Below are positions 1 to 64,000 of a DNA stretch of 64,000 nucleotides, in pieces; the first letter of the stretch is position 1, and the number at the start of each line of letters is the position of its first letter. The DNA comes from Hydrotalea sp. (GTDB taxonomy: Bacteria; Bacteroidota; Bacteroidia; Chitinophagales; Chitinophagaceae): assembly GCA_027364735.1 (NCBI GenBank), contig DAHXOT010000044.1:1-64000 (forward strand), in the 5' to 3' direction. The notes beneath the pieces were generated by a model, which searched no databases, was not told the origin of the DNA, and was given only the letters and a program-made list of their open reading frames with translations. The translations under genes and the position numbers were made by a program.

Positions 1-95
1 ATTAAGCTAAGAATAAATAATGCATCGCTGTTATATTGATAACAAGCATCTAATATTTTAGAAATAACATCTACCCGATTCTTTTTTTTATCCAT
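1..95 (-). CDS. Hypothetical protein, N-terminal part (runs off the window)
   Basis: An open frame starts with ATG at 95 and stays open for 31 codons to the window edge. It begins MDKKKNRVDVISKILDACYQ and has the heptad-like pattern of an alpha-helical soluble protein, with no signal peptide. It lies 60 bp downstream of the 126-residue gene that ends the nuo operon and reads the same way, so it could be the next gene of that transcript. I do not recognise the family. The fragment is short, so it could be a chance frame. Confidence 0.45.
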   Translation of the reverse strand, partial: MDKKKNRVDVISKILDACYQYNSDALFILSL

Positions 96-155
96 TGCTC
101 CGCAAATTATGTAGGAATTAATTGCGAAAACCTTTTTTGTAGAAAGATGAGAAAA

Positions 156-536
156 TTATTTTTGCTCATAATAAGGAATATCATCGCGAGAAATTGCCGT
201 TTTTTGTTGCCAAAATGCAGGTGTAACAATATGGCCATCTTCTGTTTGTAACATTCGCCCATAAATAGCATTAATGGCATTAAAGTTATAGTCGGTTACA
301 CCAATAATAAATTTTTCGGGTGCAGGCGATAATGGCAGTGGGGCAACTTCACCTTCGGCCAAAGGCTTTGCAGGAGCAGCTTTTGGTGTCGGTGCTACTG
401 CAACAATTACTTCGTATTTATTAAACTCTAATAATGTTTTTAAAAATTCTATTCTTTCTGCAGATACATTTTTTTCAACAATGGCACATCTAACACCATT
501 TAATTCTTCTACCGTATGATTTTGATTGATTGCCAT
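156..536 (-). CDS. Hypothetical protein linked to the complex I operon
   Basis: This 126-residue protein is the last clear gene of the nuo cluster and follows nuoN by only 34 bp, a gap made entirely of 7-bp repeat units. It has no signal peptide or membrane helix. A conserved-looking N-terminal segment (residues 1-45, ending in EVIVAV) and a C-terminal segment (about 75-126, FIIGVTDYNFNAINAIYGR) are joined by a Pro/Ala-rich linker (about 46-74). I know no function. Its position suggests a soluble accessory or assembly role for complex I, but that is inference from context only. Confidence 0.7.
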   Translation of the reverse strand: MAINQNHTVEELNGVRCAIVEKNVSAERIEFLKTLLEFNKYEVIVAVAPTPKAAPAKPLAEGEVAPLPLSPAPEKFIIGVTDYNFNAINAIYGRMLQTEDGHIVTPAFWQQKTAISRDDIPYYEQK

Positions 537-539
537 AAC

Positions 540-577
540 AAGTTATAAGTTGTAAGTATTAAGTAATAAGTTAGAAG
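540..577. repeat. Heptamer array, solo copy at the nuoN 3' end
   Basis: Five tandem 7-bp units fit AAGTnnT: AAGTTAT, AAGTTGT, AAGTATT, AAGTAAT, AAGTTAG. They fill the whole gap between the start codon of the 126-residue gene (536) and nuoN, and they include the nuoN stop codon (571-573). The stretch 547-571 is identical over 25 bp to 28317-28341 in front of the second four-helix-bundle gene. No inverted partner or enclosed gene is visible here. Confidence 0.85.
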
Positions 578-1995
578 CCGCTGCTTAATGAGAAAATATA
601 TTCGTAAATAAAACTGAACAAACCGGTTAGTACAATACCTGCAACACAAATTATCATTGCAATTTTTGGTAAAAACGGAATAGATAATTTTTCAATCGGC
701 GTTTCGTTTGCATCCATGAAAATTGCTTTCACCACACGTAAATAATAGTAGAAAGAAATAATTAAGTTTAATGCAGCAATAATAATCCAAATAATTAATC
801 CTTTGCTTCCGGCAATACCGGTTCCTGCCATCAACAAAAAATATTTACCAAAAAATCCGGCCGTTGGCGGAACACCAGCCAATGAAAATAAAGCGATGGT
901 TATTACCCAACTTAAAAAAGGATTTGTAGTATATAAGGCTTTATAATCAGCAATTGTTTCTTTACCGGTAACTGCACTTATAAAAGAAATAACTGCAAAT
1001 GCCGCAAGGTTCGAAAAAACATAAATTAAAATAAAATAAATAACCGAAGCCGTTCCTGCTTGCGAACTTCCCGATATACCAATTAAAATAAAACCAACTT
1101 GTGCAATGGAAGAAAAGGCAAGAAATCGTTTTAAATTATTTTGACGAATAGCAAATAAATTTCCAACAATAATGGTTGCTATCGAAAGAATAAACAACAT
1201 ATTATACCATGTTGTTGCCAATGGTTTAAATGCACCATATAAAACCGAAACAAATACAAACAACACAGCTCCTTTTGAAATTACGGAGAGATAAGATGTT
1301 ACAGCAACAGGTGCACCTTCGTACACATCGGCGGTCCATAAGTGAAAAGGAACAACAGAAATTTTAAATGCAAATCCTGCAAATAATAATATAAATGCTA
1401 ATAGCTGAATGGGTGTTCCGGTAAGGGTTTGAGGCAATTCGGAAAACAATAATGTTCCGGTTGCACCATATACCAACGAAATACCAAATAACAATAAACC
1501 GGATGAAAATGCCGATGAGATAATTAATTTAAAAGCAGCTTCGGATGATTGTTTTTTATCTAAATTAAAATTAACTACTGCGGCTAATGGAATGGTTGAC
1601 ATTTCGAGACCAATATAAAACAGTAATAAGTTTCCGCTCGATATCATTAAAAACATTCCCAATAATGTAGAGAGTAATAACATGTAAAACTCTGCAACAT
1701 GTTTATGGTTTTGTAGCCACGAATAAGATGATAACGAAATAATGAATATGCCCAGACTTAATATTCCTTTTTCAAAAGAAATCAGATTATTTGTTTTAAA
1801 CATTTCGTTAAACAAAACACCTTCCTGATTGCCAATAAAACTAAACACAACATTCAACAGCAATAAAATATTAATAAGCTTTAAAAGGGCTTCATTTTTC
1901 CAATCTTTGCTTCCAACTTTAATAAACAGCAAAATAAAAATGATAACCGTAATTACCAGTTCTTGTTTCATCAATATCAAAAAATCATTCAACAT
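571..1995 (-). CDS. nuoN: NADH-quinone oxidoreductase subunit N
   Basis: Membrane-arm subunit of respiratory complex I, one of the three antiporter-like proton-pumping subunits (family Proton_antipo_M). The 474 residues form about 14 hydrophobic helices. The discontinuous-helix region (GAPVAVTSYLSVISKGAVLFVF, near 230-250) and GVPPTAGFFGKYFLL near 375 are family hallmarks. It is the most distal nuo gene of the operon, 46 bp after nuoM. The stop codon lies inside a 7-bp repeat array, so the last residues (LSSGF) may have been altered when the array arrived. Assignment to NuoN rather than NuoM/L follows from gene order and length. Confidence 0.95.
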   Translation of the reverse strand: MLNDFLILMKQELVITVIIFILLFIKVGSKDWKNEALLKLINILLLLNVVFSFIGNQEGVLFNEMFKTNNLISFEKGILSLGIFIISLSSYSWLQNHKHVAEFYMLLLSTLLGMFLMISSGNLLLFYIGLEMSTIPLAAVVNFNLDKKQSSEAAFKLIISSAFSSGLLLFGISLVYGATGTLLFSELPQTLTGTPIQLLAFILLFAGFAFKISVVPFHLWTADVYEGAPVAVTSYLSVISKGAVLFVFVSVLYGAFKPLATTWYNMLFILSIATIIVGNLFAIRQNNLKRFLAFSSIAQVGFILIGISGSSQAGTASVIYFILIYVFSNLAAFAVISFISAVTGKETIADYKALYTTNPFLSWVITIALFSLAGVPPTAGFFGKYFLLMAGTGIAGSKGLIIWIIIAALNLIISFYYYLRVVKAIFMDANETPIEKLSIPFLPKIAMIICVAGIVLTGLFSFIYEYIFSLSSGF

Positions 1996-2041
1996 ACATT
2001 GTTTTTATAATTGAATATTCAATTCCAATAATCTAACTACT

Positions 2042-3532
2042 TTATTTAAGAATCATCAATACTTTATTCATAATAGTATTTGTTCCCGAACCAATTAAAT
2101 CGTTTAACCAAAATGGTGCAATACCAATAACAACAATAGCGATGATTAATAATGCAGCAGCAAATTTTTCATTCCATCTTGCATCGGTTAATTGATTGTA
2201 TTGTTCATTTGTAACAGGCCCCATTATTGCTTGTCCTGCAGCTCTTAAAATATATACTGCCGTAACTACAATAGAAGCACAAGCTAAAATGGTAGCCACC
2301 CGATACATAGTATCGGCATTTTGCCAAGAGCCCATAAATACCGTCATTTCTGCAACAAATCCGCTAAAGCCCGGTAAACCTAAAGAGGTTAAACCGGCAA
2401 TCATAAATACAGTTGAAATAAAAGGCATTACTTTTAACATGCCTCCTAATTGATCTACCATTCTTGTATGTGCTCTGCTGTATATCATTCCAATGGCAGC
2501 GAAGAAAAGGGCAGTCATTAATCCGTGCGATACCATTTGCATTACAGCACCATTAATAGATGTTCTTGTTAGCATGCCTATTCCAAACAAAACAAAACCG
2601 GTATGACTAACTGATGAATATGCATTGATATATTTTAAATCTTTCTGCATCATGGTAGCGAATGCGCCATAAATAATTCCGATAGTGGATAATAAAATGA
2701 TGATCCATTGATACTCGTGTGCAGCATCGGGCATTAAATAAGTAGCCACACGCAAACATCCGTACCCACCTAATTTCATAGATATTCCGGCTAAAAACAT
2801 GGATGCTGCCGTTGGTGCTGAAGAATGCCCATCGGGCACCCAAGTATGAAATGGAAATAATGCTGTAAAAATTCCGAAACCAATAAATAAGAATGGAAAA
2901 AATATTTTTTGCGTTAATAAAGGAATATTGGCTTGTGCAATAGCCAATAAATCGAATGATTGATTATTGGAAAATGTGTAATAATACACACCGGCAAGAC
3001 CAACAAAAATTAATGCAGAACCACCCATTAACATTAATGCCAACTTCATGGCACTGTATTCCTTTTTACCACTACCCCAAATACCAATTAATAAAAATTT
3101 AGGAATTACGGCAACTTCTAAAAAGAAGAACATGGTAAATAAATCGAGCGAAATAAAAAACCCATACGCACCTAAGCTTAAGAAAATAAGCAGAAAGAAA
3201 AATTCTTTACTTAATGTTTCTTGTGCCCACGATACCAACACACCAGCAACAACCACCAAAGAAGTTAATAAAATCATGGCTACAGAAATACCATCAACCC
3301 CAACATGATAATGAATATTTAAACTATCGAACCAATTATAATCGTATTGAAACAACATTGGTGCAGTGTTGCTGGCTCTTTCTTTCAGGTATTGAAATAA
3401 CAGATTAAATACCAAAGCCAATTGCAATAACGAACCTGCCAATGCAACTGTACGCACTTGCTTTAATCCTTTTACAAACAATATTATTATTGCTGTTATT
3501 AAAGGTAAGATGATAAGAAACGATAAATTCAT
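2042..3532 (-). CDS. nuoM: NADH-quinone oxidoreductase subunit M
   Basis: Second antiporter-like proton-pumping subunit of complex I, 496 residues, polytopic. Family motifs are visible: HYHVGVDGISVAMILLTSL near residue 75, FHTWVPDGHSSAPTAASMFL near 225 (the conserved HxW..D.H loop), and the LGLPGFSGFVAE segment near 390. The gene follows a four-helix-bundle gene rather than nuoL directly. The 3 bp before its ATG abut a 7-bp repeat array at 3536-3570, so its translation start region consists of that repeat. Confidence 0.96.
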   Translation of the reverse strand: MNLSFLIILPLITAIIILFVKGLKQVRTVALAGSLLQLALVFNLLFQYLKERASNTAPMLFQYDYNWFDSLNIHYHVGVDGISVAMILLTSLVVVAGVLVSWAQETLSKEFFFLLIFLSLGAYGFFISLDLFTMFFFLEVAVIPKFLLIGIWGSGKKEYSAMKLALMLMGGSALIFVGLAGVYYYTFSNNQSFDLLAIAQANIPLLTQKIFFPFLFIGFGIFTALFPFHTWVPDGHSSAPTAASMFLAGISMKLGGYGCLRVATYLMPDAAHEYQWIIILLSTIGIIYGAFATMMQKDLKYINAYSSVSHTGFVLFGIGMLTRTSINGAVMQMVSHGLMTALFFAAIGMIYSRAHTRMVDQLGGMLKVMPFISTVFMIAGLTSLGLPGFSGFVAEMTVFMGSWQNADTMYRVATILACASIVVTAVYILRAAGQAIMGPVTNEQYNQLTDARWNEKFAAALLIIAIVVIGIAPFWLNDLIGSGTNTIMNKVLMILK

Positions 3533-3535
3533 TTT

Positions 3536-3570
3536 ATGAGTTATAAGTTATGGGTTATGAATTATGAGTT
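3536..3570. repeat. Heptamer array, nuoM side of the first S23-type cassette
   Basis: Five tandem units of ATRAGTT type (ATGAGTT, ATAAGTT, ATGGGTT, ATGAATT, ATGAGTT), the same 7-bp family as AAGTnnT in another phase. The array ends 3 bp before the nuoM ATG and contains the stop codon of the four-helix-bundle gene (3555-3557). It is inverted relative to the array at 3930-3964: both ends carry the same 7-bp ATGGGTT unit, in opposite orientation. Confidence 0.85.
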
Positions 3571-3920
3571 TGTTTTGAAGTAAGAATAGCACTTCTCAAC
3601 ATTTTTAATAATCCATTTCCTTCGTTAAATAATTTTTCAAATTTTTCTACAGTTAAATAATTTGTTGCTTTTAATAATTCAAGCCAATAAATTGTTTCGT
3701 CACATTCTTTCTGAGCTATTGCCAACTTGTGAATAAAATCAGCTTTGCTTTCTGCATTTTGAGCTTCTTTTATTAAAGCACCTACTGCTGTTCCACTTCT
3801 CAAAAGCTGTTTACTCATCACATATTCTTTCTTGTCTTCAGCCAGATATTTATAAACATTAATGACAGAAATTGCAAACTCAAAACTCTTATCTACCAAT
3901 ATTCCTTTTTTCATAGTCAT
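3555..3920 (-). CDS. Four-helix-bundle protein (S23 / 23S rRNA IVS-type family), copy 1
   Basis: A small helical protein of the S23 (TIGR02436-like) family, which forms oligomeric four-helix bundles. Known relatives are encoded in intervening sequences of some 23S rRNAs and, as Avd, beside diversity-generating reverse transcriptases; most have no known role. Family features here are the SKQLLRSGTAVGALIKEAQNA core and DFIHKLAIAQKECDETIYWLELL. I start at ATG 3920 (MTMKKGILVDKSF, 121 residues) because the longer frame to 3953 begins inside the repeat array. The C-terminal tail and stop codon are encoded by the downstream array. The gene interrupts nuoL-nuoM but keeps operon direction. No reverse transcriptase or rRNA is nearby. 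Confidence 0.85.
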   Translation of the reverse strand: MTMKKGILVDKSFEFAISVINVYKYLAEDKKEYVMSKQLLRSGTAVGALIKEAQNAESKADFIHKLAIAQKECDETIYWLELLKATNYLTVEKFEKLFNEGNGLLKMLRSAILTSKQTHNS

Positions 3921-3929
3921 AAGGTTTTT

Positions 3930-3964
3930 AACCCATAACTCATCATTTATCATTCATCACTCTT
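3930..3964. repeat. Heptamer array, nuoL side of the first S23-type cassette (inverted)
   Basis: Units AACCCAT, AACTCAT, CATTTAT, CATTCAT and a partial CACTCTT read as the reverse complement of the array at 3536-3570. The array abuts the nuoL stop codon (3966-3968) and is the 5' leader of the four-helix-bundle gene. The two outer units (CATTCAT, CACTCTT) are the most degraded. Confidence 0.75.
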
Positions 3965-3965
3965 G

Positions 3966-5897
3966 TCACTTCCACACATAAATAAACAACACAGCCAACG
4001 CAACTATTCCACCAAAAAAATACAACGCATAATTTTGTACTTTACCCGATTGTACTCCTTTAATTAATTCAGAAATTTTTGCAGTAATGGTTGCTAATAA
4101 ATTCATACAACCATCCACAATATTTTTATCAATCCATGCTGCCGGTCTTCCAATTAAATTAAAAACTATTTTTTTGGTAATGAATAAATACAATTCATCA
4201 ATATAAAATTTTCTATACGCCGACCTGTACAATCCACCGAAAGTATTTGCAACAGCATCTGGTTTTGCATTTGCATTTTTATATAAAACAGTGGCCAACA
4301 AAATTCCCAACACACCAAATAAAACAGGAGCAGCAGAGAAGGCATAATTAATATGTGTTTCTAATGCAGCACCATCGGTTGTTACAAAATGCGAGAAAGG
4401 AATGAAACCTGCAACAGCAGCCATGATTCCTAAAATTATTAATGGCAATTTCATAGACCAAGTTCCTTCGCCATGATGATGACTATGTACATGAGCTTCT
4501 TTGCTCCAGAAAATTGAATAATATAATCGGAACATATAAAAAGCGGTTAGTCCGGATGTAAATAATGCCACACCGTACACCAATTTGTTGGCGTTAAATG
4601 CGGCCAATAAAATTTCTTCTTTACTAAAAAATCCTGCAAATGGCGGAATGCCTGCAATAGCTAAACAAGCAATTAAAAATGAAAAATGTGTGATGGGCAT
4701 TAGCTTTCTTAACCCACCCATATCTTTCATATCGTTGCTATGAACCAAATGAATAACAGCACCTGCACCAAGAAATAACAACGATTTAAAAAATGCATGT
4801 GTAAATAAATGGAACATAGAGCCCATATAACCCAAACCTTCTTCGCCACCTTGTTTTGCAACACCCAATGCAAACATCATATACCCAATTTGGCTCATGG
4901 TTGAATAGGCTAATACTCTTTTAATATCGGTTTGTGTGCAGGCAATAATAGCTGCAATAAATGCAGAAGCCAATCCAACATACGTTACAATTTGCAATGC
5001 AAATTCATCAACAGAAAATATGGGAAATAATCTTGCAACTAAATACACACCGGCAACCACCATGGTGGCAGCATGTATTAATGCAGAAACAGGTGTTGGA
5101 CCTTCCATAGCATCGGGCAACCAAATATGCAAAGGAAACATAGCAGACTTTCCGGCACCACCAATAAATACCAGTGTTAAACCCCAAGTTAAAACAGATG
5201 CTCCTACAAATGTTGCGGAGGAAATGCCTAAAAAATAGGTAGACTGTGTATCGGTTAATCTTGTAATTAATGTTTCAAAGTCTAATGTTTGTGCGTAGAA
5301 TGATAAAATTAAAATACCAATCAAAAATCCTAAATCGGCAAAACGTGTAACAATGAATGCTTTTTTAGAAGCCGCTACAGCCGATGGTTTATCGTAATAA
5401 TATCCAATTAATAAATAAGATGAAACACCAACCAATTCCCAGAACATGTATATCTGAAAGATATTGGTTGAAATAACTAATCCCAACATTGAAAAAGTAA
5501 ATAAAGAAAGAAATGCATAATAAGTTGCAAATCGTTCTTCACCTTTCATATATCCTAAACTAAAAATATGCACCATTAAAGAAACAAAGCTTACCACCAC
5601 CAACATCATTACAGAAATGGGATCGAGAATAATTCCCAGATCAATAGAAACGTTTGGTGAAAATTGTAACCATGTATATTGTAATGCAATTATTTTTTGA
5701 TATACCCCATTTACTTTTCCATCAATAAAAAAATAATAGTAGGCTGTTTGTAATGATAATAAAGCGGTTATTAACAAAGCCGTTACACCTATTACTCCGG
5801 AAAATGATTTAAAATATTTTCTGCCAAATAAACCAAGTATCACAAAAGTTGCTAAAGGCAACAATGGAATTAATGCTATGTAAGAATAATGATTCAT
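3966..5897 (-). CDS. nuoL: NADH-quinone oxidoreductase subunit L
   Basis: Largest antiporter-like subunit of complex I, 643 residues, with the extra C-terminal helices that carry the long lateral helix. Motifs include FWELVGVSSYLLIGYYY near 130, FPLHIWLPDAMEGPTPVSAL near 255-275 and GIPPFAGFFSKEEIL near 425. A His-rich loop (AHVHSHHHGEG) near 470 is common in this subunit. The 58-bp gap to nuoK holds a GC-richer hairpin. The gap to nuoM has been widened by a four-helix-bundle gene with its repeats. Confidence 0.97.
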   Translation of the reverse strand: MNHYSYIALIPLLPLATFVILGLFGRKYFKSFSGVIGVTALLITALLSLQTAYYYFFIDGKVNGVYQKIIALQYTWLQFSPNVSIDLGIILDPISVMMLVVVSFVSLMVHIFSLGYMKGEERFATYYAFLSLFTFSMLGLVISTNIFQIYMFWELVGVSSYLLIGYYYDKPSAVAASKKAFIVTRFADLGFLIGILILSFYAQTLDFETLITRLTDTQSTYFLGISSATFVGASVLTWGLTLVFIGGAGKSAMFPLHIWLPDAMEGPTPVSALIHAATMVVAGVYLVARLFPIFSVDEFALQIVTYVGLASAFIAAIIACTQTDIKRVLAYSTMSQIGYMMFALGVAKQGGEEGLGYMGSMFHLFTHAFFKSLLFLGAGAVIHLVHSNDMKDMGGLRKLMPITHFSFLIACLAIAGIPPFAGFFSKEEILLAAFNANKLVYGVALFTSGLTAFYMFRLYYSIFWSKEAHVHSHHHGEGTWSMKLPLIILGIMAAVAGFIPFSHFVTTDGAALETHINYAFSAAPVLFGVLGILLATVLYKNANAKPDAVANTFGGLYRSAYRKFYIDELYLFITKKIVFNLIGRPAAWIDKNIVDGCMNLLATITAKISELIKGVQSGKVQNYALYFFGGIVALAVLFIYVWK

Positions 5898-5914
5898 TTT
5901 ATATGTTTAATACA

Positions 5915-5953
5915 CTCCTTGAAATTTCCTCTTTCGGAGGAATTTGGGGAGGC
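5915..5953. repeat. Short palindromic intergenic element between nuoK and nuoL
   Basis: The arms at 5922-5931 and 5937-5945 form a 9-bp stem with one bulged base around a 5-nt loop (TTTCG), and the segment is richer in C and G than its surroundings. Purine/pyrimidine blocks of the CCTCC/GGAGG kind also occur at the argF-argB junction (30999-31105), so it may belong to a dispersed palindromic repeat. It has no run of T, so it does not look like a terminator. Confidence 0.4.
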
Positions 5954-5955
5954 TT

Positions 5956-6270
5956 TTAATATTTTAATTCTCCTGCATCTTCTACATCAATAGAATGATG
6001 GCTTCTGTATAAATTAATTATAATAGCTATTGCAACAGCAGCTTCTGCGGCAGCAATGGTAATAATAAATATGCTGAAAAATATTCCATCTAATTTTTCA
6101 GGATATAGATACTTATTAAATGCTATAAAATTGATATTTACACTATTAAGAATTAATTCAATTGCCATTAACATGGTAATCATATTACGCCGAGTAAACA
6201 ACCCATACATGCCAATAAAAAATAAAGCTGTACTTACAAATAGAATATGTGTTATAGGTACTTCATTCAT
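5956..6270 (-). CDS. nuoK: NADH-quinone oxidoreductase subunit K
   Basis: Small membrane-arm subunit (104 residues, three helices) homologous to MrpC/Nad4L. The conserved acidic residues of the proton path are visible in MLMAIELILNSVNINFIAF (helix 2) and TIAAAEAAVAIAIIINLYR (helix 3). It is placed 1 bp from nuoJ, the usual nuoJ-nuoK coupling, and its length is normal for the family. Confidence 0.96.
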   Translation of the reverse strand: MNEVPITHILFVSTALFFIGMYGLFTRRNMITMLMAIELILNSVNINFIAFNKYLYPEKLDGIFFSIFIITIAAAEAAVAIAIIINLYRSHHSIDVEDAGELKY

Positions 6271-6271
6271 T

Positions 6272-6784
6272 TTATTCGGGTTTAGATTTTATTGCAATTA
6301 CAATACAACCAATCATTGCTGCCAATAATAACATACTTATTGCTTCAAAAGGCAAAACAAATCCATGTTCTGTTGTACTTAACATTTGAGTACCTATTTC
6401 AGAAACATTGGCATTTACAACAGTGGTAGTATTGGGATGAAATTCGTTTAAACTTATTACCCGATAAATAAAAGCCAACCCTGCTAATACAGATAGTATA
6501 GAAAAAACCTTTCTGCCGGTAATAGCTTTGGGCATTTGTTCGCCTGCTTTTTGGGTAAGAAATATAGAAAATATAATTAACACAACTATCCCTCCTACAT
6601 ACACAATTATCTGAACTGCTGCAATAAAATTCATATCCATCCAAAAATATAATCCGGCAATGCCTACTAAAGAAAATAATAACCAGATAGAGGAGCGAAA
6701 AATTTTTCGGGTGGTAACCGATAAAATTCCTGTCAACAAAATAAATGTTGAGATACAATAAAATATAATAGCTGATGCACTCAT
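6272..6784 (-). CDS. nuoJ: NADH-quinone oxidoreductase subunit J
   Basis: Membrane-arm subunit of complex I (170 residues, five predicted helices). It has the family segment FIAAVQIIVYVGGIVVLIIF near 55-75, which contains the pi-bulge helix that changes shape during turnover. It overlaps nuoI by 4 bp (start within the end of nuoI) and is followed by nuoK after 1 bp, showing tight translational coupling. Confidence 0.95.
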   Translation of the reverse strand: MSASAIIFYCISTFILLTGILSVTTRKIFRSSIWLLFSLVGIAGLYFWMDMNFIAAVQIIVYVGGIVVLIIFSIFLTQKAGEQMPKAITGRKVFSILSVLAGLAFIYRVISLNEFHPNTTTVVNANVSEIGTQMLSTTEHGFVLPFEAISMLLLAAMIGCIVIAIKSKPE

Positions 6785-7260
6785 TCTTCTATGCCCTCCC
6801 TAATTTTTGATCCGGGTTTATTTAACCGTTTAATTAAATGATTTCTATTAAATACACTATGCTCAAAAGTATTAGCCATTTTTATAGCATCGGTTGGACA
6901 AGCCTCTACACATAAGCCACACATGGTACACAATTCTAAATGATAAATATGCTGATCAATTGCCTTTTTCTTTTTTCCTTCCGGTGTAATATCAAATTTG
7001 CTGATGATTTTGATAGAGCCATTAGGACAAGCAATTTCGCAAGAAGAACAACCGGTACAAGTATGCTCATTATTAGCATCATGCGGCATAATAACTTCGC
7101 CTCTAAATCTTTCGGCTAATTGTAAATTTTTTCTGTTTTCGGGGTATTCTTCGGTTAATATTTCTTTATGATGCGTAAAATAATAACCGGTAAGTTTCAT
7201 ACCGGTAAGCAACGATTTTGTTGCTTTATAAATATCCAAAAAATATTCTTTTAAAAACAT
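6781..7260 (-). CDS. nuoI: NADH-quinone oxidoreductase subunit I (two 4Fe-4S clusters)
   Basis: Peripheral iron-sulfur subunit that carries clusters N6a and N6b toward N2. Two complete ferredoxin motifs are visible: CTGCSSCEIACP and CTMCGLCVEACP, each C-x2-C-x2-C-x3-CP. Length 159 is typical. An intact NuoI matters here because the NADH-oxidising module (NuoEFG) is missing from the operon: electrons could enter directly at NuoI from ferredoxin or another donor. The next gene, nuoH, is 111 bp upstream, across a dispersed repeat. Confidence 0.96.
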   Translation of the reverse strand: MFLKEYFLDIYKATKSLLTGMKLTGYYFTHHKEILTEEYPENRKNLQLAERFRGEVIMPHDANNEHTCTGCSSCEIACPNGSIKIISKFDITPEGKKKKAIDQHIYHLELCTMCGLCVEACPTDAIKMANTFEHSVFNRNHLIKRLNKPGSKIREGIEE

Positions 7261-7284
7261 CGTATTATATTAATCAAGTTTTTA

Positions 7285-7334
7285 TGTTACCAACATTATT
7301 TTACCATCATCACTGTTGCGTTGCACACTTGTAC
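7285..7334 (-). repeat. Dispersed intergenic element, copy between nuoI and nuoH
   Basis: Read on the minus strand, the segment starts GTACAAGTGTGC, continues ACGCAAC...GATGA and ends near GTTGGTAACA. The same order of blocks appears on the plus strand at 29915-29965 between argD and argF' (GTACAAGTGTGC, then GACGCAAG...GATGA, then GTTGGAAACA). Both copies lie in an intra-operon gap in the direction of transcription. No known element was recognised. Confidence 0.6.
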
Positions 7335-7371
7335 CCTATATCGCTAATCAACACTAAACAAATTCATCTTA

Positions 7372-8448
7372 TTAAAAATACCAACCCATAATTGCCATTA
7401 CACTCATCAACAATAAATTAAACATACTAATTGGCAATAAATATTTCCATTCTAAATTCAATAATTGATCAATACGCAATCTTGGAAAAGTCCACCTAAA
7501 CCACATAATTAAAAATATCAGAAACCCTGTTTTTCCAAAAAACCAAAAGGAAGATGGAATATAATCCATTATATGATTAAATGCTACCCAATGCCCAATA
7601 TGAAAAGGCATCCATCCGCCTAAAAATAAAGTAGCGCCAATGGCACATACAATAAATATATTAATATACTCGGCTAAGAAAAATAAAGCAAACTTCATTC
7701 CGCCATATTCTGTATGAAACCCCGCTGTTAATTCGCTTTCTGCTTCTGCTAAATCAAATGGTGCTCTATTGGTTTCGGCGGTTGAAGCAATGATAAAAAT
7801 AACAAATGCGATAATTGCAGGAATATGGCCTTTAAAAATCCACCAACCATTTTCTTGCGAAGCAACAATATCCGAAATTTTTAAACTGCCGGTTAATACA
7901 ATAATTGTTAAGATAGATAAGCCTGCAGATAGCTCGTAACTTACTATTTGTGCCCCACTTCGCATGGCACCTAATAAAGAATATTTGTTTCCGCTACTCC
8001 ATCCTGCCATTAATACTCCAATTACAGAAAGTGAGGATATTGCAGTAACGTATAATACACCAATATTAATATCCCATATTTGAAAGTTTTTAGCAAAAGA
8101 AATAGGAGCAAGAATTAACATTGCTACAATTATTACAACAAACGGAGCTAAGTTAAATAATAGTTTATCGGCATTATCGGGCGTTAATGCTTCTTTCATA
8201 ATTAATTTAAGCGTATCGGCAGAGGTTTGAAAAATACCTTTTGGGCCCAACCTATTAGGACCTAATCGCAATTGCATTACTGCTGCAACTTTACGTTCCA
8301 TCCAAACTAAAACCAATCCTAAAAAAGCAAATAAGCCAATAGCTGCAACGCCTACTAAAACAAATTCGGCTAACAATGCAAATATTGCAGATAAATGACT
8401 ATTAAGCCATTCGTGAATAAAATTTGTTATACCTTCTAAACTAAACAT
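7372..8448 (-). CDS. nuoH: NADH-quinone oxidoreductase subunit H
   Basis: Membrane subunit that joins the hydrophilic and membrane arms and builds the quinone chamber (358 residues, about eight helices). Diagnostic segments are ERKVAAVMQLRLGPNRLGP near 50 and the acidic loop NRAPFDLAEAESELTAGF near 225. The gene directly upstream on the transcript is nuoD, not nuoG; only 95 bp of degenerate 7-bp repeat separate them. Its ATG is 5 bp from that repeat. Confidence 0.96.
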   Translation of the reverse strand: MFSLEGITNFIHEWLNSHLSAIFALLAEFVLVGVAAIGLFAFLGLVLVWMERKVAAVMQLRLGPNRLGPKGIFQTSADTLKLIMKEALTPDNADKLLFNLAPFVVIIVAMLILAPISFAKNFQIWDINIGVLYVTAISSLSVIGVLMAGWSSGNKYSLLGAMRSGAQIVSYELSAGLSILTIIVLTGSLKISDIVASQENGWWIFKGHIPAIIAFVIFIIASTAETNRAPFDLAEAESELTAGFHTEYGGMKFALFFLAEYINIFIVCAIGATLFLGGWMPFHIGHWVAFNHIMDYIPSSFWFFGKTGFLIFLIMWFRWTFPRLRIDQLLNLEWKYLLPISMFNLLLMSVMAIMGWYF

Positions 8449-8453
8449 TTTTT

Positions 8454-8533
8454 ACGTTATAAGTTTTAAGTTTTAGGTTCTAAGTATTATTATAAGAAGA
8501 TGCGTTTTCACTCACTACTTATAATTGGTACTT
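8454..8533. repeat. Inverted heptamer arrays without an enclosed gene (nuoD-nuoH junction)
   Basis: Plus-strand units ACGTTAT, AAGTTTT, AAGTTTT, AGGTTCT and AAGTATT (8454-8488) lie just upstream of the nuoH start. A degraded inverted stretch (about 8510-8533, containing ACTTAT and ACTTACA) faces it across roughly 20 bp. The layout matches the two cassettes that enclose four-helix-bundle genes, with the gene missing. The inverted side is irregular (one 13-bp step where 14 is expected), so its assignment is weaker. Confidence 0.6.
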
Positions 8534-8543
8534 ACAACAATTG

Positions 8544-9659
8544 CTATCTATCAATATCCGGAATCACTAAATCTAATGTACCCATTGCCGCAATCAAATC
8601 GCCAATTTTATGCCCTCGTACCATGTGATCTAATGCACTTAAATTAGAAAATCCCGGAGAACGATATTTAATTCTATAAGGTTGTGCTGCACCTTCACTT
8701 ACAATATAAACACCTAATTCGCCACGTGCAGTTTCTACTCGTTGATAAAATTCTCCTTTGGGTAATTTAATCACTGCTTTTGTTTTTGCCTGAAAATTTC
8801 CATCTGGAATAGTATCAATTAATTGTCCAATGATTTTAATACTTTGATGCATTTCTTGTATACGAATCATGTATCGTGCAAAAGAATCGCCTTCGGTTTG
8901 TAATACTTCATCAAATTCTACCTTATCATATACATCATAAGGAGCAATTTTTCTTATATCAGAAGCAACGCCACTTCCTCTGGCAACCGGTCCGGTACAA
9001 CCATACGAAATAGCATCTTCAGCAGATAAATAACCAATGCCTTTCATTCTATTTTGAAAAATAATATTTCCTGTTACCAACTCATCGTATTCATGAATTT
9101 TGGCTTTGTATTGTTGAATAAATGCTTTCACTTTTTTCTGAAAATCGGGATGCAAATCAACCATTACTCCGCCCGGCACCATATAATTCATCGTTAATCT
9201 GGCACCGCAAGTTTCTTCCATAATTTCATTAATCTTTTCTCTTTCGCGAAAAGCATGAAAGAAGGGTGTAAAAGCTCCTAAATCCATTGCCATAGCACCC
9301 CACCATAATTCATGAGAAGCAATACGTGTTAATTCATCCATAATTACCCTAATATATTGTGCACGTTGCGGCACTTCGAGTTGCAATGCTTTTTCAACAC
9401 ATAAAGCGCAGGCATGATTATTAATATGTGCAGATAAATAATCCATTCTGCTGGTTACATAAATAAACTGACGGTAAGATAAACTCTCTGTCATTTTTTC
9501 AATTGAACGATGTATGTAACCGAGATGAGGTTCTACTTTTTTAATAATTTCTCCATTTAAGGTTATTACTAAATGTAGTACACCATGTGTAGCAGGATGT
9601 TGCGGACCCAAATTAATTATCAAATCGCCTTCGGTGGTTGTGCCTACTTCTTCAAACAT
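8544..9659 (-). CDS. nuoD: NADH-quinone oxidoreductase subunit D (49-kDa)
   Basis: Quinone-site subunit of complex I, homologous to the large subunit of [NiFe] hydrogenases but without the metal cysteines. The quinone-binding loop GPQHPATHGVLHL is present near residue 20, and the family C-terminus MGTLDLVIPDIDR ends the protein (371 residues). It is separate from nuoC, with 1 bp between them. In operons with all 14 subunits, nuoE, nuoF and nuoG would follow; here nuoH follows. Confidence 0.96.
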   Translation of the reverse strand: MFEEVGTTTEGDLIINLGPQHPATHGVLHLVITLNGEIIKKVEPHLGYIHRSIEKMTESLSYRQFIYVTSRMDYLSAHINNHACALCVEKALQLEVPQRAQYIRVIMDELTRIASHELWWGAMAMDLGAFTPFFHAFREREKINEIMEETCGARLTMNYMVPGGVMVDLHPDFQKKVKAFIQQYKAKIHEYDELVTGNIIFQNRMKGIGYLSAEDAISYGCTGPVARGSGVASDIRKIAPYDVYDKVEFDEVLQTEGDSFARYMIRIQEMHQSIKIIGQLIDTIPDGNFQAKTKAVIKLPKGEFYQRVETARGELGVYIVSEGAAQPYRIKYRSPGFSNLSALDHMVRGHKIGDLIAAMGTLDLVIPDIDR

Positions 9660-9660
9660 A

Positions 9661-10116
9661 TTAGAGCTTTATCATGTTAATAGGATCTTCGTAATTTTTT
9701 CTTAGCGGATAACCTATCCAATCATCGGGCAGAATTAATTTTCTTAAATCGGGATGATGTAAAAAGTTAACTCCAAACATTTCAAACACTTCACGTTCAT
9801 GAAATTCTGCTGTTCGCCAAATATCGGATACGGTTTCAATAAATGGATTAACGCTATCTAACTTAACTTTTATTACTACATTATGCCGATAGGTTGTGGA
9901 AGTAAGATGATACACCATTGTAAGATGCGTTTTCCAATCAACACAGGTTAAACAAAACAAATAATCAAATTGCAATTCGGCAGATGTGTGTAACTGTTGT
10001 GCAAATAATTTCCAATCCTCGGCAGCAACTAATACCTGTAACCATTCTCCCGTTTCTTCAAAAGAAACAGTAGGTAAAAGCGTTAGTATCTGTATTTTCA
10101 ATTCTTCTTTGGTCAT
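9661..10116 (-). CDS. nuoC: NADH-quinone oxidoreductase subunit C (30-kDa)
   Basis: Hydrophilic connecting subunit of complex I, 151 residues, somewhat short for the family. The signature REVFEMFGVNFLHHPDLRKLILPDDW and GYPLRKNYE (near 108-145) matches the 30-kDa subunit family. The spacing is 1 bp to nuoD and 19 bp from nuoB. Confidence 0.95.
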   Translation of the reverse strand: MTKEELKIQILTLLPTVSFEETGEWLQVLVAAEDWKLFAQQLHTSAELQFDYLFCLTCVDWKTHLTMVYHLTSTTYRHNVVIKVKLDSVNPFIETVSDIWRTAEFHEREVFEMFGVNFLHHPDLRKLILPDDWIGYPLRKNYEDPINMIKL

Positions 10117-10135
10117 TTTATTCTAATACAATTAT

Positions 10136-10687
10136 TTATTGAGAAAGAGGTGACGAATCGCGTAACTGATCTCTCGTTAACCCTGCTTTTATTTTTCCTT
10201 GCAAAGCAATTAGTGCATGCAATAAGGCTTCTGGCCTAGGAGGGCAACCTGGAATATATACATCTACCGGTATAACATGATCTGCACCTTTAACCACAGA
10301 ATACGTATTATAAAAAAATGGTCCCCCACTTATTGCACAAGCACCCATGGCAATTACATATTTCGGGTCGGCCATTTGATCGTATAATCTTTTTAAAACC
10401 GGAGCCATTTTATTAACAATAGTTCCTGCAATAATAATTACGTCGGCTTGTCGAGGTGTAGCTCTTGCTACTTCAAAACCAAAACGAGAGAAATCGTATT
10501 TTGCTCCGGCTACATGCATCATTTCTATTCCACAACAACTGGTTGCAAAAGTTAATGGCCATAATGAATTAGAACGAGCCCAATTAATTACATCATCTAA
10601 AGTACTTACTAAGAAATTGGCGCCCGGAGCTTCATGCACTTGACCCGGAAAATCTGTAGCCTGAATTTTATTGGTATTTACATCCAT
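10136..10687 (-). CDS. nuoB: NADH-quinone oxidoreductase subunit B (cluster N2)
   Basis: Carries the terminal 4Fe-4S cluster N2 that reduces quinone. The tandem cysteines in [11 protein letters not shown] (near 50), the third in [10 protein letters not shown] and the fourth in [10 protein letters not shown] are all present. Length 183 is normal. The start overlaps the end of nuoA by 10 bp, so the two are translationally coupled. Confidence 0.96.
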
Positions 10688-11028
10688 TTTAATGCTCCTT
10701 TTTTATGTGCATATAAAAATCCCATAAACAAAATGAAAAAGAAAATCACTATTTCAACCAATGCCATGATACCCACTTTTTTTACTACTACAGCCCATGG
10801 ATACATGAACACTAATTCTACATCGAAGATGAGAAATATCAATGCAAATAAATAATATCCTACATTAAATTGATTCCATGGAGAACCTGTAGAAGGGATG
10901 CCACATTCGTAAGGCTGACCTTTTTGAGCATTTTTAGATCCTTTTACAAATAATAATGCAATTGAAATACCGCCACCGGCAAAAGCAATTCCTGCAAAAA
11001 TTAAAACAAGTAAAGATGCTGCACCCAT
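10678..11028 (-). CDS. nuoA: NADH-quinone oxidoreductase subunit A
   Basis: First gene of the complex I operon; a three-helix membrane subunit. Visible motifs are [20 protein letters not shown] (loop with the conserved Cys) and [21 protein letters not shown] choose ATG 11028 (116 residues). The longer frame opens with TTG at 11058, but that region holds a TAnnTTTG promoter element (11047-11054), so transcription should begin downstream of it. Confidence 0.92.
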
Positions 11029-11046
11029 AATAATTTCGTTAACACT

Positions 11047-11054
11047 CAAAAATA
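11047..11054 (-). promoter_or_regulatory. Bacteroidetes -7 element of the nuo operon
   Basis: On the minus strand the sequence is TATTTTTG, which fits TAnnTTTG. It ends 18 nt before the nuoA ATG at 11028. No equally good upstream -33 element was picked out by eye. Confidence 0.5.
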
Positions 11055-11149
11055 ACAAGTATATTAAAAAGAAAAATTAATTCTTATCAGGTATTATTCA
11101 GAAAAATAAACTATAACCTATTTTTAAGTTTATTGGTTGTTGTAAAAAC

Positions 11150-11175
11150 CCGAGCCGATTAGAAAACCGGCTCGG
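11150..11175 (-). terminator. Intrinsic terminator of ppdK
   Basis: An 8-bp GC-rich stem (CCGAGCCG at 11150-11157, CGGCTCGG at 11168-11175) with a 10-nt loop is followed on the minus strand by GTTTTTA. It lies 50 bp after the ppdK stop and about 90 bp before the nuo promoter, and so separates the two units. Confidence 0.75.
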
Positions 11176-11226
11176 TTGTTTTATTACCAAAGATTCATGA
11201 GAAAATACCATTTAATTTCTACTGCA

Positions 11227-13971
11227 TTATTCAACAGCAGCTTGTGCTGCAGCTAACCTTGCAATAGGCACGCGGAAAGGAGAACAGCTTACATAGTTCA
11301 TACCAATTCTATGACAGAATTTTACGCTTTCAGCATCTCCGCCATGTTCGCCGCAAATACCTACTTTTAATTTAGGCTTTGTTTTACGCCCACGTTCTGT
11401 TCCGTCTTTAATTAATTCTCCTACGCCTTCTTGATCTATTGTTTGAAAAGGATCATCGTGCAATATTTTTTGATCCATATAGTTAGGCAAAAATCCACCT
11501 ACATCATCTCTACTAAAACCAAAGCTCATTTGTGTTAAATCGTTTGTGCCAAAACTAAAGAAATCCGCTACCTGAGCCATTTTATCTGCTAATAATGCAG
11601 CTCGTGGAATTTCTATCATGGTTCCATACATATATGGAATACTTTTTACTTTCATTTTAGCACAAACTTCTGCATAAACCCTATCTACAATTATTTTTTG
11701 ATGTGTTAATTCATTAACCGTACAAGTTACCGGCACCATTATTTCGGCAAAAGCTTTTTTACCCGATTTAACCAATTCGGCAGTTGCTTCTAATATTGCC
11801 CTGATTTGCATTTCGGTTATTTCGGGATAACTTACTCCTAACCGAACACCTCTATGCCCTAACATCGGATTATTTTCGTGTAAAGCCAATACGCGTCTGC
11901 GTAAAACACTCATACTAATTCCTAATTCTTTACTTAATAAACGAAGTTTTTCTACATCATGCGGAACAAATTCATGTAATGGCGGATCGAGTAAACGGAT
12001 AGTTACAGGATGACCTTTCATTACATTCATAGTGTCTTTAATATCTTTTTTTACAAATACAAATAAATCATTTAATGCCTTTCTGCGTTCTACTTCGGTT
12101 TTACTCATAATCATTTTACGCAATAAGAAAAGTGGTTGTTCGCTTCCTTCTCCGTAAAACATGTGTTCGGTGCGGAATAGTCCAATACCTTCGGCACCAA
12201 ATGCTAATGCTTGTGCTGCATCTTGCGGTGTTTCTGCATTGGCTCTCACACCTAATACTTTAATTTTATCTACTAAAAGCATTAAGTTTTTATACGATTT
12301 ATTTTTATTAAGGTCAATAGCAACCAATGGCATATCGCCTTCGTAAACAGTACCTTTAGTTCCATTTAAAGTGATAATATCGCCTTCTTTAATTACGGTA
12401 CCATCTTTTGCTTTAAATGTTTTAGATTCTGCATGAATTTCAATATCGTTACAACCAACAATACAACATTTACCCCAACCTCTGGCCACTAAAGCGGCGT
12501 GAGAAGTCATTCCTCCTTTTGTGGTTAAGATGGCTTGCGATTTATGCATTCCATCTACATCTTCGGGAGAAGTTTCTTCTCTCACTAAAATTACTTTCTC
12601 GCCTTTCGATGCCCATTCTACTGCTTCTGCAGAAGAAAAAACCACACGACCTTTTGCACCACCCGGACCGGCAGGTAAGCCTTTTGCAATAGCTTTTGTA
12701 ACTGCCTCAATTTTAGGATCGAGCATGGGCAATAATAATTCTACTAACTGATTGGGTGCAACCCGTTTAATAGCTGTTTTGGCATCAATTAATTTTTCGG
12801 CAAACATTTCTGTTGCCATTCTTACAGCAGCAACTCCATTGCGTTTTCCCACACGACATTGCAACATGTAGAGCTTTCCTTTTTCAATGGTAAACTCTAT
12901 GTCTTGCATATCTTTATAATGCTTCTCTAATCTATTTTGAATATCGTTGAGTTCTTTATATGCCTTTGGCATAAATTTTTCGAGTGTAACTAAGTTTCTG
13001 CTATGATCGTTTTTAGAATATTCGTTAATTGGTGCCGGAGTTCTAATACCTGCCACCACATCTTCCCCTTGAGCATTCACTAAATATTCTCCATAAAATT
13101 TATTTTCACCATTACCCGGATTTCTGGTAAATGCAACGCCTGTAGCACTGTCATTGCCCATATTTCCAAATACCATTGCTTGAACATTTACGGCTGTTCC
13201 CCAATCATCGGGGATTTTTTCAATTCGGCGATATTCAATGGCTCTCTTACCATTCCAACTACCAAAAACGCCACCAATACCTCCCCATAATTGTTCATAC
13301 GGATCTTCTGGGAATGGTTTTCCTAATACTTTTTTTACGGTAGCTTTAAATTCTTTTACTAAAGTTTTTAATTCCGGAACAGTAAGTTCTGTATCGGAAG
13401 TATATCCTTTTTTATGTTTTAGATCTTCTAATTTTTCGTCTAATACTTTTCTAATACCTTTTCCGTTTTTAGGTTCTATTCCTGCAGCTTTTTCCATTAC
13501 CACATCGGCATACATCATCACTAATCTACGATAAGCATCATACGCAAATCTTTCATCGTTCGACTGTTGAATTAAGCCTGCAATAGTATCATCATTCAAG
13601 CCAATATCCAATACGGTATCCATCATACCGGGCATACTTTTTCTGGCACCGGAGCGAACAGATAACAATAAAGGATTGGCAGTATCTCCAAATTTTTTGC
13701 CTGTAATTTTTTCCACTTCCTTCAATGCTAATTCCACCTGATTTTTTAATACGGTTGGATAGGTATGCTTATGATCGTAATAATAGGTGCATACTTCCGT
13801 TGAGATGGTAAAACCCGGAGGAACCGGTAAGCAAAGTTTAGGATGCCCTGCCATTTCAGCAAGATTAGCACCTTTACCACCTAATAAATTTTTCATTGAT
13901 TCGTTGCCATCGGCTTTGCCAGCCCCGAAAAAGTAAACATATTTTTTTGAAGCAATCTTTTTTGTTGACAT
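11227..13971 (-). CDS. ppdK: Pyruvate, phosphate dikinase
   Basis: Interconverts pyruvate + ATP + Pi with phosphoenolpyruvate + AMP + PPi. The N-terminal ATP-binding domain (VYFFGAGKADGN, GGKGANLAEM), the phosphohistidine domain (GGMTSHAALVARGWGKCCIVG near 450) and the C-terminal PEP/pyruvate barrel with the catalytic Cys motif (GICGEHGGDAESVKF near 875) are all intact. I start at ATG 13971 (MSTKKIASK, 914 residues). The longer frame begins with TTG inside the -7 element, so it would precede the transcript. It is monocistronic, with its own terminator and a Crp/FNR-type box upstream. This suggests that pyruvate-PEP balance is tuned by the same regulator as the oxidase genes. Confidence 0.97.
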   Translation of the reverse strand: MSTKKIASKKYVYFFGAGKADGNESMKNLLGGKGANLAEMAGHPKLCLPVPPGFTISTEVCTYYYDHKHTYPTVLKNQVELALKEVEKITGKKFGDTANPLLLSVRSGARKSMPGMMDTVLDIGLNDDTIAGLIQQSNDERFAYDAYRRLVMMYADVVMEKAAGIEPKNGKGIRKVLDEKLEDLKHKKGYTSDTELTVPELKTLVKEFKATVKKVLGKPFPEDPYEQLWGGIGGVFGSWNGKRAIEYRRIEKIPDDWGTAVNVQAMVFGNMGNDSATGVAFTRNPGNGENKFYGEYLVNAQGEDVVAGIRTPAPINEYSKNDHSRNLVTLEKFMPKAYKELNDIQNRLEKHYKDMQDIEFTIEKGKLYMLQCRVGKRNGVAAVRMATEMFAEKLIDAKTAIKRVAPNQLVELLLPMLDPKIEAVTKAIAKGLPAGPGGAKGRVVFSSAEAVEWASKGEKVILVREETSPEDVDGMHKSQAILTTKGGMTSHAALVARGWGKCCIVGCNDIEIHAESKTFKAKDGTVIKEGDIITLNGTKGTVYEGDMPLVAIDLNKNKSYKNLMLLVDKIKVLGVRANAETPQDAAQALAFGAEGIGLFRTEHMFYGEGSEQPLFLLRKMIMSKTEVERRKALNDLFVFVKKDIKDTMNVMKGHPVTIRLLDPPLHEFVPHDVEKLRLLSKELGISMSVLRRRVLALHENNPMLGHRGVRLGVSYPEITEMQIRAILEATAELVKSGKKAFAEIMVPVTCTVNELTHQKIIVDRVYAEVCAKMKVKSIPYMYGTMIEIPRAALLADKMAQVADFFSFGTNDLTQMSFGFSRDDVGGFLPNYMDQKILHDDPFQTIDQEGVGELIKDGTERGRKTKPKLKVGICGEHGGDAESVKFCHRIGMNYVSCSPFRVPIARLAAAQAAVE

Positions 13972-13989
13972 AACAATAATTTGATGCGC

Positions 13990-14033
13990 CAAAATTATAG
14001 TGGTATAACAGTGATTGATATGACATTTGTCAT
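13990..14033 (-). promoter_or_regulatory. Crp/FNR-type box and -7 element of ppdK
   Basis: A palindrome with arms ATGACA/TGTCAT and 2-bp centre lies at 14020-14033. The -7 element TAATTTTG is at 13990-13997 on the minus strand, exactly 22 nt from the box. The same palindrome and the same 22-nt gap occur before marR. The ATG at 13971 is 18 nt beyond the -7 element. Confidence 0.65.
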
Positions 14034-14190
14034 AAACCGGATTGTTATTTATCAGCCCATTACTTTAAAGCTTATTGCTGCAGAAAAAATATCATTTATG
14101 TAATAATTGCCTTTATACGCACAGAAAGCTTAGAATTAAAAACTATGCATCCACAAAAAAAGTTTTATTTTTTGATACAAATAATAGCAC

Positions 14191-16914
14191 TTATTCCAAA
14201 TTTTGTCTCAACCATTTTTCCATTTCATCATAACTCATTTCTTTGCGTTTGGCATAATCTTCTAATTGATCTTTCGAAATTTTACCAACACCAAAATATT
14301 GACTTTGCGGATGCGAAAAATACCAACCACAAACGCTTGCCGCAGGATACATAGCTAAACTTTCTGTTAATTGAATGCCGGTATGATCGCTAACTTTTAG
14401 CAGGTTAAATAATTGATATTTTTCTGTATGATCGGGGCAGGCAGGATAGCCGGGTGCCGGACGAATACCGCTGTATTTTTCTTTAATTAAATCTTCGCTA
14501 TTTAATTGTTCATTTTTTGCATACCCCCAAAAATTTTTACGAACTTTTAAATGTAGCCACTCGGCAAATGCTTCTGCTAATCTATCGGCAAGTGCTTGCA
14601 GCATTATTTTGTTATAATCATCATGATTTGCTTCAAATTTTTTAATATGCTCTTCTATTCCGTGAATTGAAACAGCAAATGCTCCTATAAAATCGGGTGA
14701 ACTATTTAGCGAATTATCTACTGAATATGGTTTAATAAAATCTGCTAAACTTAAATTAGGTTGGCCTTTTGCTTTTTGTATTTGCTGACGCAGAAAATTA
14801 AGTTGTACAGTTTCTTTTTCATTTTTTACAATTACTTCATCGCCATTACTTGCTGCTTCCCAAAAGCCCAAAACACCTTTGGGTTGTAACCATTTCTCTT
14901 CGCTTATTGTATTTAATAAAGCAATAGCATCGTTATATAGTTTAGTGGCTTCGGCACCAATAATTTCATCGCTTAGTATTTGAGGAAAATTACCATGCAT
15001 TTCCCACGCAATAAAAAATGGTTTCCAATCAATGTATTCTTTCAATTCATGTATCGAAACATTGCTAATAACTTTTATTCCGGTAAAAGAAGGAATAGTA
15101 GGATGATAATTACTCCAATCAATTGCTACTTTGTTTTGCTTTGCATCTTGATAAGAAATATAATTTTTACTACTTTTTTTATTATCAAATCCTTCTTTTA
15201 GTTTAAAATATTCGGTATCAATATTTTTTAAGAATTGATTTTTTTGCTCTTTATTAAGTAAGGAGCTAACAACAGTTACACTTCTTGATGCATCTAAAAC
15301 ATGAATAACACCATTTGCATATTCGGGTGCAATTTTTACGGCTGTATGCATACGAGAAGTGGTTGCACCACCAATTAGCAAAGGTTGCTGCATATTTCGG
15401 CGTTTCATTTCTTTGGCTATATGAACCATTTCATCAAGTGATGGGGTAATCAATCCACTCAAGCCAATTATGTCTGCATTTTCTTTTATGGCTGCGTCTA
15501 AAATTTTATCGGCAGGAACCATCACGCCCAAATCAACAATATCATACCCATTGCACCCCAATACAACGCCTACAATATTTTTTCCAATATCATGCACATC
15601 TCCTTTTACGGTTGCCAATAAAATTTTGGGGTTGCCTGCACCTTCTTCATTAATAGTACCTGCCGCTAAGTGTATTTGTTTGCGTTCTTCTTTTTCGGCT
15701 TCAATAAACGGCGTTAATACAGCTACACTCTTTTTCATTACTCTGGCACTTTTTACTACTTGCGGTAAAAACATTTTACCTGCACCAAACAAGTCGCCTA
15801 CTACATTCATTCCATTCATTAATGGGCCTTCAATTACATCTAAAGGTTTGGGGTATTTCAGTCTGGCTTCTTCTGTATCAATTTCAATATAATCAGTAAT
15901 ACCGTTAATGAGTGCATGTTTTAGCCTATCTTCCACAGTAGCATTTCTCCATACTTCGTCTTTAACCTCCACTTTACCTTTTGATTTAACTGTTTCGGCA
16001 AATGCAATTAATTTTTCGGTAGCTTCATTGTTATCATTATTTCTGTTAAGAATAACATCTTCACATAATATTCTTAATTGAGGTTCAATTTCATCGTACA
16101 CTATTAATTGGCCTGCATTAACAATGCCCATATCCATCCCCGCTTTAATTGCATGAAATAAAAAAACAGCATGCATAGCTTCGCGAACATGATCATTTCC
16201 ACGAAAAGAGAAAGAGAGGTTACTTACACCTCCGCTTACTTTTGTTAGCGGCATTAGTTGTTTTATTTCTTTAGTTGCTTCAATAAAATCAACACCATAA
16301 TTATTGTGTTCTTCTAAACCGGTTGCAATGGCAAAAATGTTGGGATCGAAAATAATATCTTGTGGTTTATAGCCAACTCTTTCGGTAAGAATTTGATAGG
16401 CTCTGTGGCAAATGTTTATTTTACGTTGTTTGGTATCTGCTTGTCCATTTTCATCAAAAGCCATAACAATAACGGCAGCTCCATAAGCTTGACAAGTTAT
16501 GGCATGTTGTATAAATTTATCTTCTCCTTCTTTTAAAGAAATAGAATTTACAATACATTTTCCTTGTACACATTTTAAGCCTGCTTCAATGATTTCGAAT
16601 TTTGACGAATCGATCATTACAGGAATTTTTGCAATATCGGGTTCGGATTGAAGAAGATTTAAAAAAGTTGTTATTGCACTAACACCATCAAGTAGTGCAT
16701 CATCCATATTTACGTCAATTATTTGTGCTCCGCTTTCTACTTGCTGGCGAGCAACTGATAATGCTTCTTCATATTTATTTTCTTTAATAAGTCGTGCAAA
16801 TTTTTTAGAACCCGTAACATTGGTTCTTTCTCCAATATTAATAAAGTTTGTTTCAGGCCTAACAACTAAGGGTTCTAATCCTGATAAGCGTAGATATGGT
16901 TTTATGAAAGTCAT
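14191..16914 (-). CDS. metH: Methionine synthase, cobalamin-dependent: pterin, B12 and activation modules
   Basis: C-terminal three modules of MetH as a separate 907-residue protein. The order is the methyltetrahydrofolate-binding barrel ([16 protein letters not shown] near 25, then [12 protein letters not shown]), the cap plus B12 domain with the cobalamin-ligand motif [11 protein letters not shown] near 440, and the AdoMet activation domain ([15 protein letters not shown] near 820, [16 protein letters not shown] near 870). It must work with the homocysteine module encoded 17 bp upstream. Splitting between the homocysteine and folate modules is a pattern I know from other Bacteroidota, so this is not a disruption. 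Confidence 0.95.
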
Positions 16915-16931
16915 TTTAATTGCTTAATTAA

Positions 16932-17954
16932 TCACACTAATTCTGTTTCTATAACTGGTAAAACTCTTGGGTTAATATTTTTTACATGTTCAGCAATATG
17001 TTGAATATGTTCTGGTGTTGTACCGCAACAACCACCCACAATATTTACAAAACCTTGTTTAGCCCATTCTTCAATAAAATGTGCGGTTTGATGAGGTTGT
17101 TCATCATATTCACCCATTGCATTTGGTAATCCGGCATTAGGATATGCTGAAGTATAACAAGATGCAATTTGTGAAAGCTCCTCAATATGTGGCCTCATTT
17201 CTGCGGCACCTAAGGCACAATTTAATCCTATGCTCAACGGATTAGCATGAGTTAATGAAGTATAGAAAGCTTCTAAGGTTTGCCCGCTTAATGTTCTTCC
17301 ACTTGCATCGGTAATTGTTCCGCTAATCATTAGTGGCAGTTCTACTTTTTTAGTATCTCTAAAATATTTTTTAAATGCAAATACAGCAGCTTTTGCATTA
17401 AGTGTATCGAAAATTGTTTCTATTAAAATAACGTCTACACCGCCATCAACTAATCCGGTAATTTGTTCATAATAAGCTTGTACTGCTTCATCAAAAGTTA
17501 AAGCTCGATAGCCCGGATTATTCACATCGGGCGAAAGTGAAAGCGTTTTATTTAATGGACCGATAGATCCTGCAACAAACCTATCTGTTACAGATAAACC
17601 ACTCTCAGCTTCAAATTCTTTTATAGCAGTTCTGGCACATTTTGCTGCTGCTAAATTTAGTTCATAACTTAATTCTTCCATTTGATAATCGGCCATAGAT
17701 ATATATTGAGAACTAAAAGTGTTGGTTTCAATAATATTGGCTCCGGCAGCTAAATATTGTTTATGAATATCAATAATAATACGTGGTTGCGTAATGTTTA
17801 AAAGATCATTATTACCTTTTACATCGCTATGCCAATGTTTAAATCTCTCTCCTCTATAATCGGCTTCGGTTAATTGATACCGCTGTATCATTGTTCCCAT
17901 AGCGCCATCAATTATTAATATTTTTTCTTTTAATAAATCTTTAATATAACTCAT
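16932..17954 (-). CDS. metH: Methionine synthase, homocysteine-binding module
   Basis: Zinc-dependent homocysteine S-methyltransferase barrel, 340 residues, corresponding to the N-terminal module of one-piece Met[13 protein letters not shown] starts the barrel. The zinc cysteines are in [11 protein letters not shown] (near 243) and [11 protein letters not shown] (near 305). It is followed after 17 bp by the gene for the folate/B12/activation modules, so the two halves are made together. The 235-bp leader in front holds a strong inverted repeat and a short upstream frame. Confidence 0.95.
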
Positions 17955-17987
17955 TTTCGAATTATTATTTTTAGGTAATTCACTATA

Positions 17988-18104
17988 TTAAAAAGTAGGG
18001 TTATTGCAAATGAATTTGAAAATTGTTGAGCTGAAAATTGAATAACAATAAACGTTATGAGAGGATGCTATTTCGTCAAAACGTTTATTAGTTCTGTATC
18101 CCAT
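17988..18104 (-). promoter_or_regulatory. metH leader with 10-bp inverted repeat and possible upstream ORF
   Basis: The region before metH contains a perfect 10-bp inverted repeat (18047-18056 and 18080-18089). On the minus strand a 38-codon frame (ATG at 18104, stop at 17988) runs through it. A second hairpin (18137-18143 with 18155-18161, 7 bp) lies just upstream. I do not see the conserved cores of SAM-I or cobalamin riboswitches. The structure may be a leader control element or simply the upstream gene's terminator; no function is assigned. Confidence 0.35.
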
Positions 18105-18189
18105 TTTAGGATTAGGCCGAACAATAAACAAATCCGCCTGCTATTAAACAAAGTTAGCAGGTGTGGCATTATTTTCAAAAAGATATTGT

Positions 18190-19029
18190 TTAGTTATAGA
18201 TAGACGTAACGGTTATTTCCAATTCATCGGCAATTTCGTTAGTTGTAATGCCGTAGTTAAAATGATTTACTTTAAATACACTTTTTGTACTAATTTTTCC
18301 ATTATTAATTAAAATACTTCCTTGTGCAGAAATGGTATGTGTAATACCATGAATGGTTAATAACCCAGATACCGTAACCGGATAAGTTCCGTTTTTTGTA
18401 AAGTTTACTTCCTTCATGTTAAGGATATTTCCTTTAAATTCCGATTTAGGAAAACTATCGCTATTCATATATTCCTCTGTGTTAAAGTGATCTTGCATTA
18501 ATTCGTTCTCGAACTGAAAACCTTTAATTAATGCTACGAAGCGTATTTCGCCGGTTATATTGTTTAAGGAGCTTACAACATTAGTATTGGTGGCTTCTAT
18601 ATCTTCAGTTGGTGTACTCGAAAAAAATCGAATACTTGCTTTAGTAGTTGTGTAAATTTTTGCAATAGTATTGGCTGTTGTTAATGTATTTGTAAGTGTA
18701 TCTTTTCTTTTTATTGAATGATTTATTTGCAACGTATCAGTATTGGGTATTTGGTTCAATTCACTCGTAATATCTGCAATTGCCAAACTTGTTATTTGCT
18801 CTGTAGTATGTTTTTTGAAATGTGTAGGAATGTAATAAATAAAAATCCAGATATCAATCAATGTGGCAATAACAGCTATGGGTATTACAATTAATAGCAC
18901 TTTATATTTAGCTACATACGAACTATTTTTTTGGGATAATCTTTTAAAAAAAAATATTGCTACAAAAATCCAAATAACACCCGCAACAGCAAACATCCAT
19001 GGTACATCTTTCATTAAATTAAAAATCAT
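18190..19029 (-). CDS. Membrane-anchored YceI-like domain protein
   Basis: This 279-residue protein begins with two hydrophobic segments (about 10-28 and 44-68), followed by a polar Thr/Asn-rich linker. A C-terminal YceI-like lipocalin barrel starts near 130: ASIRFFSSTPTEDIEATN, then FEFENELMQDHFN-type and SEFKGNI segments, GLLTIHGITHTI and a closing ELEITV strand. YceI proteins bind isoprenoid or similar lipids in the periplasm. The usual family member has a cleaved signal peptide, so the double membrane anchor is unusual. A -7 element TATTTTTG lies at 19043-19050. It is probably an independent unit from metH. Confidence 0.75.
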   Translation of the reverse strand: MIFNLMKDVPWMFAVAGVIWIFVAIFFFKRLSQKNSSYVAKYKVLLIVIPIAVIATLIDIWIFIYYIPTHFKKHTTEQITSLAIADITSELNQIPNTDTLQINHSIKRKDTLTNTLTTANTIAKIYTTTKASIRFFSSTPTEDIEATNTNVVSSLNNITGEIRFVALIKGFQFENELMQDHFNTEEYMNSDSFPKSEFKGNILNMKEVNFTKNGTYPVTVSGLLTIHGITHTISAQGSILINNGKISTKSVFKVNHFNYGITTNEIADELEITVTSIYN

Positions 19030-19042
19030 CTTTCTCTTTTTT

Positions 19043-19050
19043 CAAAAATA
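19043..19050 (-). promoter_or_regulatory. -7 element of the YceI-like gene
   Basis: TATTTTTG on the minus strand, ending 13 nt before the ATG at 19029. Confidence 0.45.
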
Positions 19051-19110
19051 AAGATGATTAAAAAATTGTTATTGATGCGTTAATAGCTATGTTTTATGAA
19101 AAACGAAAAA

Positions 19111-19524
19111 TTATTGTGTAATAATACATTCATTTAAAACAACATCACTTAAAAAGCCATTACATATTCCTTTTATTGAAATGTTTTTTCCAACAACCGG
19201 CTGCGTACTTCCCGGTTTAAGTGTACAAAAAACACTGGCAAACGGATCGCCACCTTTTAAAGTAACGGTTATATTCCCCACCTGATCGGTTTTGGTTTCT
19301 ACTACTTCGCCGGTTACTTCTACAGCTTTATTTAAATATTTTGCATCAGCTGCCGATTCGTTTACTTGAAAATCGCTTACTATTTGTTTTGCAGAAATTG
19401 TTATAGCCTTTTCATTGGCTACATTGCGATGGTGTGTTTTTGAATAAATAAAACCATAATACCAAGTACCAATAACTGCTACAATAACTAATGCTACAAT
19501 TGATAATATTATTTTCTTTTTCAT
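19111..19524 (-). CDS. OB-fold (tRNA_anti-like) envelope protein
   Basis: 137 residues with an N-terminal membrane helix (KKKIILSIVALVIVAVIGTW). A periplasmic tRNA_anti-like OB-fold domain follows: AKQIVSDFQVNESAADAKYL, VEVTGEVVET, NITVTLKGGD, then the CTL and KGICNG strands. Related proteins are found as small secreted or membrane proteins in Bacteroidota, with no established reaction. It is followed by the YceI-like gene in the same direction after 81 bp, so the two may share a role at the membrane. That is inference. Confidence 0.7.
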   Translation of the reverse strand: MKKKIILSIVALVIVAVIGTWYYGFIYSKTHHRNVANEKAITISAKQIVSDFQVNESAADAKYLNKAVEVTGEVVETKTDQVGNITVTLKGGDPFASVFCTLKPGSTQPVVGKNISIKGICNGFLSDVVLNECIITQ

Positions 19525-19551
19525 GGAACGAAAATTATATTTATAAAATAA

Positions 19552-19719
19552 CTACCATTTAGCTGTTTTAAGTTCTTCTGGCTTTTTAATGATAAATACT
19601 CTTGAAATATTGAATCCGAAATGAATATCGCCTTTACCCAAAAGACCATCATTTTGTTTAATAAAACTTCTTTCATCAATTCCGGTAGCGTTGGCAATTG
19701 GTAGATACTGATATATTTT
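19552..19719 (-). pseudogene. C-terminal remnant of an unidentified protein
   Basis: Between the OB-fold gene and recR, a 55-codon open stretch without a start codon ends at TAG (19552-19554). It is closed upstream by an in-frame TAA at 19720-19722. Its product ends NDGLLGKGDIHFGFNISRVF IIKKPEELKTAKW, which has the amphipathic strand and terminal aromatic of an outer-membrane or secreted protein C-terminus. It looks like the last piece of a gene whose 5' part was deleted. The family was not identified. Confidence 0.5.
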
Positions 19720-19754
19720 TTAAAAATTCGAAAATTGCACAGAAAATAGAATAA

Positions 19755-20369
19755 TCATTTCACATATTGTTGCACCGGTAATCTATTGGTTAAGCTTTTG
19801 GCTAATGTCATTTCATCGGCGTATTCTAATTCGCCACCAAACGAAATACCTCTTGCAATAGTAGTTATTTTACAAGAGTATGGGTTTAGTTTTTTCTCTA
19901 TATAATATATTGTTGTATCGCCCTGAATAGTTGGGTTTAAAGCAAATATTAATTCTTCTACCTCTTCTTTTTGAATACGCTGAATAAGTGTTTCAATATT
20001 TAATTGATTAGGACCAATACCATCTAAAGGAGAAATGATACCTCCCAATACATGATACAATCCATTAAATTGTTGGGTAGATTCTATAGCTATTACATCT
20101 CGTATATTTTCTACCACACAAATAATTTTTTTATTACGAAGACTATTAGCACAAATGCTACATATATCTCCATCACTTATATTGTGGCATCTTTGGCAAA
20201 ACTTTATATCTCTTCTCATCTTTGCAATTATTTCGCCAAATTCCTGAACCTCAGTTACCTCTTGTTTTAATAAATGCAATACTAAACGTAACGCAGTTTT
20301 TTTCCCAATTCCCGGAAGTTTAGAAAATTGTGCTACTGCATTTTCAAGAAGTGATGAAGGAAGTTGCAT
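19755..20369 (-). CDS. recR: Recombination protein RecR
   Basis: Helps RecO and RecF load RecA at single-strand gaps. The helix-hairpin-helix (LPGIGKKTALRLVLHLL), the zinc finger (CQRCHNISDGDICSIC), the Toprim core (CVVENIRDVIAIE) and the GISFGGELEYADEMTL tail are all present. I start at ATG 20369 (MQLPSSLL, 204 residues). The longer frame would begin upstream of the -7 element (TATTTTTG, 20374-20381), which ends only 4 nt before this ATG, suggesting a leaderless mRNA. Confidence 0.95.
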   Translation of the reverse strand: MQLPSSLLENAVAQFSKLPGIGKKTALRLVLHLLKQEVTEVQEFGEIIAKMRRDIKFCQRCHNISDGDICSICANSLRNKKIICVVENIRDVIAIESTQQFNGLYHVLGGIISPLDGIGPNQLNIETLIQRIQKEEVEELIFALNPTIQGDTTIYYIEKKLNPYSCKITTIARGISFGGELEYADEMTLAKSLTNRLPVQQYVK

Positions 20370-20373
20370 GCAA

Positions 20374-20381
20374 CAAAAATA
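20374..20381 (-). promoter_or_regulatory. -7 element of recR, abutting the start codon
   Basis: TATTTTTG on the minus strand with 4 nt to ATG 20369. This is the same spacing as at six other genes in the window and implies transcription starting at or next to the A of ATG. Confidence 0.55.
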
Positions 20382-20552
20382 CGATGATACCAACTAATTT
20401 TACCGAGTACTAATTAATTTTTCTTTTGAATTTATTTAGCAAATGCTTCATAGCTAAAGCAAGTTTAACTCTTTAAACAGCTTTACAAATTTTATTTCGA
20501 ATGTATTCTTCAATCAAAAACTATCTTTTGTAACCAATTATGTTATTAAAAT

Positions 20553-20684
20553 TCATTCTACCAATTCTGCTTCTCCTATTGATAATTTATTTCTTCCAAG
20601 CAATTTAGCTGTGCAATAAGTGATAGTAGTATAATAAAAAATTAAAGATGGCAGTATTATTTTTCTTCGCATTTTACCAGCCAT
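20553..20684 (-). CDS. Possible 43-residue small protein
   Basis: The 363-bp gap between recR and the helicase gene contains a minus-strand frame starting at ATG 20684 (MAGKMRRKIILPSLIFYYTT, then GRNKLSIGEAELVE). It has a basic N-terminus, a hydrophobic stretch and a polar tail. It would be transcribed away from the helicase promoter at 20690-20697. No clear promoter or homologue is known to me, and it may be a remnant. Apart from this and the two flanking -7 elements I see nothing in the gap. Confidence 0.25.
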   Translation of the reverse strand: MAGKMRRKIILPSLIFYYTTITYCTAKLLGRNKLSIGEAELVE

Positions 20685-20689
20685 TCCTT

Positions 20690-20697
20690 TACTTTTG
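20690..20697 (+). promoter_or_regulatory. -7 element of the SNF2 helicase gene
   Basis: TACTTTTG fits TAnnTTTG and ends 35 nt before the TTG start at 20733. Confidence 0.5.
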
Positions 20698-20732
20698 CAA
20701 ATTGCACTTTTTTCAACCATAAATACTATTAA

Positions 20733-23700
20733 TTGGCTTTACCATTTCTTATAAAACACATATATAACAACGCGTCTGAAGAAGTAATTCGTCGTGGTAA
20801 AAAGATTCACGTATCAGGCAATGTGGAATTAATTGAATACGATGATTTAATGGGTTCGGTAATTTTTAGAGTTAAAGATGATGGTTATGCTACTTATTAT
20901 AAAGTACATATCAGCACTTTCAAAGATCCAAAAACTTTACAATTACGATGTACCTGTCCTTATAATTTAAGCGAAGTATGCCGACATAAAGCCGGTGCAT
21001 TATTTCAGTTGCAAGAAATGTTAGATAAAAATATTTTAGGTGATAAAGAATTACAGTATAATCAACAACATACAGTAATTAAGATGAAGCAATTGGATTT
21101 GAAGATGATTAAAATGCTAACATCGCCGGAGAGTTTTGAGGATGCCGAAAATTATTTACGCAGCAATAAAGCCAATATTATTGAAGCAAAAGATGAGCGA
21201 GTTATTGCCGAACTTGAATTGAATGGGCAAACTTTTAAATTATTAATTCAAAAAAATGAAGAAAGGAATTTTGATACCAGTTGCAATTGCAATACCGATC
21301 AAAAACATCCATTATGTGTTCATAAAAACATTGTTTTATTACAGCTGCTTAATAGTTATGGTACTTCTTTTTTCGATAGTATTAGAAATTGGGATAAAGA
21401 AAAAAATAAATTATTATCGCTCTATGGCTATTCATTAGAAGATAACCTTACAGGAAAATTTGAATTTACTTACTCTAATGGAAAACCATTTTTAAAAGTA
21501 TTAGATGCCTCTATTAAAAGAGTTGCTCCTTCAGCAAACTTAAGCGATTTAAAACCTAAACCTGTAATTACCGAACTGCCGTCTGCTGTAGAAACTTCAT
21601 CAACAACAATAGATTTTGACCTGCTAAAACACGCAGCTTTAAAGTTGGGAGTTGTTATTAATAAAAATGAAAATCAATATCCATATTTTCAAATAGATGC
21701 TGTTCAAGGAGAGGCCGATGAAAGTTTTTTAAAATATACCGGAAGGGTTGAAAAAATTGATTTAACTAAATATGTAAATACAGAAGTATTTGGTGAAGAA
21801 GATAAAATGTTGTTGCAATCGTTAAGAAAATTTTTGCCATCAGAAATAAACCGGTACCTTAATCGCAACTCGCCATTTAGTGGAATTTGGGAAAACATTA
21901 TTCAACAACATACAGAAGAATTGCCCGAAGAAACAAGGCATTTAATTAATGAATATTTACATCCTAAGTTTAAGAAATTATTTAACGATTTAAACGAAAG
22001 TGCTTTCGCCTTTTTTCTTCCCGAAAAAAAAACATTCACAACCTCAAACCTACAGCAGGCAGAAGTTTCATCTTATTTTATTACACCGGAGTTTTGGGTA
22101 AATTACACTAACAATATGTACGAAATTGCATGTAGTGTTAAATTGCCTTTAGCCAATTTAAGTGTTGCAGAAAATGAATGCAGCGGTTCATTAATTTTTC
22201 AGTATCACAATCAGTTTTTTTTATGGCAAAAGCCGGAAGATATAATGGTAATTGAAAAATTTTTACCATCAGGAAAAATATTAATAGACCAAGAAACATG
22301 GGCCAATCAATTACAACAATTTATTTTGCCTTTATCGAAAGAATATAATGTTCATTTCGGCAATTTAAAACGTGAAGAAATAAAAGATGTAAAACCCGAT
22401 ACAAAAATAATTTTAAAAGAAAAGGGCGATTATTTATTATTTCAGCCTTTATTTATTTACAAAGGCTACGAAGTGCATGAATCTGATAAAGAAAAAATTA
22501 TTTTGCCTTTAGCAGATAAACTTTTAATAATTCAACGCAGTATTGAGGTTGAAAAACTTTTTATCCAAAAAATTAAAAATCTTCATTCGCAATTTATTCA
22601 TCCTGCCGAAACTAATACTTTGGCATTAAAAGGAACAGATGTATTAAAAAATAATTGGTTCTTTTTATTTGTAGATGCAATGAAGGAAATGAATATAGAG
22701 GTATATGGCTACGATGCTTTAAAGAATTTTCGTTTTAACACTTCCAAACCTTCTACCAAAATCTATATCAGTTCGCACACAGATTGGTTTGATGCTAAAG
22801 TTGAAATTCATTTTGGAGAACAAAAAGTTACAGTAGCCGATGTAAAAAAAGCACTTCAGAACAAACAACAGTTTGTTCATTTAAATGATGGAACACTTGG
22901 TATTTTACCCGAAGAATGGATAAGAAAATATTCGTTATTATTTAGAATTGGCGAAGGAAAAGCATCGAACATAAAATTAAGTAAATATCATTTTAGTGTT
23001 ATTGAAGATTTATATAATGAGCGTAATGAAGAGGAGCTTTTTATTCAGTTAGAAGAAAAATACGATCGCTTAAAAAGCAATCACTCAATAAAAGATATTG
23101 CTGCACCCGAACACTTACAACATATTTTAAGGCCATATCAAGAAAGTGGTTTTCAATGGCTCAACTATTTACGAGAAGTTCAGTGGGGCGGCATTTTAGC
23201 CGATGATATGGGATTGGGAAAAACTATTCAGGCACTTGCCTTTATGCAATATTTAAAGCACGAAAACAGCTCATTAAAAGCATTGGTTGTTTGTCCTACC
23301 ACATTAATGTTTAACTGGCAAAATGAAATAAAAAAATTTACACCTGCATTAACTTATTACATACATCATGGCGGACAAAGGTTGCGTGAAAATCTTTGGC
23401 AAGATCATATTGATATTATTATTACAACGTATGGCACTTTGCGTAGCGATATAAAACAATTTATTGATCTGAACTTAGATTACGTAGTGTTAGATGAAAG
23501 CCAAGCAATTAAAAACCCTAATAGCAAAGTTGCAAAAGCGGCTTGCCTATTGAAAGCAAAAAACAGATTATGTTTAAGTGGTACTCCACTACAAAATAAT
23601 ACTTTCGATATCTTCGCTCAGATGAATTTTTTAAATCCAGGTTTGTTGGGTAGCATTGAATTTTTTAAACAAGAATTTGCTATTCCCATAGATAAATTTG

Positions 23701-24515
23701 GCGAAAAAGAACAAAAAGATCATTTACGAAAACTATTATATCCATTTATACTTCGTAGAACAAAAGAACAGGTTGCCAAAGATTTACCCGAAAAACAAGA
23801 AATGATTTTGTATTGCGAAATGGCAGATGAGCAACGCAAAATATATGACGCATATAGAAATGATTATAGAGATAAAATTTTAGGATTAGTTGAAACACAA
23901 GGAGTAAACAAATCGCAATTAACCATTTTACAAGGCTTAATGAAATTGAGACAAATTTGCGATAGCCCTGCTATTGTTAATGAAAAAGAACGCTATCCGA
24001 ATACTTCTGTAAAACTCGATGAAATTGGAAGAGAAATTACCGAAAATATTAGCAACCATAAAGCATTAATTTTTTCTCAATTCTTAGGAATGCTGGCATT
24101 AATAAAAGAAAAAATGAAAGAATTGGGTGTAGATTATGAATATTTTGATGGAAGTACCAGTGCTCCGGATAGAGAAAAAGCTATTAACCGATTTCAGAAT
24201 GATGACAATTGCAGGGTATTTTTAATTTCGTTAAAAGCTGGTGGTGTAGGTTTAAATTTAACTGCAGCCGATTATGTGTATATTGTAGACCCATGGTGGA
24301 ATCCGGCAGTTGAGCAGCAAGCAATTGATCGTACACACCGTATTGGCCAAACTAAAAATATTTTTGCCTACAGAATGATTTGCACCGATACCGTTGAAGA
24401 TAAAATTGTAAAGTTACAAGAACGAAAACGTGCATTAGCCAAAGACTTAATTACCGATGACGAAGGCTTTGTAAAATCGCTTAGCAAAGAAGATGTAGAA
24501 TATTTATTTAGTTAA
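20733..24515 (+). CDS. SWIM zinc-finger SNF2-family helicase/ATPase
   Basis: A 1260-residue SWI2/SNF2 translocase. The N-terminus carries a SWIM finger (C73-x-C75-x7-C83-x-H85) and a second Cys/His cluster near 180-195 (CNCNTDQKHPLCVHK). A long middle region is less conserved. The C-terminal motor has motif I DMGLGKT (near 825), the DEAH-box variant DESQ (near 920), SGTPLQNN and motif VI QAIDRTHRIGQ (near 1197). Such proteins remodel protein-DNA complexes or act in repair; the precise role is unknown. The start is TTG: an in-frame TAA lies directly before it and no ATG fits. It is monocistronic, with a terminator 165 bp downstream. Confidence 0.92.
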   Translation: MALPFLIKHIYNNASEEVIRRGKKIHVSGNVELIEYDDLMGSVIFRVKDDGYATYYKVHISTFKDPKTLQLRCTCPYNLSEVCRHKAGALFQLQEMLDKNILGDKELQYNQQHTVIKMKQLDLKMIKMLTSPESFEDAENYLRSNKANIIEAKDERVIAELELNGQTFKLLIQKNEERNFDTSCNCNTDQKHPLCVHKNIVLLQLLNSYGTSFFDSIRNWDKEKNKLLSLYGYSLEDNLTGKFEFTYSNGKPFLKVLDASIKRVAPSANLSDLKPKPVITELPSAVETSSTTIDFDLLKHAALKLGVVINKNENQYPYFQIDAVQGEADESFLKYTGRVEKIDLTKYVNTEVFGEEDKMLLQSLRKFLPSEINRYLNRNSPFSGIWENIIQQHTEELPEETRHLINEYLHPKFKKLFNDLNESAFAFFLPEKKTFTTSNLQQAEVSSYFITPEFWVNYTNNMYEIACSVKLPLANLSVAENECSGSLIFQYHNQFFLWQKPEDIMVIEKFLPSGKILIDQETWANQLQQFILPLSKEYNVHFGNLKREEIKDVKPDTKIILKEKGDYLLFQPLFIYKGYEVHESDKEKIILPLADKLLIIQRSIEVEKLFIQKIKNLHSQFIHPAETNTLALKGTDVLKNNWFFLFVDAMKEMNIEVYGYDALKNFRFNTSKPSTKIYISSHTDWFDAKVEIHFGEQKVTVADVKKALQNKQQFVHLNDGTLGILPEEWIRKYSLLFRIGEGKASNIKLSKYHFSVIEDLYNERNEEELFIQLEEKYDRLKSNHSIKDIAAPEHLQHILRPYQESGFQWLNYLREVQWGGILADDMGLGKTIQALAFMQYLKHENSSLKALVVCPTTLMFNWQNEIKKFTPALTYYIHHGGQRLRENLWQDHIDIIITTYGTLRSDIKQFIDLNLDYVVLDESQAIKNPNSKVAKAACLLKAKNRLCLSGTPLQNNTFDIFAQMNFLNPGLLGSIEFFKQEFAIPIDKFGEKEQKDHLRKLLYPFILRRTKEQVAKDLPEKQEMILYCEMADEQRKIYDAYRNDYRDKILGLVETQGVNKSQLTILQGLMKLRQICDSPAIVNEKERYPNTSVKLDEIGREITENISNHKALIFSQFLGMLALIKEKMKELGVDYEYFDGSTSAPDREKAINRFQNDDNCRVFLISLKAGGVGLNLTAADYVYIVDPWWNPAVEQQAIDRTHRIGQTKNIFAYRMICTDTVEDKIVKLQERKRALAKDLITDDEGFVKSLSKEDVEYLFS

Positions 24516-24679
24516 TAAATGCTCTCATTAAAACCACCTATAAAATAAACAGTTTTACCGAATTTATTACTCAATAAAAAAAGAACTGTAGCAATTTCAC
24601 ATTTCAAGCTTTTCCTAAAAGAAGAAATCAACTTCTACTATTCACTAATAAATTGTATAATACGTTCACCCCCACAATG

Positions 24680-24707
24680 AAGAGCTGTTTAAATAAACAG
24701 CTCTTTT
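24680..24707 (+). terminator. Intrinsic terminator after the SNF2 helicase gene
   Basis: A perfect 11-bp inverted repeat (24680-24690 and 24695-24705, AAGAGCTGTTT/AAACAGCTCTT) with a 4-nt loop, ending in TTTT. It lies 165 bp after the helicase stop and 70 bp before the arginine promoter. Confidence 0.7.
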
Positions 24708-24777
24708 ACTAACGTTTGTTATTTAAAATATATTTGAAATAAAATAAAAAAAAACATTCAAATACAGCAAACTACTA

Positions 24778-24785
24778 TACTTTTG
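24778..24785 (+). promoter_or_regulatory. -7 element of the arginine operon
   Basis: TACTTTTG fits TAnnTTTG. It lies about 250 nt before the first structural gene, leaving a long leader that contains the candidate Arg-codon ORF. Confidence 0.5.
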
Positions 24786-24827
24786 CAGCCTAAAAAGTTT
24801 TGTTCACCTTTTCATCAACACAAGAAG

Positions 24828-24938
24828 TTGAAACAGAATACACACTATAAACAATTACCTGTTAATTGCCTATCACTAAAAGGCGATAACTCTATATTGG
24901 GGAATCCTTCCTATTTATTGCGACGACCTCGTATCTAA
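24828..24938 (+). promoter_or_regulatory. Candidate arginine leader peptide and hairpin
   Basis: A 36-codon frame (TTG start, MKQNTHYKQLPV...) ends in Tyr-Leu-Leu-Arg-Arg-Pro-Arg-Ile-stop, with CGA CGA CCT CGT at 24921-24932. An AT-rich hairpin (24945-24956 with 24970-24980, one bulge) begins 7 nt after its stop. Three Arg codons at the end of a short frame just before a hairpin, upstream of an arginine operon, resemble ribosome-mediated attenuation. The start codon is not ATG and the hairpin is weak, so this remains a candidate. The rest of the 517-bp gap holds the helicase terminator and the -7 element. Confidence 0.4.
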
Positions 24939-25032
24939 TACAACTAATAAAGTAACATTACATTATACAGTTACTTATTATCAAAAGTGCTTTTAATTTA
25001 ATTTATTCAATTTTAATGATGCAATAAATAAA

Positions 25033-25749
25033 GTGGAAAATCAACAACAAATTATCATTCGCGTAGCCAATCATATAGATACACATTATGCCATTCGCAT
25101 TACAGATGAAATGGAATCATCGGCAAAAGCAAGAGGAACAGGTATTGCAAAAAGATCTCCGGAGTATGTAGCCAACAAAATGCTTGAAGGAAAAGCGGTT
25201 ATTGCCGTTACGGTTAGTGGACAATGGGTTGGCTTTTGTTATATTGAAGAATGGAGTCATGGAAAATTTGTTGCCAACAGCGGTTTAATTGTATCTCCTG
25301 AATTTAGAAAAAGTGGCGTTGCCAAACAAATTAAAAAAAGAATATTTGATTTATCAAGAGAAAAATATCCTACAGCAAAAATATTTGGATTAACTACAGG
25401 ATTAGCCGTGATGAAAATTAATAGCGAGCTGGGTTACGAACCGGTTACTTATTCTGAATTAACAGATGATGAAACATTTTGGGCAGGATGCAAAAGCTGC
25501 GTTAATTACGATATTTTAATAAGCAAGAACAGAAAAAACTGTATGTGCACTGCAATGCTTTTCGATCCTAAAGAACATCATACCGCCAAAGAAACAATCG
25601 AATATTTTGAGGAAAATAAAAAAGGATTTGAACGATTATTTCGATTAAAACAATGGAAATTATTAAAGCCATTTTTAAAAAAAGAAAATGGAAATAATGC
25701 CAACAATAACGAACAAAAATCAGCAATCAACCTGTTTGTTCATCAATAA
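25033..25749 (+). CDS. GNAT acyltransferase, probable glutamate N-acyltransferase of arginine synthesis
   Basis: First gene of the arginine operon; it should acylate glutamate to start the pathway (ArgA role). The GNAT fold is visible: VIAVTVSGQWVGFCYIEEW, the acyl-CoA loop SPEFRKSGVAKQIKKRIF (near 95-112) and GLTTGLAVMKINSELGYEPV. A Cys-rich stretch near 155-178 (GCKSCVNYDIL, NCMCTAMLF) is typical of this Bacteroidetes group. Whether it uses acetyl-CoA or succinyl-CoA cannot be read from the sequence. The start is GTG; an in-frame TAA excludes earlier starts. Length 238. Confidence 0.85.
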   Translation: MENQQQIIIRVANHIDTHYAIRITDEMESSAKARGTGIAKRSPEYVANKMLEGKAVIAVTVSGQWVGFCYIEEWSHGKFVANSGLIVSPEFRKSGVAKQIKKRIFDLSREKYPTAKIFGLTTGLAVMKINSELGYEPVTYSELTDDETFWAGCKSCVNYDILISKNRKNCMCTAMLFDPKEHHTAKETIEYFEENKKGFERLFRLKQWKLLKPFLKKENGNNANNNEQKSAINLFVHQ

Positions 25750-25808
25750 AAATATTTCAATAAACAGAAAAGCCGATAACGCAATTTTTAATTAAATAAT
25801 TATAACAA

Positions 25809-26996
25809 ATGAAAAAGGTTGTACTAGGATTTAGTGGTGGGTTAGATACCACTTTTTGCGTAAAATATTTTGAAGAAAAAGCTTACGAAGTACACAGCAT
25901 TATTGTTAATACTGGGGGCTTTAGTGAAGATGAAGTAAAAAAAATAGAGCAACATGCATATAAACTTGGTGTAAAAACGCACACAACCATTAATGCTGTA
26001 AAAGATTATTACGATCGTATAATTAAATACTTGATTTACGGAAATGTGTTAAAAAATAATACTTACCCGCTAAGCGTAAGTGCCGAGAGATTAATTCAGG
26101 CTTTACATATTGCAGAACATGCCAAAAAATTAAATGCAGATGCAGTAGCCCATGGAAGTACAGGAGCTGGTAATGATCAAGTAAGATTTGATATGATTTT
26201 TCATATCATGATTCCGGATGTTGAAATTATAACACCAATTCGCGACTTAAAATTAAGCAGAGAAGAAGAGATAGAGTATTTAAAACAAAAAGGAATTGAA
26301 ATGAATTTTGCCAAAGCTTTATACTCTATTAACAAAGGTTTATGGGGAACAAGTATTGGTGGCAAAGAAACTTTAAATAGCAAAGGCATTTTACCCGAAG
26401 AAGCATGGCCTACACAAGTAACGAAAACTGAAAGCGAAGAAGTAAAACTAAGCTTTGAAAAAGGCGAACTGAATGCAATAAATGATACAATTTTTCAACA
26501 TCCAACAGAAGCAATTCAATATTTACAAACTATTGCCGGTCCGTTTGGAATTGGAAGAGATATTCATGTGGGCGATACCATCATCGGCATTAAAGGTCGT
26601 GTTGGCTTTGAAGCTGCAGCACCAATGGTTATTTTAAAAGCGCATCATGCGTTAGAAAAACACGTGCTTACCAAATGGCAATTAAATTGGAAAGATCAAT
26701 TATCGTTATTTTATGGCAACTGGTTGCATGAAGGACAAATATTAGACCCGATAATGAGAGATATAGAAGCATTTTTCAAAAGCTCGCAAGAACAAGTTAG
26801 CGGCGATGCATTTGTTTTGTTGCAACCCTATCGTTTTCAAATCATCGGAATTGAAAGTAAGTATGATTTGATGAGTGCCAAGTTTGGAAAATATGGTGAG
26901 ATGAACACAGGATTCACAGGCGAAGATGTTAGAGGCTTCAGCAAAATATTTGGTAATCAGGTTTCAATATTTCATAAAGTAAAAGAAAGTGAATAA
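25809..26996 (+). CDS. argG: Argininosuccinate synthase
   Basis: Joins citrulline and aspartate with ATP to form argininosuccinate. The PP-loop VVLGFSGGLDTTFCVKYF opens the protein; HGSTGAGNDQVRF (near 115) and YSINKGLWGTSIGGKE (near 170) are the substrate-binding segments. Length 395 is normal. It lies 59 bp after the acyltransferase and overlaps the cupin gene by 8 bp. Confidence 0.96.
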   Translation: MKKVVLGFSGGLDTTFCVKYFEEKAYEVHSIIVNTGGFSEDEVKKIEQHAYKLGVKTHTTINAVKDYYDRIIKYLIYGNVLKNNTYPLSVSAERLIQALHIAEHAKKLNADAVAHGSTGAGNDQVRFDMIFHIMIPDVEIITPIRDLKLSREEEIEYLKQKGIEMNFAKALYSINKGLWGTSIGGKETLNSKGILPEEAWPTQVTKTESEEVKLSFEKGELNAINDTIFQHPTEAIQYLQTIAGPFGIGRDIHVGDTIIGIKGRVGFEAAAPMVILKAHHALEKHVLTKWQLNWKDQLSLFYGNWLHEGQILDPIMRDIEAFFKSSQEQVSGDAFVLLQPYRFQIIGIESKYDLMSAKFGKYGEMNTGFTGEDVRGFSKIFGNQVSIFHKVKESE

Positions 26997-27336
26997 GGTT
27001 GTTTCGAAATATAATTCTTTGAAACATTATCAATGGGGCAGTGCTTGTGATGGATGGAATTTGGTGGAAGATGAAAGTTTATCAGTTAAACAGGAACGAA
27101 TGCCGGCGGGCAGTTCAGAAGAATTACATTATCATCAAAGATCGCAGCAATTCTTTTTTATTTTAAAAGGAATTGCAACTTTTGAAATTGAAGATAAAAT
27201 ATTTGAAGTAAAAGAACAGGAAGGTTTGCATATTAAAGCCGGATTGAAACACCGAATAATTAATAACACAAAAGCTGATCTGGAATTTATTTTGAGTTCA
27301 CAACCTTCAACCATTAACGACAGAATTAATTTATAA
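26989..27336 (+). CDS. Cupin-domain protein within the arginine operon
   Basis: A 115-residue single cupin barrel. Metal-site motif 1 (GSSEELHYHQRSQQFFFILKG) supplies two His, and motif 2 (IKAGLKHRIINN) a third. It starts with GTG inside the end of argG and stops 1 bp before argC, so it is fully embedded in the operon. It is not part of the known arginine pathway. It might bind a pathway intermediate or a metal, but the sequence does not say which. Confidence 0.8.
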   Translation: MNKVVSKYNSLKHYQWGSACDGWNLVEDESLSVKQERMPAGSSEELHYHQRSQQFFFILKGIATFEIEDKIFEVKEQEGLHIKAGLKHRIINNTKADLEFILSSQPSTINDRINL

Positions 27337-27337
27337 A

Positions 27338-28318
27338 ATGAAAAAGATAAAAGCAGGAATTATAGGCGGTGCGGGTTATACCGGAGGAGAATTAATTAGG
27401 CTACTAATTAATCATTCACAAGTAAATATTTTATTCATTAATAGTACCAGCAATGCCGGAAATTATATAAGCAAGGTTCATACAGATTTGCTTGGCGAAA
27501 CCGAATTAAAATTTACAACAGAATTAAGCAACGATATTGATGTTTTGTTTTTATGCGTTGCACATGGTGAAGCAAGAAAATTTTTGGAAGCTAACGCTAT
27601 TGATGAAAAAATAAAGATCATTGATTTATCGCAAGATTTCAGATTACATCATACATCTAACATCGGACATCGAACATTTGTTTATGGTCTTCCTGAATTA
27701 AATAAAGCAGCAATTCAAACAGCAAAAAATATTGCAAACCCAGGTTGTTTTGCAACAGCCATTCAATTGGGATTATTGCCTATGGCAAATGCAGGTGTGC
27801 TGGGAGATGTATATACCACGGGCATTACAGGCAGTACAGGTGCAGGACAAAGTTTAAACAACACATCGCACTATAGTTGGAGAGCCAACAATATTTCTGC
27901 TTATAAAACTTTGCAACATCAGCATATTAATGAAATACATCAAAGCCTAATTCAGTTACAAGATAATGATGGATTGCATGTTCATTTTGTTCCATGGCGT
28001 GGCAATTTTACCAGAGGCATTTATGTTACATCAATTGTTGATACTTCATTACCATTAGAAGAAGTAATACAAATTTTTAAAGAATATTATAAAGATGCAG
28101 CATTCACACATGTTAGTGATACAATGGTAGATCTGAAGCAAGTAGTGAATACTAATAAATGTTTTATTCATATTGAAAAACAAGGCAACAAAATTGCTAT
28201 TCATTCGGCAATAGATAATTTGCTGAAAGGCGCATCGGGCCAAGCTGTACAAAATATGAATTTATTATTTGGATTAGAAGAAACAACAGGTTTAAAATTA
28301 AAATCGGTAGGATTTTAA
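27338..28318 (+). CDS. argC: N-acyl-gamma-glutamyl-phosphate reductase
   Basis: NADPH-dependent reduction of N-acylglutamyl phosphate to the semialdehyde. The nucleotide loop IIGGAGYTGGELIRLLINH, the catalytic Cys in NPGCFATAIQLGLLP (near 132) and GSTGAGQSLNN are visible. 326 residues. The TAA stop overlaps the first unit of a 7-bp repeat array, so the final residues (KLKSVGF) are set by that junction. Confidence 0.95.
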   Translation: MKKIKAGIIGGAGYTGGELIRLLINHSQVNILFINSTSNAGNYISKVHTDLLGETELKFTTELSNDIDVLFLCVAHGEARKFLEANAIDEKIKIIDLSQDFRLHHTSNIGHRTFVYGLPELNKAAIQTAKNIANPGCFATAIQLGLLPMANAGVLGDVYTTGITGSTGAGQSLNNTSHYSWRANNISAYKTLQHQHINEIHQSLIQLQDNDGLHVHFVPWRGNFTRGIYVTSIVDTSLPLEEVIQIFKEYYKDAAFTHVSDTMVDLKQVVNTNKCFIHIEKQGNKIAIHSAIDNLLKGASGQAVQNMNLLFGLEETTGLKLKSVGF

Positions 28319-28341
28319 GTTGTAAGTATTAAGTAATAAGT
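28317..28341. repeat. Heptamer array, argC side of the second S23-type cassette
   Basis: Units AAGTTGT, AAGTATT, AAGTAAT and a partial AAGT fill the gap from the argC stop to the ATG of the four-helix-bundle gene. The 25 bp are identical to 547-571 at the nuoN end. Confidence 0.85.
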
Positions 28342-28653
28342 ATGCAGAACTATAAAGATTTAAAAGTTTGGGAAAAAGCACATCTCTTTACATTGAATGT
28401 ATATGAGGCGACAAAATTATTTCTTAAAGAAGAACTTTACAACTTAACAAATCAACTGCGAAGATCCGCATCTTCTATTCCTGCAAATGTTGTAGAAGGA
28501 TGTGGTAAAAACACAAATGCTGAGTTTGCTCATTTCTTAAATATTGCTTTGGGTTCTGCTAATGAAGCTGAATACTTTTTGATACTTATTAAAGATCTAA
28601 ATTATTTAACAGAAGAAAAATTTCATTCTCTAACAATATTATTAATGAAGTAA
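28342..28653 (+). CDS. Four-helix-bundle protein (S23 / IVS-type family), copy 2, frameshifted
   Basis: A canonical S23-family protein: YKDLKVWEKAHLFTLNVY, LTNQLRRSASSIPANVVEG and EFAHFLNIALGSANEAEYFL are all diagnostic. It reads in the direction of the arginine operon between argC and argD. The frame ends early at 28653 (103 residues). Re-reading one base near 28635 restores a typical tail (NIINEVKGMLITLITKVR...) that runs to a TAA at 28704-28706, giving 121 residues, the same length as copy 1. So a single base appears lost, by mutation or sequencing error. It shares little sequence with copy 1 and belongs to another subfamily. Confidence 0.8.
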   Translation: MQNYKDLKVWEKAHLFTLNVYEATKLFLKEELYNLTNQLRRSASSIPANVVEGCGKNTNAEFAHFLNIALGSANEAEYFLILIKDLNYLTEEKFHSLTILLMK

Positions 28654-28696
28654 AAGGCATGTTGATTACTTTAATAACTAAAGTAAGAACATCGCC

Positions 28697-28727
28697 AACT
28701 ACTTAAAACTTACTACTTAAAACTTAT
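28697..28727. repeat. Heptamer array, argD side of the second S23-type cassette (inverted)
   Basis: Four units on the reverse strand (AAGTTTT, AAGTAGT, AAGTTTT, AAGTAGT) are inverted relative to 28317-28341. The array contains the restored stop codon of the four-helix-bundle gene, and its edge supplies the bases directly before and within the argD ATG (28726). Confidence 0.85.
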
Positions 28728-29904
28728 GAATTTATTTAACGTTTATCCGCTTAACAACATCACCATTACAAAAGCACAAGGAAGTTATGTATGGGACGAA
28801 AATGGTGTGCAGTATTTAGATATGTATGGTGGTCATGCAGTAATTAGCATTGGTCATACACATCCGCATTGGGTAAAAAGAATTGAAGACCAATTAGAAA
28901 AAATTGGATTTTATTCTAACTCTGTAATCATTCCAATTCAACAACAATTAGCCGAGAAATTAGGAAAGATAAGTGGAAAAGAAGATTACCAATTATTCCT
29001 CTGCAACAGTGGCGCAGAAGCCAATGAAAACGCATTAAAGCTCGCATCATTTCATACGGGAAGAAAAAAAATTGTGGCTTTTTCAAAATCATTTCATGGA
29101 AGAACTTCTTTAGCCGTTGCAGCAACCGATAACAAATCGATAGTGGCACCCGTAAATGAAACCGACAATGTAACCTTTCTTCCGTTTAACGATGAAAAAG
29201 CATTGCAACAATATTTTAATAATTTCGGTGAAGAAGTAGCTGCAGTAATTGTTGAGGGAATTCAGGGTGTTGGCGGTATTAATATTGCTAACGAATCTTT
29301 CTTGCAATTAATAAGAAAACTGTGTACTCAATATAATTGCATTTACATTGCCGATAGTGTACAATGTGGTTATGGAAGAAGCGGAAAATTTTTCTCTCAC
29401 GATTATGCCGGTGTTAATGCCGATATTTATACCATGGCAAAAGGTATGGGCAATGGGTTTCCTATTGGCGGTATTTTAATTGCCTCGCATATTAAACCTA
29501 AGTACGGATTATTAGGAACAACATTTGGCGGTAACCACTTAGCATGTGCTGCTGCTTTAGCTGTATTAGAAGTAATAGAAAAAGAAAATTTAATTGAAAT
29601 GGCTAAACAACGCGGTATGTATTTAATGAATAAATTAAAAGCAATTGATGCCATTAAAAATGTACGTGGTAAGGGTTTGATGATTGGTTTTGATGTTCCC
29701 GAAACAATAAAAGATTTAAAAAATAAATTACTATTCAACTATAATGTTTTTACCGGCGAAGCAAAACCAAATGTAATACGGTTGCTGCCTTCGTTGGCCA
29801 TTACCAGAAAACAAGCTGATGAATTTTTGGAAGCATTGAATGAAGCAATTGCAGAACTAAAAACAACAACTCTTAAAGAAAAAGTGGAAAAAGTTGCTGA
29901 ATAA
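28726..29904 (+). CDS. argD: N-acylornithine aminotransferase
   Basis: PLP-dependent class-III aminotransferase that converts N-acylglutamate semialdehyde to N-acylornithine. GGHAVISIGHTHPHWV, the LCNSGAEANENALKLA motif and the Schiff-base Lys in DIYTMAKGMGNGFPIGG (near 241) are visible. 392 residues. Its start codon is fused to the edge of the heptamer array. The acyl group (acetyl or succinyl) is not decided by the sequence. Confidence 0.93.
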   Translation: MNLFNVYPLNNITITKAQGSYVWDENGVQYLDMYGGHAVISIGHTHPHWVKRIEDQLEKIGFYSNSVIIPIQQQLAEKLGKISGKEDYQLFLCNSGAEANENALKLASFHTGRKKIVAFSKSFHGRTSLAVAATDNKSIVAPVNETDNVTFLPFNDEKALQQYFNNFGEEVAAVIVEGIQGVGGINIANESFLQLIRKLCTQYNCIYIADSVQCGYGRSGKFFSHDYAGVNADIYTMAKGMGNGFPIGGILIASHIKPKYGLLGTTFGGNHLACAAALAVLEVIEKENLIEMAKQRGMYLMNKLKAIDAIKNVRGKGLMIGFDVPETIKDLKNKLLFNYNVFTGEAKPNVIRLLPSLAITRKQADEFLEALNEAIAELKTTTLKEKVEKVAE

Positions 29905-29914
29905 TGTTTCAATT

Positions 29915-29965
29915 GTACAAGTGTGCGACGCAAGAAAGATGAGCAATAGTATAAAAGTTGGAAAC
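29915..29965 (+). repeat. Dispersed intergenic element, copy between argD and argF'
   Basis: GTACAAGTGTGC, then GACGCAAG...GATGA, then GTTGGAAACA. It is homologous to the minus-strand copy at 7285-7334 between nuoI and nuoH. It occupies half of the 105-bp gap in the direction of transcription. Confidence 0.6.
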
Positions 29966-30009
29966 AAAATTTAAATACTATAAAAATAATATCTTTTAAG
30001 AATTGAAAA

Positions 30010-31029
30010 ATGAAACAATTTATTTCTGTTCATGATGTACTTACTCCTTCTTCTGAAAGATTGAGCGAAGCTATTAACAATTTAATAGAAAAGGCATTGG
30101 CATATAAACTGAATCCCTTTGCCGATAAAGCTTTGGGAGCAGGTAAAAGAATGGGGTTAATATTTTTAAACCCCAGCTTACGCACAAGATTAAGTACACA
30201 AGTTGCTGCAAGTAATTTAGGAATGGAAGCTATTGTTTTTAATGTTGATAAAGAAGGTTGGGCTTTAGAATTTGAAGAAGGTGCCATTATGAGTGGTAAT
30301 ACAGTTGAGCATATTAAAGATGCAGCACCTATTCTTGGAAAATATTTTGATTTATTGGCTATTAGAACCTTTCCATCTTTAAAAAATAAAGAAGAAGATT
30401 ATAGTGAATTATACATTAATCAATTTATAAAATATGCGGGGGTACCGGTAGTTAGTTTAGAAAGTGCTACCCGCCATCCTCTACAATCATTAACAGATAT
30501 TATTACTATTCATGAATATTTAAAAACGCAGCAACTACACCCTAAAAAGCAAAAACCAAAAATTGTTCTTACATGGGCACCACATGTAAAACCATTACCA
30601 CATTGTGTTGCCAATAGTTTTGCTGAATGGATGAATGCATGGGATTATGGCGAATTTGTAATTACGCATCCGCAAGACTATGAATTAGATGAAAAATTTA
30701 CGAAAGGAGCTACTATTATTTATAACCAAGATGAAGCATTAAAAAATGCCGATTTTATTTATGTAAAAAATTGGAGCACATATACCGATTACGGTAAAAT
30801 GTATGAAAATGATCCGGAATGGATGCTTACCAATAAAAAATTGCAAATTACCAATAACGCTAAAGTATTGCACTGCTTGCCTGTAAGAAGAAATATAGAA
30901 CTAAGCGATGAAGTATTAGATAGTGCCAATAGCTTAATTACACAAGAAGCTGCCAATAGAGTTTGGGCAGCACAAGCAGTACTGGCCGAGATACTTTCCT
31001 CCGCAAACCACTCAAAAGGAGGGGCTTAA
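30010..31029 (+). CDS. argF': N-acyl-L-ornithine carbamoyltransferase
   Basis: Transfers a carbamoyl group to N-acetyl- or N-succinylornithine, the route used by Xanthomonas and Bacteroidetes instead of free ornithine. The carbamoyl-phosphate loop FLNPSLRTRLSTQ (near 52-64), WALEFEEGAIM and HCLPVRRN (near 289) identify the group. From memory of the characterised enzymes, the residue before Glu-His in the GNTVEHI loop is Glu in the acetyl enzyme and Pro in the succinyl enzyme. Here it is Val99, so the substrate is open. The C-terminal tail (SSANHSKGGA) is encoded by a CCTCC...GGAGG element. Confidence 0.9.
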   Translation: MKQFISVHDVLTPSSERLSEAINNLIEKALAYKLNPFADKALGAGKRMGLIFLNPSLRTRLSTQVAASNLGMEAIVFNVDKEGWALEFEEGAIMSGNTVEHIKDAAPILGKYFDLLAIRTFPSLKNKEEDYSELYINQFIKYAGVPVVSLESATRHPLQSLTDIITIHEYLKTQQLHPKKQKPKIVLTWAPHVKPLPHCVANSFAEWMNAWDYGEFVITHPQDYELDEKFTKGATIIYNQDEALKNADFIYVKNWSTYTDYGKMYENDPEWMLTNKKLQITNNAKVLHCLPVRRNIELSDEVLDSANSLITQEAANRVWAAQAVLAEILSSANHSKGGA

Positions 31030-31043
31030 AAACCGTTAATAAA

Positions 31044-31880
31044 ATGAGTAACCAAATAAATAATGAACTATCCTTTTTGAACCCTCCATTGGAAGGCAGA
31101 GAGGCTTTATTTGTTATAAAAATTGGTGGAAATATTATTGATCATGAAATAAAACTTTCTTCATTCCTGCAATCATTTGCCGGTGTTGAAGGAAAAAAAA
31201 TATTGGTGCATGGCGGCGGAAAATTGGCAACCAAATTAGCAAAGCAATTGGGTGTTGAACAACAGATGGTAGATGGCAGAAGAATTACAGATGCCGAAAC
31301 GCTAAAAATTGTAACAATGGTTTATGCCGGTTATATTAATAAAAACATTGTAGCACAATTACAATCGTATGGCTGTAATGCCATGGGACTAAGTGGCGCC
31401 GATGGTACTGTTATTAAAGCTCATAAAAGAATTCATCCAACAATAAACTATGGCTTTGTTGGCGATGTTGATGCAATTAATTCAGCTTTACTAAAAAGTT
31501 TGTTAGATCAAAATATTGCAATTGTTTTAGCACCAATAACTGTTGATGTAAACGGACAATTACTAAATACCAATGCCGATACTATTGCACAAGAAACTGC
31601 AAAAGCATTAAGCAGTTTGTATAATGTTGAATTGATTTATTCATTCGAAAAAAGCGGCGTATTGTTGGATGTGCATGATGAAGCAAGTGTAATTGCAACA
31701 ATTAATCCTGCAACTTATAAAACACTGAAAGAAGAAAAGAAAATATTTGAAGGCATGATACCTAAGCTGGATAACGCTTTTGCGGCATTGCAAAACGGTG
31801 TAAAAAAAGTGGTTATTGGCAAAGCCGAAGAATTAGATCAATTAATTTCCGGTAATTCCGGTACAAGCATCATTCAATGA
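31044..31880 (+). CDS. argB: N-acylglutamate kinase
   Basis: Phosphorylates N-acylglutamate. The amino-acid-kinase core is clear: VIKIGGNIID, LVHGGGKLATKLAKQLG and NTNADTIAQ. I start at ATG 31044 (278 residues), because the longer frame to 30963 overlaps the argF' coding region by 67 bp. The N-terminal extension (SFLNPPLEGREA) before the usual start of the fold is encoded by a purine/pyrimidine palindrome-like stretch. The gene overlaps argE by 4 bp. Confidence 0.93.
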   Translation: MSNQINNELSFLNPPLEGREALFVIKIGGNIIDHEIKLSSFLQSFAGVEGKKILVHGGGKLATKLAKQLGVEQQMVDGRRITDAETLKIVTMVYAGYINKNIVAQLQSYGCNAMGLSGADGTVIKAHKRIHPTINYGFVGDVDAINSALLKSLLDQNIAIVLAPITVDVNGQLLNTNADTIAQETAKALSSLYNVELIYSFEKSGVLLDVHDEASVIATINPATYKTLKEEKKIFEGMIPKLDNAFAALQNGVKKVVIGKAEELDQLISGNSGTSIIQ

Positions 31881-32950
31881 ACTATCAAGAATTAAATATT
31901 TTATTTACTGATGCGATTAACTTATTAAAAAAATTAGTCGCTACTCCATCATTAAGCAAAGAAGAAGAAGAAACTGCAGAAATTATTCAGCTATTTCTCG
32001 AGTCAAAAGGAGTTACCACCCATCAATACCTCAATAACATTTGGGCTAAAAATAAATATTTCAATCCCAATAAACCTACAATACTATTAAACTCTCATCA
32101 CGATACAGTAAAGCCAAATAAAGCATATACGCTAAATCCTTTCGAACCAATTATAAAAGATGGAAAATTATTTGGTTTGGGAAGTAATGATGCAGGCGGC
32201 TGTTTAGTAGCATTGATTGCAACATTTTTATACTTCTACAAACAAGAAAATTTAAAATATAACATCATCATTGCAGCTACTGCAGAAGAAGAAATTAGTG
32301 GTTCGAATGGTGTTGAAATATTATTACCTCGCTTGCCCAAAATAGAATTTGGTATTGTTGGAGAACCAACATTAATGAATATGGCATTAGCCGAAAAGGG
32401 CTTGTTGGTATTGGATTGTGTGGCACATGGCATTCCCGGGCATGCTGCCAGAGAAGAAGGCGAAAACGCCTTATACAAAGCAATAAAGGACATTGAATGG
32501 TTTATGAATTATAGGTACGATAAAGTTTCTGATTTATTAGGCCCCATGAAAATGAGTGTTACCATTATCAATGCCGGCTCGCAACATAATGTAGTGCCAA
32601 GCGAATGTAAATTTACCGTTGATGTTCGTGTTAACGAATTGTATTCATTCGAAGAAGTGTTAGACATTATCAGATCAAATATTGTGAGTGATGTAATTCC
32701 AAGAAGTTGTCGTTTACGTTCAACATCAATTCCCATTGAACATCCATTAATTCAATCAGGATTACAATTAGGCAGAACCTACTATGGATCTCCAACAACA
32801 AGCGATAAGGCTTTAATGAATTTTCCAACATTAAAAATGGGACCGGGCGATAGTGCAAGAAGTCATACCGCAGATGAGTTTATTTATATTGACGAAATAA
32901 AAAATGGAATTGATTTGTATATTCAACTACTTAACAATGTAGTTAATTAA
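31877..32950 (+). CDS. argE: N-acylornithine/N-acylcitrulline deacylase (M20 family)
   Basis: Zinc-dependent M20 peptidase-family deacylase that removes the acyl group late in the pathway; with an acylornithine carbamoyltransferase the substrate is most likely acylcitrulline. Metal and catalytic residues are visible in LNSHHDTVKP (near 72), GSNDAGGCLVAL (near 103), AEEEISGSNG (near 135) and the terminal RSHTADEF His (near 335). 357 residues. It overlaps argB by 4 bp and is 10 bp from argH. Confidence 0.93.
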   Translation: MNYQELNILFTDAINLLKKLVATPSLSKEEEETAEIIQLFLESKGVTTHQYLNNIWAKNKYFNPNKPTILLNSHHDTVKPNKAYTLNPFEPIIKDGKLFGLGSNDAGGCLVALIATFLYFYKQENLKYNIIIAATAEEEISGSNGVEILLPRLPKIEFGIVGEPTLMNMALAEKGLLVLDCVAHGIPGHAAREEGENALYKAIKDIEWFMNYRYDKVSDLLGPMKMSVTIINAGSQHNVVPSECKFTVDVRVNELYSFEEVLDIIRSNIVSDVIPRSCRLRSTSIPIEHPLIQSGLQLGRTYYGSPTTSDKALMNFPTLKMGPGDSARSHTADEFIYIDEIKNGIDLYIQLLNNVVN

Positions 32951-32960
32951 ACTGTTTATA

Positions 32961-34292
32961 ATGAAACTCTGGCAAAAAAATAAAGCATCATTAAAAGAAG
33001 TTGAACATTTTACAGTGGGCAACGACCGTGAAATGGATTTGTATTTAGCCGCTTTTGATGTATTGGGCTCTTTAGCACATACCACCATGCTGGAATCTGT
33101 TGGATTATTAACGAAAGAAGAATTGATAGTTGTAAAAGAAGAACTGCAAAATATTTATCATCAAATTAAAAAAGGAGATTTTACATTACAGGATGATGTA
33201 GAAGATATTCATTCGCAAGTTGAACTATTACTTACTAAAAAGTTAGGCGATGTTGGTAAAAAAATTCATAGTGCAAGAAGCAGAAATGATCAAGTTTTAG
33301 TTGATGTAAAATTATTTTTAAGAAATGAGTTGGAAGAATTGGTAAATGAAATTCAACTTTTTTTTCAATTACTTATTCAGCAAAGTGAAAAATATAAAAA
33401 CTTTTTATTGCCCGGCTATACGCATTTGCAGTTAGCCATGCCATCATCATTCGGTTTATGGTTTGGTGCTTATGCCGAAAGTTTGGTTGATGATGTTATT
33501 ACCTTACAATCGGCTTATACAATTGTAAATAAAAATCCTTTAGGAAGTGCCGCCGGATATGGATCTTCTTTTCCTATCAACAGAAAATTAACCACACAAC
33601 TATTAGGGTTTGAAGATTTAAATTATAATGTGGTATATGCACAAATGGGCAGAGGAAAAGCGGAAAGAATAACAGCTCAAGCATTAGCCAATGTTGCCGA
33701 TACGTTGGCAAAATTAAGTATGGACATGTGTTTATACCTTAATCAAAACTTTGATTTTGTTTCTTTTCCAACAGAACTTACAACGGGCAGCAGTATTATG
33801 CCACATAAAAAAAATCCGGATGTATTCGAATTAATTCGTTCAAAATGCAATGCTATCAAAGCTTTGCCGAATGAGATTATGATGATGACAACGAATTTAC
33901 CAAGTGGTTATCACAGAGATTTACAATTACTAAAAGAAGATTTATTTCCATCATTTCAAACATTAAAAGATTGTTTACAAATGGCAACTTTAATGTTGAG
34001 TAATATTTCTGTAAAAGAAAATATTTTAACCGATGATAAATATAAATATGTTTTTAGTGTAGAAGAAGTAAATAAATTGGTATTACAAGGTATGCCATTT
34101 AGAGATGCTTATAAAAAAATTGGATTAGACATTGAATCCGGGAACTATACTTATACAACAAACATTTTACATACACACGAAGGAAGCATTGGTAACCTTT
34201 GTAACGATAAAATTGAAATTGCAATGCATAATATTATTGCATCGTTTCAGTTTGAAAAAGTGAAAATTGCAATTGAAAATTTAATACACTAA
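32961..34292 (+). CDS. argH: Argininosuccinate lyase
   Basis: Splits argininosuccinate into arginine and fumarate, the last step. The fumarase/aspartase signature GSSIMPHKKNPDVFEL (near 275), HSARSRNDQVLVD (near 100) and the GYTHLQLAMPSSF loop are present. 443 residues, normal length. It ends the arginine operon proper; FKBP follows after 32 bp. Confidence 0.96.
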   Translation: MKLWQKNKASLKEVEHFTVGNDREMDLYLAAFDVLGSLAHTTMLESVGLLTKEELIVVKEELQNIYHQIKKGDFTLQDDVEDIHSQVELLLTKKLGDVGKKIHSARSRNDQVLVDVKLFLRNELEELVNEIQLFFQLLIQQSEKYKNFLLPGYTHLQLAMPSSFGLWFGAYAESLVDDVITLQSAYTIVNKNPLGSAAGYGSSFPINRKLTTQLLGFEDLNYNVVYAQMGRGKAERITAQALANVADTLAKLSMDMCLYLNQNFDFVSFPTELTTGSSIMPHKKNPDVFELIRSKCNAIKALPNEIMMMTTNLPSGYHRDLQLLKEDLFPSFQTLKDCLQMATLMLSNISVKENILTDDKYKYVFSVEEVNKLVLQGMPFRDAYKKIGLDIESGNYTYTTNILHTHEGSIGNLCNDKIEIAMHNIIASFQFEKVKIAIENLIH

Positions 34293-34324
34293 AATTTATT
34301 CTACATTATCAAAAACTAACTAAC

Positions 34325-35041
34325 ATGAAAAAACATATATTATTACTGATTTTAATTAGCACAACCGTAACTGTAACAATAGCCCAAACAAAAAAAACAA
34401 TTACAAAACCTGCTACAAAAAATAGCTCTACTAATTATTTAAAGAATCTAAAAGACAGTAGCAGTTATGCACTGGGCATTAATATAGCACACTCTTTACA
34501 ATCACAGTATCTTTCTAATCTAAACTTTACACTTTTTGAAAAAGGGATGAAAGATGTTTTAGAAAATAAAAAGATACATTTAACCGAACAAGAAATTACT
34601 GTTACTATTAACAAATACCTGCAACTAATTAATAGCGAAAAAGCAAAAATTGCAAAAGAAGCTGGAAAGAAATTTTTAGCATTAAATGCAAAACGAAATG
34701 GAGTAATTTGTTTGCCCGATGGCTTACAATACGAAATAATTAAAGCCGGAACTGATTCTGTAAAACCTACATTAAAAGATAGAATAAAATGCCATTACCG
34801 AGGAACATTAATTGACGGAACCGTTTTTGACAGTTCAATTGATAGAGGAGAACCTATTACTTTTCCGCTCAATGGTGTTATTAAAGGATGGCAAGAGGCC
34901 TTACAATTAATGACAGTTAGCAGCAGATGGAAAATATATTTACCCTCCTCTCTTGCTTACGGAGATAATGGAGCCGGCGATAAAATTACACCCGGAACAA
35001 CGTTAATTTTTGAAGTTGAATTATTAGGTATTGAAAAATAA
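34325..35041 (+). CDS. FKBP-type peptidyl-prolyl isomerase, exported
   Basis: Signal peptide (KKHILLLILISTTVTVTIAQ), then an FKBP N-terminal dimerisation domain (SSYALGINIAHSL, about 45-130), then the FKBP catalytic domain (DRIKCHYRGTLIDGTVFDSS, GVIKGWQEALQLM, AYGDNGAGDKITPGTTLIFEVELL). It acts in the periplasm, similar to FkpA/Mip. It lies 32 bp after argH and may ride on the operon transcript, although it has no link to arginine. Confidence 0.92.
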   Translation: MKKHILLLILISTTVTVTIAQTKKTITKPATKNSSTNYLKNLKDSSSYALGINIAHSLQSQYLSNLNFTLFEKGMKDVLENKKIHLTEQEITVTINKYLQLINSEKAKIAKEAGKKFLALNAKRNGVICLPDGLQYEIIKAGTDSVKPTLKDRIKCHYRGTLIDGTVFDSSIDRGEPITFPLNGVIKGWQEALQLMTVSSRWKIYLPSSLAYGDNGAGDKITPGTTLIFEVELLGIEK

Positions 35042-35129
35042 TTGCTTATTGCTTTAACGGTAATAATTTTTATTTTAAATAGCTGTAACCTTTAATAAAG
35101 GTTTTCCGTTCAATTCAAAACGCTTGTTT

Positions 35130-35330
35130 ATGAAATGGAAATTTTTATTTTCAACAGTAATAATTGTATCGGCTATTGGTGGTACTTTTTTTTTACCAAA
35201 ACTGAATAAATTGAATGCTTTACCCAAAGTAAAAAAAACTTGCAAACGCGCCAATAGCATTAAGAAAGCATCAATTAATAGCGAATACTTTTTACTCAAT
35301 CCTCCCGACAGGCTTATTGCTCGCTTATAA
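35130..35330 (+). CDS. Small hypothetical membrane-anchored protein
   Basis: 66 residues from ATG 35130 (MKWKFLFSTVIIVSAIGG...): one N-terminal hydrophobic helix followed by a Lys/Asn-rich polar tail. It ends 5 bp before a strong intrinsic terminator, so it is transcribed at least by read-through from FKBP. I know no homologue. It may be a genuine small protein or spacer sequence. Confidence 0.4.
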   Translation: MKWKFLFSTVIIVSAIGGTFFLPKLNKLNALPKVKKTCKRANSIKKASINSEYFLLNPPDRLIARL

Positions 35331-35335
35331 ATTAT

Positions 35336-35363
35336 AATCCTGCTTTATTGCAGGATTTTTTTT
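35336..35363 (+). terminator. Strong intrinsic terminator closing the argH-FKBP region
   Basis: An 8-bp stem (AATCCTGC at 35336-35343, GCAGGATT at 35350-35357) with a 6-nt loop is followed by eight T. It separates the arginine/FKBP unit from the ECF sigma operon. Confidence 0.85.
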
Positions 35364-35375
35364 CTTTGTAGCTGT

Positions 35376-35400
35376 AACAAAATACTTTTTAGACCGTATT
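35376..35400 (+). promoter_or_regulatory. Candidate ECF-type promoter of the sigma-factor operon
   Basis: TGTAAC (AAC at 35376-35378), a 16-nt spacer, then CGTATT at 35395-35400. An AAC -35 core with CGT at -10 and 16-17 nt spacing is the general ECF promoter pattern, unlike the TAnnTTTG housekeeping type. It lies 40 bp before the sigma gene, suggesting autoregulation. Confidence 0.5.
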
Positions 35401-35440
35401 ACTTAAAAAGAAAAATACTTAACCATATTTTAGCTGCTTA

Positions 35441-35926
35441 ATGACGGAGAAAGAATATAACGAATGTGTAACACAATATGCAGATAATGTATATCGGTTT
35501 ATTGTAAAAAATCTTCGCAATGAAGAAGATGCAAAAGATGTGGTACAAACATCTTTTGAGAAGTTATGGCTTAACCGTAAAACAGTAGAATATGCAAAAT
35601 CAAAATCTTTTCTATTTACTGTTGCTTATCACCAAATGATTGACCATATTAGAAAAACAAAAAGAATAAGCTTACAAGAAAATTTTGTTGAAACAACAAA
35701 AATAGAATACCCAGAAAATTCTTCTGCCAAAAGAATTTTACAAGAAGCGGTAAACAGATTAAATGAAACTCAAAAGAGTTTAATTATGTTGAAAGATTAT
35801 GAAGGATATAGTTATCAGGAAATAGGAGAAATTACGGGATTGAATGCCAGTCAGGTAAAAGTTTATTTGCATAGAGCTCGTTTAGTTTTAAGAGAATATA
35901 TAGTTAGACCAGAAAATATTATATAA
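35441..35926 (+). CDS. ECF (sigma-70 family) RNA polymerase sigma factor
   Basis: 161 residues with sigma region 2 (YADNVYRFIVKNLRNEEDAKDVVQTSFEKLW, then FTVAYHQMIDHIRKTKR) and region 4 (YEGYSYQEIGEITGLNASQVKVYLHRARLVLREY). It lacks regions 1 and 3, as usual for ECF factors. The next gene starts at the adjacent base and encodes its likely membrane anti-sigma factor. The candidate ECF promoter upstream fits self-activation. It lacks the long FecR-like or TonB partner genes of iron-uptake ECFs. Confidence 0.93.
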   Translation: MTEKEYNECVTQYADNVYRFIVKNLRNEEDAKDVVQTSFEKLWLNRKTVEYAKSKSFLFTVAYHQMIDHIRKTKRISLQENFVETTKIEYPENSSAKRILQEAVNRLNETQKSLIMLKDYEGYSYQEIGEITGLNASQVKVYLHRARLVLREYIVRPENII

Positions 35927-36994
35927 ATGAATATTAACAGACATAATTACGAAGAATATTTTTTGTTATATGCAGATGGAGAATTATCTGCAATACAAAA
36001 AACGTCTGTTGAGCATTTTATAGCAGCAAACCCCGATTTAGAACAAGAATTAATTTTACTATTAAACAGTAAAATACCAATTGATACTACTGTTTCTTTT
36101 TCGCATAAACATTTACTTTATAAACCAGAAATAGAAAGTATTTCATTACAAAATATGGAAGAGGTGTTACTTCTATATATTGATGATGAATTAAATGAAA
36201 CCGACAAAGCAAAAACAGAAGCGATTATTCGGCAAAATGCAACCATACAAGAATCACTTTCTATACTTCAAAAAACTAAATTAGAAAAGGAACAGATTAT
36301 TTTTCCAAATAAACAATATCTCTACAAAAAAGATACGCCCGTTATTGGCATGGTATGGAAAAATATATTGGCAGCGGCTGTTATTATTGGATGTCTTGTT
36401 ATTGCATGGAATATTTTTAACCCTACAAAAGAAACTTTATCGAATAACCTTGCAGCAATTCCTAAAAACAATAGCCTACCAAATTATAATCAACAACAAT
36501 TATCTACAAAAGCTATTACCAGTGCAACGAGTAATAGAAAAGAAAATAGCATAACACAATCTATTTCAACCAATAAAAAAACTAATAACATAAAGAATCA
36601 ATTTCGTATTAATCGTACAAATAAACCCGAAACAATTATTAGTACCACCATGCAAATAGCTTCTCCTGAAAAAGCTATTAACCAAACTATTGCTTTATCA
36701 ACCCACTATAAAAAAATAGAAAGTTTAAAAAACAATCAGCCTCAGCCAACTTTTACAAATTCTTCATTAAAAGAAAAAAGCGATTTGATAGCTCAGCAAA
36801 CAGTATATAAAACCTTAGATACAGAAGAAGAAGAAAATAACAATAACAATAACGTTTACATTGGAAATATAAAAGTAAATAAAGCAAAACTTAAAGGATT
36901 TATGAAAATGGCTAAAGGCATATTTTCTTCCAACAACAACGAAGAAGATAAAATAGCTATTGCCAGCTTTACAATATCAAAATCATTAAAATAA
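35927..36994 (+). CDS. Putative membrane anti-sigma factor with duplicated N-terminal domain
   Basis: 355 residues directly following the sigma gene. Two similar cytoplasmic segments come first: residues 7-45 (YEEYFLLYADGELSAIQKTSVE) and 78-112 (MEEVLLLYIDDELNETDKAKTE). One membrane helix follows (about 147-166, ILAAAVIIGCLVIAWNIF), then a long low-complexity Asn/Ser/Thr-rich periplasmic part and an acidic Asn run. This topology fits an anti-sigma that holds the sigma factor at the membrane. The zinc-binding cysteines of ZAS-type anti-sigmas are absent. Function is inferred from position and topology. Confidence 0.7.
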   Translation: MNINRHNYEEYFLLYADGELSAIQKTSVEHFIAANPDLEQELILLLNSKIPIDTTVSFSHKHLLYKPEIESISLQNMEEVLLLYIDDELNETDKAKTEAIIRQNATIQESLSILQKTKLEKEQIIFPNKQYLYKKDTPVIGMVWKNILAAAVIIGCLVIAWNIFNPTKETLSNNLAAIPKNNSLPNYNQQQLSTKAITSATSNRKENSITQSISTNKKTNNIKNQFRINRTNKPETIISTTMQIASPEKAINQTIALSTHYKKIESLKNNQPQPTFTNSSLKEKSDLIAQQTVYKTLDTEEEENNNNNNVYIGNIKVNKAKLKGFMKMAKGIFSSNNNEEDKIAIASFTISKSLK

Positions 36995-37010
36995 ATTAAT
37001 ACTATAGTGT

Positions 37011-37964
37011 ATGAAAAGAGTTATAATTATTGCAGCTATTTGCTTACTAGTATCTAAATCATTTACACAACCAACAAAACAAAATACGCCCGATACAATG
37101 AAAGTTGGAAATTTTGTAATTATTAATGATAAAAATACTACCAATACAAATTCAGAAAATTCGGATACAGCTTCTGCATCTTCCGGTATCTCTACTTCCG
37201 ATACAATTAAAGTTGGAAATTTTATAATTATTAAAAAGAATGACAGATTAAAAATTAAGAAAAATAAGAATAAAGATTTATTTAACGATTTTAATTACTC
37301 GAAGAGAAAAAATAACAACCTCAGTACCAATTGGTGGATTCTTGATCTTGGCTTTGCGAATGTAACTGATAATACTAACTATACTTCTGCCCAAACTATG
37401 GGATATCTCAATTCTGTAAATGGCGCTATTACCGCTAATAGCATGGCGCTTAATACTAAAAAAAGCTCTAATGTTAATATTTGGTTTTTTATGCAAAAAT
37501 TAAATATAACACACCATGTTGTAAACTTAAAGTATGGCTTAGGATTAGAAATGTATAATTTTAGATATGAACATAATTTGAGTTATAGAAATAATCCTGT
37601 TCCATATATTTTTAATGATTCAATCAACTTCTCTAAAAATAAATTATATGTAGGCTATCTTACCGTTCCTTTAATGATAAACATTAATGCCACCCCTAAT
37701 AAACGCAATGGATTTAGTTTTAGTGCTGGTGTAAGTGCCGGATATTTATTGGGTAATCATAATAAACAAATTAGCAACGAACGAGGCAAACAAAAATATG
37801 GTGGCGACTTATCATTACAACCATGGCGTTTTGCAGCTATTTCGGAACTTGGATTAGGACCGATAAGATTATACGGAAGTTTTAGTTTAAATAATTTATA
37901 TAAAACCACTACCGGATTAGATCAAACCCCTTATGCCATTGGTATTAGATTTAGTAATTGGTAA
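37011..37964 (+). CDS. Predicted outer-membrane beta-barrel protein with internal repeat
   Basis: 317 residues: a signal peptide (KRVIIIAAICLLVSKSFTQ), two copies of DT(M/I)KVGNF(V/I)II in the N-terminal region (about 28 and 64), a Lys/Asn-rich stretch, and a C-terminal part with alternating strands (WWILDLGFANVTDNTNY, LNITHHVVNLKYGLGLEMYNF, YVGYLTVPLMININATP, GLGPIRLYGSFSL) like OMP_b-brl proteins. It is the third gene of the sigma/anti-sigma operon, so it may be the output or the sensed component of that system. That is inference. Confidence 0.7.
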   Translation: MKRVIIIAAICLLVSKSFTQPTKQNTPDTMKVGNFVIINDKNTTNTNSENSDTASASSGISTSDTIKVGNFIIIKKNDRLKIKKNKNKDLFNDFNYSKRKNNNLSTNWWILDLGFANVTDNTNYTSAQTMGYLNSVNGAITANSMALNTKKSSNVNIWFFMQKLNITHHVVNLKYGLGLEMYNFRYEHNLSYRNNPVPYIFNDSINFSKNKLYVGYLTVPLMININATPNKRNGFSFSAGVSAGYLLGNHNKQISNERGKQKYGGDLSLQPWRFAAISELGLGPIRLYGSFSLNNLYKTTTGLDQTPYAIGIRFSNW

Positions 37965-37983
37965 AACAAGCTTCTTTTTTCTC

Positions 37984-38032
37984 ATGTAAAATGCCACTTC
38001 GTAAACATCTCTTTAAAAGAGATATTTTACAT
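37984..38032 (+). terminator. Terminator-like nested hairpin after the outer-membrane gene
   Basis: Outer arms ATGTAAAAT (37984-37992) and ATTTTACAT (38024-38032) enclose an inner hairpin with arms 38007-38012 and 38018-38023. It lies 20 bp after the stop codon at 37964 and precedes the L,D-transpeptidase gene. Confidence 0.5.
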
Positions 38033-38112
38033 TTTATTAGGTTAATTTTTGGCAAAAAGGGGTTTATTGTATACAGTTTTTCCCAACTTTACGTTTCTAA
38101 TAAAACTATTGT

Positions 38113-38634
38113 ATGAAGTGGGTTTTCTATTGTATAATTGGATTGATATTTTTCGGCAATACTTCATTTCATTTAATTACACATAGCAGTCAAGATTTTT
38201 ATATTGTAATTGAAAAACACAATTACGAAATGAAAGTATTTGATGCAGATAATAACTGGCTTATTACTTATCCTGTTGTTTTTGGAAATAAAAATTTAGG
38301 CGATAAAATGATGCAGGGCGATAGAAAAACTCCGGAAGGAATATTTCATATTGCATCAAAAAGATTACATCCCAAATGGAATAGATATTTGGCTTTAGAT
38401 TACCCTACAGCAGAAAGCTACCAAAAGTTCAATGAACGTAAAGCAGCAGGTTTAATTCCTTCTACTGCACAAATTGGCGGACAAATTGGTATTCATGGTA
38501 CATGGCCACATGAAGAATTTGCAATAGATCAATACCAAAATTGGACACAAGGTTGCATTAGTACAAAAAACGTATATATTCAAGAATTGTACTCCAATAT
38601 TCCGGAAGGTACTACCGTTATTATTAAACAATAA
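38113..38634 (+). CDS. L,D-transpeptidase (YkuD family)
   Basis: Periplasmic enzyme of 173 residues with an N-terminal signal or anchor segment. The YkuD domain shows GDRKTPEGIFHI, the IGIHGTWPHEE His and the catalytic-Cys motif NWTQGCISTKN (Cys near 153). Such enzymes form 3-3 peptidoglycan crosslinks or attach proteins to the wall. The short length and YafK/ErfK-like arrangement leave the exact reaction open. It converges with serS, 29 bp away. Confidence 0.88.
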   Translation: MKWVFYCIIGLIFFGNTSFHLITHSSQDFYIVIEKHNYEMKVFDADNNWLITYPVVFGNKNLGDKMMQGDRKTPEGIFHIASKRLHPKWNRYLALDYPTAESYQKFNERKAAGLIPSTAQIGGQIGIHGTWPHEEFAIDQYQNWTQGCISTKNVYIQELYSNIPEGTTVIIKQ

Positions 38635-38663
38635 TATTCTTCGAAACAATTCATTGATGTTTT

Positions 38664-39935
38664 CTACATTAAAATATCGCTACCAAAATACGATTGTAAT
38701 ACCGTAGGTATTTTAATTCCATTTTCTGTTTGATTATTTTCTAACAATGCTGCCACAATTCTTGGTAAAGCCAAAGAACTTCCATTTAAAGAATGTGCCA
38801 ATTGCATTTTACCATTAGCATCTTTATATCGGCATTTCATTCTATTGGTTTGAAAATTTTCGAAATTACTTACACTACTTACTTCTAACCAGCGTTGTTG
38901 TGCTGCACTAAATACTTCAAAATCGTAGGTTAATGCAGAAGCAAAGCTCATATCGCCACCACATAAACGTAAAATGCGATAAGGCAATTCTAATGATTGT
39001 ATTAATTGCTCTACATGTATAACCATTTCATCTAACACCTTATAACTTGTTGTGGGGTTTACAATTTGAATAATTTCAACTTTTTCAAATTGATGTACCC
39101 GATTTAATCCTCTTACATCTTTCCCAAAACTTCCTGCTTCTCTTCTAAAACAAGGAGAATAGGCCGTCATTTTAATTGGCAAATCTGCCTCTTTTAAAAT
39201 AGTATCTCTATAAATATTAGTAACCGGTACTTCGGCAGTTGGAATTAAATAAAAATTATCTGCAGTGGCATGATACATTTGTCCTTCTTTATCGGGTAAT
39301 TGCCCGGTTGCAAATGCACTGGCCTCATTTACCATAAACGGCGGAATATATTCAACATACCCTGCAGCAGTATTATAATCTAAAAAATATTGTACCAATG
39401 CCCGTTGTAATTTGGCACCTTTTCCCTTATACAAAGGAAATCCACTACCGGTAATTTTAGCTCCGGTTTCAAAATCTATAATATCATGTTTTTTAATCAA
39501 ATCCCAATGTGGAAGAGCATTGGCATATAAACTGGGTTGTATTCCGCCTTCTCTAACTATTACATTATCTTCTGCTAATTTACCATGCGGAACAATTTCT
39601 GAAGGAAGATTTGGAAGCATGATAATTTTATCTTGTAATAATTTTTCGGTATCCTCTAATTCAATCCAATATTTAATCCCTCTACTTTTAAGTTCAACAA
39701 CTTCTTGTTTGACTCTTTCTACTTCTTCTTTTTTGCCTTGAGCCATCAACTTTCCAATTTCTTTGGAAGCCGCATTCACCTTGGCTTGTGTATTATCAAA
39801 GTCTGCCTGAATTCGTTTTCTTTTATCATCCAAAGCAATTATTTCATCAACCAATTCCAACTGCTTAAAATTCTTAACTGCTAATCTTTCTTTAACTTTA
39901 TCTATATTACTTCTAAGTACAGTAACTTGTAACAT
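38664..39935 (-). CDS. serS: Seryl-tRNA synthetase
   Basis: Class-II synthetase, 423 residues from ATG 39935 (MLQVTVLRSNIDKVKERL). It has the N-terminal long antiparallel coiled coil (about 30-100) for the tRNA variable arm, then the catalytic core with motif 2 (PCFRREAGSFGKDVRGLNRVHQF) and motif 3 (NGSSLALPRIVAALLENNQ). The longer frame to 40016 is excluded because it crosses the divergent gene and lies upstream of the -7 element at 39953-39960. Confidence 0.96.
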   Translation of the reverse strand: MLQVTVLRSNIDKVKERLAVKNFKQLELVDEIIALDDKRKRIQADFDNTQAKVNAASKEIGKLMAQGKKEEVERVKQEVVELKSRGIKYWIELEDTEKLLQDKIIMLPNLPSEIVPHGKLAEDNVIVREGGIQPSLYANALPHWDLIKKHDIIDFETGAKITGSGFPLYKGKGAKLQRALVQYFLDYNTAAGYVEYIPPFMVNEASAFATGQLPDKEGQMYHATADNFYLIPTAEVPVTNIYRDTILKEADLPIKMTAYSPCFRREAGSFGKDVRGLNRVHQFEKVEIIQIVNPTTSYKVLDEMVIHVEQLIQSLELPYRILRLCGGDMSFASALTYDFEVFSAAQQRWLEVSSVSNFENFQTNRMKCRYKDANGKMQLAHSLNGSSLALPRIVAALLENNQTENGIKIPTVLQSYFGSDILM

Positions 39936-39952
39936 ATTATTGAAAATTTGTG

Positions 39953-40000
39953 CAAAGATAATTGATGATGAATGATGATTCGCTGTAAACAATAACTTTG
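39953..40000. promoter_or_regulatory. Back-to-back -7 elements between serS and the divergent gene
   Basis: TATCTTTG on the minus strand (39953-39960) serves serS. TAACTTTG on the plus strand (39993-40000) ends 4 nt before ATG 40005. Both fit TAnnTTTG within a 69-bp divergent gap. Confidence 0.55.
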
Positions 40001-40004
40001 CTAC

Positions 40005-40349
40005 ATGTTTATACACGATGATCTACAACAACGTTGGTGGGATTTAGAGGCCAAAATACTGCAACGATTCGGGAAAAAACCCGATGTAGAAGCCGTATTA
40101 TTTTTAATTGGAATGCAAGAAACCGGATTTATTCAAGATAAAATAACAAAAGAACAAAAGCAAGATTTGATACATGTTGCAGTTTGTACCATTTTAAGTA
40201 CAAGTGGTTATTTTGCATTAAAAGGAAATGATGTAGATGGATGGCCTCATTTTAAACAAATAAAAGAATTGCCTATTATGAGTTTGCCGGAACAAGAAAA
40301 TTTTTTAAAAGATCATATTCTGCTTTATTTTGAAGAACAAGGTTTTTAA
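40005..40349 (+). CDS. Hypothetical protein (soluble, 114 residues)
   Basis: A compact acidic, mostly helical protein (DLQQRWWDLEAKILQRFGKKPDVEAVLFLIGMQETG, then LKGNDVDGWPHFKQIKELP) without signal peptide or membrane helix. A -7 element 4 nt before the ATG supports the start and implies a leaderless mRNA. The pattern seems familiar from conserved hypothetical proteins of Chitinophagaceae, but I know no function. gcvH follows after 57 bp in the same direction. Confidence 0.7.
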   Translation: MFIHDDLQQRWWDLEAKILQRFGKKPDVEAVLFLIGMQETGFIQDKITKEQKQDLIHVAVCTILSTSGYFALKGNDVDGWPHFKQIKELPIMSLPEQENFLKDHILLYFEEQGF

Positions 40350-40406
40350 AATTGAAATTGCTAATAATTTTTTTCTACCAGATATTTGTAACTAAAACAC
40401 AAAATA

Positions 40407-40784
40407 ATGAGTTTCCCATCTAACTTACGCTACACCAAAGATCATGAATGGATTAGTATTGAAGGCAATATTGCAACCGTAGGAATTACCTCATTTGCCC
40501 AAAGCGAATTAGGAGATATTGTTTATGTTGATATTAATACCATTGGCAAACCTTTAAACGCCGAAGAAGTTTTTGGAACTGTTGAGGCCGTTAAAACCGT
40601 TAGTGACTTATTTTTACCCGTAGCCGGAACTATTACCGAAGTAAATGCCGCATTAGAAAAACAACCCGAATTGGTAAATAATGATCCTTATGGAGAAGGT
40701 TGGATGATAAAATTAACAGTTAATAATCCCGCTGATGTAGAAGAATTACTTGATGCTACAGCATATCAAACATTGGTTCATTAA
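40407..40784 (+). CDS. gcvH: Glycine cleavage system H protein
   Basis: Lipoyl carrier of the glycine cleavage system, 125 residues. The lipoyl-lysine motif is in [14 protein letters not shown] (Lys near 63), with the flanking [12 protein letters not shown] and [13 protein letters not shown] strands. The other glycine-cleavage genes (P and T proteins) are not in the window. It is followed after 21 bp by the VanZ-like gene. Confidence 0.95.
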
Positions 40785-40805
40785 TTAATTTTTTATATTA
40801 ATCGC

Positions 40806-41210
40806 TTGAAAAAAACAAAGCTTCACTTATTTGCAGCCATTATTTGGTTTGCAGTAATTTTTTATTTACTTACTATTCCCGGAAAAGAACTACCTGAAAT
40901 AAGTTGGTTCGATAAGTTTCAGGTAGATAAGCTGGTACATATTTTTTTATTTTCTGTATTGTGCTATTTATTTAGCTATACCATTAAAAATTCATCGAAA
41001 AGGCATATTCTTATTATTGTAATTAGCACCTTAGGCTTACTTTATGGAATTTCAATGGAATTTGTACAAAAATATTTTGTAGCCAACCGCTCCTGCGACA
41101 TTGATGATATGGTTGCCGATGGAGTGGGTTGTTTATTTTCATTTTTTTGGTGGCATATCCAATTTAAAAAAGAAAGCCCCGATGGAAATCGGGGCCGCAA
41201 CCAAAACTAA
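40806..41210 (+). CDS. VanZ-like membrane protein
   Basis: 134 residues with four hydrophobic segments and the VanZ-family pattern (KVDKLVHIFLF-type loop: FQVDKLVHIFLFSVLCY, then GISMEFVQKYFVANRSCDIDDMVADGVGC). The acidic DIDD motif before the last helix is characteristic. The start is TTG. The last 12 codons overlap a GC-rich hairpin that serves as terminator for the opposing cbb3 genes, so the tail sequence (PDGNRGRNQN) may reflect RNA structure rather than protein need. It probably shares a transcript with gcvH. Confidence 0.8.
   Translation: MKKTKLHLFAAIIWFAVIFYLLTIPGKELPEISWFDKFQVDKLVHIFLFSVLCYLFSYTIKNSSKRHILIIVISTLGLLYGISMEFVQKYFVANRSCDIDDMVADGVGCLFSFFWWHIQFKKESPDGNRGRNQN
41165..41195 (-). 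terminator. Terminator of the ccoG-ccoH-exporter unit, inside the VanZ-like gene end
   Basis: An 8-bp GC stem (GCCCCGAT at 41176-41183, ATCGGGGC at 41188-41195) with a 4-nt loop is followed on the minus strand by TTTCTTTTTT. In the plus direction no T run follows, so it serves the leftward genes although it lies in the coding sequence of the convergent gene. The 178-bp gap before 41389 shows nothing else. Confidence 0.7.
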
Positions 41211-41388
41211 CTGCTTATGAGAAAATTGACTACTTGAAAAAACTTTCTTTATATAGAACAAATAACTTGCCATAATGTTGGCATATTTGTTAATTATTAA
41301 TTATTTAAGAACTTGAATTTTTACCATTATTAAAGGCAAAGTTCTATTATGAGATTAAACAGAATATTAAAAGTTTAAAAAGAAAATG

Positions 41389-42096
41389 TTAATGATTACA
41401 AGAAGCAGCATTGCTTGAATGATTAAATGTTGGACTTAAATAAGGTATTCCTAAATCCATTCCTCTCAAAATCAATAATATAGCCATTATAGCCATAAAA
41501 TAAGGCACTATTTGTTTCATTTTATTTCGTAATGAAATACTAATAACAAACCCAAAATTAGATAGTAAAGCCATTAAGGGTAATGTGCCAATTCCAAAAG
41601 AGATCATTAAAATTATACTTCCGGCAATACTTCCAGTTGCTAAGGCTGCTGCAATTGCAAAATAAACCATACCACAAGGAAGTAAGCCATTAGCAAGTCC
41701 AATTAAAAACATGCCATACAATTGCTTTTTTTTAATGTAGGTGCTGATGAATTTTTGAAGATGCAGGTTAAAGCTATTTAGAAAAGAAATACGCCAATAT
41801 CGCTTAATAAAATAAAATTGTATTACACCCAATAAAACAATGATTCCCATAATTATTGAGAACCATTTTTCAAATCCTTGAATAAATATTAAACTGCCCA
41901 ATGCCCCAAAGAGTAAACCTAAAACACTATAGATTGTTATTCTTCCGAAATTATATAAAAGAATTCCGAAAAATTTTTGATGATTGGGCAAATAATATAC
42001 AGGTAAAGAAATGGCAATTGGGCCGCACATTCCCACACAATGAAAACTGCTGATAAAGCCTATTGAAATACCCGATATAAGTATTTGCCAATACAT
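41389..42096 (-). CDS. SafE/DsbD_2-like membrane protein of the cbb3 cluster
   Basis: 235 residues with about six membrane helices. Cysteine motifs lie at the start of two of them (HCVGMCGPIAIS near 20 and NGLLPCGMVYFA near 138), and the protein has a Cys-Asn-His tail. This is the sulfite-exporter-like/UreH-like transporter family often found next to ccoG-ccoH, where a copper-handling or redox role is suspected. It follows ccoH by 2 bp, so it is the last gene of the ccoG unit. Confidence 0.8.
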   Translation of the reverse strand: MYWQILISGISIGFISSFHCVGMCGPIAISLPVYYLPNHQKFFGILLYNFGRITIYSVLGLLFGALGSLIFIQGFEKWFSIIMGIIVLLGVIQFYFIKRYWRISFLNSFNLHLQKFISTYIKKKQLYGMFLIGLANGLLPCGMVYFAIAAALATGSIAGSIILMISFGIGTLPLMALLSNFGFVISISLRNKMKQIVPYFMAIMAILLILRGMDLGIPYLSPTFNHSSNAASCNH

Positions 42097-42098
42097 AA

Positions 42099-42533
42099 TT
42101 AATTAACAGTAATTATTTTATCGGAATAATAATTAACAGAATTGCTTGACCAGCTTATTTTAACATGATAAGGCACTTTTAATAAACCTGTTTTGGCTAT
42201 TAATTGTATTCCTTCTTCATTGGAATTGATGGGTATTCTTTTATCATTAGCTGCATTAGTGGGGCAATACAAATATATTTCACCTTGTAATTGATGTTTA
42301 TTTAATTCTTTCGGAAACTGAATAGTTATGTGCTTCTCGTCTTGCCCCAATATAATATCGGTTAACTTATTGGCGTTATTTGTGCCATCAATTTTTTCCT
42401 GATACCTTAGTTCTTCTTTATAATAATCTTTACTAACCAAGTCGTATTTGGTATTGTATGATTTGTACACTAAAAATCCTATTCCTATTGCAAATAAGAT
42501 AAAAACAAGTATTAATTTATTTCCCCAATTCAT
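42099..42533 (-). CDS. ccoH: FixH/CcoH family protein
   Basis: 144 residues: one N-terminal membrane helix (KLILVFILFAIGIGFLVY), then the CcoH signature YNTKYDLVSKDYYKEELRYQEKID and a periplasmic beta-rich domain. It is needed for assembly or stability of cbb3 oxidase in other bacteria. It lies between ccoG (20 bp) and the SafE-like gene (2 bp). Confidence 0.9.
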   Translation of the reverse strand: MNWGNKLILVFILFAIGIGFLVYKSYNTKYDLVSKDYYKEELRYQEKIDGTNNANKLTDIILGQDEKHITIQFPKELNKHQLQGEIYLYCPTNAANDKRIPINSNEEGIQLIAKTGLLKVPYHVKISWSSNSVNYYSDKIITVN

Positions 42534-42553
42534 AGTTATTATTTTATTTGTAA

Positions 42554-43984
42554 TTATTCTTCAATAGCTATTGGTCCTAAAAAATTAGTTTTGTCACTAC
42601 CTATTTTTTTATCTCCTTCGTACAGTCCTAATTTTAAATGACTCGATCTTTCTTTAATTACCGATTTAGGTAAAACTATAAAAAACGAACCAGATCCTTG
42701 TCCTTCTTTCAGTATGCGTATATACGAGTTCCCAATTGTTTCTACTCTACCATTCATTCCTTCTAATTTTAGGGTTAAAGGTACATCATTCAGTGTTTTA
42801 TTCACTGCTTTTAAGTTATACAAGTTAGAGATACTATCTTTTCCAACTTCTTGATATAACATTCCCGGAGTACGCATTATAGTAACATCTACATCTTTGC
42901 GAGTAATAAGTAAGATAGATAAAACGCCCAACAATATTGCCAATAGTAAAGTATATAATTTCATTCTATCGGTATAATGCAACCTTTCGCCATTGGCAAT
43001 AGAGTTTTCTGATGCATACCGAATTAATCCACGAGGTTTACCAATTTTATCCATAATGCCATCACAAGCATCAATACAAGCAGTACATCCAACACATTCC
43101 ATTTGAACACCATTTCTAATATCTATACCTGTAGGACAAACTCTTACGCACTGATGACAATCAATACAATCTCCTGCAGTAATACCTTCAGCTTGCTTTT
43201 TTTTAGCATTTCCTCTTGGCTCTCCACGCTTATAATCGTAAGCTACAATCATTGAATTTCTATCCATTAATACTCCCTGTAATCTTCCATAAGGACAAAC
43301 AACAATGCAAGCTTGTTCTCTAAAAAATGCATATACCCCATAAAAAACACCGCTAAAAATTAGTATAGAAAAGAAACCTACAATATGTTCTGATAAAGGA
43401 TCTTCAGCAATTTTTATTACCTCCTTCATTCCAATAATATAAGAAAGAAAAAAATTAGAAATAATGAAAGATAACAGATAAAATAAAATATGTTTTAAGG
43501 TGTAACGAAAAATTTTATTGGTATTCCATGGAGATTTGCTTAATTGTTTTTGAGCCGGTGCATCGCCTAAAACCCAATATTCAATTTTTCGAAACATCAT
43601 TTCCATAAAATTGGTTTGTGGGCAGGCCCAACCACAAAACAATCTTCCAAATGCGGCTGTAAATAAAAAAATAAAGAAAATAAAAGATACCATGGTTAAC
43701 CCAAAAATGAAAAAGTCTTGTGGCCAAAAAATTTTTCCAAATAATATAAATTTTGCGGAAGGAATATTAAATAAGAAAAGTGGCCTATCGCCAACTTCTA
43801 TAAAGGGAGTTCCAAAAAATATAATAAAATAGAAAATGCTTAATACTGTTCTGATATTATAAAACCTGCCTTTGGGTTTTTGAGCATAAATCCATTTACG
43901 ATTACCATGTTCATCTACGGTATTAATTCTATCTCTAAATTCTTCTGTATGAATTTCATTCAAATGTTCTACATCATTGAACAT
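42554..43984 (-). CDS. ccoG: CcoG (RdxA/FixG) cupric reductase / cbb3 assembly ferredoxin
   Basis: 476 residues with several membrane helices and two 4Fe-4S motifs (CIDCHQCVRVCPTG and CVGCTACIDACDG near 265-310). The CGWACPQTNFMEM motif lies near 115, and the C-terminus is an Ig-like periplasmic domain. In Rhodobacter CcoG reduces Cu(II) for oxidase assembly. It is transcribed from its own promoter with a Crp/FNR-type box, separated from ccoP by a perfect 16-bp hairpin. Confidence 0.94.
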   Translation of the reverse strand: MFNDVEHLNEIHTEEFRDRINTVDEHGNRKWIYAQKPKGRFYNIRTVLSIFYFIIFFGTPFIEVGDRPLFLFNIPSAKFILFGKIFWPQDFFIFGLTMVSFIFFIFLFTAAFGRLFCGWACPQTNFMEMMFRKIEYWVLGDAPAQKQLSKSPWNTNKIFRYTLKHILFYLLSFIISNFFLSYIIGMKEVIKIAEDPLSEHIVGFFSILIFSGVFYGVYAFFREQACIVVCPYGRLQGVLMDRNSMIVAYDYKRGEPRGNAKKKQAEGITAGDCIDCHQCVRVCPTGIDIRNGVQMECVGCTACIDACDGIMDKIGKPRGLIRYASENSIANGERLHYTDRMKLYTLLLAILLGVLSILLITRKDVDVTIMRTPGMLYQEVGKDSISNLYNLKAVNKTLNDVPLTLKLEGMNGRVETIGNSYIRILKEGQGSGSFFIVLPKSVIKERSSHLKLGLYEGDKKIGSDKTNFLGPIAIEE

Positions 43985-44015
43985 ACATTTACATTTAACT
44001 ATGATTGAATAATAA

Positions 44016-44082
44016 CAAACTTATTTAGAGAGTCAACCTCATAAACGTGATGTTTGTTACATTAAAATATGATACTTATCAT
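44016..44082 (-). promoter_or_regulatory. Crp/FNR-type box and -7 element of ccoG
   Basis: Palindrome with arms ATGATA/TATCAT at 44069-44082; -7 element TAAGTTTG (minus strand) at 44016-44023. The gap is 45 nt, identical to the gap at ccoS. ATG 43984 follows 31 nt later. Confidence 0.65.
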
Positions 44083-44115
44083 ATATGAAATATTACTAAA
44101 CATCTTAATAAAAAA

Positions 44116-44160
44116 TTTATCAGAAAAATTAAAATGTTCCTTTCTAATTTTTCTGATAAA
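44116..44160 (-). terminator. Terminator between ccoP and ccoG
   Basis: A perfect 16-bp inverted repeat (44116-44131 and 44145-44160) with a 13-nt loop. On the minus strand it runs into TTTTTTA. It closes the ccoS-ccoNO-ccoQ-ccoP unit before the ccoG promoter. Confidence 0.75.
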
Positions 44161-44203
44161 CAATGAATTAACCGATAATAGAAATTATAATAAAAAACAT
44201 TCT

Positions 44204-45337
44204 TTATTTATCGCCTCCAGATTCGGTATATAAAGTTCCTTGTGGTTCTTTTGGATTAGGAGGATTAGTACCATGAATACTTTTAATATAGCTGGCTATT
44301 TGTGCTATTTGCTTAGGTGAATAATTATCTTTCCAACTTTGCATGCCTTTATCGGGCCAGCCATATTTAATAGTTTTAAATATATCTTTAATAGAACCTC
44401 CGTGTAGCCAATAATCGTCTGTTAAATTAGGACCAACAATACCTCCACCATCAGGGCGATGACAAGCTGCGCAAATAGTGGTAAATATGGCTTTTCCGGC
44501 AGCAATATCGGCAGGGTCTTTTAATAGCTTAACGGTATTTTCATCAATATTATTACCGGCTTTTTTCAGATTTGCTTGCTTTTCGGCTTCCGCTTTATCT
44601 AAGGAAATTTGCAATTCTTCATGGCTTAAAGGTGCACTATGTGCTACATGATAGCGATATAAATAAATACCGGCAAAGACAATACATGCATAAAACCCAT
44701 ATAACCACCAACCGGGAAGTTTATTATCTAACTCTCTAATACCGTCATAATCATGTCCTAAATCAATAGCAGCTTCTTCTTTTGCAGATCTAAAGCCGTT
44801 TATTTTATTCCACCATTGTATAAACGAACCTTTTTTTGCAACAGGTTGCTCTGCAAGTTCTGCTGATTGTAATGCTGCTTTTTCTTTGGTAAGCAATAAT
44901 CGCAAATTATATAACAAGGCTAATAAGATGATTATTTCTAAAAAAATCACCGATAACAAAACATAAAATGAAGTATTAGAAAGCCCTGCAATAGTAGTAT
45001 CTGCAGTTGTGGCAACAGCAGGAGCATCGGCGGCAAATGTATAGGAGCTAATAAAACAAAGCAGTAGTATAGTTACTACTTTTGTAGCTGTTTTACTTTT
45101 ATCTTCTACTAATCGTAGTATATTAATTTTAGCAGCTCCAATAATAATATTAGCCAATAGTGCAATTACTAACAGTAATGCAATTATGATAATAAGCAAT
45201 ACTATTGCCAATGGATTGTGCAATTCGGATGGTTTGGGCGGGCCTGCTGCGAAAACACCCAATGGAGAAAGTAATGTTGTAATAATAATTACTTTCCATT
45301 TCAACCCCGATAAACTTGTGATAATACTTTTTTTCAT
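44204..45337 (-). CDS. ccoP: cbb3 oxidase subunit CcoP, mono-haem form
   Basis: 377 residues. Two N-terminal hydrophobic hairpins come first, then the CcoP_N signature (LDNKLPGWWLYGFYACIVFAGIYLYRYHV near 210-240), then a C-terminal cytochrome c domain with one CAACH haem site (near 290) and a distal Met ligand region (KGMQSW). Classical proteobacterial CcoP carries two haem c domains; only one is present here. The extra N-terminal helices may be a fused accessory segment. It is preceded by ccoQ (22 bp). Confidence 0.92.
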   Translation of the reverse strand: MKKSIITSLSGLKWKVIIITTLLSPLGVFAAGPPKPSELHNPLAIVLLIIIIALLLVIALLANIIIGAAKINILRLVEDKSKTATKVVTILLLCFISSYTFAADAPAVATTADTTIAGLSNTSFYVLLSVIFLEIIILLALLYNLRLLLTKEKAALQSAELAEQPVAKKGSFIQWWNKINGFRSAKEEAAIDLGHDYDGIRELDNKLPGWWLYGFYACIVFAGIYLYRYHVAHSAPLSHEELQISLDKAEAEKQANLKKAGNNIDENTVKLLKDPADIAAGKAIFTTICAACHRPDGGGIVGPNLTDDYWLHGGSIKDIFKTIKYGWPDKGMQSWKDNYSPKQIAQIASYIKSIHGTNPPNPKEPQGTLYTESGGDK

Positions 45338-45359
45338 TGCAATAAATATTTTTTTTAAG

Positions 45360-45518
45360 TTATTCTAATGGTAATTGACTTATTTCATTAATCATTTTTT
45401 TATCGGCTTTCCAAGCCCATAAAGCCATAATTACAAAAAATGTAAAGAAGATGCCAAAAGAGGTAAGTGCATAAATATCTACACCGGTTATTTTTTCTAA
45501 ATAGGTAATGAATTTCAT
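45360..45518 (-). CDS. ccoQ: CcoQ-like small subunit of cbb3 oxidase
   Basis: A 52-residue frame from ATG 45518 fits exactly between ccoNO (36 bp) and ccoP (22 bp). The product (MKFITYLEKITGVDIYALTS...) has one membrane helix (FGIFFTFFVIMALWAWKAD) and a charged tail, like CcoQ. Order ccoN/O-Q-P is standard. Its small size makes it easy to overlook. Confidence 0.85.
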   Translation of the reverse strand: MKFITYLEKITGVDIYALTSFGIFFTFFVIMALWAWKADKKMINEISQLPLE

Positions 45519-45554
45519 AAAATAGGTTTATTGATTCATTTATTTGATAACTGC

Positions 45555-47672
45555 TTATTGATTTGATGCCGCTTTAATATCGGTTCCTACTCTTTGTAAA
45601 TACGCTATTAAAGCAACAATTTCGGCATTGCTCGAGGTTTCGATTTTATCCTTTTTCAAATTTTCTTTAATACTTTTTGCCTGAGCTTCTAAATCTTCAT
45701 TAGCTTTTTTATCATAATTTTCGGGATAAGGAACTCCCAATGTTATCATAGCTCTAATTTTAGCACCGGTTAAAGAAGTATCAATTTTGTTATCGAATAA
45801 CCAATGGTAATTAGGCATGATAGAACCAGGACTCATAGAGCGAGGATCCCACATGTGGTTGTAATGCCAACTACCGGGGTATTTACCACCAATACGTGCT
45901 AAATCGGGACCTGTACGTTTACTTCCCCATTGAAAAGGATGATCGTACACAAATTCGCCGGCTTTGCTATATTCTCCATAACGAGCTACTTCATCTCTAA
46001 ATGGACGAACCATTTGAGAATGGCATAAATAACATCCTTCTCTTACATAAATATCTCTTCCTTGCAGTTCAAGTGGTGTATATGGTTTTACAGAAGCAAT
46101 GGTTGGAATATTACTTTTAATTAAGAAAGTAGGTACCATTTCTATAATACCGCCAATTGCTACTGCCACTAAACTAAATATAAGCATTTGAATAGGACGA
46201 GCTTCAATCCATCTGTGCCAATATTGCTTACCATGTGTTTCGGTTTTTGCAAGAAGAGGTGCTGCTTCTGCAGCTTCATCACCAATAAATGATCCGGCAG
46301 CAATTGTTTTGCCTAAATTAAATACCATTAATATTACACCTATAAAATATAATAATCCACCAATACTACGCGTAATATACATAGGTATAATATGCGTAAC
46401 TGTTTCTAAGAATTGGTATTTAATTTGACCTTCATCGGTAAATTGTTTCCACATTTCGGCTTGTGTAAAACCAGCCCAATACATAGGAACTGCATAAAGC
46501 ACTATGCCTATTGTACCAATCCAGAAATGATTAGTTGCCAATTTTTTAGAATAAAGAGAAGTATTAAACAATTTGGGAGTTAAATAATACAACATTCCAA
46601 AAGTTAAAAAGCCATTCCATCCTAAGGCACCAACGTGCACATGAGCAATTGTCCAGTCGGTAAAATGTGAAATAGCATTTACACTTTTTAAGCTAAGCAT
46701 TGGGCCTTCAAAAGTGGCCATACCATAACAAGTTACCGCAACTACCATAAATTTTAATACAGGATCTTCTCTTACTTTATCCCAAGCCCCACGTAATGTA
46801 AATAATCCATTTAGCATACCTCCCCAACTAGGTGCAATTAGCATAATACTAAATACAGTACCTAAACTTTGTGCCCAATCGGGTAAGGCAGTATATAATA
46901 AGTGATGCGGGCCAGCCCATATATATATAAATATCAATGCCCAAAAATGTATAATAGATAAACGATAACTATACACGGGTCGTCCAGAAGCTTTAGGAAT
47001 AAAATAATACATTATTCCTAAATAAGGAGTAGTTAAGAAAAATGCCACTGCATTATGACCATACCACCATTGCACCAAAGCATCTTGCACACCTGCATAG
47101 AAACTATAACTTTTAATCCACGAGAAAGGTATTTCGACTGAGTTTACAATATGCAACATAGCTACAGTAACCCATGTAGCAATATAAAACCAAATAGCCA
47201 CATAAATGTGGCTTTCGCGTCTTTTAACTAAAGTACCAAACAAATTGATACCAAAAATTACCCATACAATGGTAATAAGAATATCAATAGGCCATTCCAA
47301 TTCGGCATATTCTTTACCCGTAGTATACCCGGAAAGTAAAGTAACAGCGGCTAAAACAATAATTAATTGCCATCCCCAGAAATGTAATTTACTTAGTACA
47401 TCGCTAAACATTCTGGCTTTACAAAGCCGTTGAAGAGAGTAGTACACACCCATAAAAATTCCGTTTCCAACAAATGCAAAAATTACCGCATTGGTATGAA
47501 CAGGCCTAACACGGCCAAAAGTTGTATACGGTAAATTAAAATTTGCCGCAGGAAAATAAATTTGCACTGCAGCCAATAATCCGGCCAACATACCTACCAC
47601 CCCCCACAATACAGTGGCATAGCCAAACATTTTTACAATTCGGTTATCGTAATAAAATTTTTCTACTTGCAT
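45555..47672 (-). CDS. ccoNO: Fused cbb3 oxidase catalytic subunit CcoN-CcoO
   Basis: 705 residues. The N-terminal part (1-about 470) is CcoN, the haem-copper subunit: PVHTNAVIFAFVGNG, WWYGHNAVAFFLTTPYLG and AGPHHLLYTALPDW supply Cu/haem ligands, and HVHVGALGWNG follows. The C-terminal part (about 500-705) is CcoO, with a membrane anchor and one haem c site (GCYLCHSQMVRPF near 555). The fused form is typical of Bacteroidota. It reduces oxygen at the cell membrane with high affinity and pumps protons. Confidence 0.96.
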   Translation of the reverse strand: MQVEKFYYDNRIVKMFGYATVLWGVVGMLAGLLAAVQIYFPAANFNLPYTTFGRVRPVHTNAVIFAFVGNGIFMGVYYSLQRLCKARMFSDVLSKLHFWGWQLIIVLAAVTLLSGYTTGKEYAELEWPIDILITIVWVIFGINLFGTLVKRRESHIYVAIWFYIATWVTVAMLHIVNSVEIPFSWIKSYSFYAGVQDALVQWWYGHNAVAFFLTTPYLGIMYYFIPKASGRPVYSYRLSIIHFWALIFIYIWAGPHHLLYTALPDWAQSLGTVFSIMLIAPSWGGMLNGLFTLRGAWDKVREDPVLKFMVVAVTCYGMATFEGPMLSLKSVNAISHFTDWTIAHVHVGALGWNGFLTFGMLYYLTPKLFNTSLYSKKLATNHFWIGTIGIVLYAVPMYWAGFTQAEMWKQFTDEGQIKYQFLETVTHIIPMYITRSIGGLLYFIGVILMVFNLGKTIAAGSFIGDEAAEAAPLLAKTETHGKQYWHRWIEARPIQMLIFSLVAVAIGGIIEMVPTFLIKSNIPTIASVKPYTPLELQGRDIYVREGCYLCHSQMVRPFRDEVARYGEYSKAGEFVYDHPFQWGSKRTGPDLARIGGKYPGSWHYNHMWDPRSMSPGSIMPNYHWLFDNKIDTSLTGAKIRAMITLGVPYPENYDKKANEDLEAQAKSIKENLKKDKIETSSNAEIVALIAYLQRVGTDIKAASNQ

Positions 47673-47702
47673 ACTTTACAGTTTGAAATTGATTGAATTG
47701 AT

Positions 47703-47873
47703 TTAGTTGTTATTATTATCTGTTGTAAAACCTGGTTTGTCGTCAAATAGCATACGCATAGGTGGGCTTTTCTCATCATCATACTGTCCGCTTTTAACAC
47801 TCCAAATAAAGGCTGCTAAAAACAAAGATGCCACAGAGATACTGGCAATTAATAACAGTATAATTACACTCAT
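47703..47873 (-). CDS. ccoS: cbb3 oxidase maturation protein CcoS
   Basis: 56 residues from ATG 47873 (MSVIILLLIASISVASLFLA). One membrane helix is followed by the CcoS motif WSVKSGQYDDEKSPPMRMLFDDK. It helps insert haem or copper into CcoN. The longer frame from 47897 would start inside the -7 element. It is the first gene of the ccoS-ccoNO-ccoQ-ccoP unit. Confidence 0.92.
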   Translation of the reverse strand: MSVIILLLIASISVASLFLAAFIWSVKSGQYDDEKSPPMRMLFDDKPGFTTDNNNN

Positions 47874-47894
47874 TAAGTTAAAGTATTGACGCGC

Positions 47895-47961
47895 CAAAAA
47901 TAGAGTTTACCAAAACACTAACATCCTGACTAAGCTCAAAATAAAAGATGATTTTTATCAT
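47895..47961 (-). promoter_or_regulatory. Crp/FNR-type box and -7 element of the ccoS-ccoNO-ccoQ-ccoP unit
   Basis: Palindrome ATGAT-N4-ATCAT at 47948-47961; -7 element TATTTTTG (minus strand) at 47895-47902. The gap is 45 nt, as at ccoG. The ATG of ccoS (47873) follows 21 nt later. Confidence 0.65.
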
Positions 47962-48017
47962 TTTTTATTTAAAAACTTGATTTTTGTTTATGAATTATCT
48001 GCGGATGATGAGCAACT

Positions 48018-50417
48018 TTATTTTAATTTCATTTTCCATGCAGATAAATTACTAAAGCCAAATGTTATTATTAATATGCTTATACTACTTATTGGCATTA
48101 ATATGGCGGCTATCATTGGAGATAATAATGCTTGTACTGCAAAATAATTTCCAACAATATTATATAAAATTGAAACAATAAACGAAGCCATTACAATTCG
48201 TTTATTTGCTTTTGATAATTGAATAAACTGATTAAGTAAATGTAATTTGGCTGCTTCTAAAATACCATCGCTTGCGGGCGTAAAGTTGTTGGTATTTTCG
48301 GCAACCGCAATTCCAATATCGGCTTGCTTTAATGCACCGGCGTCATTTAATCCATCCCCAATCATCATTACTCTATTGCCTTCCTGCTGCAATTTTTTAA
48401 TTATTCCCAACTTGTCTTCGGGCTTTTGATGAAATAAAATGTGTGCATTGACACCCAATAGTTCTTGCAAATAATTTTTTTCGCCCGAATTATCTCCACT
48501 TAATATGGCTACCTTATATTTTTTTCGCAGTTGCCGAATAAGTGTAGGGATGTTATCGCGATATTGATTTCTGAAATTAAATTTACCCAATACATCTCCT
48601 TCAACTGATAGATATATTGCAGACTCTAATTCGGGTAATTTACTACCTGTTACAAATTCTCTGGAGCCAAGAGTAATTAATTCTCCATCTACAATAGCTT
48701 CAATACCTTTACCGGTAACTTCTTCAAATGCAGTAACTTTTAAATGGGTTCCATTTTCGTTCGTCCATGCAGCTACTGCTCTACTCATTGGATGCATAGA
48801 CTGTGAAGCCAATGCAGCTAATTTTTTAAGTATAGATTTGCTTAATGGTTTTCCGCCATAACTAATATCTTGATATCTGCCCGTGGTTAATGTTCCTGTT
48901 TTATCGAAAACAATATAATTAATAGAAGCAATTTCTTCTATTTTTTGTGCATTACGCAAGTATAAATGATTACGACTAAGTATTCGTAAAATATTACCAT
49001 TAGTAAATGTATTACTTAATAACAAGGCACAAGGGCAAGCCACAATTAATACCGCTGTTGCGGCAGCCCATATTTTATCCGGATTAACTACCCACCAATA
49101 GAGAGCTGATGCAATAGATAAGAACAATACAATCCAAGTAAAAAAACGGGCTATAAAATGTACAAAAGAATATCTTTCTTCTTTAGTTGTTGCCTGTTTA
49201 AATTCATCTCTATTCCATAACTTAGTAAGATAACTTTGGGCTACTTCTTTAATTACCAACATTTCTATATTACTACCAATTTGTTTGCCACCTGCATAAA
49301 TAATTTCGCCCATTTCTTTTTCTACCGGTAAGCTTTCGCCGGTTACAAAACTATAATCTATTAAAGCTTTTCCGCGTGTTAAAATGCCATCGGCCGGAAT
49401 TAATTCCTGATTATGAATTAATAATGTATCGTTTAAAGCAATATCGGGCAACGAAACCGTTTCTTGATTATTATTTATCCGCGTAACTGCAATAGGAAAA
49501 TAGGAAGTATAATCTCGTTCAAAGCTTAGTTCTTCATAGGTTTTATCTTGCAATATTCTTCCAACTAACATAAAAAAAACTATTCCGCTCATGCTATCTA
49601 AATATCCGCTGCCGGCATTAGTTAGTATATCAAATACACTTCTGCCAAATGTTACAAAAACTGCCAGTACTATTGGGGCATCTATGTTCAAAAATTTATG
49701 TTTAATACTTTTCCATGCACTTATATAAAACTCCGAAGCAGAATAGAATACAACCGGTAAACTTAACAGTAAACTTAGCCATCTAAACACTGTAATTAAG
49801 TTTTGTTCTTTAGTATCAATACCCAAATATTCCGGAAAACTCAATAACATAATATTGGCAAAACAAAAGCCGGCAATACCCATTTTATATAGTTTCGATT
49901 TATTTAACTTGGGTTTTACCTGATGAATATTATTTAAACTAATATAGGGCTCGTAACCTACAGAAGTTAGCAGTTCTGCTACTTTTCGAACAGAAATATT
50001 TTTATGTGTGAAAATAATATCGGCTTCTTTTCTTGTAAAATTTACTTTACTTGAAATGATATTTTCGTTAAGCCGATGTAAGTTTTCGAGTAGCCATAAA
50101 CAACTGCTACAATGTATTTGTGGCAAATAAAAAGTAATGTGGGTTTGATTTTCGTTTTTAAAAGAAATTAATGATTGTGTTATTTTTTCGTCATCTAAAA
50201 AAGCAAATTTGTTTTCTCGAACTTTAATACGCTGACTAAGACCCGGATTTTTACTAATGGCATAATAATCGCACATGCCATTTTGGTTTAGTATTTCGTA
50301 AACCAGTTTACAGCCTTCGCAGCAAAAATCTTTTTCGTAAATATGAATAGTTTTATCAATGCAAGCTTCGCCGCAATGATAACATTGTATTGTTGTAGAG
50401 GTTGTAGGTTTATCCAT
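48018..50417 (-). CDS. ccoI: CcoI (FixI) copper-exporting P1B-type ATPase for cbb3 assembly
   Basis: 799 residues. An N-terminal Cys-rich metal-binding domain (CYHCGEACIDKTIHIYEKDFCCEGC) is followed by an HMA-like domain with HCSSC (near 102). The P-type core has the membrane CPC motif (IVACPCALLLS near 460), the phosphorylation site DKTGTLTTG, MHPMSRAV (HP motif) and GDGLNDAGAL. It delivers Cu(I) for the oxidase. It follows the hemerythrin-like gene by 9 bp and shares its promoter. Confidence 0.94.
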   Translation of the reverse strand: MDKPTTSTTIQCYHCGEACIDKTIHIYEKDFCCEGCKLVYEILNQNGMCDYYAISKNPGLSQRIKVRENKFAFLDDEKITQSLISFKNENQTHITFYLPQIHCSSCLWLLENLHRLNENIISSKVNFTRKEADIIFTHKNISVRKVAELLTSVGYEPYISLNNIHQVKPKLNKSKLYKMGIAGFCFANIMLLSFPEYLGIDTKEQNLITVFRWLSLLLSLPVVFYSASEFYISAWKSIKHKFLNIDAPIVLAVFVTFGRSVFDILTNAGSGYLDSMSGIVFFMLVGRILQDKTYEELSFERDYTSYFPIAVTRINNNQETVSLPDIALNDTLLIHNQELIPADGILTRGKALIDYSFVTGESLPVEKEMGEIIYAGGKQIGSNIEMLVIKEVAQSYLTKLWNRDEFKQATTKEERYSFVHFIARFFTWIVLFLSIASALYWWVVNPDKIWAAATAVLIVACPCALLLSNTFTNGNILRILSRNHLYLRNAQKIEEIASINYIVFDKTGTLTTGRYQDISYGGKPLSKSILKKLAALASQSMHPMSRAVAAWTNENGTHLKVTAFEEVTGKGIEAIVDGELITLGSREFVTGSKLPELESAIYLSVEGDVLGKFNFRNQYRDNIPTLIRQLRKKYKVAILSGDNSGEKNYLQELLGVNAHILFHQKPEDKLGIIKKLQQEGNRVMMIGDGLNDAGALKQADIGIAVAENTNNFTPASDGILEAAKLHLLNQFIQLSKANKRIVMASFIVSILYNIVGNYFAVQALLSPMIAAILMPISSISILIITFGFSNLSAWKMKLK

Positions 50418-50426
50418 TAAAAAATA

Positions 50427-50999
50427 TCAATTAAGGTTCTGCTCGTTATTTCGTAAATTATTTATAATGTGATGAGTTAATTTATTTTTTCCTACTACTT
50501 TAGGATACAAAAGATTTTGTTCAATGTGTACCCATTGTAAAATTTTGTTTTCTAATAAAAACATTTCATTAATACACAATTTCCATTCTTTACTCCAAGC
50601 GGGTTTTACTACATAATTATTTAAGAGTTGACGCAATTTTTGAGTTAATCCTATAATAACTTGATGGGTATTATGAACTGTTTCAAAAACTTTGGTATCT
50701 AAGCAATTATCTTTAAGATTCTCGGTGCCTTTATAGCTTTTTTTAATGCAAGGAAAAACAATTCCAGATTCTTTTAAAAATAAATGTTTTAATTCATCCT
50801 CTAATTTTCTAAATAAAAGTTGTGCCATTTCAGAAACCGATAAGGGCAATTCTTTGATATAAGGATGTAACATTAAAAAACTTTCTATCTCAGAGCAAGA
50901 TTTCATTATTTCAGGCTGATACTCTAATTGTATTAGGTTACATAACCCTTCCGGAGTTAAAGCTTCATTAGAATAATTATCTAACCTATTTAACATCAT
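50427..50999 (-). CDS. Hemerythrin/ScdA-like protein upstream of ccoI
   Basis: 190 residues, all helical. HHE-like segments are visible: LEDELKHLFLKESGIVFPCIK (near 70-90), VHNTHQVIIGL (near 112) and WVHIEQNLLYPKV (near 157-170), resembling the YtfE/ScdA di-iron repair family. The first helix, where the family normally has a His pair, instead reads LIQLEYQPEI, so one metal site may be altered. ScdA-type proteins repair Fe-S clusters or bind NO/O2. It is co-transcribed with ccoI from a promoter with a Crp/FNR-type box. Confidence 0.7.
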   Translation of the reverse strand: MMLNRLDNYSNEALTPEGLCNLIQLEYQPEIMKSCSEIESFLMLHPYIKELPLSVSEMAQLLFRKLEDELKHLFLKESGIVFPCIKKSYKGTENLKDNCLDTKVFETVHNTHQVIIGLTQKLRQLLNNYVVKPAWSKEWKLCINEMFLLENKILQWVHIEQNLLYPKVVGKNKLTHHIINNLRNNEQNLN

Positions 51000-51038
51000 A
51001 TTGAAATATTATTTTCTGCAAGATAAAATACTGCCTTG

Positions 51039-51083
51039 CAAGTATACATGATGTTGCTCAAGCAGACCAATGACTTTTATCAT
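51039..51083 (-). promoter_or_regulatory. Crp/FNR-type box and -7-like element of hemerythrin-ccoI
   Basis: Palindrome ATGAC-N4-ATCAT at 51070-51083. The -7-like TATACTTG (one mismatch to TAnnTTTG) lies at 51039-51046 on the minus strand. The gap is 23 nt, close to the 22 nt at ppdK and marR. Confidence 0.55.
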
Positions 51084-51124
51084 ATTACTAATTCGTAAAA
51101 TTACGTGAAGATGATTGTAACAGG

Positions 51125-51847
51125 TTAATCTTGCAAATTTGCTGTGCGTGCCAACTTTTTTTGGTTGATAATTTTAATTTTTTTTCCATCTAATTCTACC
51201 ATATTATCTCGTTTAAATTCGGATAGTAACCTAATGGTAGATTCGGTTGCTGTACCAACAAGGTTGGCTATTTCTTCTCGTGAAAGTCGAACATTTAAAG
51301 TAATGCCATCTTCTTCAAAACCATAGGTTTCTTTTATAAAGAGCAATGTTTCTGCTAATCTTTCTCTAACAGGTTTTTGGGCTAAATGGGTTAGTTTCAT
51401 TTCGGTTTTATGCAATTCATCGCTTAATAATTTCATCATTTCAAATGCAAGACTGGCATCGCTTTTAAGAATATTGGTAAATAATTCTTTAGGTATAAAA
51501 CATACCTGAGTATCTTCTAAAGCAACTGCACTGGCACTATATCTATCGCCACTTAATAATGCTCTATATCCAATTACATCTCCGCCTTTTAATAAACGTA
51601 TTATTTGCTCTTTACCATCATCGCCTAAATGAGCCAATTTTACTTTTCCGCTATTAATGCAATAAACTCCAAATGGATGAGACCCTTCATTAAATAATGT
51701 TTGCCCTTTCTTATAAATATTACAAACTTTCTGCGAATTCATTTCATCTAAAAACTCATGTTTTGCCCTACACAATACAGATGTAAATCTTTGCTCACAA
51801 TACTGGCACATTGTTGAAACATCATGAGTATGGTTAACGTTTGTCAT
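51125..51847 (-). CDS. fnr: FNR-like transcriptional regulator (Crp/Fnr family)
   Basis: 240 residues: cyclic-nucleotide-type beta roll (about 40-130), dimer helix, and winged HTH (LSREEIANLVGTATESTIRLLSEFK near 185-210). Cys14, Cys17, Cys26 (C-x2-C-x8-C) and Cys116, the last in TQVCFIPKELF, match the positions of E. coli FNR Cys20, Cys23, Cys29 and Cys122. An oxygen-labile 4Fe-4S cluster is therefore plausible. It is encoded next to the cbb3 genes and is the best candidate to bind the ATGAY-N4-RTCAT boxes. A -7 element (TACTTTTG, 51853-51860) ends 5 nt before the ATG. Confidence 0.88.
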   Translation of the reverse strand: MTNVNHTHDVSTMCQYCEQRFTSVLCRAKHEFLDEMNSQKVCNIYKKGQTLFNEGSHPFGVYCINSGKVKLAHLGDDGKEQIIRLLKGGDVIGYRALLSGDRYSASAVALEDTQVCFIPKELFTNILKSDASLAFEMMKLLSDELHKTEMKLTHLAQKPVRERLAETLLFIKETYGFEEDGITLNVRLSREEIANLVGTATESTIRLLSEFKRDNMVELDGKKIKIINQKKLARTANLQD

Positions 51848-51852
51848 ATCTG

Positions 51853-51860
51853 CAAAAGTA
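51853..51860 (-). promoter_or_regulatory. -7 element of fnr, abutting the start codon
   Basis: TACTTTTG on the minus strand with 5 nt to ATG 51847; implies a leaderless transcript. Confidence 0.55.
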
Positions 51861-52017
51861 AAATAAGATTTAATTGATTATTCATTTTTAAAAAAGCTTT
51901 TACCCGAATTTGGCTGAAAATACAATTTTATCTTGAAATATACCCAAATTTAAATTAGGCTATTGATTACATTTATCCCTATTATTTTTCGTAAAACAAA
52001 AAGTAATAGAGGGTAAA

Positions 52018-53082
52018 ATGGTTAATATTGCTGCACCACTACTGATTAATATGCGCTATTTTAATTTTACCGATACTATTAACCTACTATCTAAACTCGG
52101 TTATAGAAAATTATGGAATGCTGCTAAAGTTTTTATTAGCTATTGGCTAAGCAAATTGCTTAAAAAACCTATTCAATGGGGTTTGCCTATTTCTATTTCG
52201 TTTGAACCTACTACCTCGTGTAATTTAAGATGCCCTGAATGCCCCAGCGGATTGAGGCAATTTAGCAGACCAACCGGAATGCTTACTACACATTTTTTTG
52301 AAAAAACTATTGCCGAAATTTCGAAAGAGCTTATTTACCTTATTTTTTATTTTCAGGGAGAACCCTACTTAAATCCGAAATTTTTACAAATGGTTAATTA
52401 CGCACATCGGAAAGGAATTTATACGGCAACATCTACTAATGCACATTATTTAACCAATGAAAAAGCAAAAGAAACTGTTGAAAGCGGTTTAGACAGATTA
52501 ATTATTTCGATTGATGGCACCACACAAGAAGTGTACGAACAATATAGGGTTGGTGGAAATTTAGAAAAAGTATTACAAGGTGCAAGAAATATTGTGTATT
52601 GGAAAAAGAAATTGAAGAGTAAAACACCTTTTATATTTTTTCAGTTTTTGGTGGTAAAACCCAACGAACATCAATTAACCGAAATAAAAAAAATTGGGAA
52701 AGAAATTGGTGTTGATCAGGTAAGATTTAAAACAGCACAAGTGTACGATTTTGAAAATGACCCTCATCAACTAATTCCTCTTAACGAAAAATACAGTAGA
52801 TATAAAAGAAATAGCAATGGAAAAATTAAAATAAAAAGTGGCTTAAATAACTATTGCTGGAAATTATGGCACGCTAATGTAATTACTTGGGATGGATTGG
52901 TTGTGCCTTGCTGTTTTGATAAAGATGCCCTACACCAATTGGGTAATTTACAAACAACCTCTTTTAAAAATATTTGGCATAATACAAATTATAAGCAGTT
53001 TAGAAATGAATTGTTTAAAAGCCGAAAAAATATAGATATCTGCAAAAATTGCAGCGAAGGATTAAAAGTTTGGGAGAACTAA
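52018..53082 (+). CDS. Radical SAM / SPASM-domain protein
   Basis: 354 residues. The radical SAM cluster motif is in PTTSCNLRCPECPSGLRQF (C-x3-C-x2-C near 70). GEPYLNP and the ISIDGTTQEVYEQYR strand follow. A C-terminal SPASM-like auxiliary cluster region holds CW, PCCFDKDA and ICKNCSEGL (near 280-350). Such enzymes often modify peptides or act as sulfatase-maturase-like catalysts; no precursor peptide or sulfatase gene is adjacent. The start could also be ATG 52051 (MRYFNFTDTINLL). It is divergent from fnr. Confidence 0.85.
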   Translation: MVNIAAPLLINMRYFNFTDTINLLSKLGYRKLWNAAKVFISYWLSKLLKKPIQWGLPISISFEPTTSCNLRCPECPSGLRQFSRPTGMLTTHFFEKTIAEISKELIYLIFYFQGEPYLNPKFLQMVNYAHRKGIYTATSTNAHYLTNEKAKETVESGLDRLIISIDGTTQEVYEQYRVGGNLEKVLQGARNIVYWKKKLKSKTPFIFFQFLVVKPNEHQLTEIKKIGKEIGVDQVRFKTAQVYDFENDPHQLIPLNEKYSRYKRNSNGKIKIKSGLNNYCWKLWHANVITWDGLVVPCCFDKDALHQLGNLQTTSFKNIWHNTNYKQFRNELFKSRKNIDICKNCSEGLKVWEN

Positions 53083-53097
53083 ACAATAGCAATTTAA

Positions 53098-53141
53098 ATG
53101 ACAAATGTCATCTGTCTTTTTTTTCATCTCCGCTACTTTTG
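53098..53141 (+). promoter_or_regulatory. Crp/FNR-type box and -7 element of marR
   Basis: Palindrome with arms ATGACA/TGTCAT at 53098-53111, then 22 nt, then TACTTTTG at 53134-53141, then 4 nt to ATG 53146. If transcription starts at the A of ATG, the box is centred at -41.5, the classic activator position. Confidence 0.65.
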
Positions 53142-53145
53142 TTAT

Positions 53146-53595
53146 ATGATTTACCATGATATACAACAAATTAAAAATTTCAGAAACGAGTACCATAAAG
53201 CAATAGTAAACATTCAGTTTACCAGTAATTGGATACTGGAAAGAGTAAAAATGTTTGTAGAACAAAAAGATATTACACCTCAACAATATAATATTCTTCG
53301 TATTCTTAGAGGCAGCATTCATCCTTTATCTACTCAACAAATTAGAGAAAGAATGCTTGACAAAATGAGCGATGCCAGCAGATTAGTGGATAGATTGGTA
53401 AAAAAAGAACTTGTACTAAAAAAAGTAAGCAATATTGATAAACGATTAGTTGATATTACTATTTCGGAAAAAGGATTGGAATTGCTGAAAGAGTTAGATG
53501 AAAAAAATAAAGAATTAGATAATATCATTCATAATCTTTCCGAAGAAGAAGCTACTACATTAAATAATTTGTTAGATAAGATTCGTAACAATTAA
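53146..53595 (+). CDS. MarR-family transcriptional regulator
   Basis: 149 residues from ATG 53146 (MIYHDIQQIKNF). The winged HTH is visible: LTPQQYNILRILRG-like segment (ITPQQYNILRILRGSIHPLSTQQIRERML), MSDASRLVDRLVKKELV, then the wing KRLVDITISEKGLELL. The ligand is unknown. The longer frame beginning at 53098 starts inside the palindromic box and is unlikely. Expression probably depends on the Crp/FNR-type regulator. Confidence 0.9.
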   Translation: MIYHDIQQIKNFRNEYHKAIVNIQFTSNWILERVKMFVEQKDITPQQYNILRILRGSIHPLSTQQIRERMLDKMSDASRLVDRLVKKELVLKKVSNIDKRLVDITISEKGLELLKELDEKNKELDNIIHNLSEEEATTLNNLLDKIRNN

Positions 53596-53679
53596 TTTCA
53601 TACTGTGTATTATTTACTCCGGAGAATCTAATTCATCCACAACAAAAAAATATACTTCTTGCTGGTTTATCTTCGGTAA

Positions 53680-55161
53680 ATGAAATTTATTGTACAACAA
53701 TTATTGTATTTTTTTCTTGTAAGTATTCCTTGCATTACAATTGCTCAAGTTGCACCGCAATACGAATTTAGAGGTGTTTGGGTGGCAACTGTTGATAATA
53801 TAGATTGGCCAAGTAGAAAAGATTTATCGGTAGAACAACAAAAAGCCGAATTTATTGCGCTGGCTACTATGCACAAAAACAATGGCATGAATGCCTTAAT
53901 TGTGCAAATACGGTCGGCTGCCGATGCATTTTACCCATCGAAATTTGAGCCATGGAGCGAGTTTTTAACCGGTCAACAAGGCATTGCACCACAACCCTAT
54001 TACGATCCATTACAATTTATGATTGAAGAAACGCATAAACGCGGAATGGAGTTTCATGCATGGCTTAATCCTTATCGTGCAGTTTTTAATAGCAAAAATT
54101 CGTCTATTGCAAATGACCATATTACCAAAACGCATCCAAAATGGTTTTTAACGTATGGAGGTAAAAAGTATTTTAATCCCGGATTACCCGAAGTACGCCA
54201 ATATGTTGCTGCCATTGTAAAAGATATTGTTATGCGCTACGATATAGATGCTATTCACATGGATGATTATTTTTATCCATATAGAATTGCAGGAAAAGAA
54301 TTTCCGGATGAAAAAACGTATCGGCATTCGGGTTCAACACTCAATAAAGAAGATTGGAGAAGAAGCAATTGCGATAGTATTATTCGTTTATTATCAAAAA
54401 CAATTAAATCAATTAATCCAAGGGTAAAATTCGGAATTAGTCCTTTTGGCGTTTGGAGAAATATTTCTAAAGATATAGATGGCAGTAATACCCAAGCAGG
54501 ACAAACTTGTTATGACGATTTATATGCCGATATTGTTTTATGGCTTAAAAAAGGATGGATTGATTATGTTGCACCACAATTATATTGGGAAATTGGCAAT
54601 AAACTTTGCGATTATACTGTATTATTAGACTGGTGGAATAAACATACTTATGGCAAACATTTATATATTGGTCATGCTGCTTACAGAGCCGGAACAAGTA
54701 AAGCATGGAGAAATAAAGATGAATTACCCAACGAAATAAAAGCATTAAGGCAATACCCAACCACCCAAGGAAGTGCTTTTTTTAGCAGCAAAAATTTTGA
54801 AAATAATCCTAATGGCTGGAGCGATAGTTTACAACTTAACTATTATGCAACACCTGCTATCATTCCACCAATGCCGTGGATAGATAGTACGCCTCCTTCT
54901 ATTCCTGTAGTTGAAAAAAATAAAAAAAATATTTATTCTATTTTATATAAAGGAACAAAGAAAATTAAAGGTTTTGCTTTGTATACATTGCCAAAAGATA
55001 TCGAAACACAAAAAGCCAATGCTTCATTGCTTGAAATTATTGTAAGCAGTAATACAGCCACCATTAATAAAAATAACATTTCCACAGCTACAAATAACAG
55101 ATTATTTATTGCAGCCCTAGATGTAAATAACAATGTAAGTGATTGGGTAGAATTAAAATAG
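53680..55161 (+). CDS. Family-10-like glycoside hydrolase (GHL10), exported
   Basis: 493 residues with a signal peptide (LLYFFLVSIPCITIAQ). The GHL10/DUF187 barrel is visible: FRGVWVATVDNIDWPSRKDL near 28, MNALIVQIRSAADAFYPS, EFHAWLNPYRAVF, IDAIHMDDYFYPYR and DYVAPQLYWEIG. The C-terminal 100 residues form a beta domain. Members such as YngK are predicted to act on polysaccharides or peptidoglycan. A -7-like TATCTTCG (53668-53675) lies 4 nt before the ATG. It converges with kup. Confidence 0.9.
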   Translation: MKFIVQQLLYFFLVSIPCITIAQVAPQYEFRGVWVATVDNIDWPSRKDLSVEQQKAEFIALATMHKNNGMNALIVQIRSAADAFYPSKFEPWSEFLTGQQGIAPQPYYDPLQFMIEETHKRGMEFHAWLNPYRAVFNSKNSSIANDHITKTHPKWFLTYGGKKYFNPGLPEVRQYVAAIVKDIVMRYDIDAIHMDDYFYPYRIAGKEFPDEKTYRHSGSTLNKEDWRRSNCDSIIRLLSKTIKSINPRVKFGISPFGVWRNISKDIDGSNTQAGQTCYDDLYADIVLWLKKGWIDYVAPQLYWEIGNKLCDYTVLLDWWNKHTYGKHLYIGHAAYRAGTSKAWRNKDELPNEIKALRQYPTTQGSAFFSSKNFENNPNGWSDSLQLNYYATPAIIPPMPWIDSTPPSIPVVEKNKKNIYSILYKGTKKIKGFALYTLPKDIETQKANASLLEIIVSSNTATINKNNISTATNNRLFIAALDVNNNVSDWVELK

Positions 55162-55177
55162 CTTTAAGTACCTATTT

Positions 55178-57154
55178 TTAATTTACTCTTTTTAAAGGCA
55201 AATAATTTTTGGGCATAATCAATAATGGCACATATTCCATAATGGTAGAAGTATTATCTAATCCAAATGCTTTTTGATCAGATTGGGCAAAGTTTTTAAT
55301 AGCAAAATAAGATTCCATAATAAATCCTTCTCTTAACGATAATTCGTTTTCAATAGAAAGAAAAGTTTCAATAATAATATAACTTATGTTAGCATGAAAA
55401 TCTTTTACCTCGGCATTAGGATGTTTATTTAAAAAATCAAGTTCTTTATTATTCATCATATCCTGCATTACTTTCTTAAATAAAATATTAACTCTTGGTT
55501 GAGCACGAAAACCCAATTTAAAATCTATCCGCATAATTTTACCCTCTAAAATTTTTGTAACGGCATATTCCATATCGTAAGGATTATCTGCCCTTTCAAT
55601 ATGAATAAACCAATAAATATCCGCCCTTTTCGGTTTTCGGCATATAATAGAATCGATAATTCTTTTTTCAATATCTACCTTAGAATTAGATTTAGTAAGA
55701 TATACAAGATGAGTTGCATATTTTGGTAAATAACTATCCTCCGATAAATCTTTTAAAATTGATAAATAATCTTTTATACGTACAAACTGCAAATACCGGT
55801 TAGTAATTTTTCTGGCTTTAAAAACAATAATCATCACAAAAAATAAACTTCCGGCACCAAATAATAAGAACATCCAACTTTGCTTAAGTTTTGCTACTTG
55901 CGCTACAAAAAAAGAAACTTCAAGAACCATGAATATGAGCATAAGTAGAATAACTAATAACCTATTCCATTTTTTTACATACCGCATATAAACACTCATT
56001 AATGAGGTAGTCATAAGCATGGTTATTACAATAGAAAAACCGTAAGCAGCTTCCATTTGCGAGCTTTGCTTAAAATAAAGAATAGATGATAAACATCCTA
56101 CCCAAAGAATAGTATTTAAACTAGGAATATATATTTGACCTTTTAAATCTACAGGAAATTTTACGCTAACTCTTGGCCAAAAATTCATACTAATAGCTTC
56201 GCTGATTAAAGTAAATGAACTACTTATTAAAGCCTGACTTGCAATAACTGTTGCAGCTATTGCTATAAAAATGCCTATAAATAAAAACCAATGCGGCATT
56301 AAGGCGTAAAATGGATTAATATTAACAGGCAAATAATCGCTACTCTGAGCAAGTAACCAAGCTCCTTGTCCCATATAATTTAATATTAATGCCATTTTTA
56401 CAAACCCCCAACTAATTTGAATATTTTTTCTTCCGCAATGACCCAAATCGCTGTATAAAGCTTCGGCTCCTGTGGTACAAAGAAAAACTGCACCTAATAC
56501 CCAAAAACCATTGGGATACATAGTAAGTAATTCAATTCCATAATAAGGATTGATGGCTCTTAAAATATGAGGCGAATGTGTAATTTGAATAATACCTAAA
56601 ATCATAATCATAGAAAACCAAATAAACATAATTGGGCCAAAAGAAAAACCTATCACTTTTGTACCAAAGCGTTGTAAAAAAAACAATACCGAAATAATTG
56701 CAATAACAATACTTATTGCTACTGCATTTCCGGGAACTATGATATTTTCTAATCCATGTATGCTATGCAACCCTTCAATAGCCGAAGAAACCGAAATTGA
56801 AGGCATTATTATTCCATCGGCAATAAGTGTTGCCGCACCTATAATGGCAGGCAGGTATAACCATTTAGCAGATCGGCGTACCAAAGCATATAACGAAAAA
56901 ATACCACCTTCGCCTTTATTATCGGCACGAAGGGTTAACAAAACATATTTAAATGTGGTTTGCAAGGTTAATGTCCATATAACACAAGATATTCCACCAT
57001 ACACTAATTCTTCTGTAATTTTTTTATCGCCTATGATTGATTTGAACACATATAAAGGAGACGTTCCAATATCGCCATAAATAATACCTAAAGTTACTAT
57101 CAAGCTCCCAATCGTTATTTTATCCAGCCGATTGTGAGAAGATTCGATTGCCAT
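55178..57154 (-). CDS. kup: Potassium uptake protein Kup
   Basis: 658 residues with 12 hydrophobic helices in the N-terminal 440 residues and a cytoplasmic C-terminal domain. The start LGIIYGDIGTSPLYVFKSI is the KUP signature; TLQTTFKYVLLTLRADNKGEGGIFSLYAL and GAEALYSDLGHCGRKNI (near 230) are also diagnostic. It imports K+ probably with protons. It converges with the GHL10 gene. Confidence 0.95.
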   Translation of the reverse strand: MAIESSHNRLDKITIGSLIVTLGIIYGDIGTSPLYVFKSIIGDKKITEELVYGGISCVIWTLTLQTTFKYVLLTLRADNKGEGGIFSLYALVRRSAKWLYLPAIIGAATLIADGIIMPSISVSSAIEGLHSIHGLENIIVPGNAVAISIVIAIISVLFFLQRFGTKVIGFSFGPIMFIWFSMIMILGIIQITHSPHILRAINPYYGIELLTMYPNGFWVLGAVFLCTTGAEALYSDLGHCGRKNIQISWGFVKMALILNYMGQGAWLLAQSSDYLPVNINPFYALMPHWFLFIGIFIAIAATVIASQALISSSFTLISEAISMNFWPRVSVKFPVDLKGQIYIPSLNTILWVGCLSSILYFKQSSQMEAAYGFSIVITMLMTTSLMSVYMRYVKKWNRLLVILLMLIFMVLEVSFFVAQVAKLKQSWMFLLFGAGSLFFVMIIVFKARKITNRYLQFVRIKDYLSILKDLSEDSYLPKYATHLVYLTKSNSKVDIEKRIIDSIICRKPKRADIYWFIHIERADNPYDMEYAVTKILEGKIMRIDFKLGFRAQPRVNILFKKVMQDMMNNKELDFLNKHPNAEVKDFHANISYIIIETFLSIENELSLREGFIMESYFAIKNFAQSDQKAFGLDNTSTIMEYVPLLIMPKNYLPLKRVN

Positions 57155-57171
57155 TGCTCTTGATTTTATAA

Positions 57172-57366
57172 TTAAAACAATTTAAAAAATTTATTCTGCA
57201 ACAATAGTGTTTCGCAATAAACCATAGCTGCTTTTGCTATACTACTAAAAATAGTATTTAAAGCAAAATCTGTTCTATTTAAATAATGAACTGATTGAAA
57301 CAAAACCATTTTGCATGTATGGAATAAAATAATGGAAAGTTTATAAAGCAGCGAGTTTATTTGCAT
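57172..57366 (-). CDS. Possible small protein upstream of kup
   Basis: A 64-residue frame (MQINSLLYKLSIILF..., ending LLLQNKFFKLF) lies in the gap between the SRPBCC gene and kup. A TAAATTTG -7 element at 57382-57389 (minus strand) ends 15 nt before its ATG. It contains a short hydrophobic stretch and no recognised domain. The promoter may instead belong to kup with this as leader sequence. The gap shows nothing else. Confidence 0.3.
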   Translation of the reverse strand: MQINSLLYKLSIILFHTCKMVLFQSVHYLNRTDFALNTIFSSIAKAAMVYCETLLLQNKFFKLF

Positions 57367-57448
57367 AATCAATACAAAACACAAATTTATAAGTGATTTG
57401 CTATGCTACGCAAAAAAACTTTGTGGCAACCATAAATTACTATTGAGT

Positions 57449-57919
57449 TTAGGCAAGCTCTTCAAACTTTTTTGCTATTGCAATATATCTATACTTAAAT
57501 ATTTTTTGCAACTTCTTTCTTATAAAAACAAAGTGAAGTATATCGCCCAATACCCAAAAAGGGATTTTATAATGTACTATATCAATCATTTCAACAGCAT
57601 TGTCAATTGACTTAAAATGGTGCTGATGATGCCAAAATGAATATGGTCCAAAGCGTTGTTCATCAACAAAATATTTTTTTTCTTCAACATGGCTTATTTC
57701 GGTTAACCAATATAATGGTATACCCAAAAGCGGACTAACCTTATATGCTATAACTTGGCCCGGATACATTTTATTTCCATGATATTTACTTACAATATTA
57801 AAACCGAGATTTGACGGAGTAATGTCCTTTAAATTTTCGGGGTTACTAAAAAAGCTCCAAGCATCATCAATGGTTATCGGAATTTTTTGAACAGTTTTAA
57901 TAGCATACACTTTACTCAT
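57449..57919 (-). CDS. SRPBCC / START-like domain protein
   Basis: 156 residues from ATG 57919 (MSKVYAIKTVQKIP). The helix-grip fold is visible: PITIDDAWSFFSNPENLKDITPSNLGF, then YPGQVIAYKVSPLLGIPLYWLTEI, EQRFGPYSFWHHQHHF and the long C-terminal helix. These bind hydrophobic ligands; in bacteria they are often called cyclase/dehydrase-like or ligand-binding proteins, without a known reaction. It is divergent from the helicase-nuclease gene. Confidence 0.82.
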   Translation of the reverse strand: MSKVYAIKTVQKIPITIDDAWSFFSNPENLKDITPSNLGFNIVSKYHGNKMYPGQVIAYKVSPLLGIPLYWLTEISHVEEKKYFVDEQRFGPYSFWHHQHHFKSIDNAVEMIDIVHYKIPFWVLGDILHFVFIRKKLQKIFKYRYIAIAKKFEELA

Positions 57920-57970
57920 ATAAACAATTTGTAAGTTTAACAATTGATGTACAAAAATGTTTGCAAATAG

Positions 57971-57978
57971 TAACTTTG
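57971..57978 (+). promoter_or_regulatory. -7 element of the helicase-nuclease gene, abutting the start
   Basis: TAACTTTG with 5 nt to ATG 57984; it excludes the longer frame that begins at 57957. Confidence 0.5.
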
Positions 57979-57983
57979 ATATT

Positions 57984-60900
57984 ATGAGGAAAAATAATCG
58001 GCTTCTGCAATTCGAAGAAATTTATACTAAGCTTAATGAACAACAACGTATGGCGGTTGACTGTATTGAAGGCCCTGTAATGGTAAATGCCGGTCCGGGT
58101 ACAGGCAAAACACAAATACTTGCAATTCGTATTGGCAATATTTTACAAAAAACCGATTCCAATCCTGCTAATATTCTTTGCCTAACTTATACCGATAATG
58201 GAGCTGTTGAAATGCGTAATAGATTATTACAAATAATTGGCACTCCTGCTTATGGCATTAAAATTCATACATTTCATTCGTTTTGTAATGAAGTTATTCA
58301 AGACAATCTCAGCTATTTTGGTAAATTAAATTTAGAACCCATCAGCGAAATTGAAGAACTTGAATTATTTAATAAACTAATTGACTCTATTGAGCCTAAT
58401 AATATTTTAAAAAGATTTAGAGGCAATGTTTATTTCGAAGTACCAAGGCTGAAAAGCTTATTCAGTCTAATGAAAAAAGAAGCGTGGGATGCTAATTATT
58501 TTAACGAACGCATTGATGCATATTTAAATGAATTACCCACTAAAGAAGGATTTTTTTACAAAAGAAAATACAAAGAATTTAATATAGGAGATGCCAACCC
58601 CAATAAAATTTTAGCCGAAAAAGAAAAAATGGAAATGCTAAGAGCTGCCGCTCAATTGTATCCTCAATACAATAAAATGATGGCAGAAATTAGCAGATAT
58701 AATTTCGATGATATGATTTTATGGGTATTAGATGCATTTGAAAAAAATAAAAATCTATTACTCGATTATCAGGAACAATTTTTATATTTTTTGGTTGATG
58801 AATTTCAAGATACAAGTCGTTCTCAAAATTTACTCTTACACTATTTAATTAATTATTGGGATGTGCCAAATGTATTTGTAGTAGGCGATGCCGATCAAAG
58901 TATTTTTTCATTTCAAGATGCCAATGTTGAAAACATTATAGAGTATCAAAAAAAATATGCTACTACAATTACTACAATAGATTTGGTTAATAATTATCGT
59001 TCTACACAAATTGTTTTAGATATTGCACACAAACTAATTATCAATAATCAACAAAGAACAGTAAGTAATGAAAACGATAAAGCATTAATTGCATCGAATA
59101 CATTATTACCAGATTATTCTATACAACCAACAATTATCGAGTATCCAAACACAACGCATGAAGCAATAGATATTGCTATGCAAATAGAACAATTAATTGC
59201 CAATGGAATTAATGGAAAAGAAATTGCTGTAATTTATAGAAACCACTCGCAAGTGGAAGAAATTGCTACTATTTTAGAAAATAAAAAAATCCCTGTTAAC
59301 GTAAGAAAAAAAACAGATCTTCTTCAATTACCATTTATTCAAAATATCATTACCATTTTAACTTGGATTGATAAAGAAAGTACCATTCCATACAGTGCCG
59401 ATGATTTATTATTTAAACTACTACATTTTATTTTTTTTGATATTAAGCCTACCGATATTGCTAATTTAAGTATGCGTGTAAATGAAAAAAATATTGGCAA
59501 AAAAGAAAATAAATATTCTTTAAGAAGAGAATTAAGTGAACTGAAAAATGATACCGGAGATTTATTTACGAAGCCCGATAATAGCTTAAAAGAAGTAAGT
59601 AATATTCTTGAAAATATTCTAAAAGAATCCACCAATATTACTGTGCAGCATTTGGTTGAAATGGTTATACAAAAAGCAAAAATTCTTTCTTTTATACTTA
59701 ACAGCCACGAAAAACCATGGCTAATGCAAGTGCTAAATTCTTTTTTTAATTTTATAAAAGATACCTGCAAACGCAATCCAGAACTTAATTTGCACCAATT
59801 GCTGTACAATATTAGCATTATGCAAAAAAATAAAATTGCAATGCCTTTGTATAAAATTGTTGCAACAGATAATGGCGTGAATTTACTAACCACACACGGA
59901 TCGAAAGGATCGGAGTTTGCACATGTTTTTGTAGTTGGTTGTACTAATAAAATTTGGGATGAAACAAATGGAGGAAATAATTACAGTTATAAATATCCTG
60001 ATAACTTACTTAGCAATCATCCTATTTTATCAGGAAATTTAGAAGAAAGCAGGCGTTTATTTTATGTTGCTATTACAAGAGCAAAAACGAATTTGCAAAT
60101 TTCATATTCTGTAAAAGATAAAAACGATAAACCACTTATTAAATCAACATTTATTACAGAAATAACAGAAGCCATGTTATGGCAGCCAATACAAAAGCTT
60201 GTACCCGATGAAGAATTAATAAATTATTTGGCATTACAATTTAGTGCAACTGCCATACCCGAAATTTCATTAGTAGAAGAAAATTATATTAACCAAATTC
60301 TTAAAAACTATTCCTTAAGCGTTACGCATTTAAGTAACTATTTAAGTTGTCCATTAAAATTTTACTATCAGAATTTAATAAAAGTTCCTTCAGCAAAAAG
60401 TGAAAGTATGGTATTTGGAAGTGCTATCCATTATGCATTACAACGACTATTCGAGAAAATGAAAATAAATAATCAAGTATTTCCTTCCATACAAGAACTA
60501 ATAGAAGATTTTAATTGGTACATGGAGAAAAACAGAGACGCATTTACACAAGAAAGTTATATTCTTAAAATAGAATACGGCAAAAAAATATTACCCGTTT
60601 ATTACGATACACATATTTCTACTTGGAATAAAATTGTTATCGTAGAAAAAAGTATTCGCAATATTTTTATTGGCAATGTTCCCATTAACGGTAAATTAGA
60701 TAAGCTGGAATTTGAAGGAAAAACAGTTACTGTAGTTGATTATAAAACCGGCAATTACGAAAATGCAAAAAGAAAATTAATGAAGCCAAATGAAAAAGAA
60801 CCAGACGGCGGCGATTATTGGCGACAAGCAGTATTTTATAAAATATTATTAGATAACTATACAACAAATAATTGGCAAACTACAAGTACCCAATTTGAAT

Positions 60901-61127
60901 TTGTTGAGCCGGTAAACGATGAATATGTAATAGAAAAAATTATAGTTACACCGGAAGATATAACTACGGTAACACATCAAATAAAAGATACTTGGGAAAA
61001 AATACAAAATAAAGAATTTAAAAAAGGCTGTGGTAAACCCGATTGCGAATGGTGCCATTTTGTAAAAACTAATAATATGGCAATTGCCTTACATAAATTA
61101 GAAAATACAGATGAACAAGATTTTTAG
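57984..61127 (+). CDS. UvrD/AddA-type helicase with C-terminal PD-(D/E)XK nuclease
   Basis: 1047 residues. Superfamily-1 helicase motifs: Walker A GPGTGKT (37-43), LTYTDNGAVEMR, DEFQDTSR (near 271), VVGDADQSIFSFQDAN, TTHGSKGSEFAHVFVVG and FYVAITRAK. The C-terminal nuclease has LDKLEFEGKTVTVVDYKTGNY. A cysteine in LSCPLKFYY plus CGKPDCEWC at the end suggests an AddB-type 4Fe-4S staple. It thus resembles a one-protein recombination or repair helicase-nuclease. No addA, addB or recC partner is adjacent. Confidence 0.9.
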   Translation: MRKNNRLLQFEEIYTKLNEQQRMAVDCIEGPVMVNAGPGTGKTQILAIRIGNILQKTDSNPANILCLTYTDNGAVEMRNRLLQIIGTPAYGIKIHTFHSFCNEVIQDNLSYFGKLNLEPISEIEELELFNKLIDSIEPNNILKRFRGNVYFEVPRLKSLFSLMKKEAWDANYFNERIDAYLNELPTKEGFFYKRKYKEFNIGDANPNKILAEKEKMEMLRAAAQLYPQYNKMMAEISRYNFDDMILWVLDAFEKNKNLLLDYQEQFLYFLVDEFQDTSRSQNLLLHYLINYWDVPNVFVVGDADQSIFSFQDANVENIIEYQKKYATTITTIDLVNNYRSTQIVLDIAHKLIINNQQRTVSNENDKALIASNTLLPDYSIQPTIIEYPNTTHEAIDIAMQIEQLIANGINGKEIAVIYRNHSQVEEIATILENKKIPVNVRKKTDLLQLPFIQNIITILTWIDKESTIPYSADDLLFKLLHFIFFDIKPTDIANLSMRVNEKNIGKKENKYSLRRELSELKNDTGDLFTKPDNSLKEVSNILENILKESTNITVQHLVEMVIQKAKILSFILNSHEKPWLMQVLNSFFNFIKDTCKRNPELNLHQLLYNISIMQKNKIAMPLYKIVATDNGVNLLTTHGSKGSEFAHVFVVGCTNKIWDETNGGNNYSYKYPDNLLSNHPILSGNLEESRRLFYVAITRAKTNLQISYSVKDKNDKPLIKSTFITEITEAMLWQPIQKLVPDEELINYLALQFSATAIPEISLVEENYINQILKNYSLSVTHLSNYLSCPLKFYYQNLIKVPSAKSESMVFGSAIHYALQRLFEKMKINNQVFPSIQELIEDFNWYMEKNRDAFTQESYILKIEYGKKILPVYYDTHISTWNKIVIVEKSIRNIFIGNVPINGKLDKLEFEGKTVTVVDYKTGNYENAKRKLMKPNEKEPDGGDYWRQAVFYKILLDNYTTNNWQTTSTQFEFVEPVNDEYVIEKIIVTPEDITTVTHQIKDTWEKIQNKEFKKGCGKPDCEWCHFVKTNNMAIALHKLENTDEQDF

Positions 61128-61150
61128 TAAATCATAAACACTAAAGCAAG

Positions 61151-61158
61151 TATGTTTG
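61151..61158 (+). promoter_or_regulatory. -7 element of the Ig-like lipoprotein gene
   Basis: TATGTTTG fits TAnnTTTG; it ends 19 nt before ATG 61178. Confidence 0.45.
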
Positions 61159-61177
61159 CTATTCTGCTACTATAACC

Positions 61178-62596
61178 ATGAACAAAAAAATATCATACCC
61201 ATTTGTAATTGCAGCTTTGTATGTTTTAGTTAGCTATTGTATGCAAAGTTGTGCAGTAATGATTCCACCAAGCGGTGGACCGAAAGATACACTTCCACCT
61301 CGCTTAATGCTAGCTCTTCCTAAAGATTCTTCCATCAATTTTGCAAGCAATAAAGTAACACTAACTTTCGATGAGTTTGTTGAAGTGAAAGATGCTCAAA
61401 AAAATTTAATCGTTTCTCCCAATCCAAAAAATACTCCGGACGTTGAATATAAACTAAGGAATGTAACTGTTAAATTAAAAGATTCTTTACAATCGAATAC
61501 TACTTATACTTTAAACTTTGGCAATGCCATACAAGATGTAAATGAAGGCAATATTGCTAAAAATTTTTCCTATGTTTTTTCAACCGGAAAATATATTGAT
61601 AGTGGTGTTATAAAAGGCAAAGTATTATTAGCAGAAACAGGAAAAACAGATTCTACTTTAATTGTGGTTTTACATCAAAACTTGGCAGATAGTGCTGTTG
61701 AAAAAGAAAAACCTCGTTATTATACTTTAGTTGATGCAAAAGGAAATTTTAGTTTTACTAATTTACCAATGAAAAAATTTGCTATTTATGTTTTACCCAA
61801 TGATTACAATAAACGTTATGATGATAGTACCAAACTATTTGCCTTTTCAGATACGAATATTATTGTAAAATCATTTGCTGCACCTATTACACTTTACGCA
61901 TTTGAAGAAGCCAAAAAGAAAGAAGTTACCAAAGCGGTTGCTGCTCCGGCTGTTGCAAAAAATAAATTGGCAAAAAAAGTAGATACGCAAATAAAACTAC
62001 TGTTAGAGTTAGACAATGGAAAACAAGATTTATTAAATCCACTTTCTATTCAGATTAATAGAAAAATGAAAAAAATAGATACCTCAAAATTTATTTTATG
62101 CGATACCGGATTTCATAAATTAAGCAATTACACTGTTGTAGCAGATACTTCACATCCATTAACAAAAGTGTATATTAACTATGCATGGAAAGAAGATTTG
62201 CTTTTAAAAATTATAGTTGCCAAAGATGCAGTTGCTGATTCTTTGGGTACCACATTAACCAAAGCTGATACACTTTTCTTCACTACCAAAAGAGAAAGCG
62301 ATTATGGCAGTTTACGTTTTCGATTTTTAAATATTGATACGTTAAAAAATCAAGTATTGCAAATTATTAGTGATAATAAAATTGTTGATGCAATTAAGAT
62401 TACACAAAAAGAATATTATAGAAAATTATACAAGCCCGGCGAATATGAATTAAAGCTTTTGTATGATAAAAATAAAAATGGAAAATGGGATACAGGCAAC
62501 TTTAAACATAAATTACAACCGGAAATTGTAAAAGACTTAAACAAAAAAATTACTATTAAACAAGATTGGGATAATGAATTTGATGTAACACTTTAA
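61178..62596 (+). CDS. Ig-like (Big_5) domain lipoprotein
   Basis: 472 residues. A hydrophobic N-terminus ends in a lipobox-like MQSC, followed by AVMIPPSGGPKDTLPPRL. The Big_5 Ig-like domain is clear (NKVTLTFDEFVEVKDAQKNLIVSP, NTTYTLNFGNAIQDVNEGN near 100-130). A carboxypeptidase-regulatory-like segment (GVIKGKVLLAETGKTDSTLIVVL) and an Ala/Lys-rich stretch follow. Likely a surface or periplasmic lipoprotein of unknown role, conserved as a type in Bacteroidota. It converges with comB over 39 bp. Confidence 0.85.
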   Translation: MNKKISYPFVIAALYVLVSYCMQSCAVMIPPSGGPKDTLPPRLMLALPKDSSINFASNKVTLTFDEFVEVKDAQKNLIVSPNPKNTPDVEYKLRNVTVKLKDSLQSNTTYTLNFGNAIQDVNEGNIAKNFSYVFSTGKYIDSGVIKGKVLLAETGKTDSTLIVVLHQNLADSAVEKEKPRYYTLVDAKGNFSFTNLPMKKFAIYVLPNDYNKRYDDSTKLFAFSDTNIIVKSFAAPITLYAFEEAKKKEVTKAVAAPAVAKNKLAKKVDTQIKLLLELDNGKQDLLNPLSIQINRKMKKIDTSKFILCDTGFHKLSNYTVVADTSHPLTKVYINYAWKEDLLLKIIVAKDAVADSLGTTLTKADTLFFTTKRESDYGSLRFRFLNIDTLKNQVLQIISDNKIVDAIKITQKEYYRKLYKPGEYELKLLYDKNKNGKWDTGNFKHKLQPEIVKDLNKKITIKQDWDNEFDVTL

Positions 62597-62635
62597 TTGC
62601 CATCAGTTTTGCGATGCTACAGGTAGTAATATATT

Positions 62636-63370
62636 TTAAAAAACAGACTCGATGTAACCTTTTTCATAATTATATACAGGCAATACCGGTGCTATATTTT
62701 CGGTAACACAATATTCTAAATCTTTTTCTAAACCATAAGAAGCTAAGCGATGCCAATGCGTAGTATTTTTTATGAAAGAAAGCATATCGTTTTTATGCAA
62801 AGCATACATTTCTTCGGCCATTAAAGAAGCATCGCAATGAATGGTGAAATGGTTTTTAATAGTATGAATTACGGCACCCGCAAATAAGGTATCTTCTAAA
62901 TTAAATCTATCCTTCCATGCAGAGCATCCTAAATAAACATCTTTATTTTGTTGTACCAGGTAATTACAAATATTATTTAAGTTAAGGAATGAGCCGATAA
63001 CAATTTCGGCTGCACCATTTTGCAATGCCATGTGTAATAATTTGGTGCCATTAGTTGTGGTTAATACCAGCGTTTTTCCTTCAATAAAAGATTTAGGATA
63101 TTCTGTGGGCGAATTACCATGCGATAACCCTTCTATTATTTTTCCATCTCTTTCTCCTGCTGTAATACTATTAGGAGTACTATTACCTATAGAAATACAT
63201 TTATCAACTGCTTCAACCGGAATTACTTTTATTGCTCCATTATACAAAGCAGTAGTAATGGTTGATGTAGCTCTAAAAACATCTATAATTACTACTATGC
63301 TATTGGTTAAATTATATAAATTTAAAAGCTTGGGAGATAATATGGTGTGTAAAAAAGGTTTATTAATCAT
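62636..63370 (-). CDS. comB: 2-phosphosulfolactate phosphatase-family protein (ComB)
   Basis: 244 residues from ATG 63370 (MINKPFLHTILSP). Family segments are IVVIIDVFRATSTITTALYNG, AGERDGKIIEGLSHGNSPTEY, LTTTNGTKLLHMAL and CSAWKDRFNLEDTLFAGAV. ComB dephosphorylates 2-phosphosulfolactate in coenzyme M synthesis of methanogens. Bacterial homologues have less certain substrates, possibly in sulfonate metabolism. The -7 element (TATTTTTG, 63375-63382) ends 4 nt before the chosen ATG and excludes the longer frame. Confidence 0.88.
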   Translation of the reverse strand: MINKPFLHTILSPKLLNLYNLTNSIVVIIDVFRATSTITTALYNGAIKVIPVEAVDKCISIGNSTPNSITAGERDGKIIEGLSHGNSPTEYPKSFIEGKTLVLTTTNGTKLLHMALQNGAAEIVIGSFLNLNNICNYLVQQNKDVYLGCSAWKDRFNLEDTLFAGAVIHTIKNHFTIHCDASLMAEEMYALHKNDMLSFIKNTTHWHRLASYGLEKDLEYCVTENIAPVLPVYNYEKGYIESVF

Positions 63371-63374
63371 TCGG

Positions 63375-63382
63375 CAAAAATA
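63375..63382 (-). promoter_or_regulatory. -7 element of comB, abutting the start codon
   Basis: TATTTTTG on the minus strand with 4 nt to ATG 63370. Confidence 0.55.
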
Positions 63383-63440
63383 ATGTAATGATTGAATGAG
63401 AAAACAGGAAAATGAATTGAATATATTGATTATAAAAAAT

Positions 63441-63824
63441 TTATTCTTTTCTATATTCAATTTTTACTTTGGCAATACCTGCATTTAACAGATCAATTTT
63501 TTGTGCAGCCGATTTACTTAAATCTATAATTCTTCCTTTTATAAATGGACCACGATCGTTTATTTTTACAATTACCGATTTATTATTCGATAAGTTGGTT
63601 ACTTTAACCAAAGTACCAAAAGCTATTTGTTTATGTGCAGCGGTTAATTTTTTTTGTTTAAATATTTCGCCATTAGAGGTTGGCTTACCATTAAATTTAT
63701 CGGAATAATAAGAAGCATATCCTACTTCGCTATAAAATTTTCCATTGCCGGGAATGGTTTTTCGGTTACAACCAATAATAATTATTGAAAAAAATAAAAT
63801 AATAAAGGGTATTTTTTTACGCAT
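63441..63824 (-). CDS. rlpA: RlpA-like septal lipoprotein
   Basis: 127 residues from ATG 63824 (MRKKIPFIILFFSIIIIGCN). A lipoprotein signal with Cys near 19 is followed by a double-psi beta-barrel: GYASYYSDKFNGKPTSNGEIF, LTAAHKQIAFGTLVKVTN, VIVKINDRGPFIKGRIIDLS. RlpA proteins bind or cleave naked glycan strands; the SPOR domain found in many is absent. The start at 63848 is possible but places extra residues before the signal. Confidence 0.88.
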   Translation of the reverse strand: MRKKIPFIILFFSIIIIGCNRKTIPGNGKFYSEVGYASYYSDKFNGKPTSNGEIFKQKKLTAAHKQIAFGTLVKVTNLSNNKSVIVKINDRGPFIKGRIIDLSKSAAQKIDLLNAGIAKVKIEYRKE

Positions 63825-63849
63825 AATCAACTCATTATTGCTTTTCAAT

Positions 63850-64000
63850 TTACAGTTTAATTTTAATACCCGAATTTATTGCTATGCCATCTATTGGCGT
63901 ATAAACATCTTTAAATTGAGGATTGGTTATTGTTCCCGTATATAGCTTATCCCATTTGGTTTGCCTTTGATCGGTGAGATTTTCTATGTTCAAAAATACA
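63850..64000 (-). CDS. TonB-dependent receptor, C-terminal end (runs off the window)
   Basis: The last 50 codons of a minus-strand gene. The product contains FLNIENLTDQRQTKWDKLY and ends DGIAINSGIKIKL, the typical final strands of an outer-membrane TonB-dependent receptor (NxxNLTDxR motif in the last hairpin). The rest lies beyond the window, so the substrate cannot be inferred. It is 25 bp upstream of rlpA. Confidence 0.7.
   Translation of the reverse strand, partial: VFLNIENLTDQRQTKWDKLYTGTITNPQFKDVYTPIDGIAINSGIKIKL

What the first reader, a model, noticed from the sequence alone, without database searches (positions are those of the whole stretch)
3536..3964. An S23-type four-helix-bundle gene bracketed by inverted 7-bp-repeat arrays, inserted in the complex I operon
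Seen directly: a 121-residue four-helix-bundle gene separates nuoL and nuoM and is flanked by two arrays of a 7-bp unit in inverted orientation (3536-3570 and 3930-3964). The arrays reach within 2-3 bp of the nuoL stop and the nuoM start, and the downstream array encodes the gene's tail and stop. Known: S23-family proteins occur in rRNA intervening sequences and as Avd in retroelements, mostly with no known role. Inference: gene plus arrays is one mobile or once-mobile unit of a kind I do not recognise. It carries no transposase, enters operons in the direction of transcription and does not break them.
Basis: partly seen in the sequence, partly recalled or inferred. Interest (0 to 1): 0.88.

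Follow-up and report, generated by a model that had tools for sequence, protein, structure and literature searches.

The report
S23 gene between matching heptamer arms
A small gene of unknown function (the S23 family) sits between two mirror-image arrays of a 7-base repeat, and this proves to be a general rule: across many bacteria S23 genes are framed by such arms, gene and arms travel together to new places in genomes, and genomes without the gene almost lack such arrays.

Summary
Window 3555-3953(-) is an S23/PF05635 gene between nuoL and nuoM, bracketed by inverted period-7 arrays. It is one case of a broad, apparently undescribed rule. In 196 tested S23 loci (117 from the window's family, 79 from across Bacteroidota and a few other phyla) about 83% have matching inverted arms, mostly of 7-bp units (mismatched flanks 4-9%). 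Units differ between elements but match between the two arms. Unit similarity follows the S23 protein, not the site. The same junction can carry unrelated elements in congeners with 81-87% identical flanks. The upstream arm is G-rich whatever the host strand. At nuoL-nuoM ten genera have a bare 7-21 bp junction, two species the intact element, others array relics: decay removes the gene and leaves the arms. Twelve S23-free genomes gave 2 period-7 arrays in 584 kb; twelve S23-rich ones 61 in 600 kb, almost all without a gene nearby. Best reading: an IVS-like stem-loop element outside rRNA, organised like RAYT/REP but with a four-helix-bundle protein instead of a transposase. Gene plus arms as one unit is well supported; past mobility is likely; how it moves is unknown. 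No nucleotide-precise insertion/empty pair was found.

The parts
3929..3971 (-). upstream arm of the S23 element (G-rich on the gene's strand), degenerate period-7 array; core pairs with the other arm over 3929-3950
3555..3953 (-). S23 / PF05635 four-helix-bundle gene, 132 aa (121 aa from inner ATG at 3920)
3534..3570 (-). downstream arm (C-rich on the gene's strand), period-7 array that encodes the S23 stop and ends 2-3 bp before the nuoM start
3966..5897 (-). nuoL, host gene upstream of the element
   Evidence: tblastn to relatives
2042..3532 (-). nuoM, host gene downstream of the element
28313..28342 (+). upstream arm of a second S23 element, (AAGTNNT)n, running into the S23 start codon
28342..28653 (+). 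second S23 gene, between argC and argD; this copy ends early (profile 1-94 of 106), the congener's copy matches 1-105
28698..28737 (+). downstream arm of the second element, inverted units, abutting the argD start codon
540..577 (+). solo period-7 array (AAGTNNT unit) just upstream of the minus-strand gene 156-536, no S23 gene
8450..8537 (+). gene-less array (TTTAAGT-like unit) followed by a short weak inverted partner, in the gap between nuoH and the next nuo gene; relic candidate

Best explanation
The feature is one copy of a widespread small genetic element: an S23-family gene of about 120 codons held between two inverted arrays of degenerate, mostly 7-bp units (median about 480 bp from arm to arm). 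Shown: gene and arms are inherited and relocated together; the unit differs between elements and follows the protein; the element has a polarity (G-rich arm before the gene); it sits in narrow gaps of operons, mostly co-directional; the gene decays by internal deletion and leaves its arms; genomes without S23 genes almost lack such arrays. Inferred: the arms form a stem-loop around the ORF (as RNA, or as DNA when single-stranded), the S23 protein (a pentameric ring in solved homologues) binds its own arms, and protein plus host replication or repair copies the hairpin into new intergenic gaps; gene-less hairpins are relics or non-autonomous followers. Functionally this works like RAYT/REP: one gene framed by its own repeats, many gene-less hairpins elsewhere. 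Anatomically it is an IVS outside rRNA. The enzymatic step of movement is not identified.
For: Inverted matching arms in 83% of 117 family loci (4.2% mismatched) and 84% of 79 loci across Bacteroidota and other phyla (8.5% mismatched); best arm period 7 in 66 and 8 in 11 of 86. Different-site pairs with protein similarity 0.7 or more share the unit in 69% (n=26) against 1% below 0.45 (n about 9,000); same-site pairs with protein similarity 0.30-0.60 share it in 6-16%; Mantel r 0.204 on different-site pairs, permutation maximum 0.124. Cassette swap: Chryseobacterium L199/L204 flanks 87% identical, S23 44%, arms unlike; Pedobacter L243/L255 81% / 47%. Bare nuoL-nuoM junction of 7-21 bp in ten genera. 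Relics keeping arms and scraps of the ORF. Upstream-arm GC skew +0.50 to +0.61, positive in 15 of 15 antisense or mixed loci. Arrays 2 per 584 kb in 12 S23-free genomes, 61 per 600 kb in 12 S23-rich ones; stretch-level test in 10 against 10 genomes p=0.002. Predicted RNA fold closes the ORF in a loop by the arms, argC-argD copy z=-2.9, nuoLM copy z=-1.6. RAYT genes of the same genomes are framed by G+C-rich REP-like palindromes with no period-7 array in 30 flanks.
Against: No nucleotide-precise full/empty pair. Many insertions are old: the argC-argD element is shared by over ten genera and the fad junction across families, so no copy is shown to be active today. The nuoLM copy folds only weakly better than shuffles. 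No G-U over A-C excess among arm mismatches (104 against 86, p=0.22), so no sign that the sense RNA stem is selected. Within-genome sharing of units among arrays is modest (8.5% against 3.5% between genomes), so gene-less hairpins are not simple recent copies of one master. No nuclease motif is known in the family.
Confidence: 0.62

Rival explanations
1. The arrays belong to the site or genome, not to the gene: slippage makes heptamer arrays in AT-rich gaps, and S23 genes settle in them or merely coexist.
For: Gene-less arrays outnumber S23 genes; heptamer arrays without any S23 link are described in Beggiatoaceae, Cyanobacteria and some Bacteroidetes (PMC4679880).
Against: The unit follows the protein across unrelated sites and not the site; ten bare nuoL-nuoM junctions have no array; AT-rich S23-free stretches (GC 0.36-0.37) give 0, 0 and 1 arrays; both arms share one unit in inverted order with G-rich polarity tied to the gene.
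Confidence: 0.12
2. A host-serving regulatory cassette inherited vertically: S23 protein binds its mRNA stem, or RNase III cuts it, to tune or insulate operon segments (nuo, arg, fad, sdh).
For: Strong co-direction with operons, 165 of 185; low dN/dS in three congeneric pairs, 0.11-0.20, on few changes; long retention at argC-argD; rRNA IVS stems are cut by RNase III (PMC4990558).
Against: Patchy presence, repeated decay and replacement by unrelated elements at one junction; hosts are functionally unrelated operons; bare junctions in many genera; no wobble-pair bias in the stem.
Confidence: 0.15
3. A resident transposase or reverse transcriptase moves the cassette in trans: Y1/RAYT acting on hairpins, or an RT acting with S23 as an Avd-like partner.
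For: S23 is related to Avd of diversity-generating retroelements (PMC10053308). Y1 count correlates with S23 count (Spearman 0.38; 0.37 after genome size).
Against: RT: present in 16 of 60 S23 genomes and 6 of 20 S23-free ones; several genomes with 12-16 S23 genes have none. Y1: 7 of 21 S23-rich genomes lack a strong hit, and RAYT genes carry their own, different REP-like palindromes.
Confidence: 0.1

Closest known systems
Intervening sequence (IVS) of 23S rRNA with S23 ORF (Coxiella, Leptospira)
   Same: Same protein family, same size (Coxiella 428-444 nt), ORF inside a stem of complementary border sequences, patchy presence, decaying ORF (PMC4990558).
   Different: Here in protein-coding operons and gaps, not in rRNA helices; arms are arrays of short tandem units whose sequence differs from element to element.
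RAYT (TnpA-REP, Y1 transposase) with REP/BIME palindromes
   Same: Single-copy protein gene framed by its own inverted repeats, with many gene-less hairpins of like type elsewhere, found only in genomes with the gene.
   Different: No HUH/Y1 protein; four-helix bundle instead; period-7 arrays, not G+C-rich palindromes. RAYTs of the same genomes have distinct REP-like flanks.
Intergenic TAACTGA heptamer arrays (Beggiatoaceae, Cyanobacteria, some Bacteroidetes) and STRR repeats
   Same: Degenerate 7-bp tandem units next to start codons, patchy distribution, suspected horizontal transfer.
   Different: Described as direct repeats of one unit with no linked gene; here inverted pairs with many units and an S23 gene. 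The cited paper does not mention S23.
Foldback elements and MITEs
   Same: Inverted arms made of short tandem units, small non-coding derivatives.
   Different: Arms not conserved in sequence between copies; no transposase family to which they belong; no target duplication shown.
Avd of diversity-generating retroelements
   Same: Homologous four-helix bundle, pentamer.
   Different: No RT, template or variable repeat beside the S23 elements; RT absent from several S23-rich genomes.

Membership tests
S23 / 23S_rRNA_IVP protein family (PF05635, TIGR02436) | profile score above curated cut-off | tested here: met
   95.8 bits (cut-off 33.8) and 100.9 bits (cut-off 24); phmmer to 2RLD E=1e-35
rRNA intervening sequence (IVS) | S23 ORF enclosed by complementary borders that form a stem, about 430 bp | tested here: met
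rRNA intervening sequence (IVS) | located inside an rRNA gene | tested here: not met
   between nuoL and nuoM, argC and argD, and other protein genes
rRNA intervening sequence (IVS) | excised from the transcript by RNase III | not testable with these tools
   needs RNA
RAYT/REP system | Y1/HUH transposase gene within the element | tested here: not met
   only a PF05635 domain in the element
RAYT/REP system | gene-less repeats scattered in genomes that have the gene and rare in those without | tested here: met
   61 arrays per 600 kb against 2 per 584 kb, 12 genomes each
TIR transposon / MITE | terminal inverted repeats | tested here: met
TIR transposon / MITE | arm sequence conserved within the family | tested here: not met
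   units shared only between close relatives
TIR transposon / MITE | target-site duplication | tested here: inconclusive
   no close clean empty site; array edges blur the border
Diversity-generating retroelement (Avd) | reverse transcriptase with template and variable repeats | tested here: not met
   RT not associated with S23 across 80 genomes, absent in several S23-rich ones
TAACTGA-type heptamer arrays | direct tandem heptamers of one unit near start codons | tested here: inconclusive
   solo array 540-577 and the downstream arms fit in place and period, but units vary and arms are inverted pairs; the published TAACTGA loci were not tested for S23

The most novel reading that the evidence does not exclude
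S23-family four-helix-bundle proteins are a new class of mobility or hairpin-propagating factor: each recognises its own 7-bp-unit stem and spreads it, with or without its gene, through intergenic gaps, so that a large unexplained protein family and the scattered heptamer arrays of bacterial genomes are two faces of one selfish system that needs no transposase, recombinase or reverse transcriptase.
Probability: 0.35. Interest if true: 0.93.

Novelty: new variant of a known kind. Interest (0 to 1): 0.8.

Why it matters
PF05635/TIGR02436 is a large family annotated only as 'four helix bundle protein' and noted mainly as an rRNA curiosity. The rule found here gives it a defining genomic context, shows that it relocates together with its arms, and offers an origin for heptamer arrays reported for decades without a linked gene. 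It makes direct tests possible: binding of S23 to its own arms, and movement of a marked cassette. It also shows operon junctions as recurrent landing sites, relevant to how operons gain and lose spacers.

Tried and rejected
Reverse transcriptase as partner: no association. Y1/RAYT as mover: weak correlation of counts, but RAYT flanks are REP-like with no period-7 array. RNA-level selection on the stem by G-U against A-C mismatches: no difference, p=0.22. Arms as strict in-register inverted copies: only 31% of 73 arrays beat every unit permutation, and the test is biased by trimming; arms share a unit, only some share the order. Clean empty site in the one congener: both sites tested were decayed elements. 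Empty sites in 396 family genomes for eight sites: one array-free congeneric site (G109), but with an unlike spacer, so no exact border; one gene-less hairpin (G311) and two relics. Congener search around G056: single-species genus. First conserved-stretch query A1 was too divergent for the search for related loci. Chryseobacterium-wide site scan was not possible because the centre must be a G handle. An early flank test missed same-site pairs when arrays were long; replaced by ORF-based comparison. Literature: eight full-text searches found no paper linking S23 genes to heptamer arrays; only open-licence papers are held.

Full report
OBSERVATION. The window (contig 43 of a 2.77-Mb draft) carries nuoL 3966-5897(-), an S23 gene 3555-3953(-) and nuoM 2042-3532(-). 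The gene is PF05635/TIGR02436 and close to the solved protein 2RLD. Inverted arms of 22 nt, 82% complementary, lie at 3536-3557 and 3929-3950 inside period-7 arrays. The S23 stop codon and last residues lie in the downstream array, which ends 2-3 bp from the nuoM start. A Markov null of 403 kb gave no array of this score where the genome gave nine.

GENERALITY. The genome has four S23 genes and its only held congener (G001) five. All seven distinct elements have inverted arrays, each with its own unit: GAGTTAT at nuoL-nuoM, AAGTNNT at argC-argD, GATGTCT, GAGCTAC, and 8-9 bp units at others (read by eye). In the window's family 60 of 80 genomes carry 0-16 copies each. Of 117 elements 83% have an upstream flank that matches the reverse complement of its own downstream flank with a local score of 15 or more, against 4.2% for flanks of different elements. 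The best period of the arms is 7 in 66 of 86 and 8 in 11. In 79 loci from other Bacteroidota and from an acidobacterial, an ignavibacterial, a peregrinibacterial, a KSB1 and a Lambdaproteobacteria record the figures are 84% and 8.5%.

ONE UNIT. Unit similarity follows the protein. Pairs of elements whose flanking genes are unrelated share a unit in 69% of cases when the proteins are similar (0.7 or more, n=26) and in 1% when they are not (below 0.45, n about 9,000); pairs at the same site with dissimilar proteins (0.30-0.60) share it in only 6-16% (earlier forms). A Mantel test on different-site pairs gives r=0.204, permutation maximum 0.124 of 1000. At a fad-operon junction two Chryseobacterium species have 87% identical flanks but S23 proteins only 44% identical with unlike arms, while Kaistella shares the protein of one of them at 81%; two Pedobacter species show the same (81% flanks, 47% S23). 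So gene and both arms are exchanged together. The upstream arm is G-rich on the gene's strand (mean skew +0.54, coding background +0.07), also in 15 of 15 elements that lie antisense to one or both neighbours, so polarity belongs to the element.

INSERTION AND DECAY. At nuoL-nuoM ten genera have 7-21 bp between stop and start, the window's genus 433 bp with the gene, and several genera array-only gaps with other units. The gap in G073 keeps an S23 C-terminal scrap, RSTILTSK (window RSAILTSK), plus the 3' array. The two sites that are full in G001 but not in G000 are 94-96% identical in the flanks and show internal deletions: arms and shreds of the ORF remain, and one array has lost exactly one 7-bp unit. 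The same is seen at the L067 site (G305, G231) and as a gene-less hairpin at the L023 site in G311; G109 is array-free at that site. Eight of 118 copies have in-frame stops, while three congeneric pairs show dN/dS of 0.11-0.20 on few changes: kept for long, then lost.

GENOME-WIDE LINK. Period-7 arrays (score 12 or more): S23-free genomes G016 and G020, 0 and 1 in 184 and 200 kb; G029 and G006 (14 S23 genes each), 20 and 12 in 200 kb each. One 20-kb stretch from each of ten further S23-free genomes gave 1 array in total, from ten S23-rich genomes 29 (Mann-Whitney p=0.002); only one stretch from the S23-rich genomes held an S23 gene. In sum 2 in 584 kb against 61 in 600 kb, about 100 per Mb where S23 genes are two to four per Mb. 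About a third of array loci have a close inverted partner (19 of 58, control 3.5%), and units are only modestly shared within a genome. The gene-less arrays are therefore linked to S23 carriage, but whether they are relics, followers or formed in place is open. Phylogenetic non-independence was not corrected, though each of the 24 genomes is from a different genus.

MECHANISM. Shown: unit, insertion, decay, polarity, linkage. Inferred: the arms pair (predicted RNA fold closes the ORF in a loop; z=-2.9 at argC-argD, only -1.6 at nuoL-nuoM), S23 binds them, and the hairpin is copied into gaps. The bias to co-direction (165 of 185) is explained most simply by lack of an own promoter: only read-through copies express S23 and persist. 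The lack of a G-U bias speaks for pairing at DNA level or for weak RNA constraint. RT is not needed; Y1/RAYT genes have their own REP-like flanks, which makes them both a negative control and the nearest functional parallel.

KNOWN. rRNA IVS: same gene, same stem-loop, same size, cut by RNase III (PMC4990558). TAACTGA heptamers: same kind of array, no gene known (PMC4679880). S23 is related to Avd (PMC10053308). I found no paper that joins the two subjects in the open literature held.

VERDICT. Real and general; a new variant of the IVS kind, with a RAYT/REP-like way of life; the mover is unidentified.

Noticed in passing
window 28342-28653: The argC-argD S23 copy ends early compared with the congener's full-length copy (profile 1-94 against 1-105); remaining codons appear to continue in another frame. 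Looks like the start of decay.
   Followed up: partly
window 27634-27677: A period-7 array lies inside the argC reading frame, in the variable loop before YGLPEL.
   Followed up: no
L057:170-236: A gene-less heptamer hairpin (AGTTTAC/GAAGTTT units) sits between two tRNA genes of the same genome.
   Followed up: no
L236, L261, L205, L255: In a GAGATNT-unit family of Sphingobacteriales-like genomes each gap beside the S23 gene can carry its own G-array plus C-array hairpin, giving composite elements.
   Followed up: partly
L175 (G022), nuoL-nuoM gap of 418 bp: Another small ORF (130 aa, MNNLQLQNAIHQ...) unrelated to S23 fills the same nuoL-nuoM junction.
   Followed up: no
L361-L390: RAYT-like Y1 genes in this family are framed by G+C-rich REP-like palindromes; Y1 and S23 copy numbers correlate across 80 genomes (partial r 0.37 given genome size).
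   Followed up: partly
plasmid hits: S23 genes occur on plasmids of Nostoc, Calothrix and Riemerella and, on eleven viral contigs; their arms were not examined.
   Followed up: no
PMC10910872, figure legend: A CRISPR-association survey lists 23S rRNA IVP among novel array-associated proteins; short tandem arrays beside S23 might contribute to such calls.
   Followed up: no
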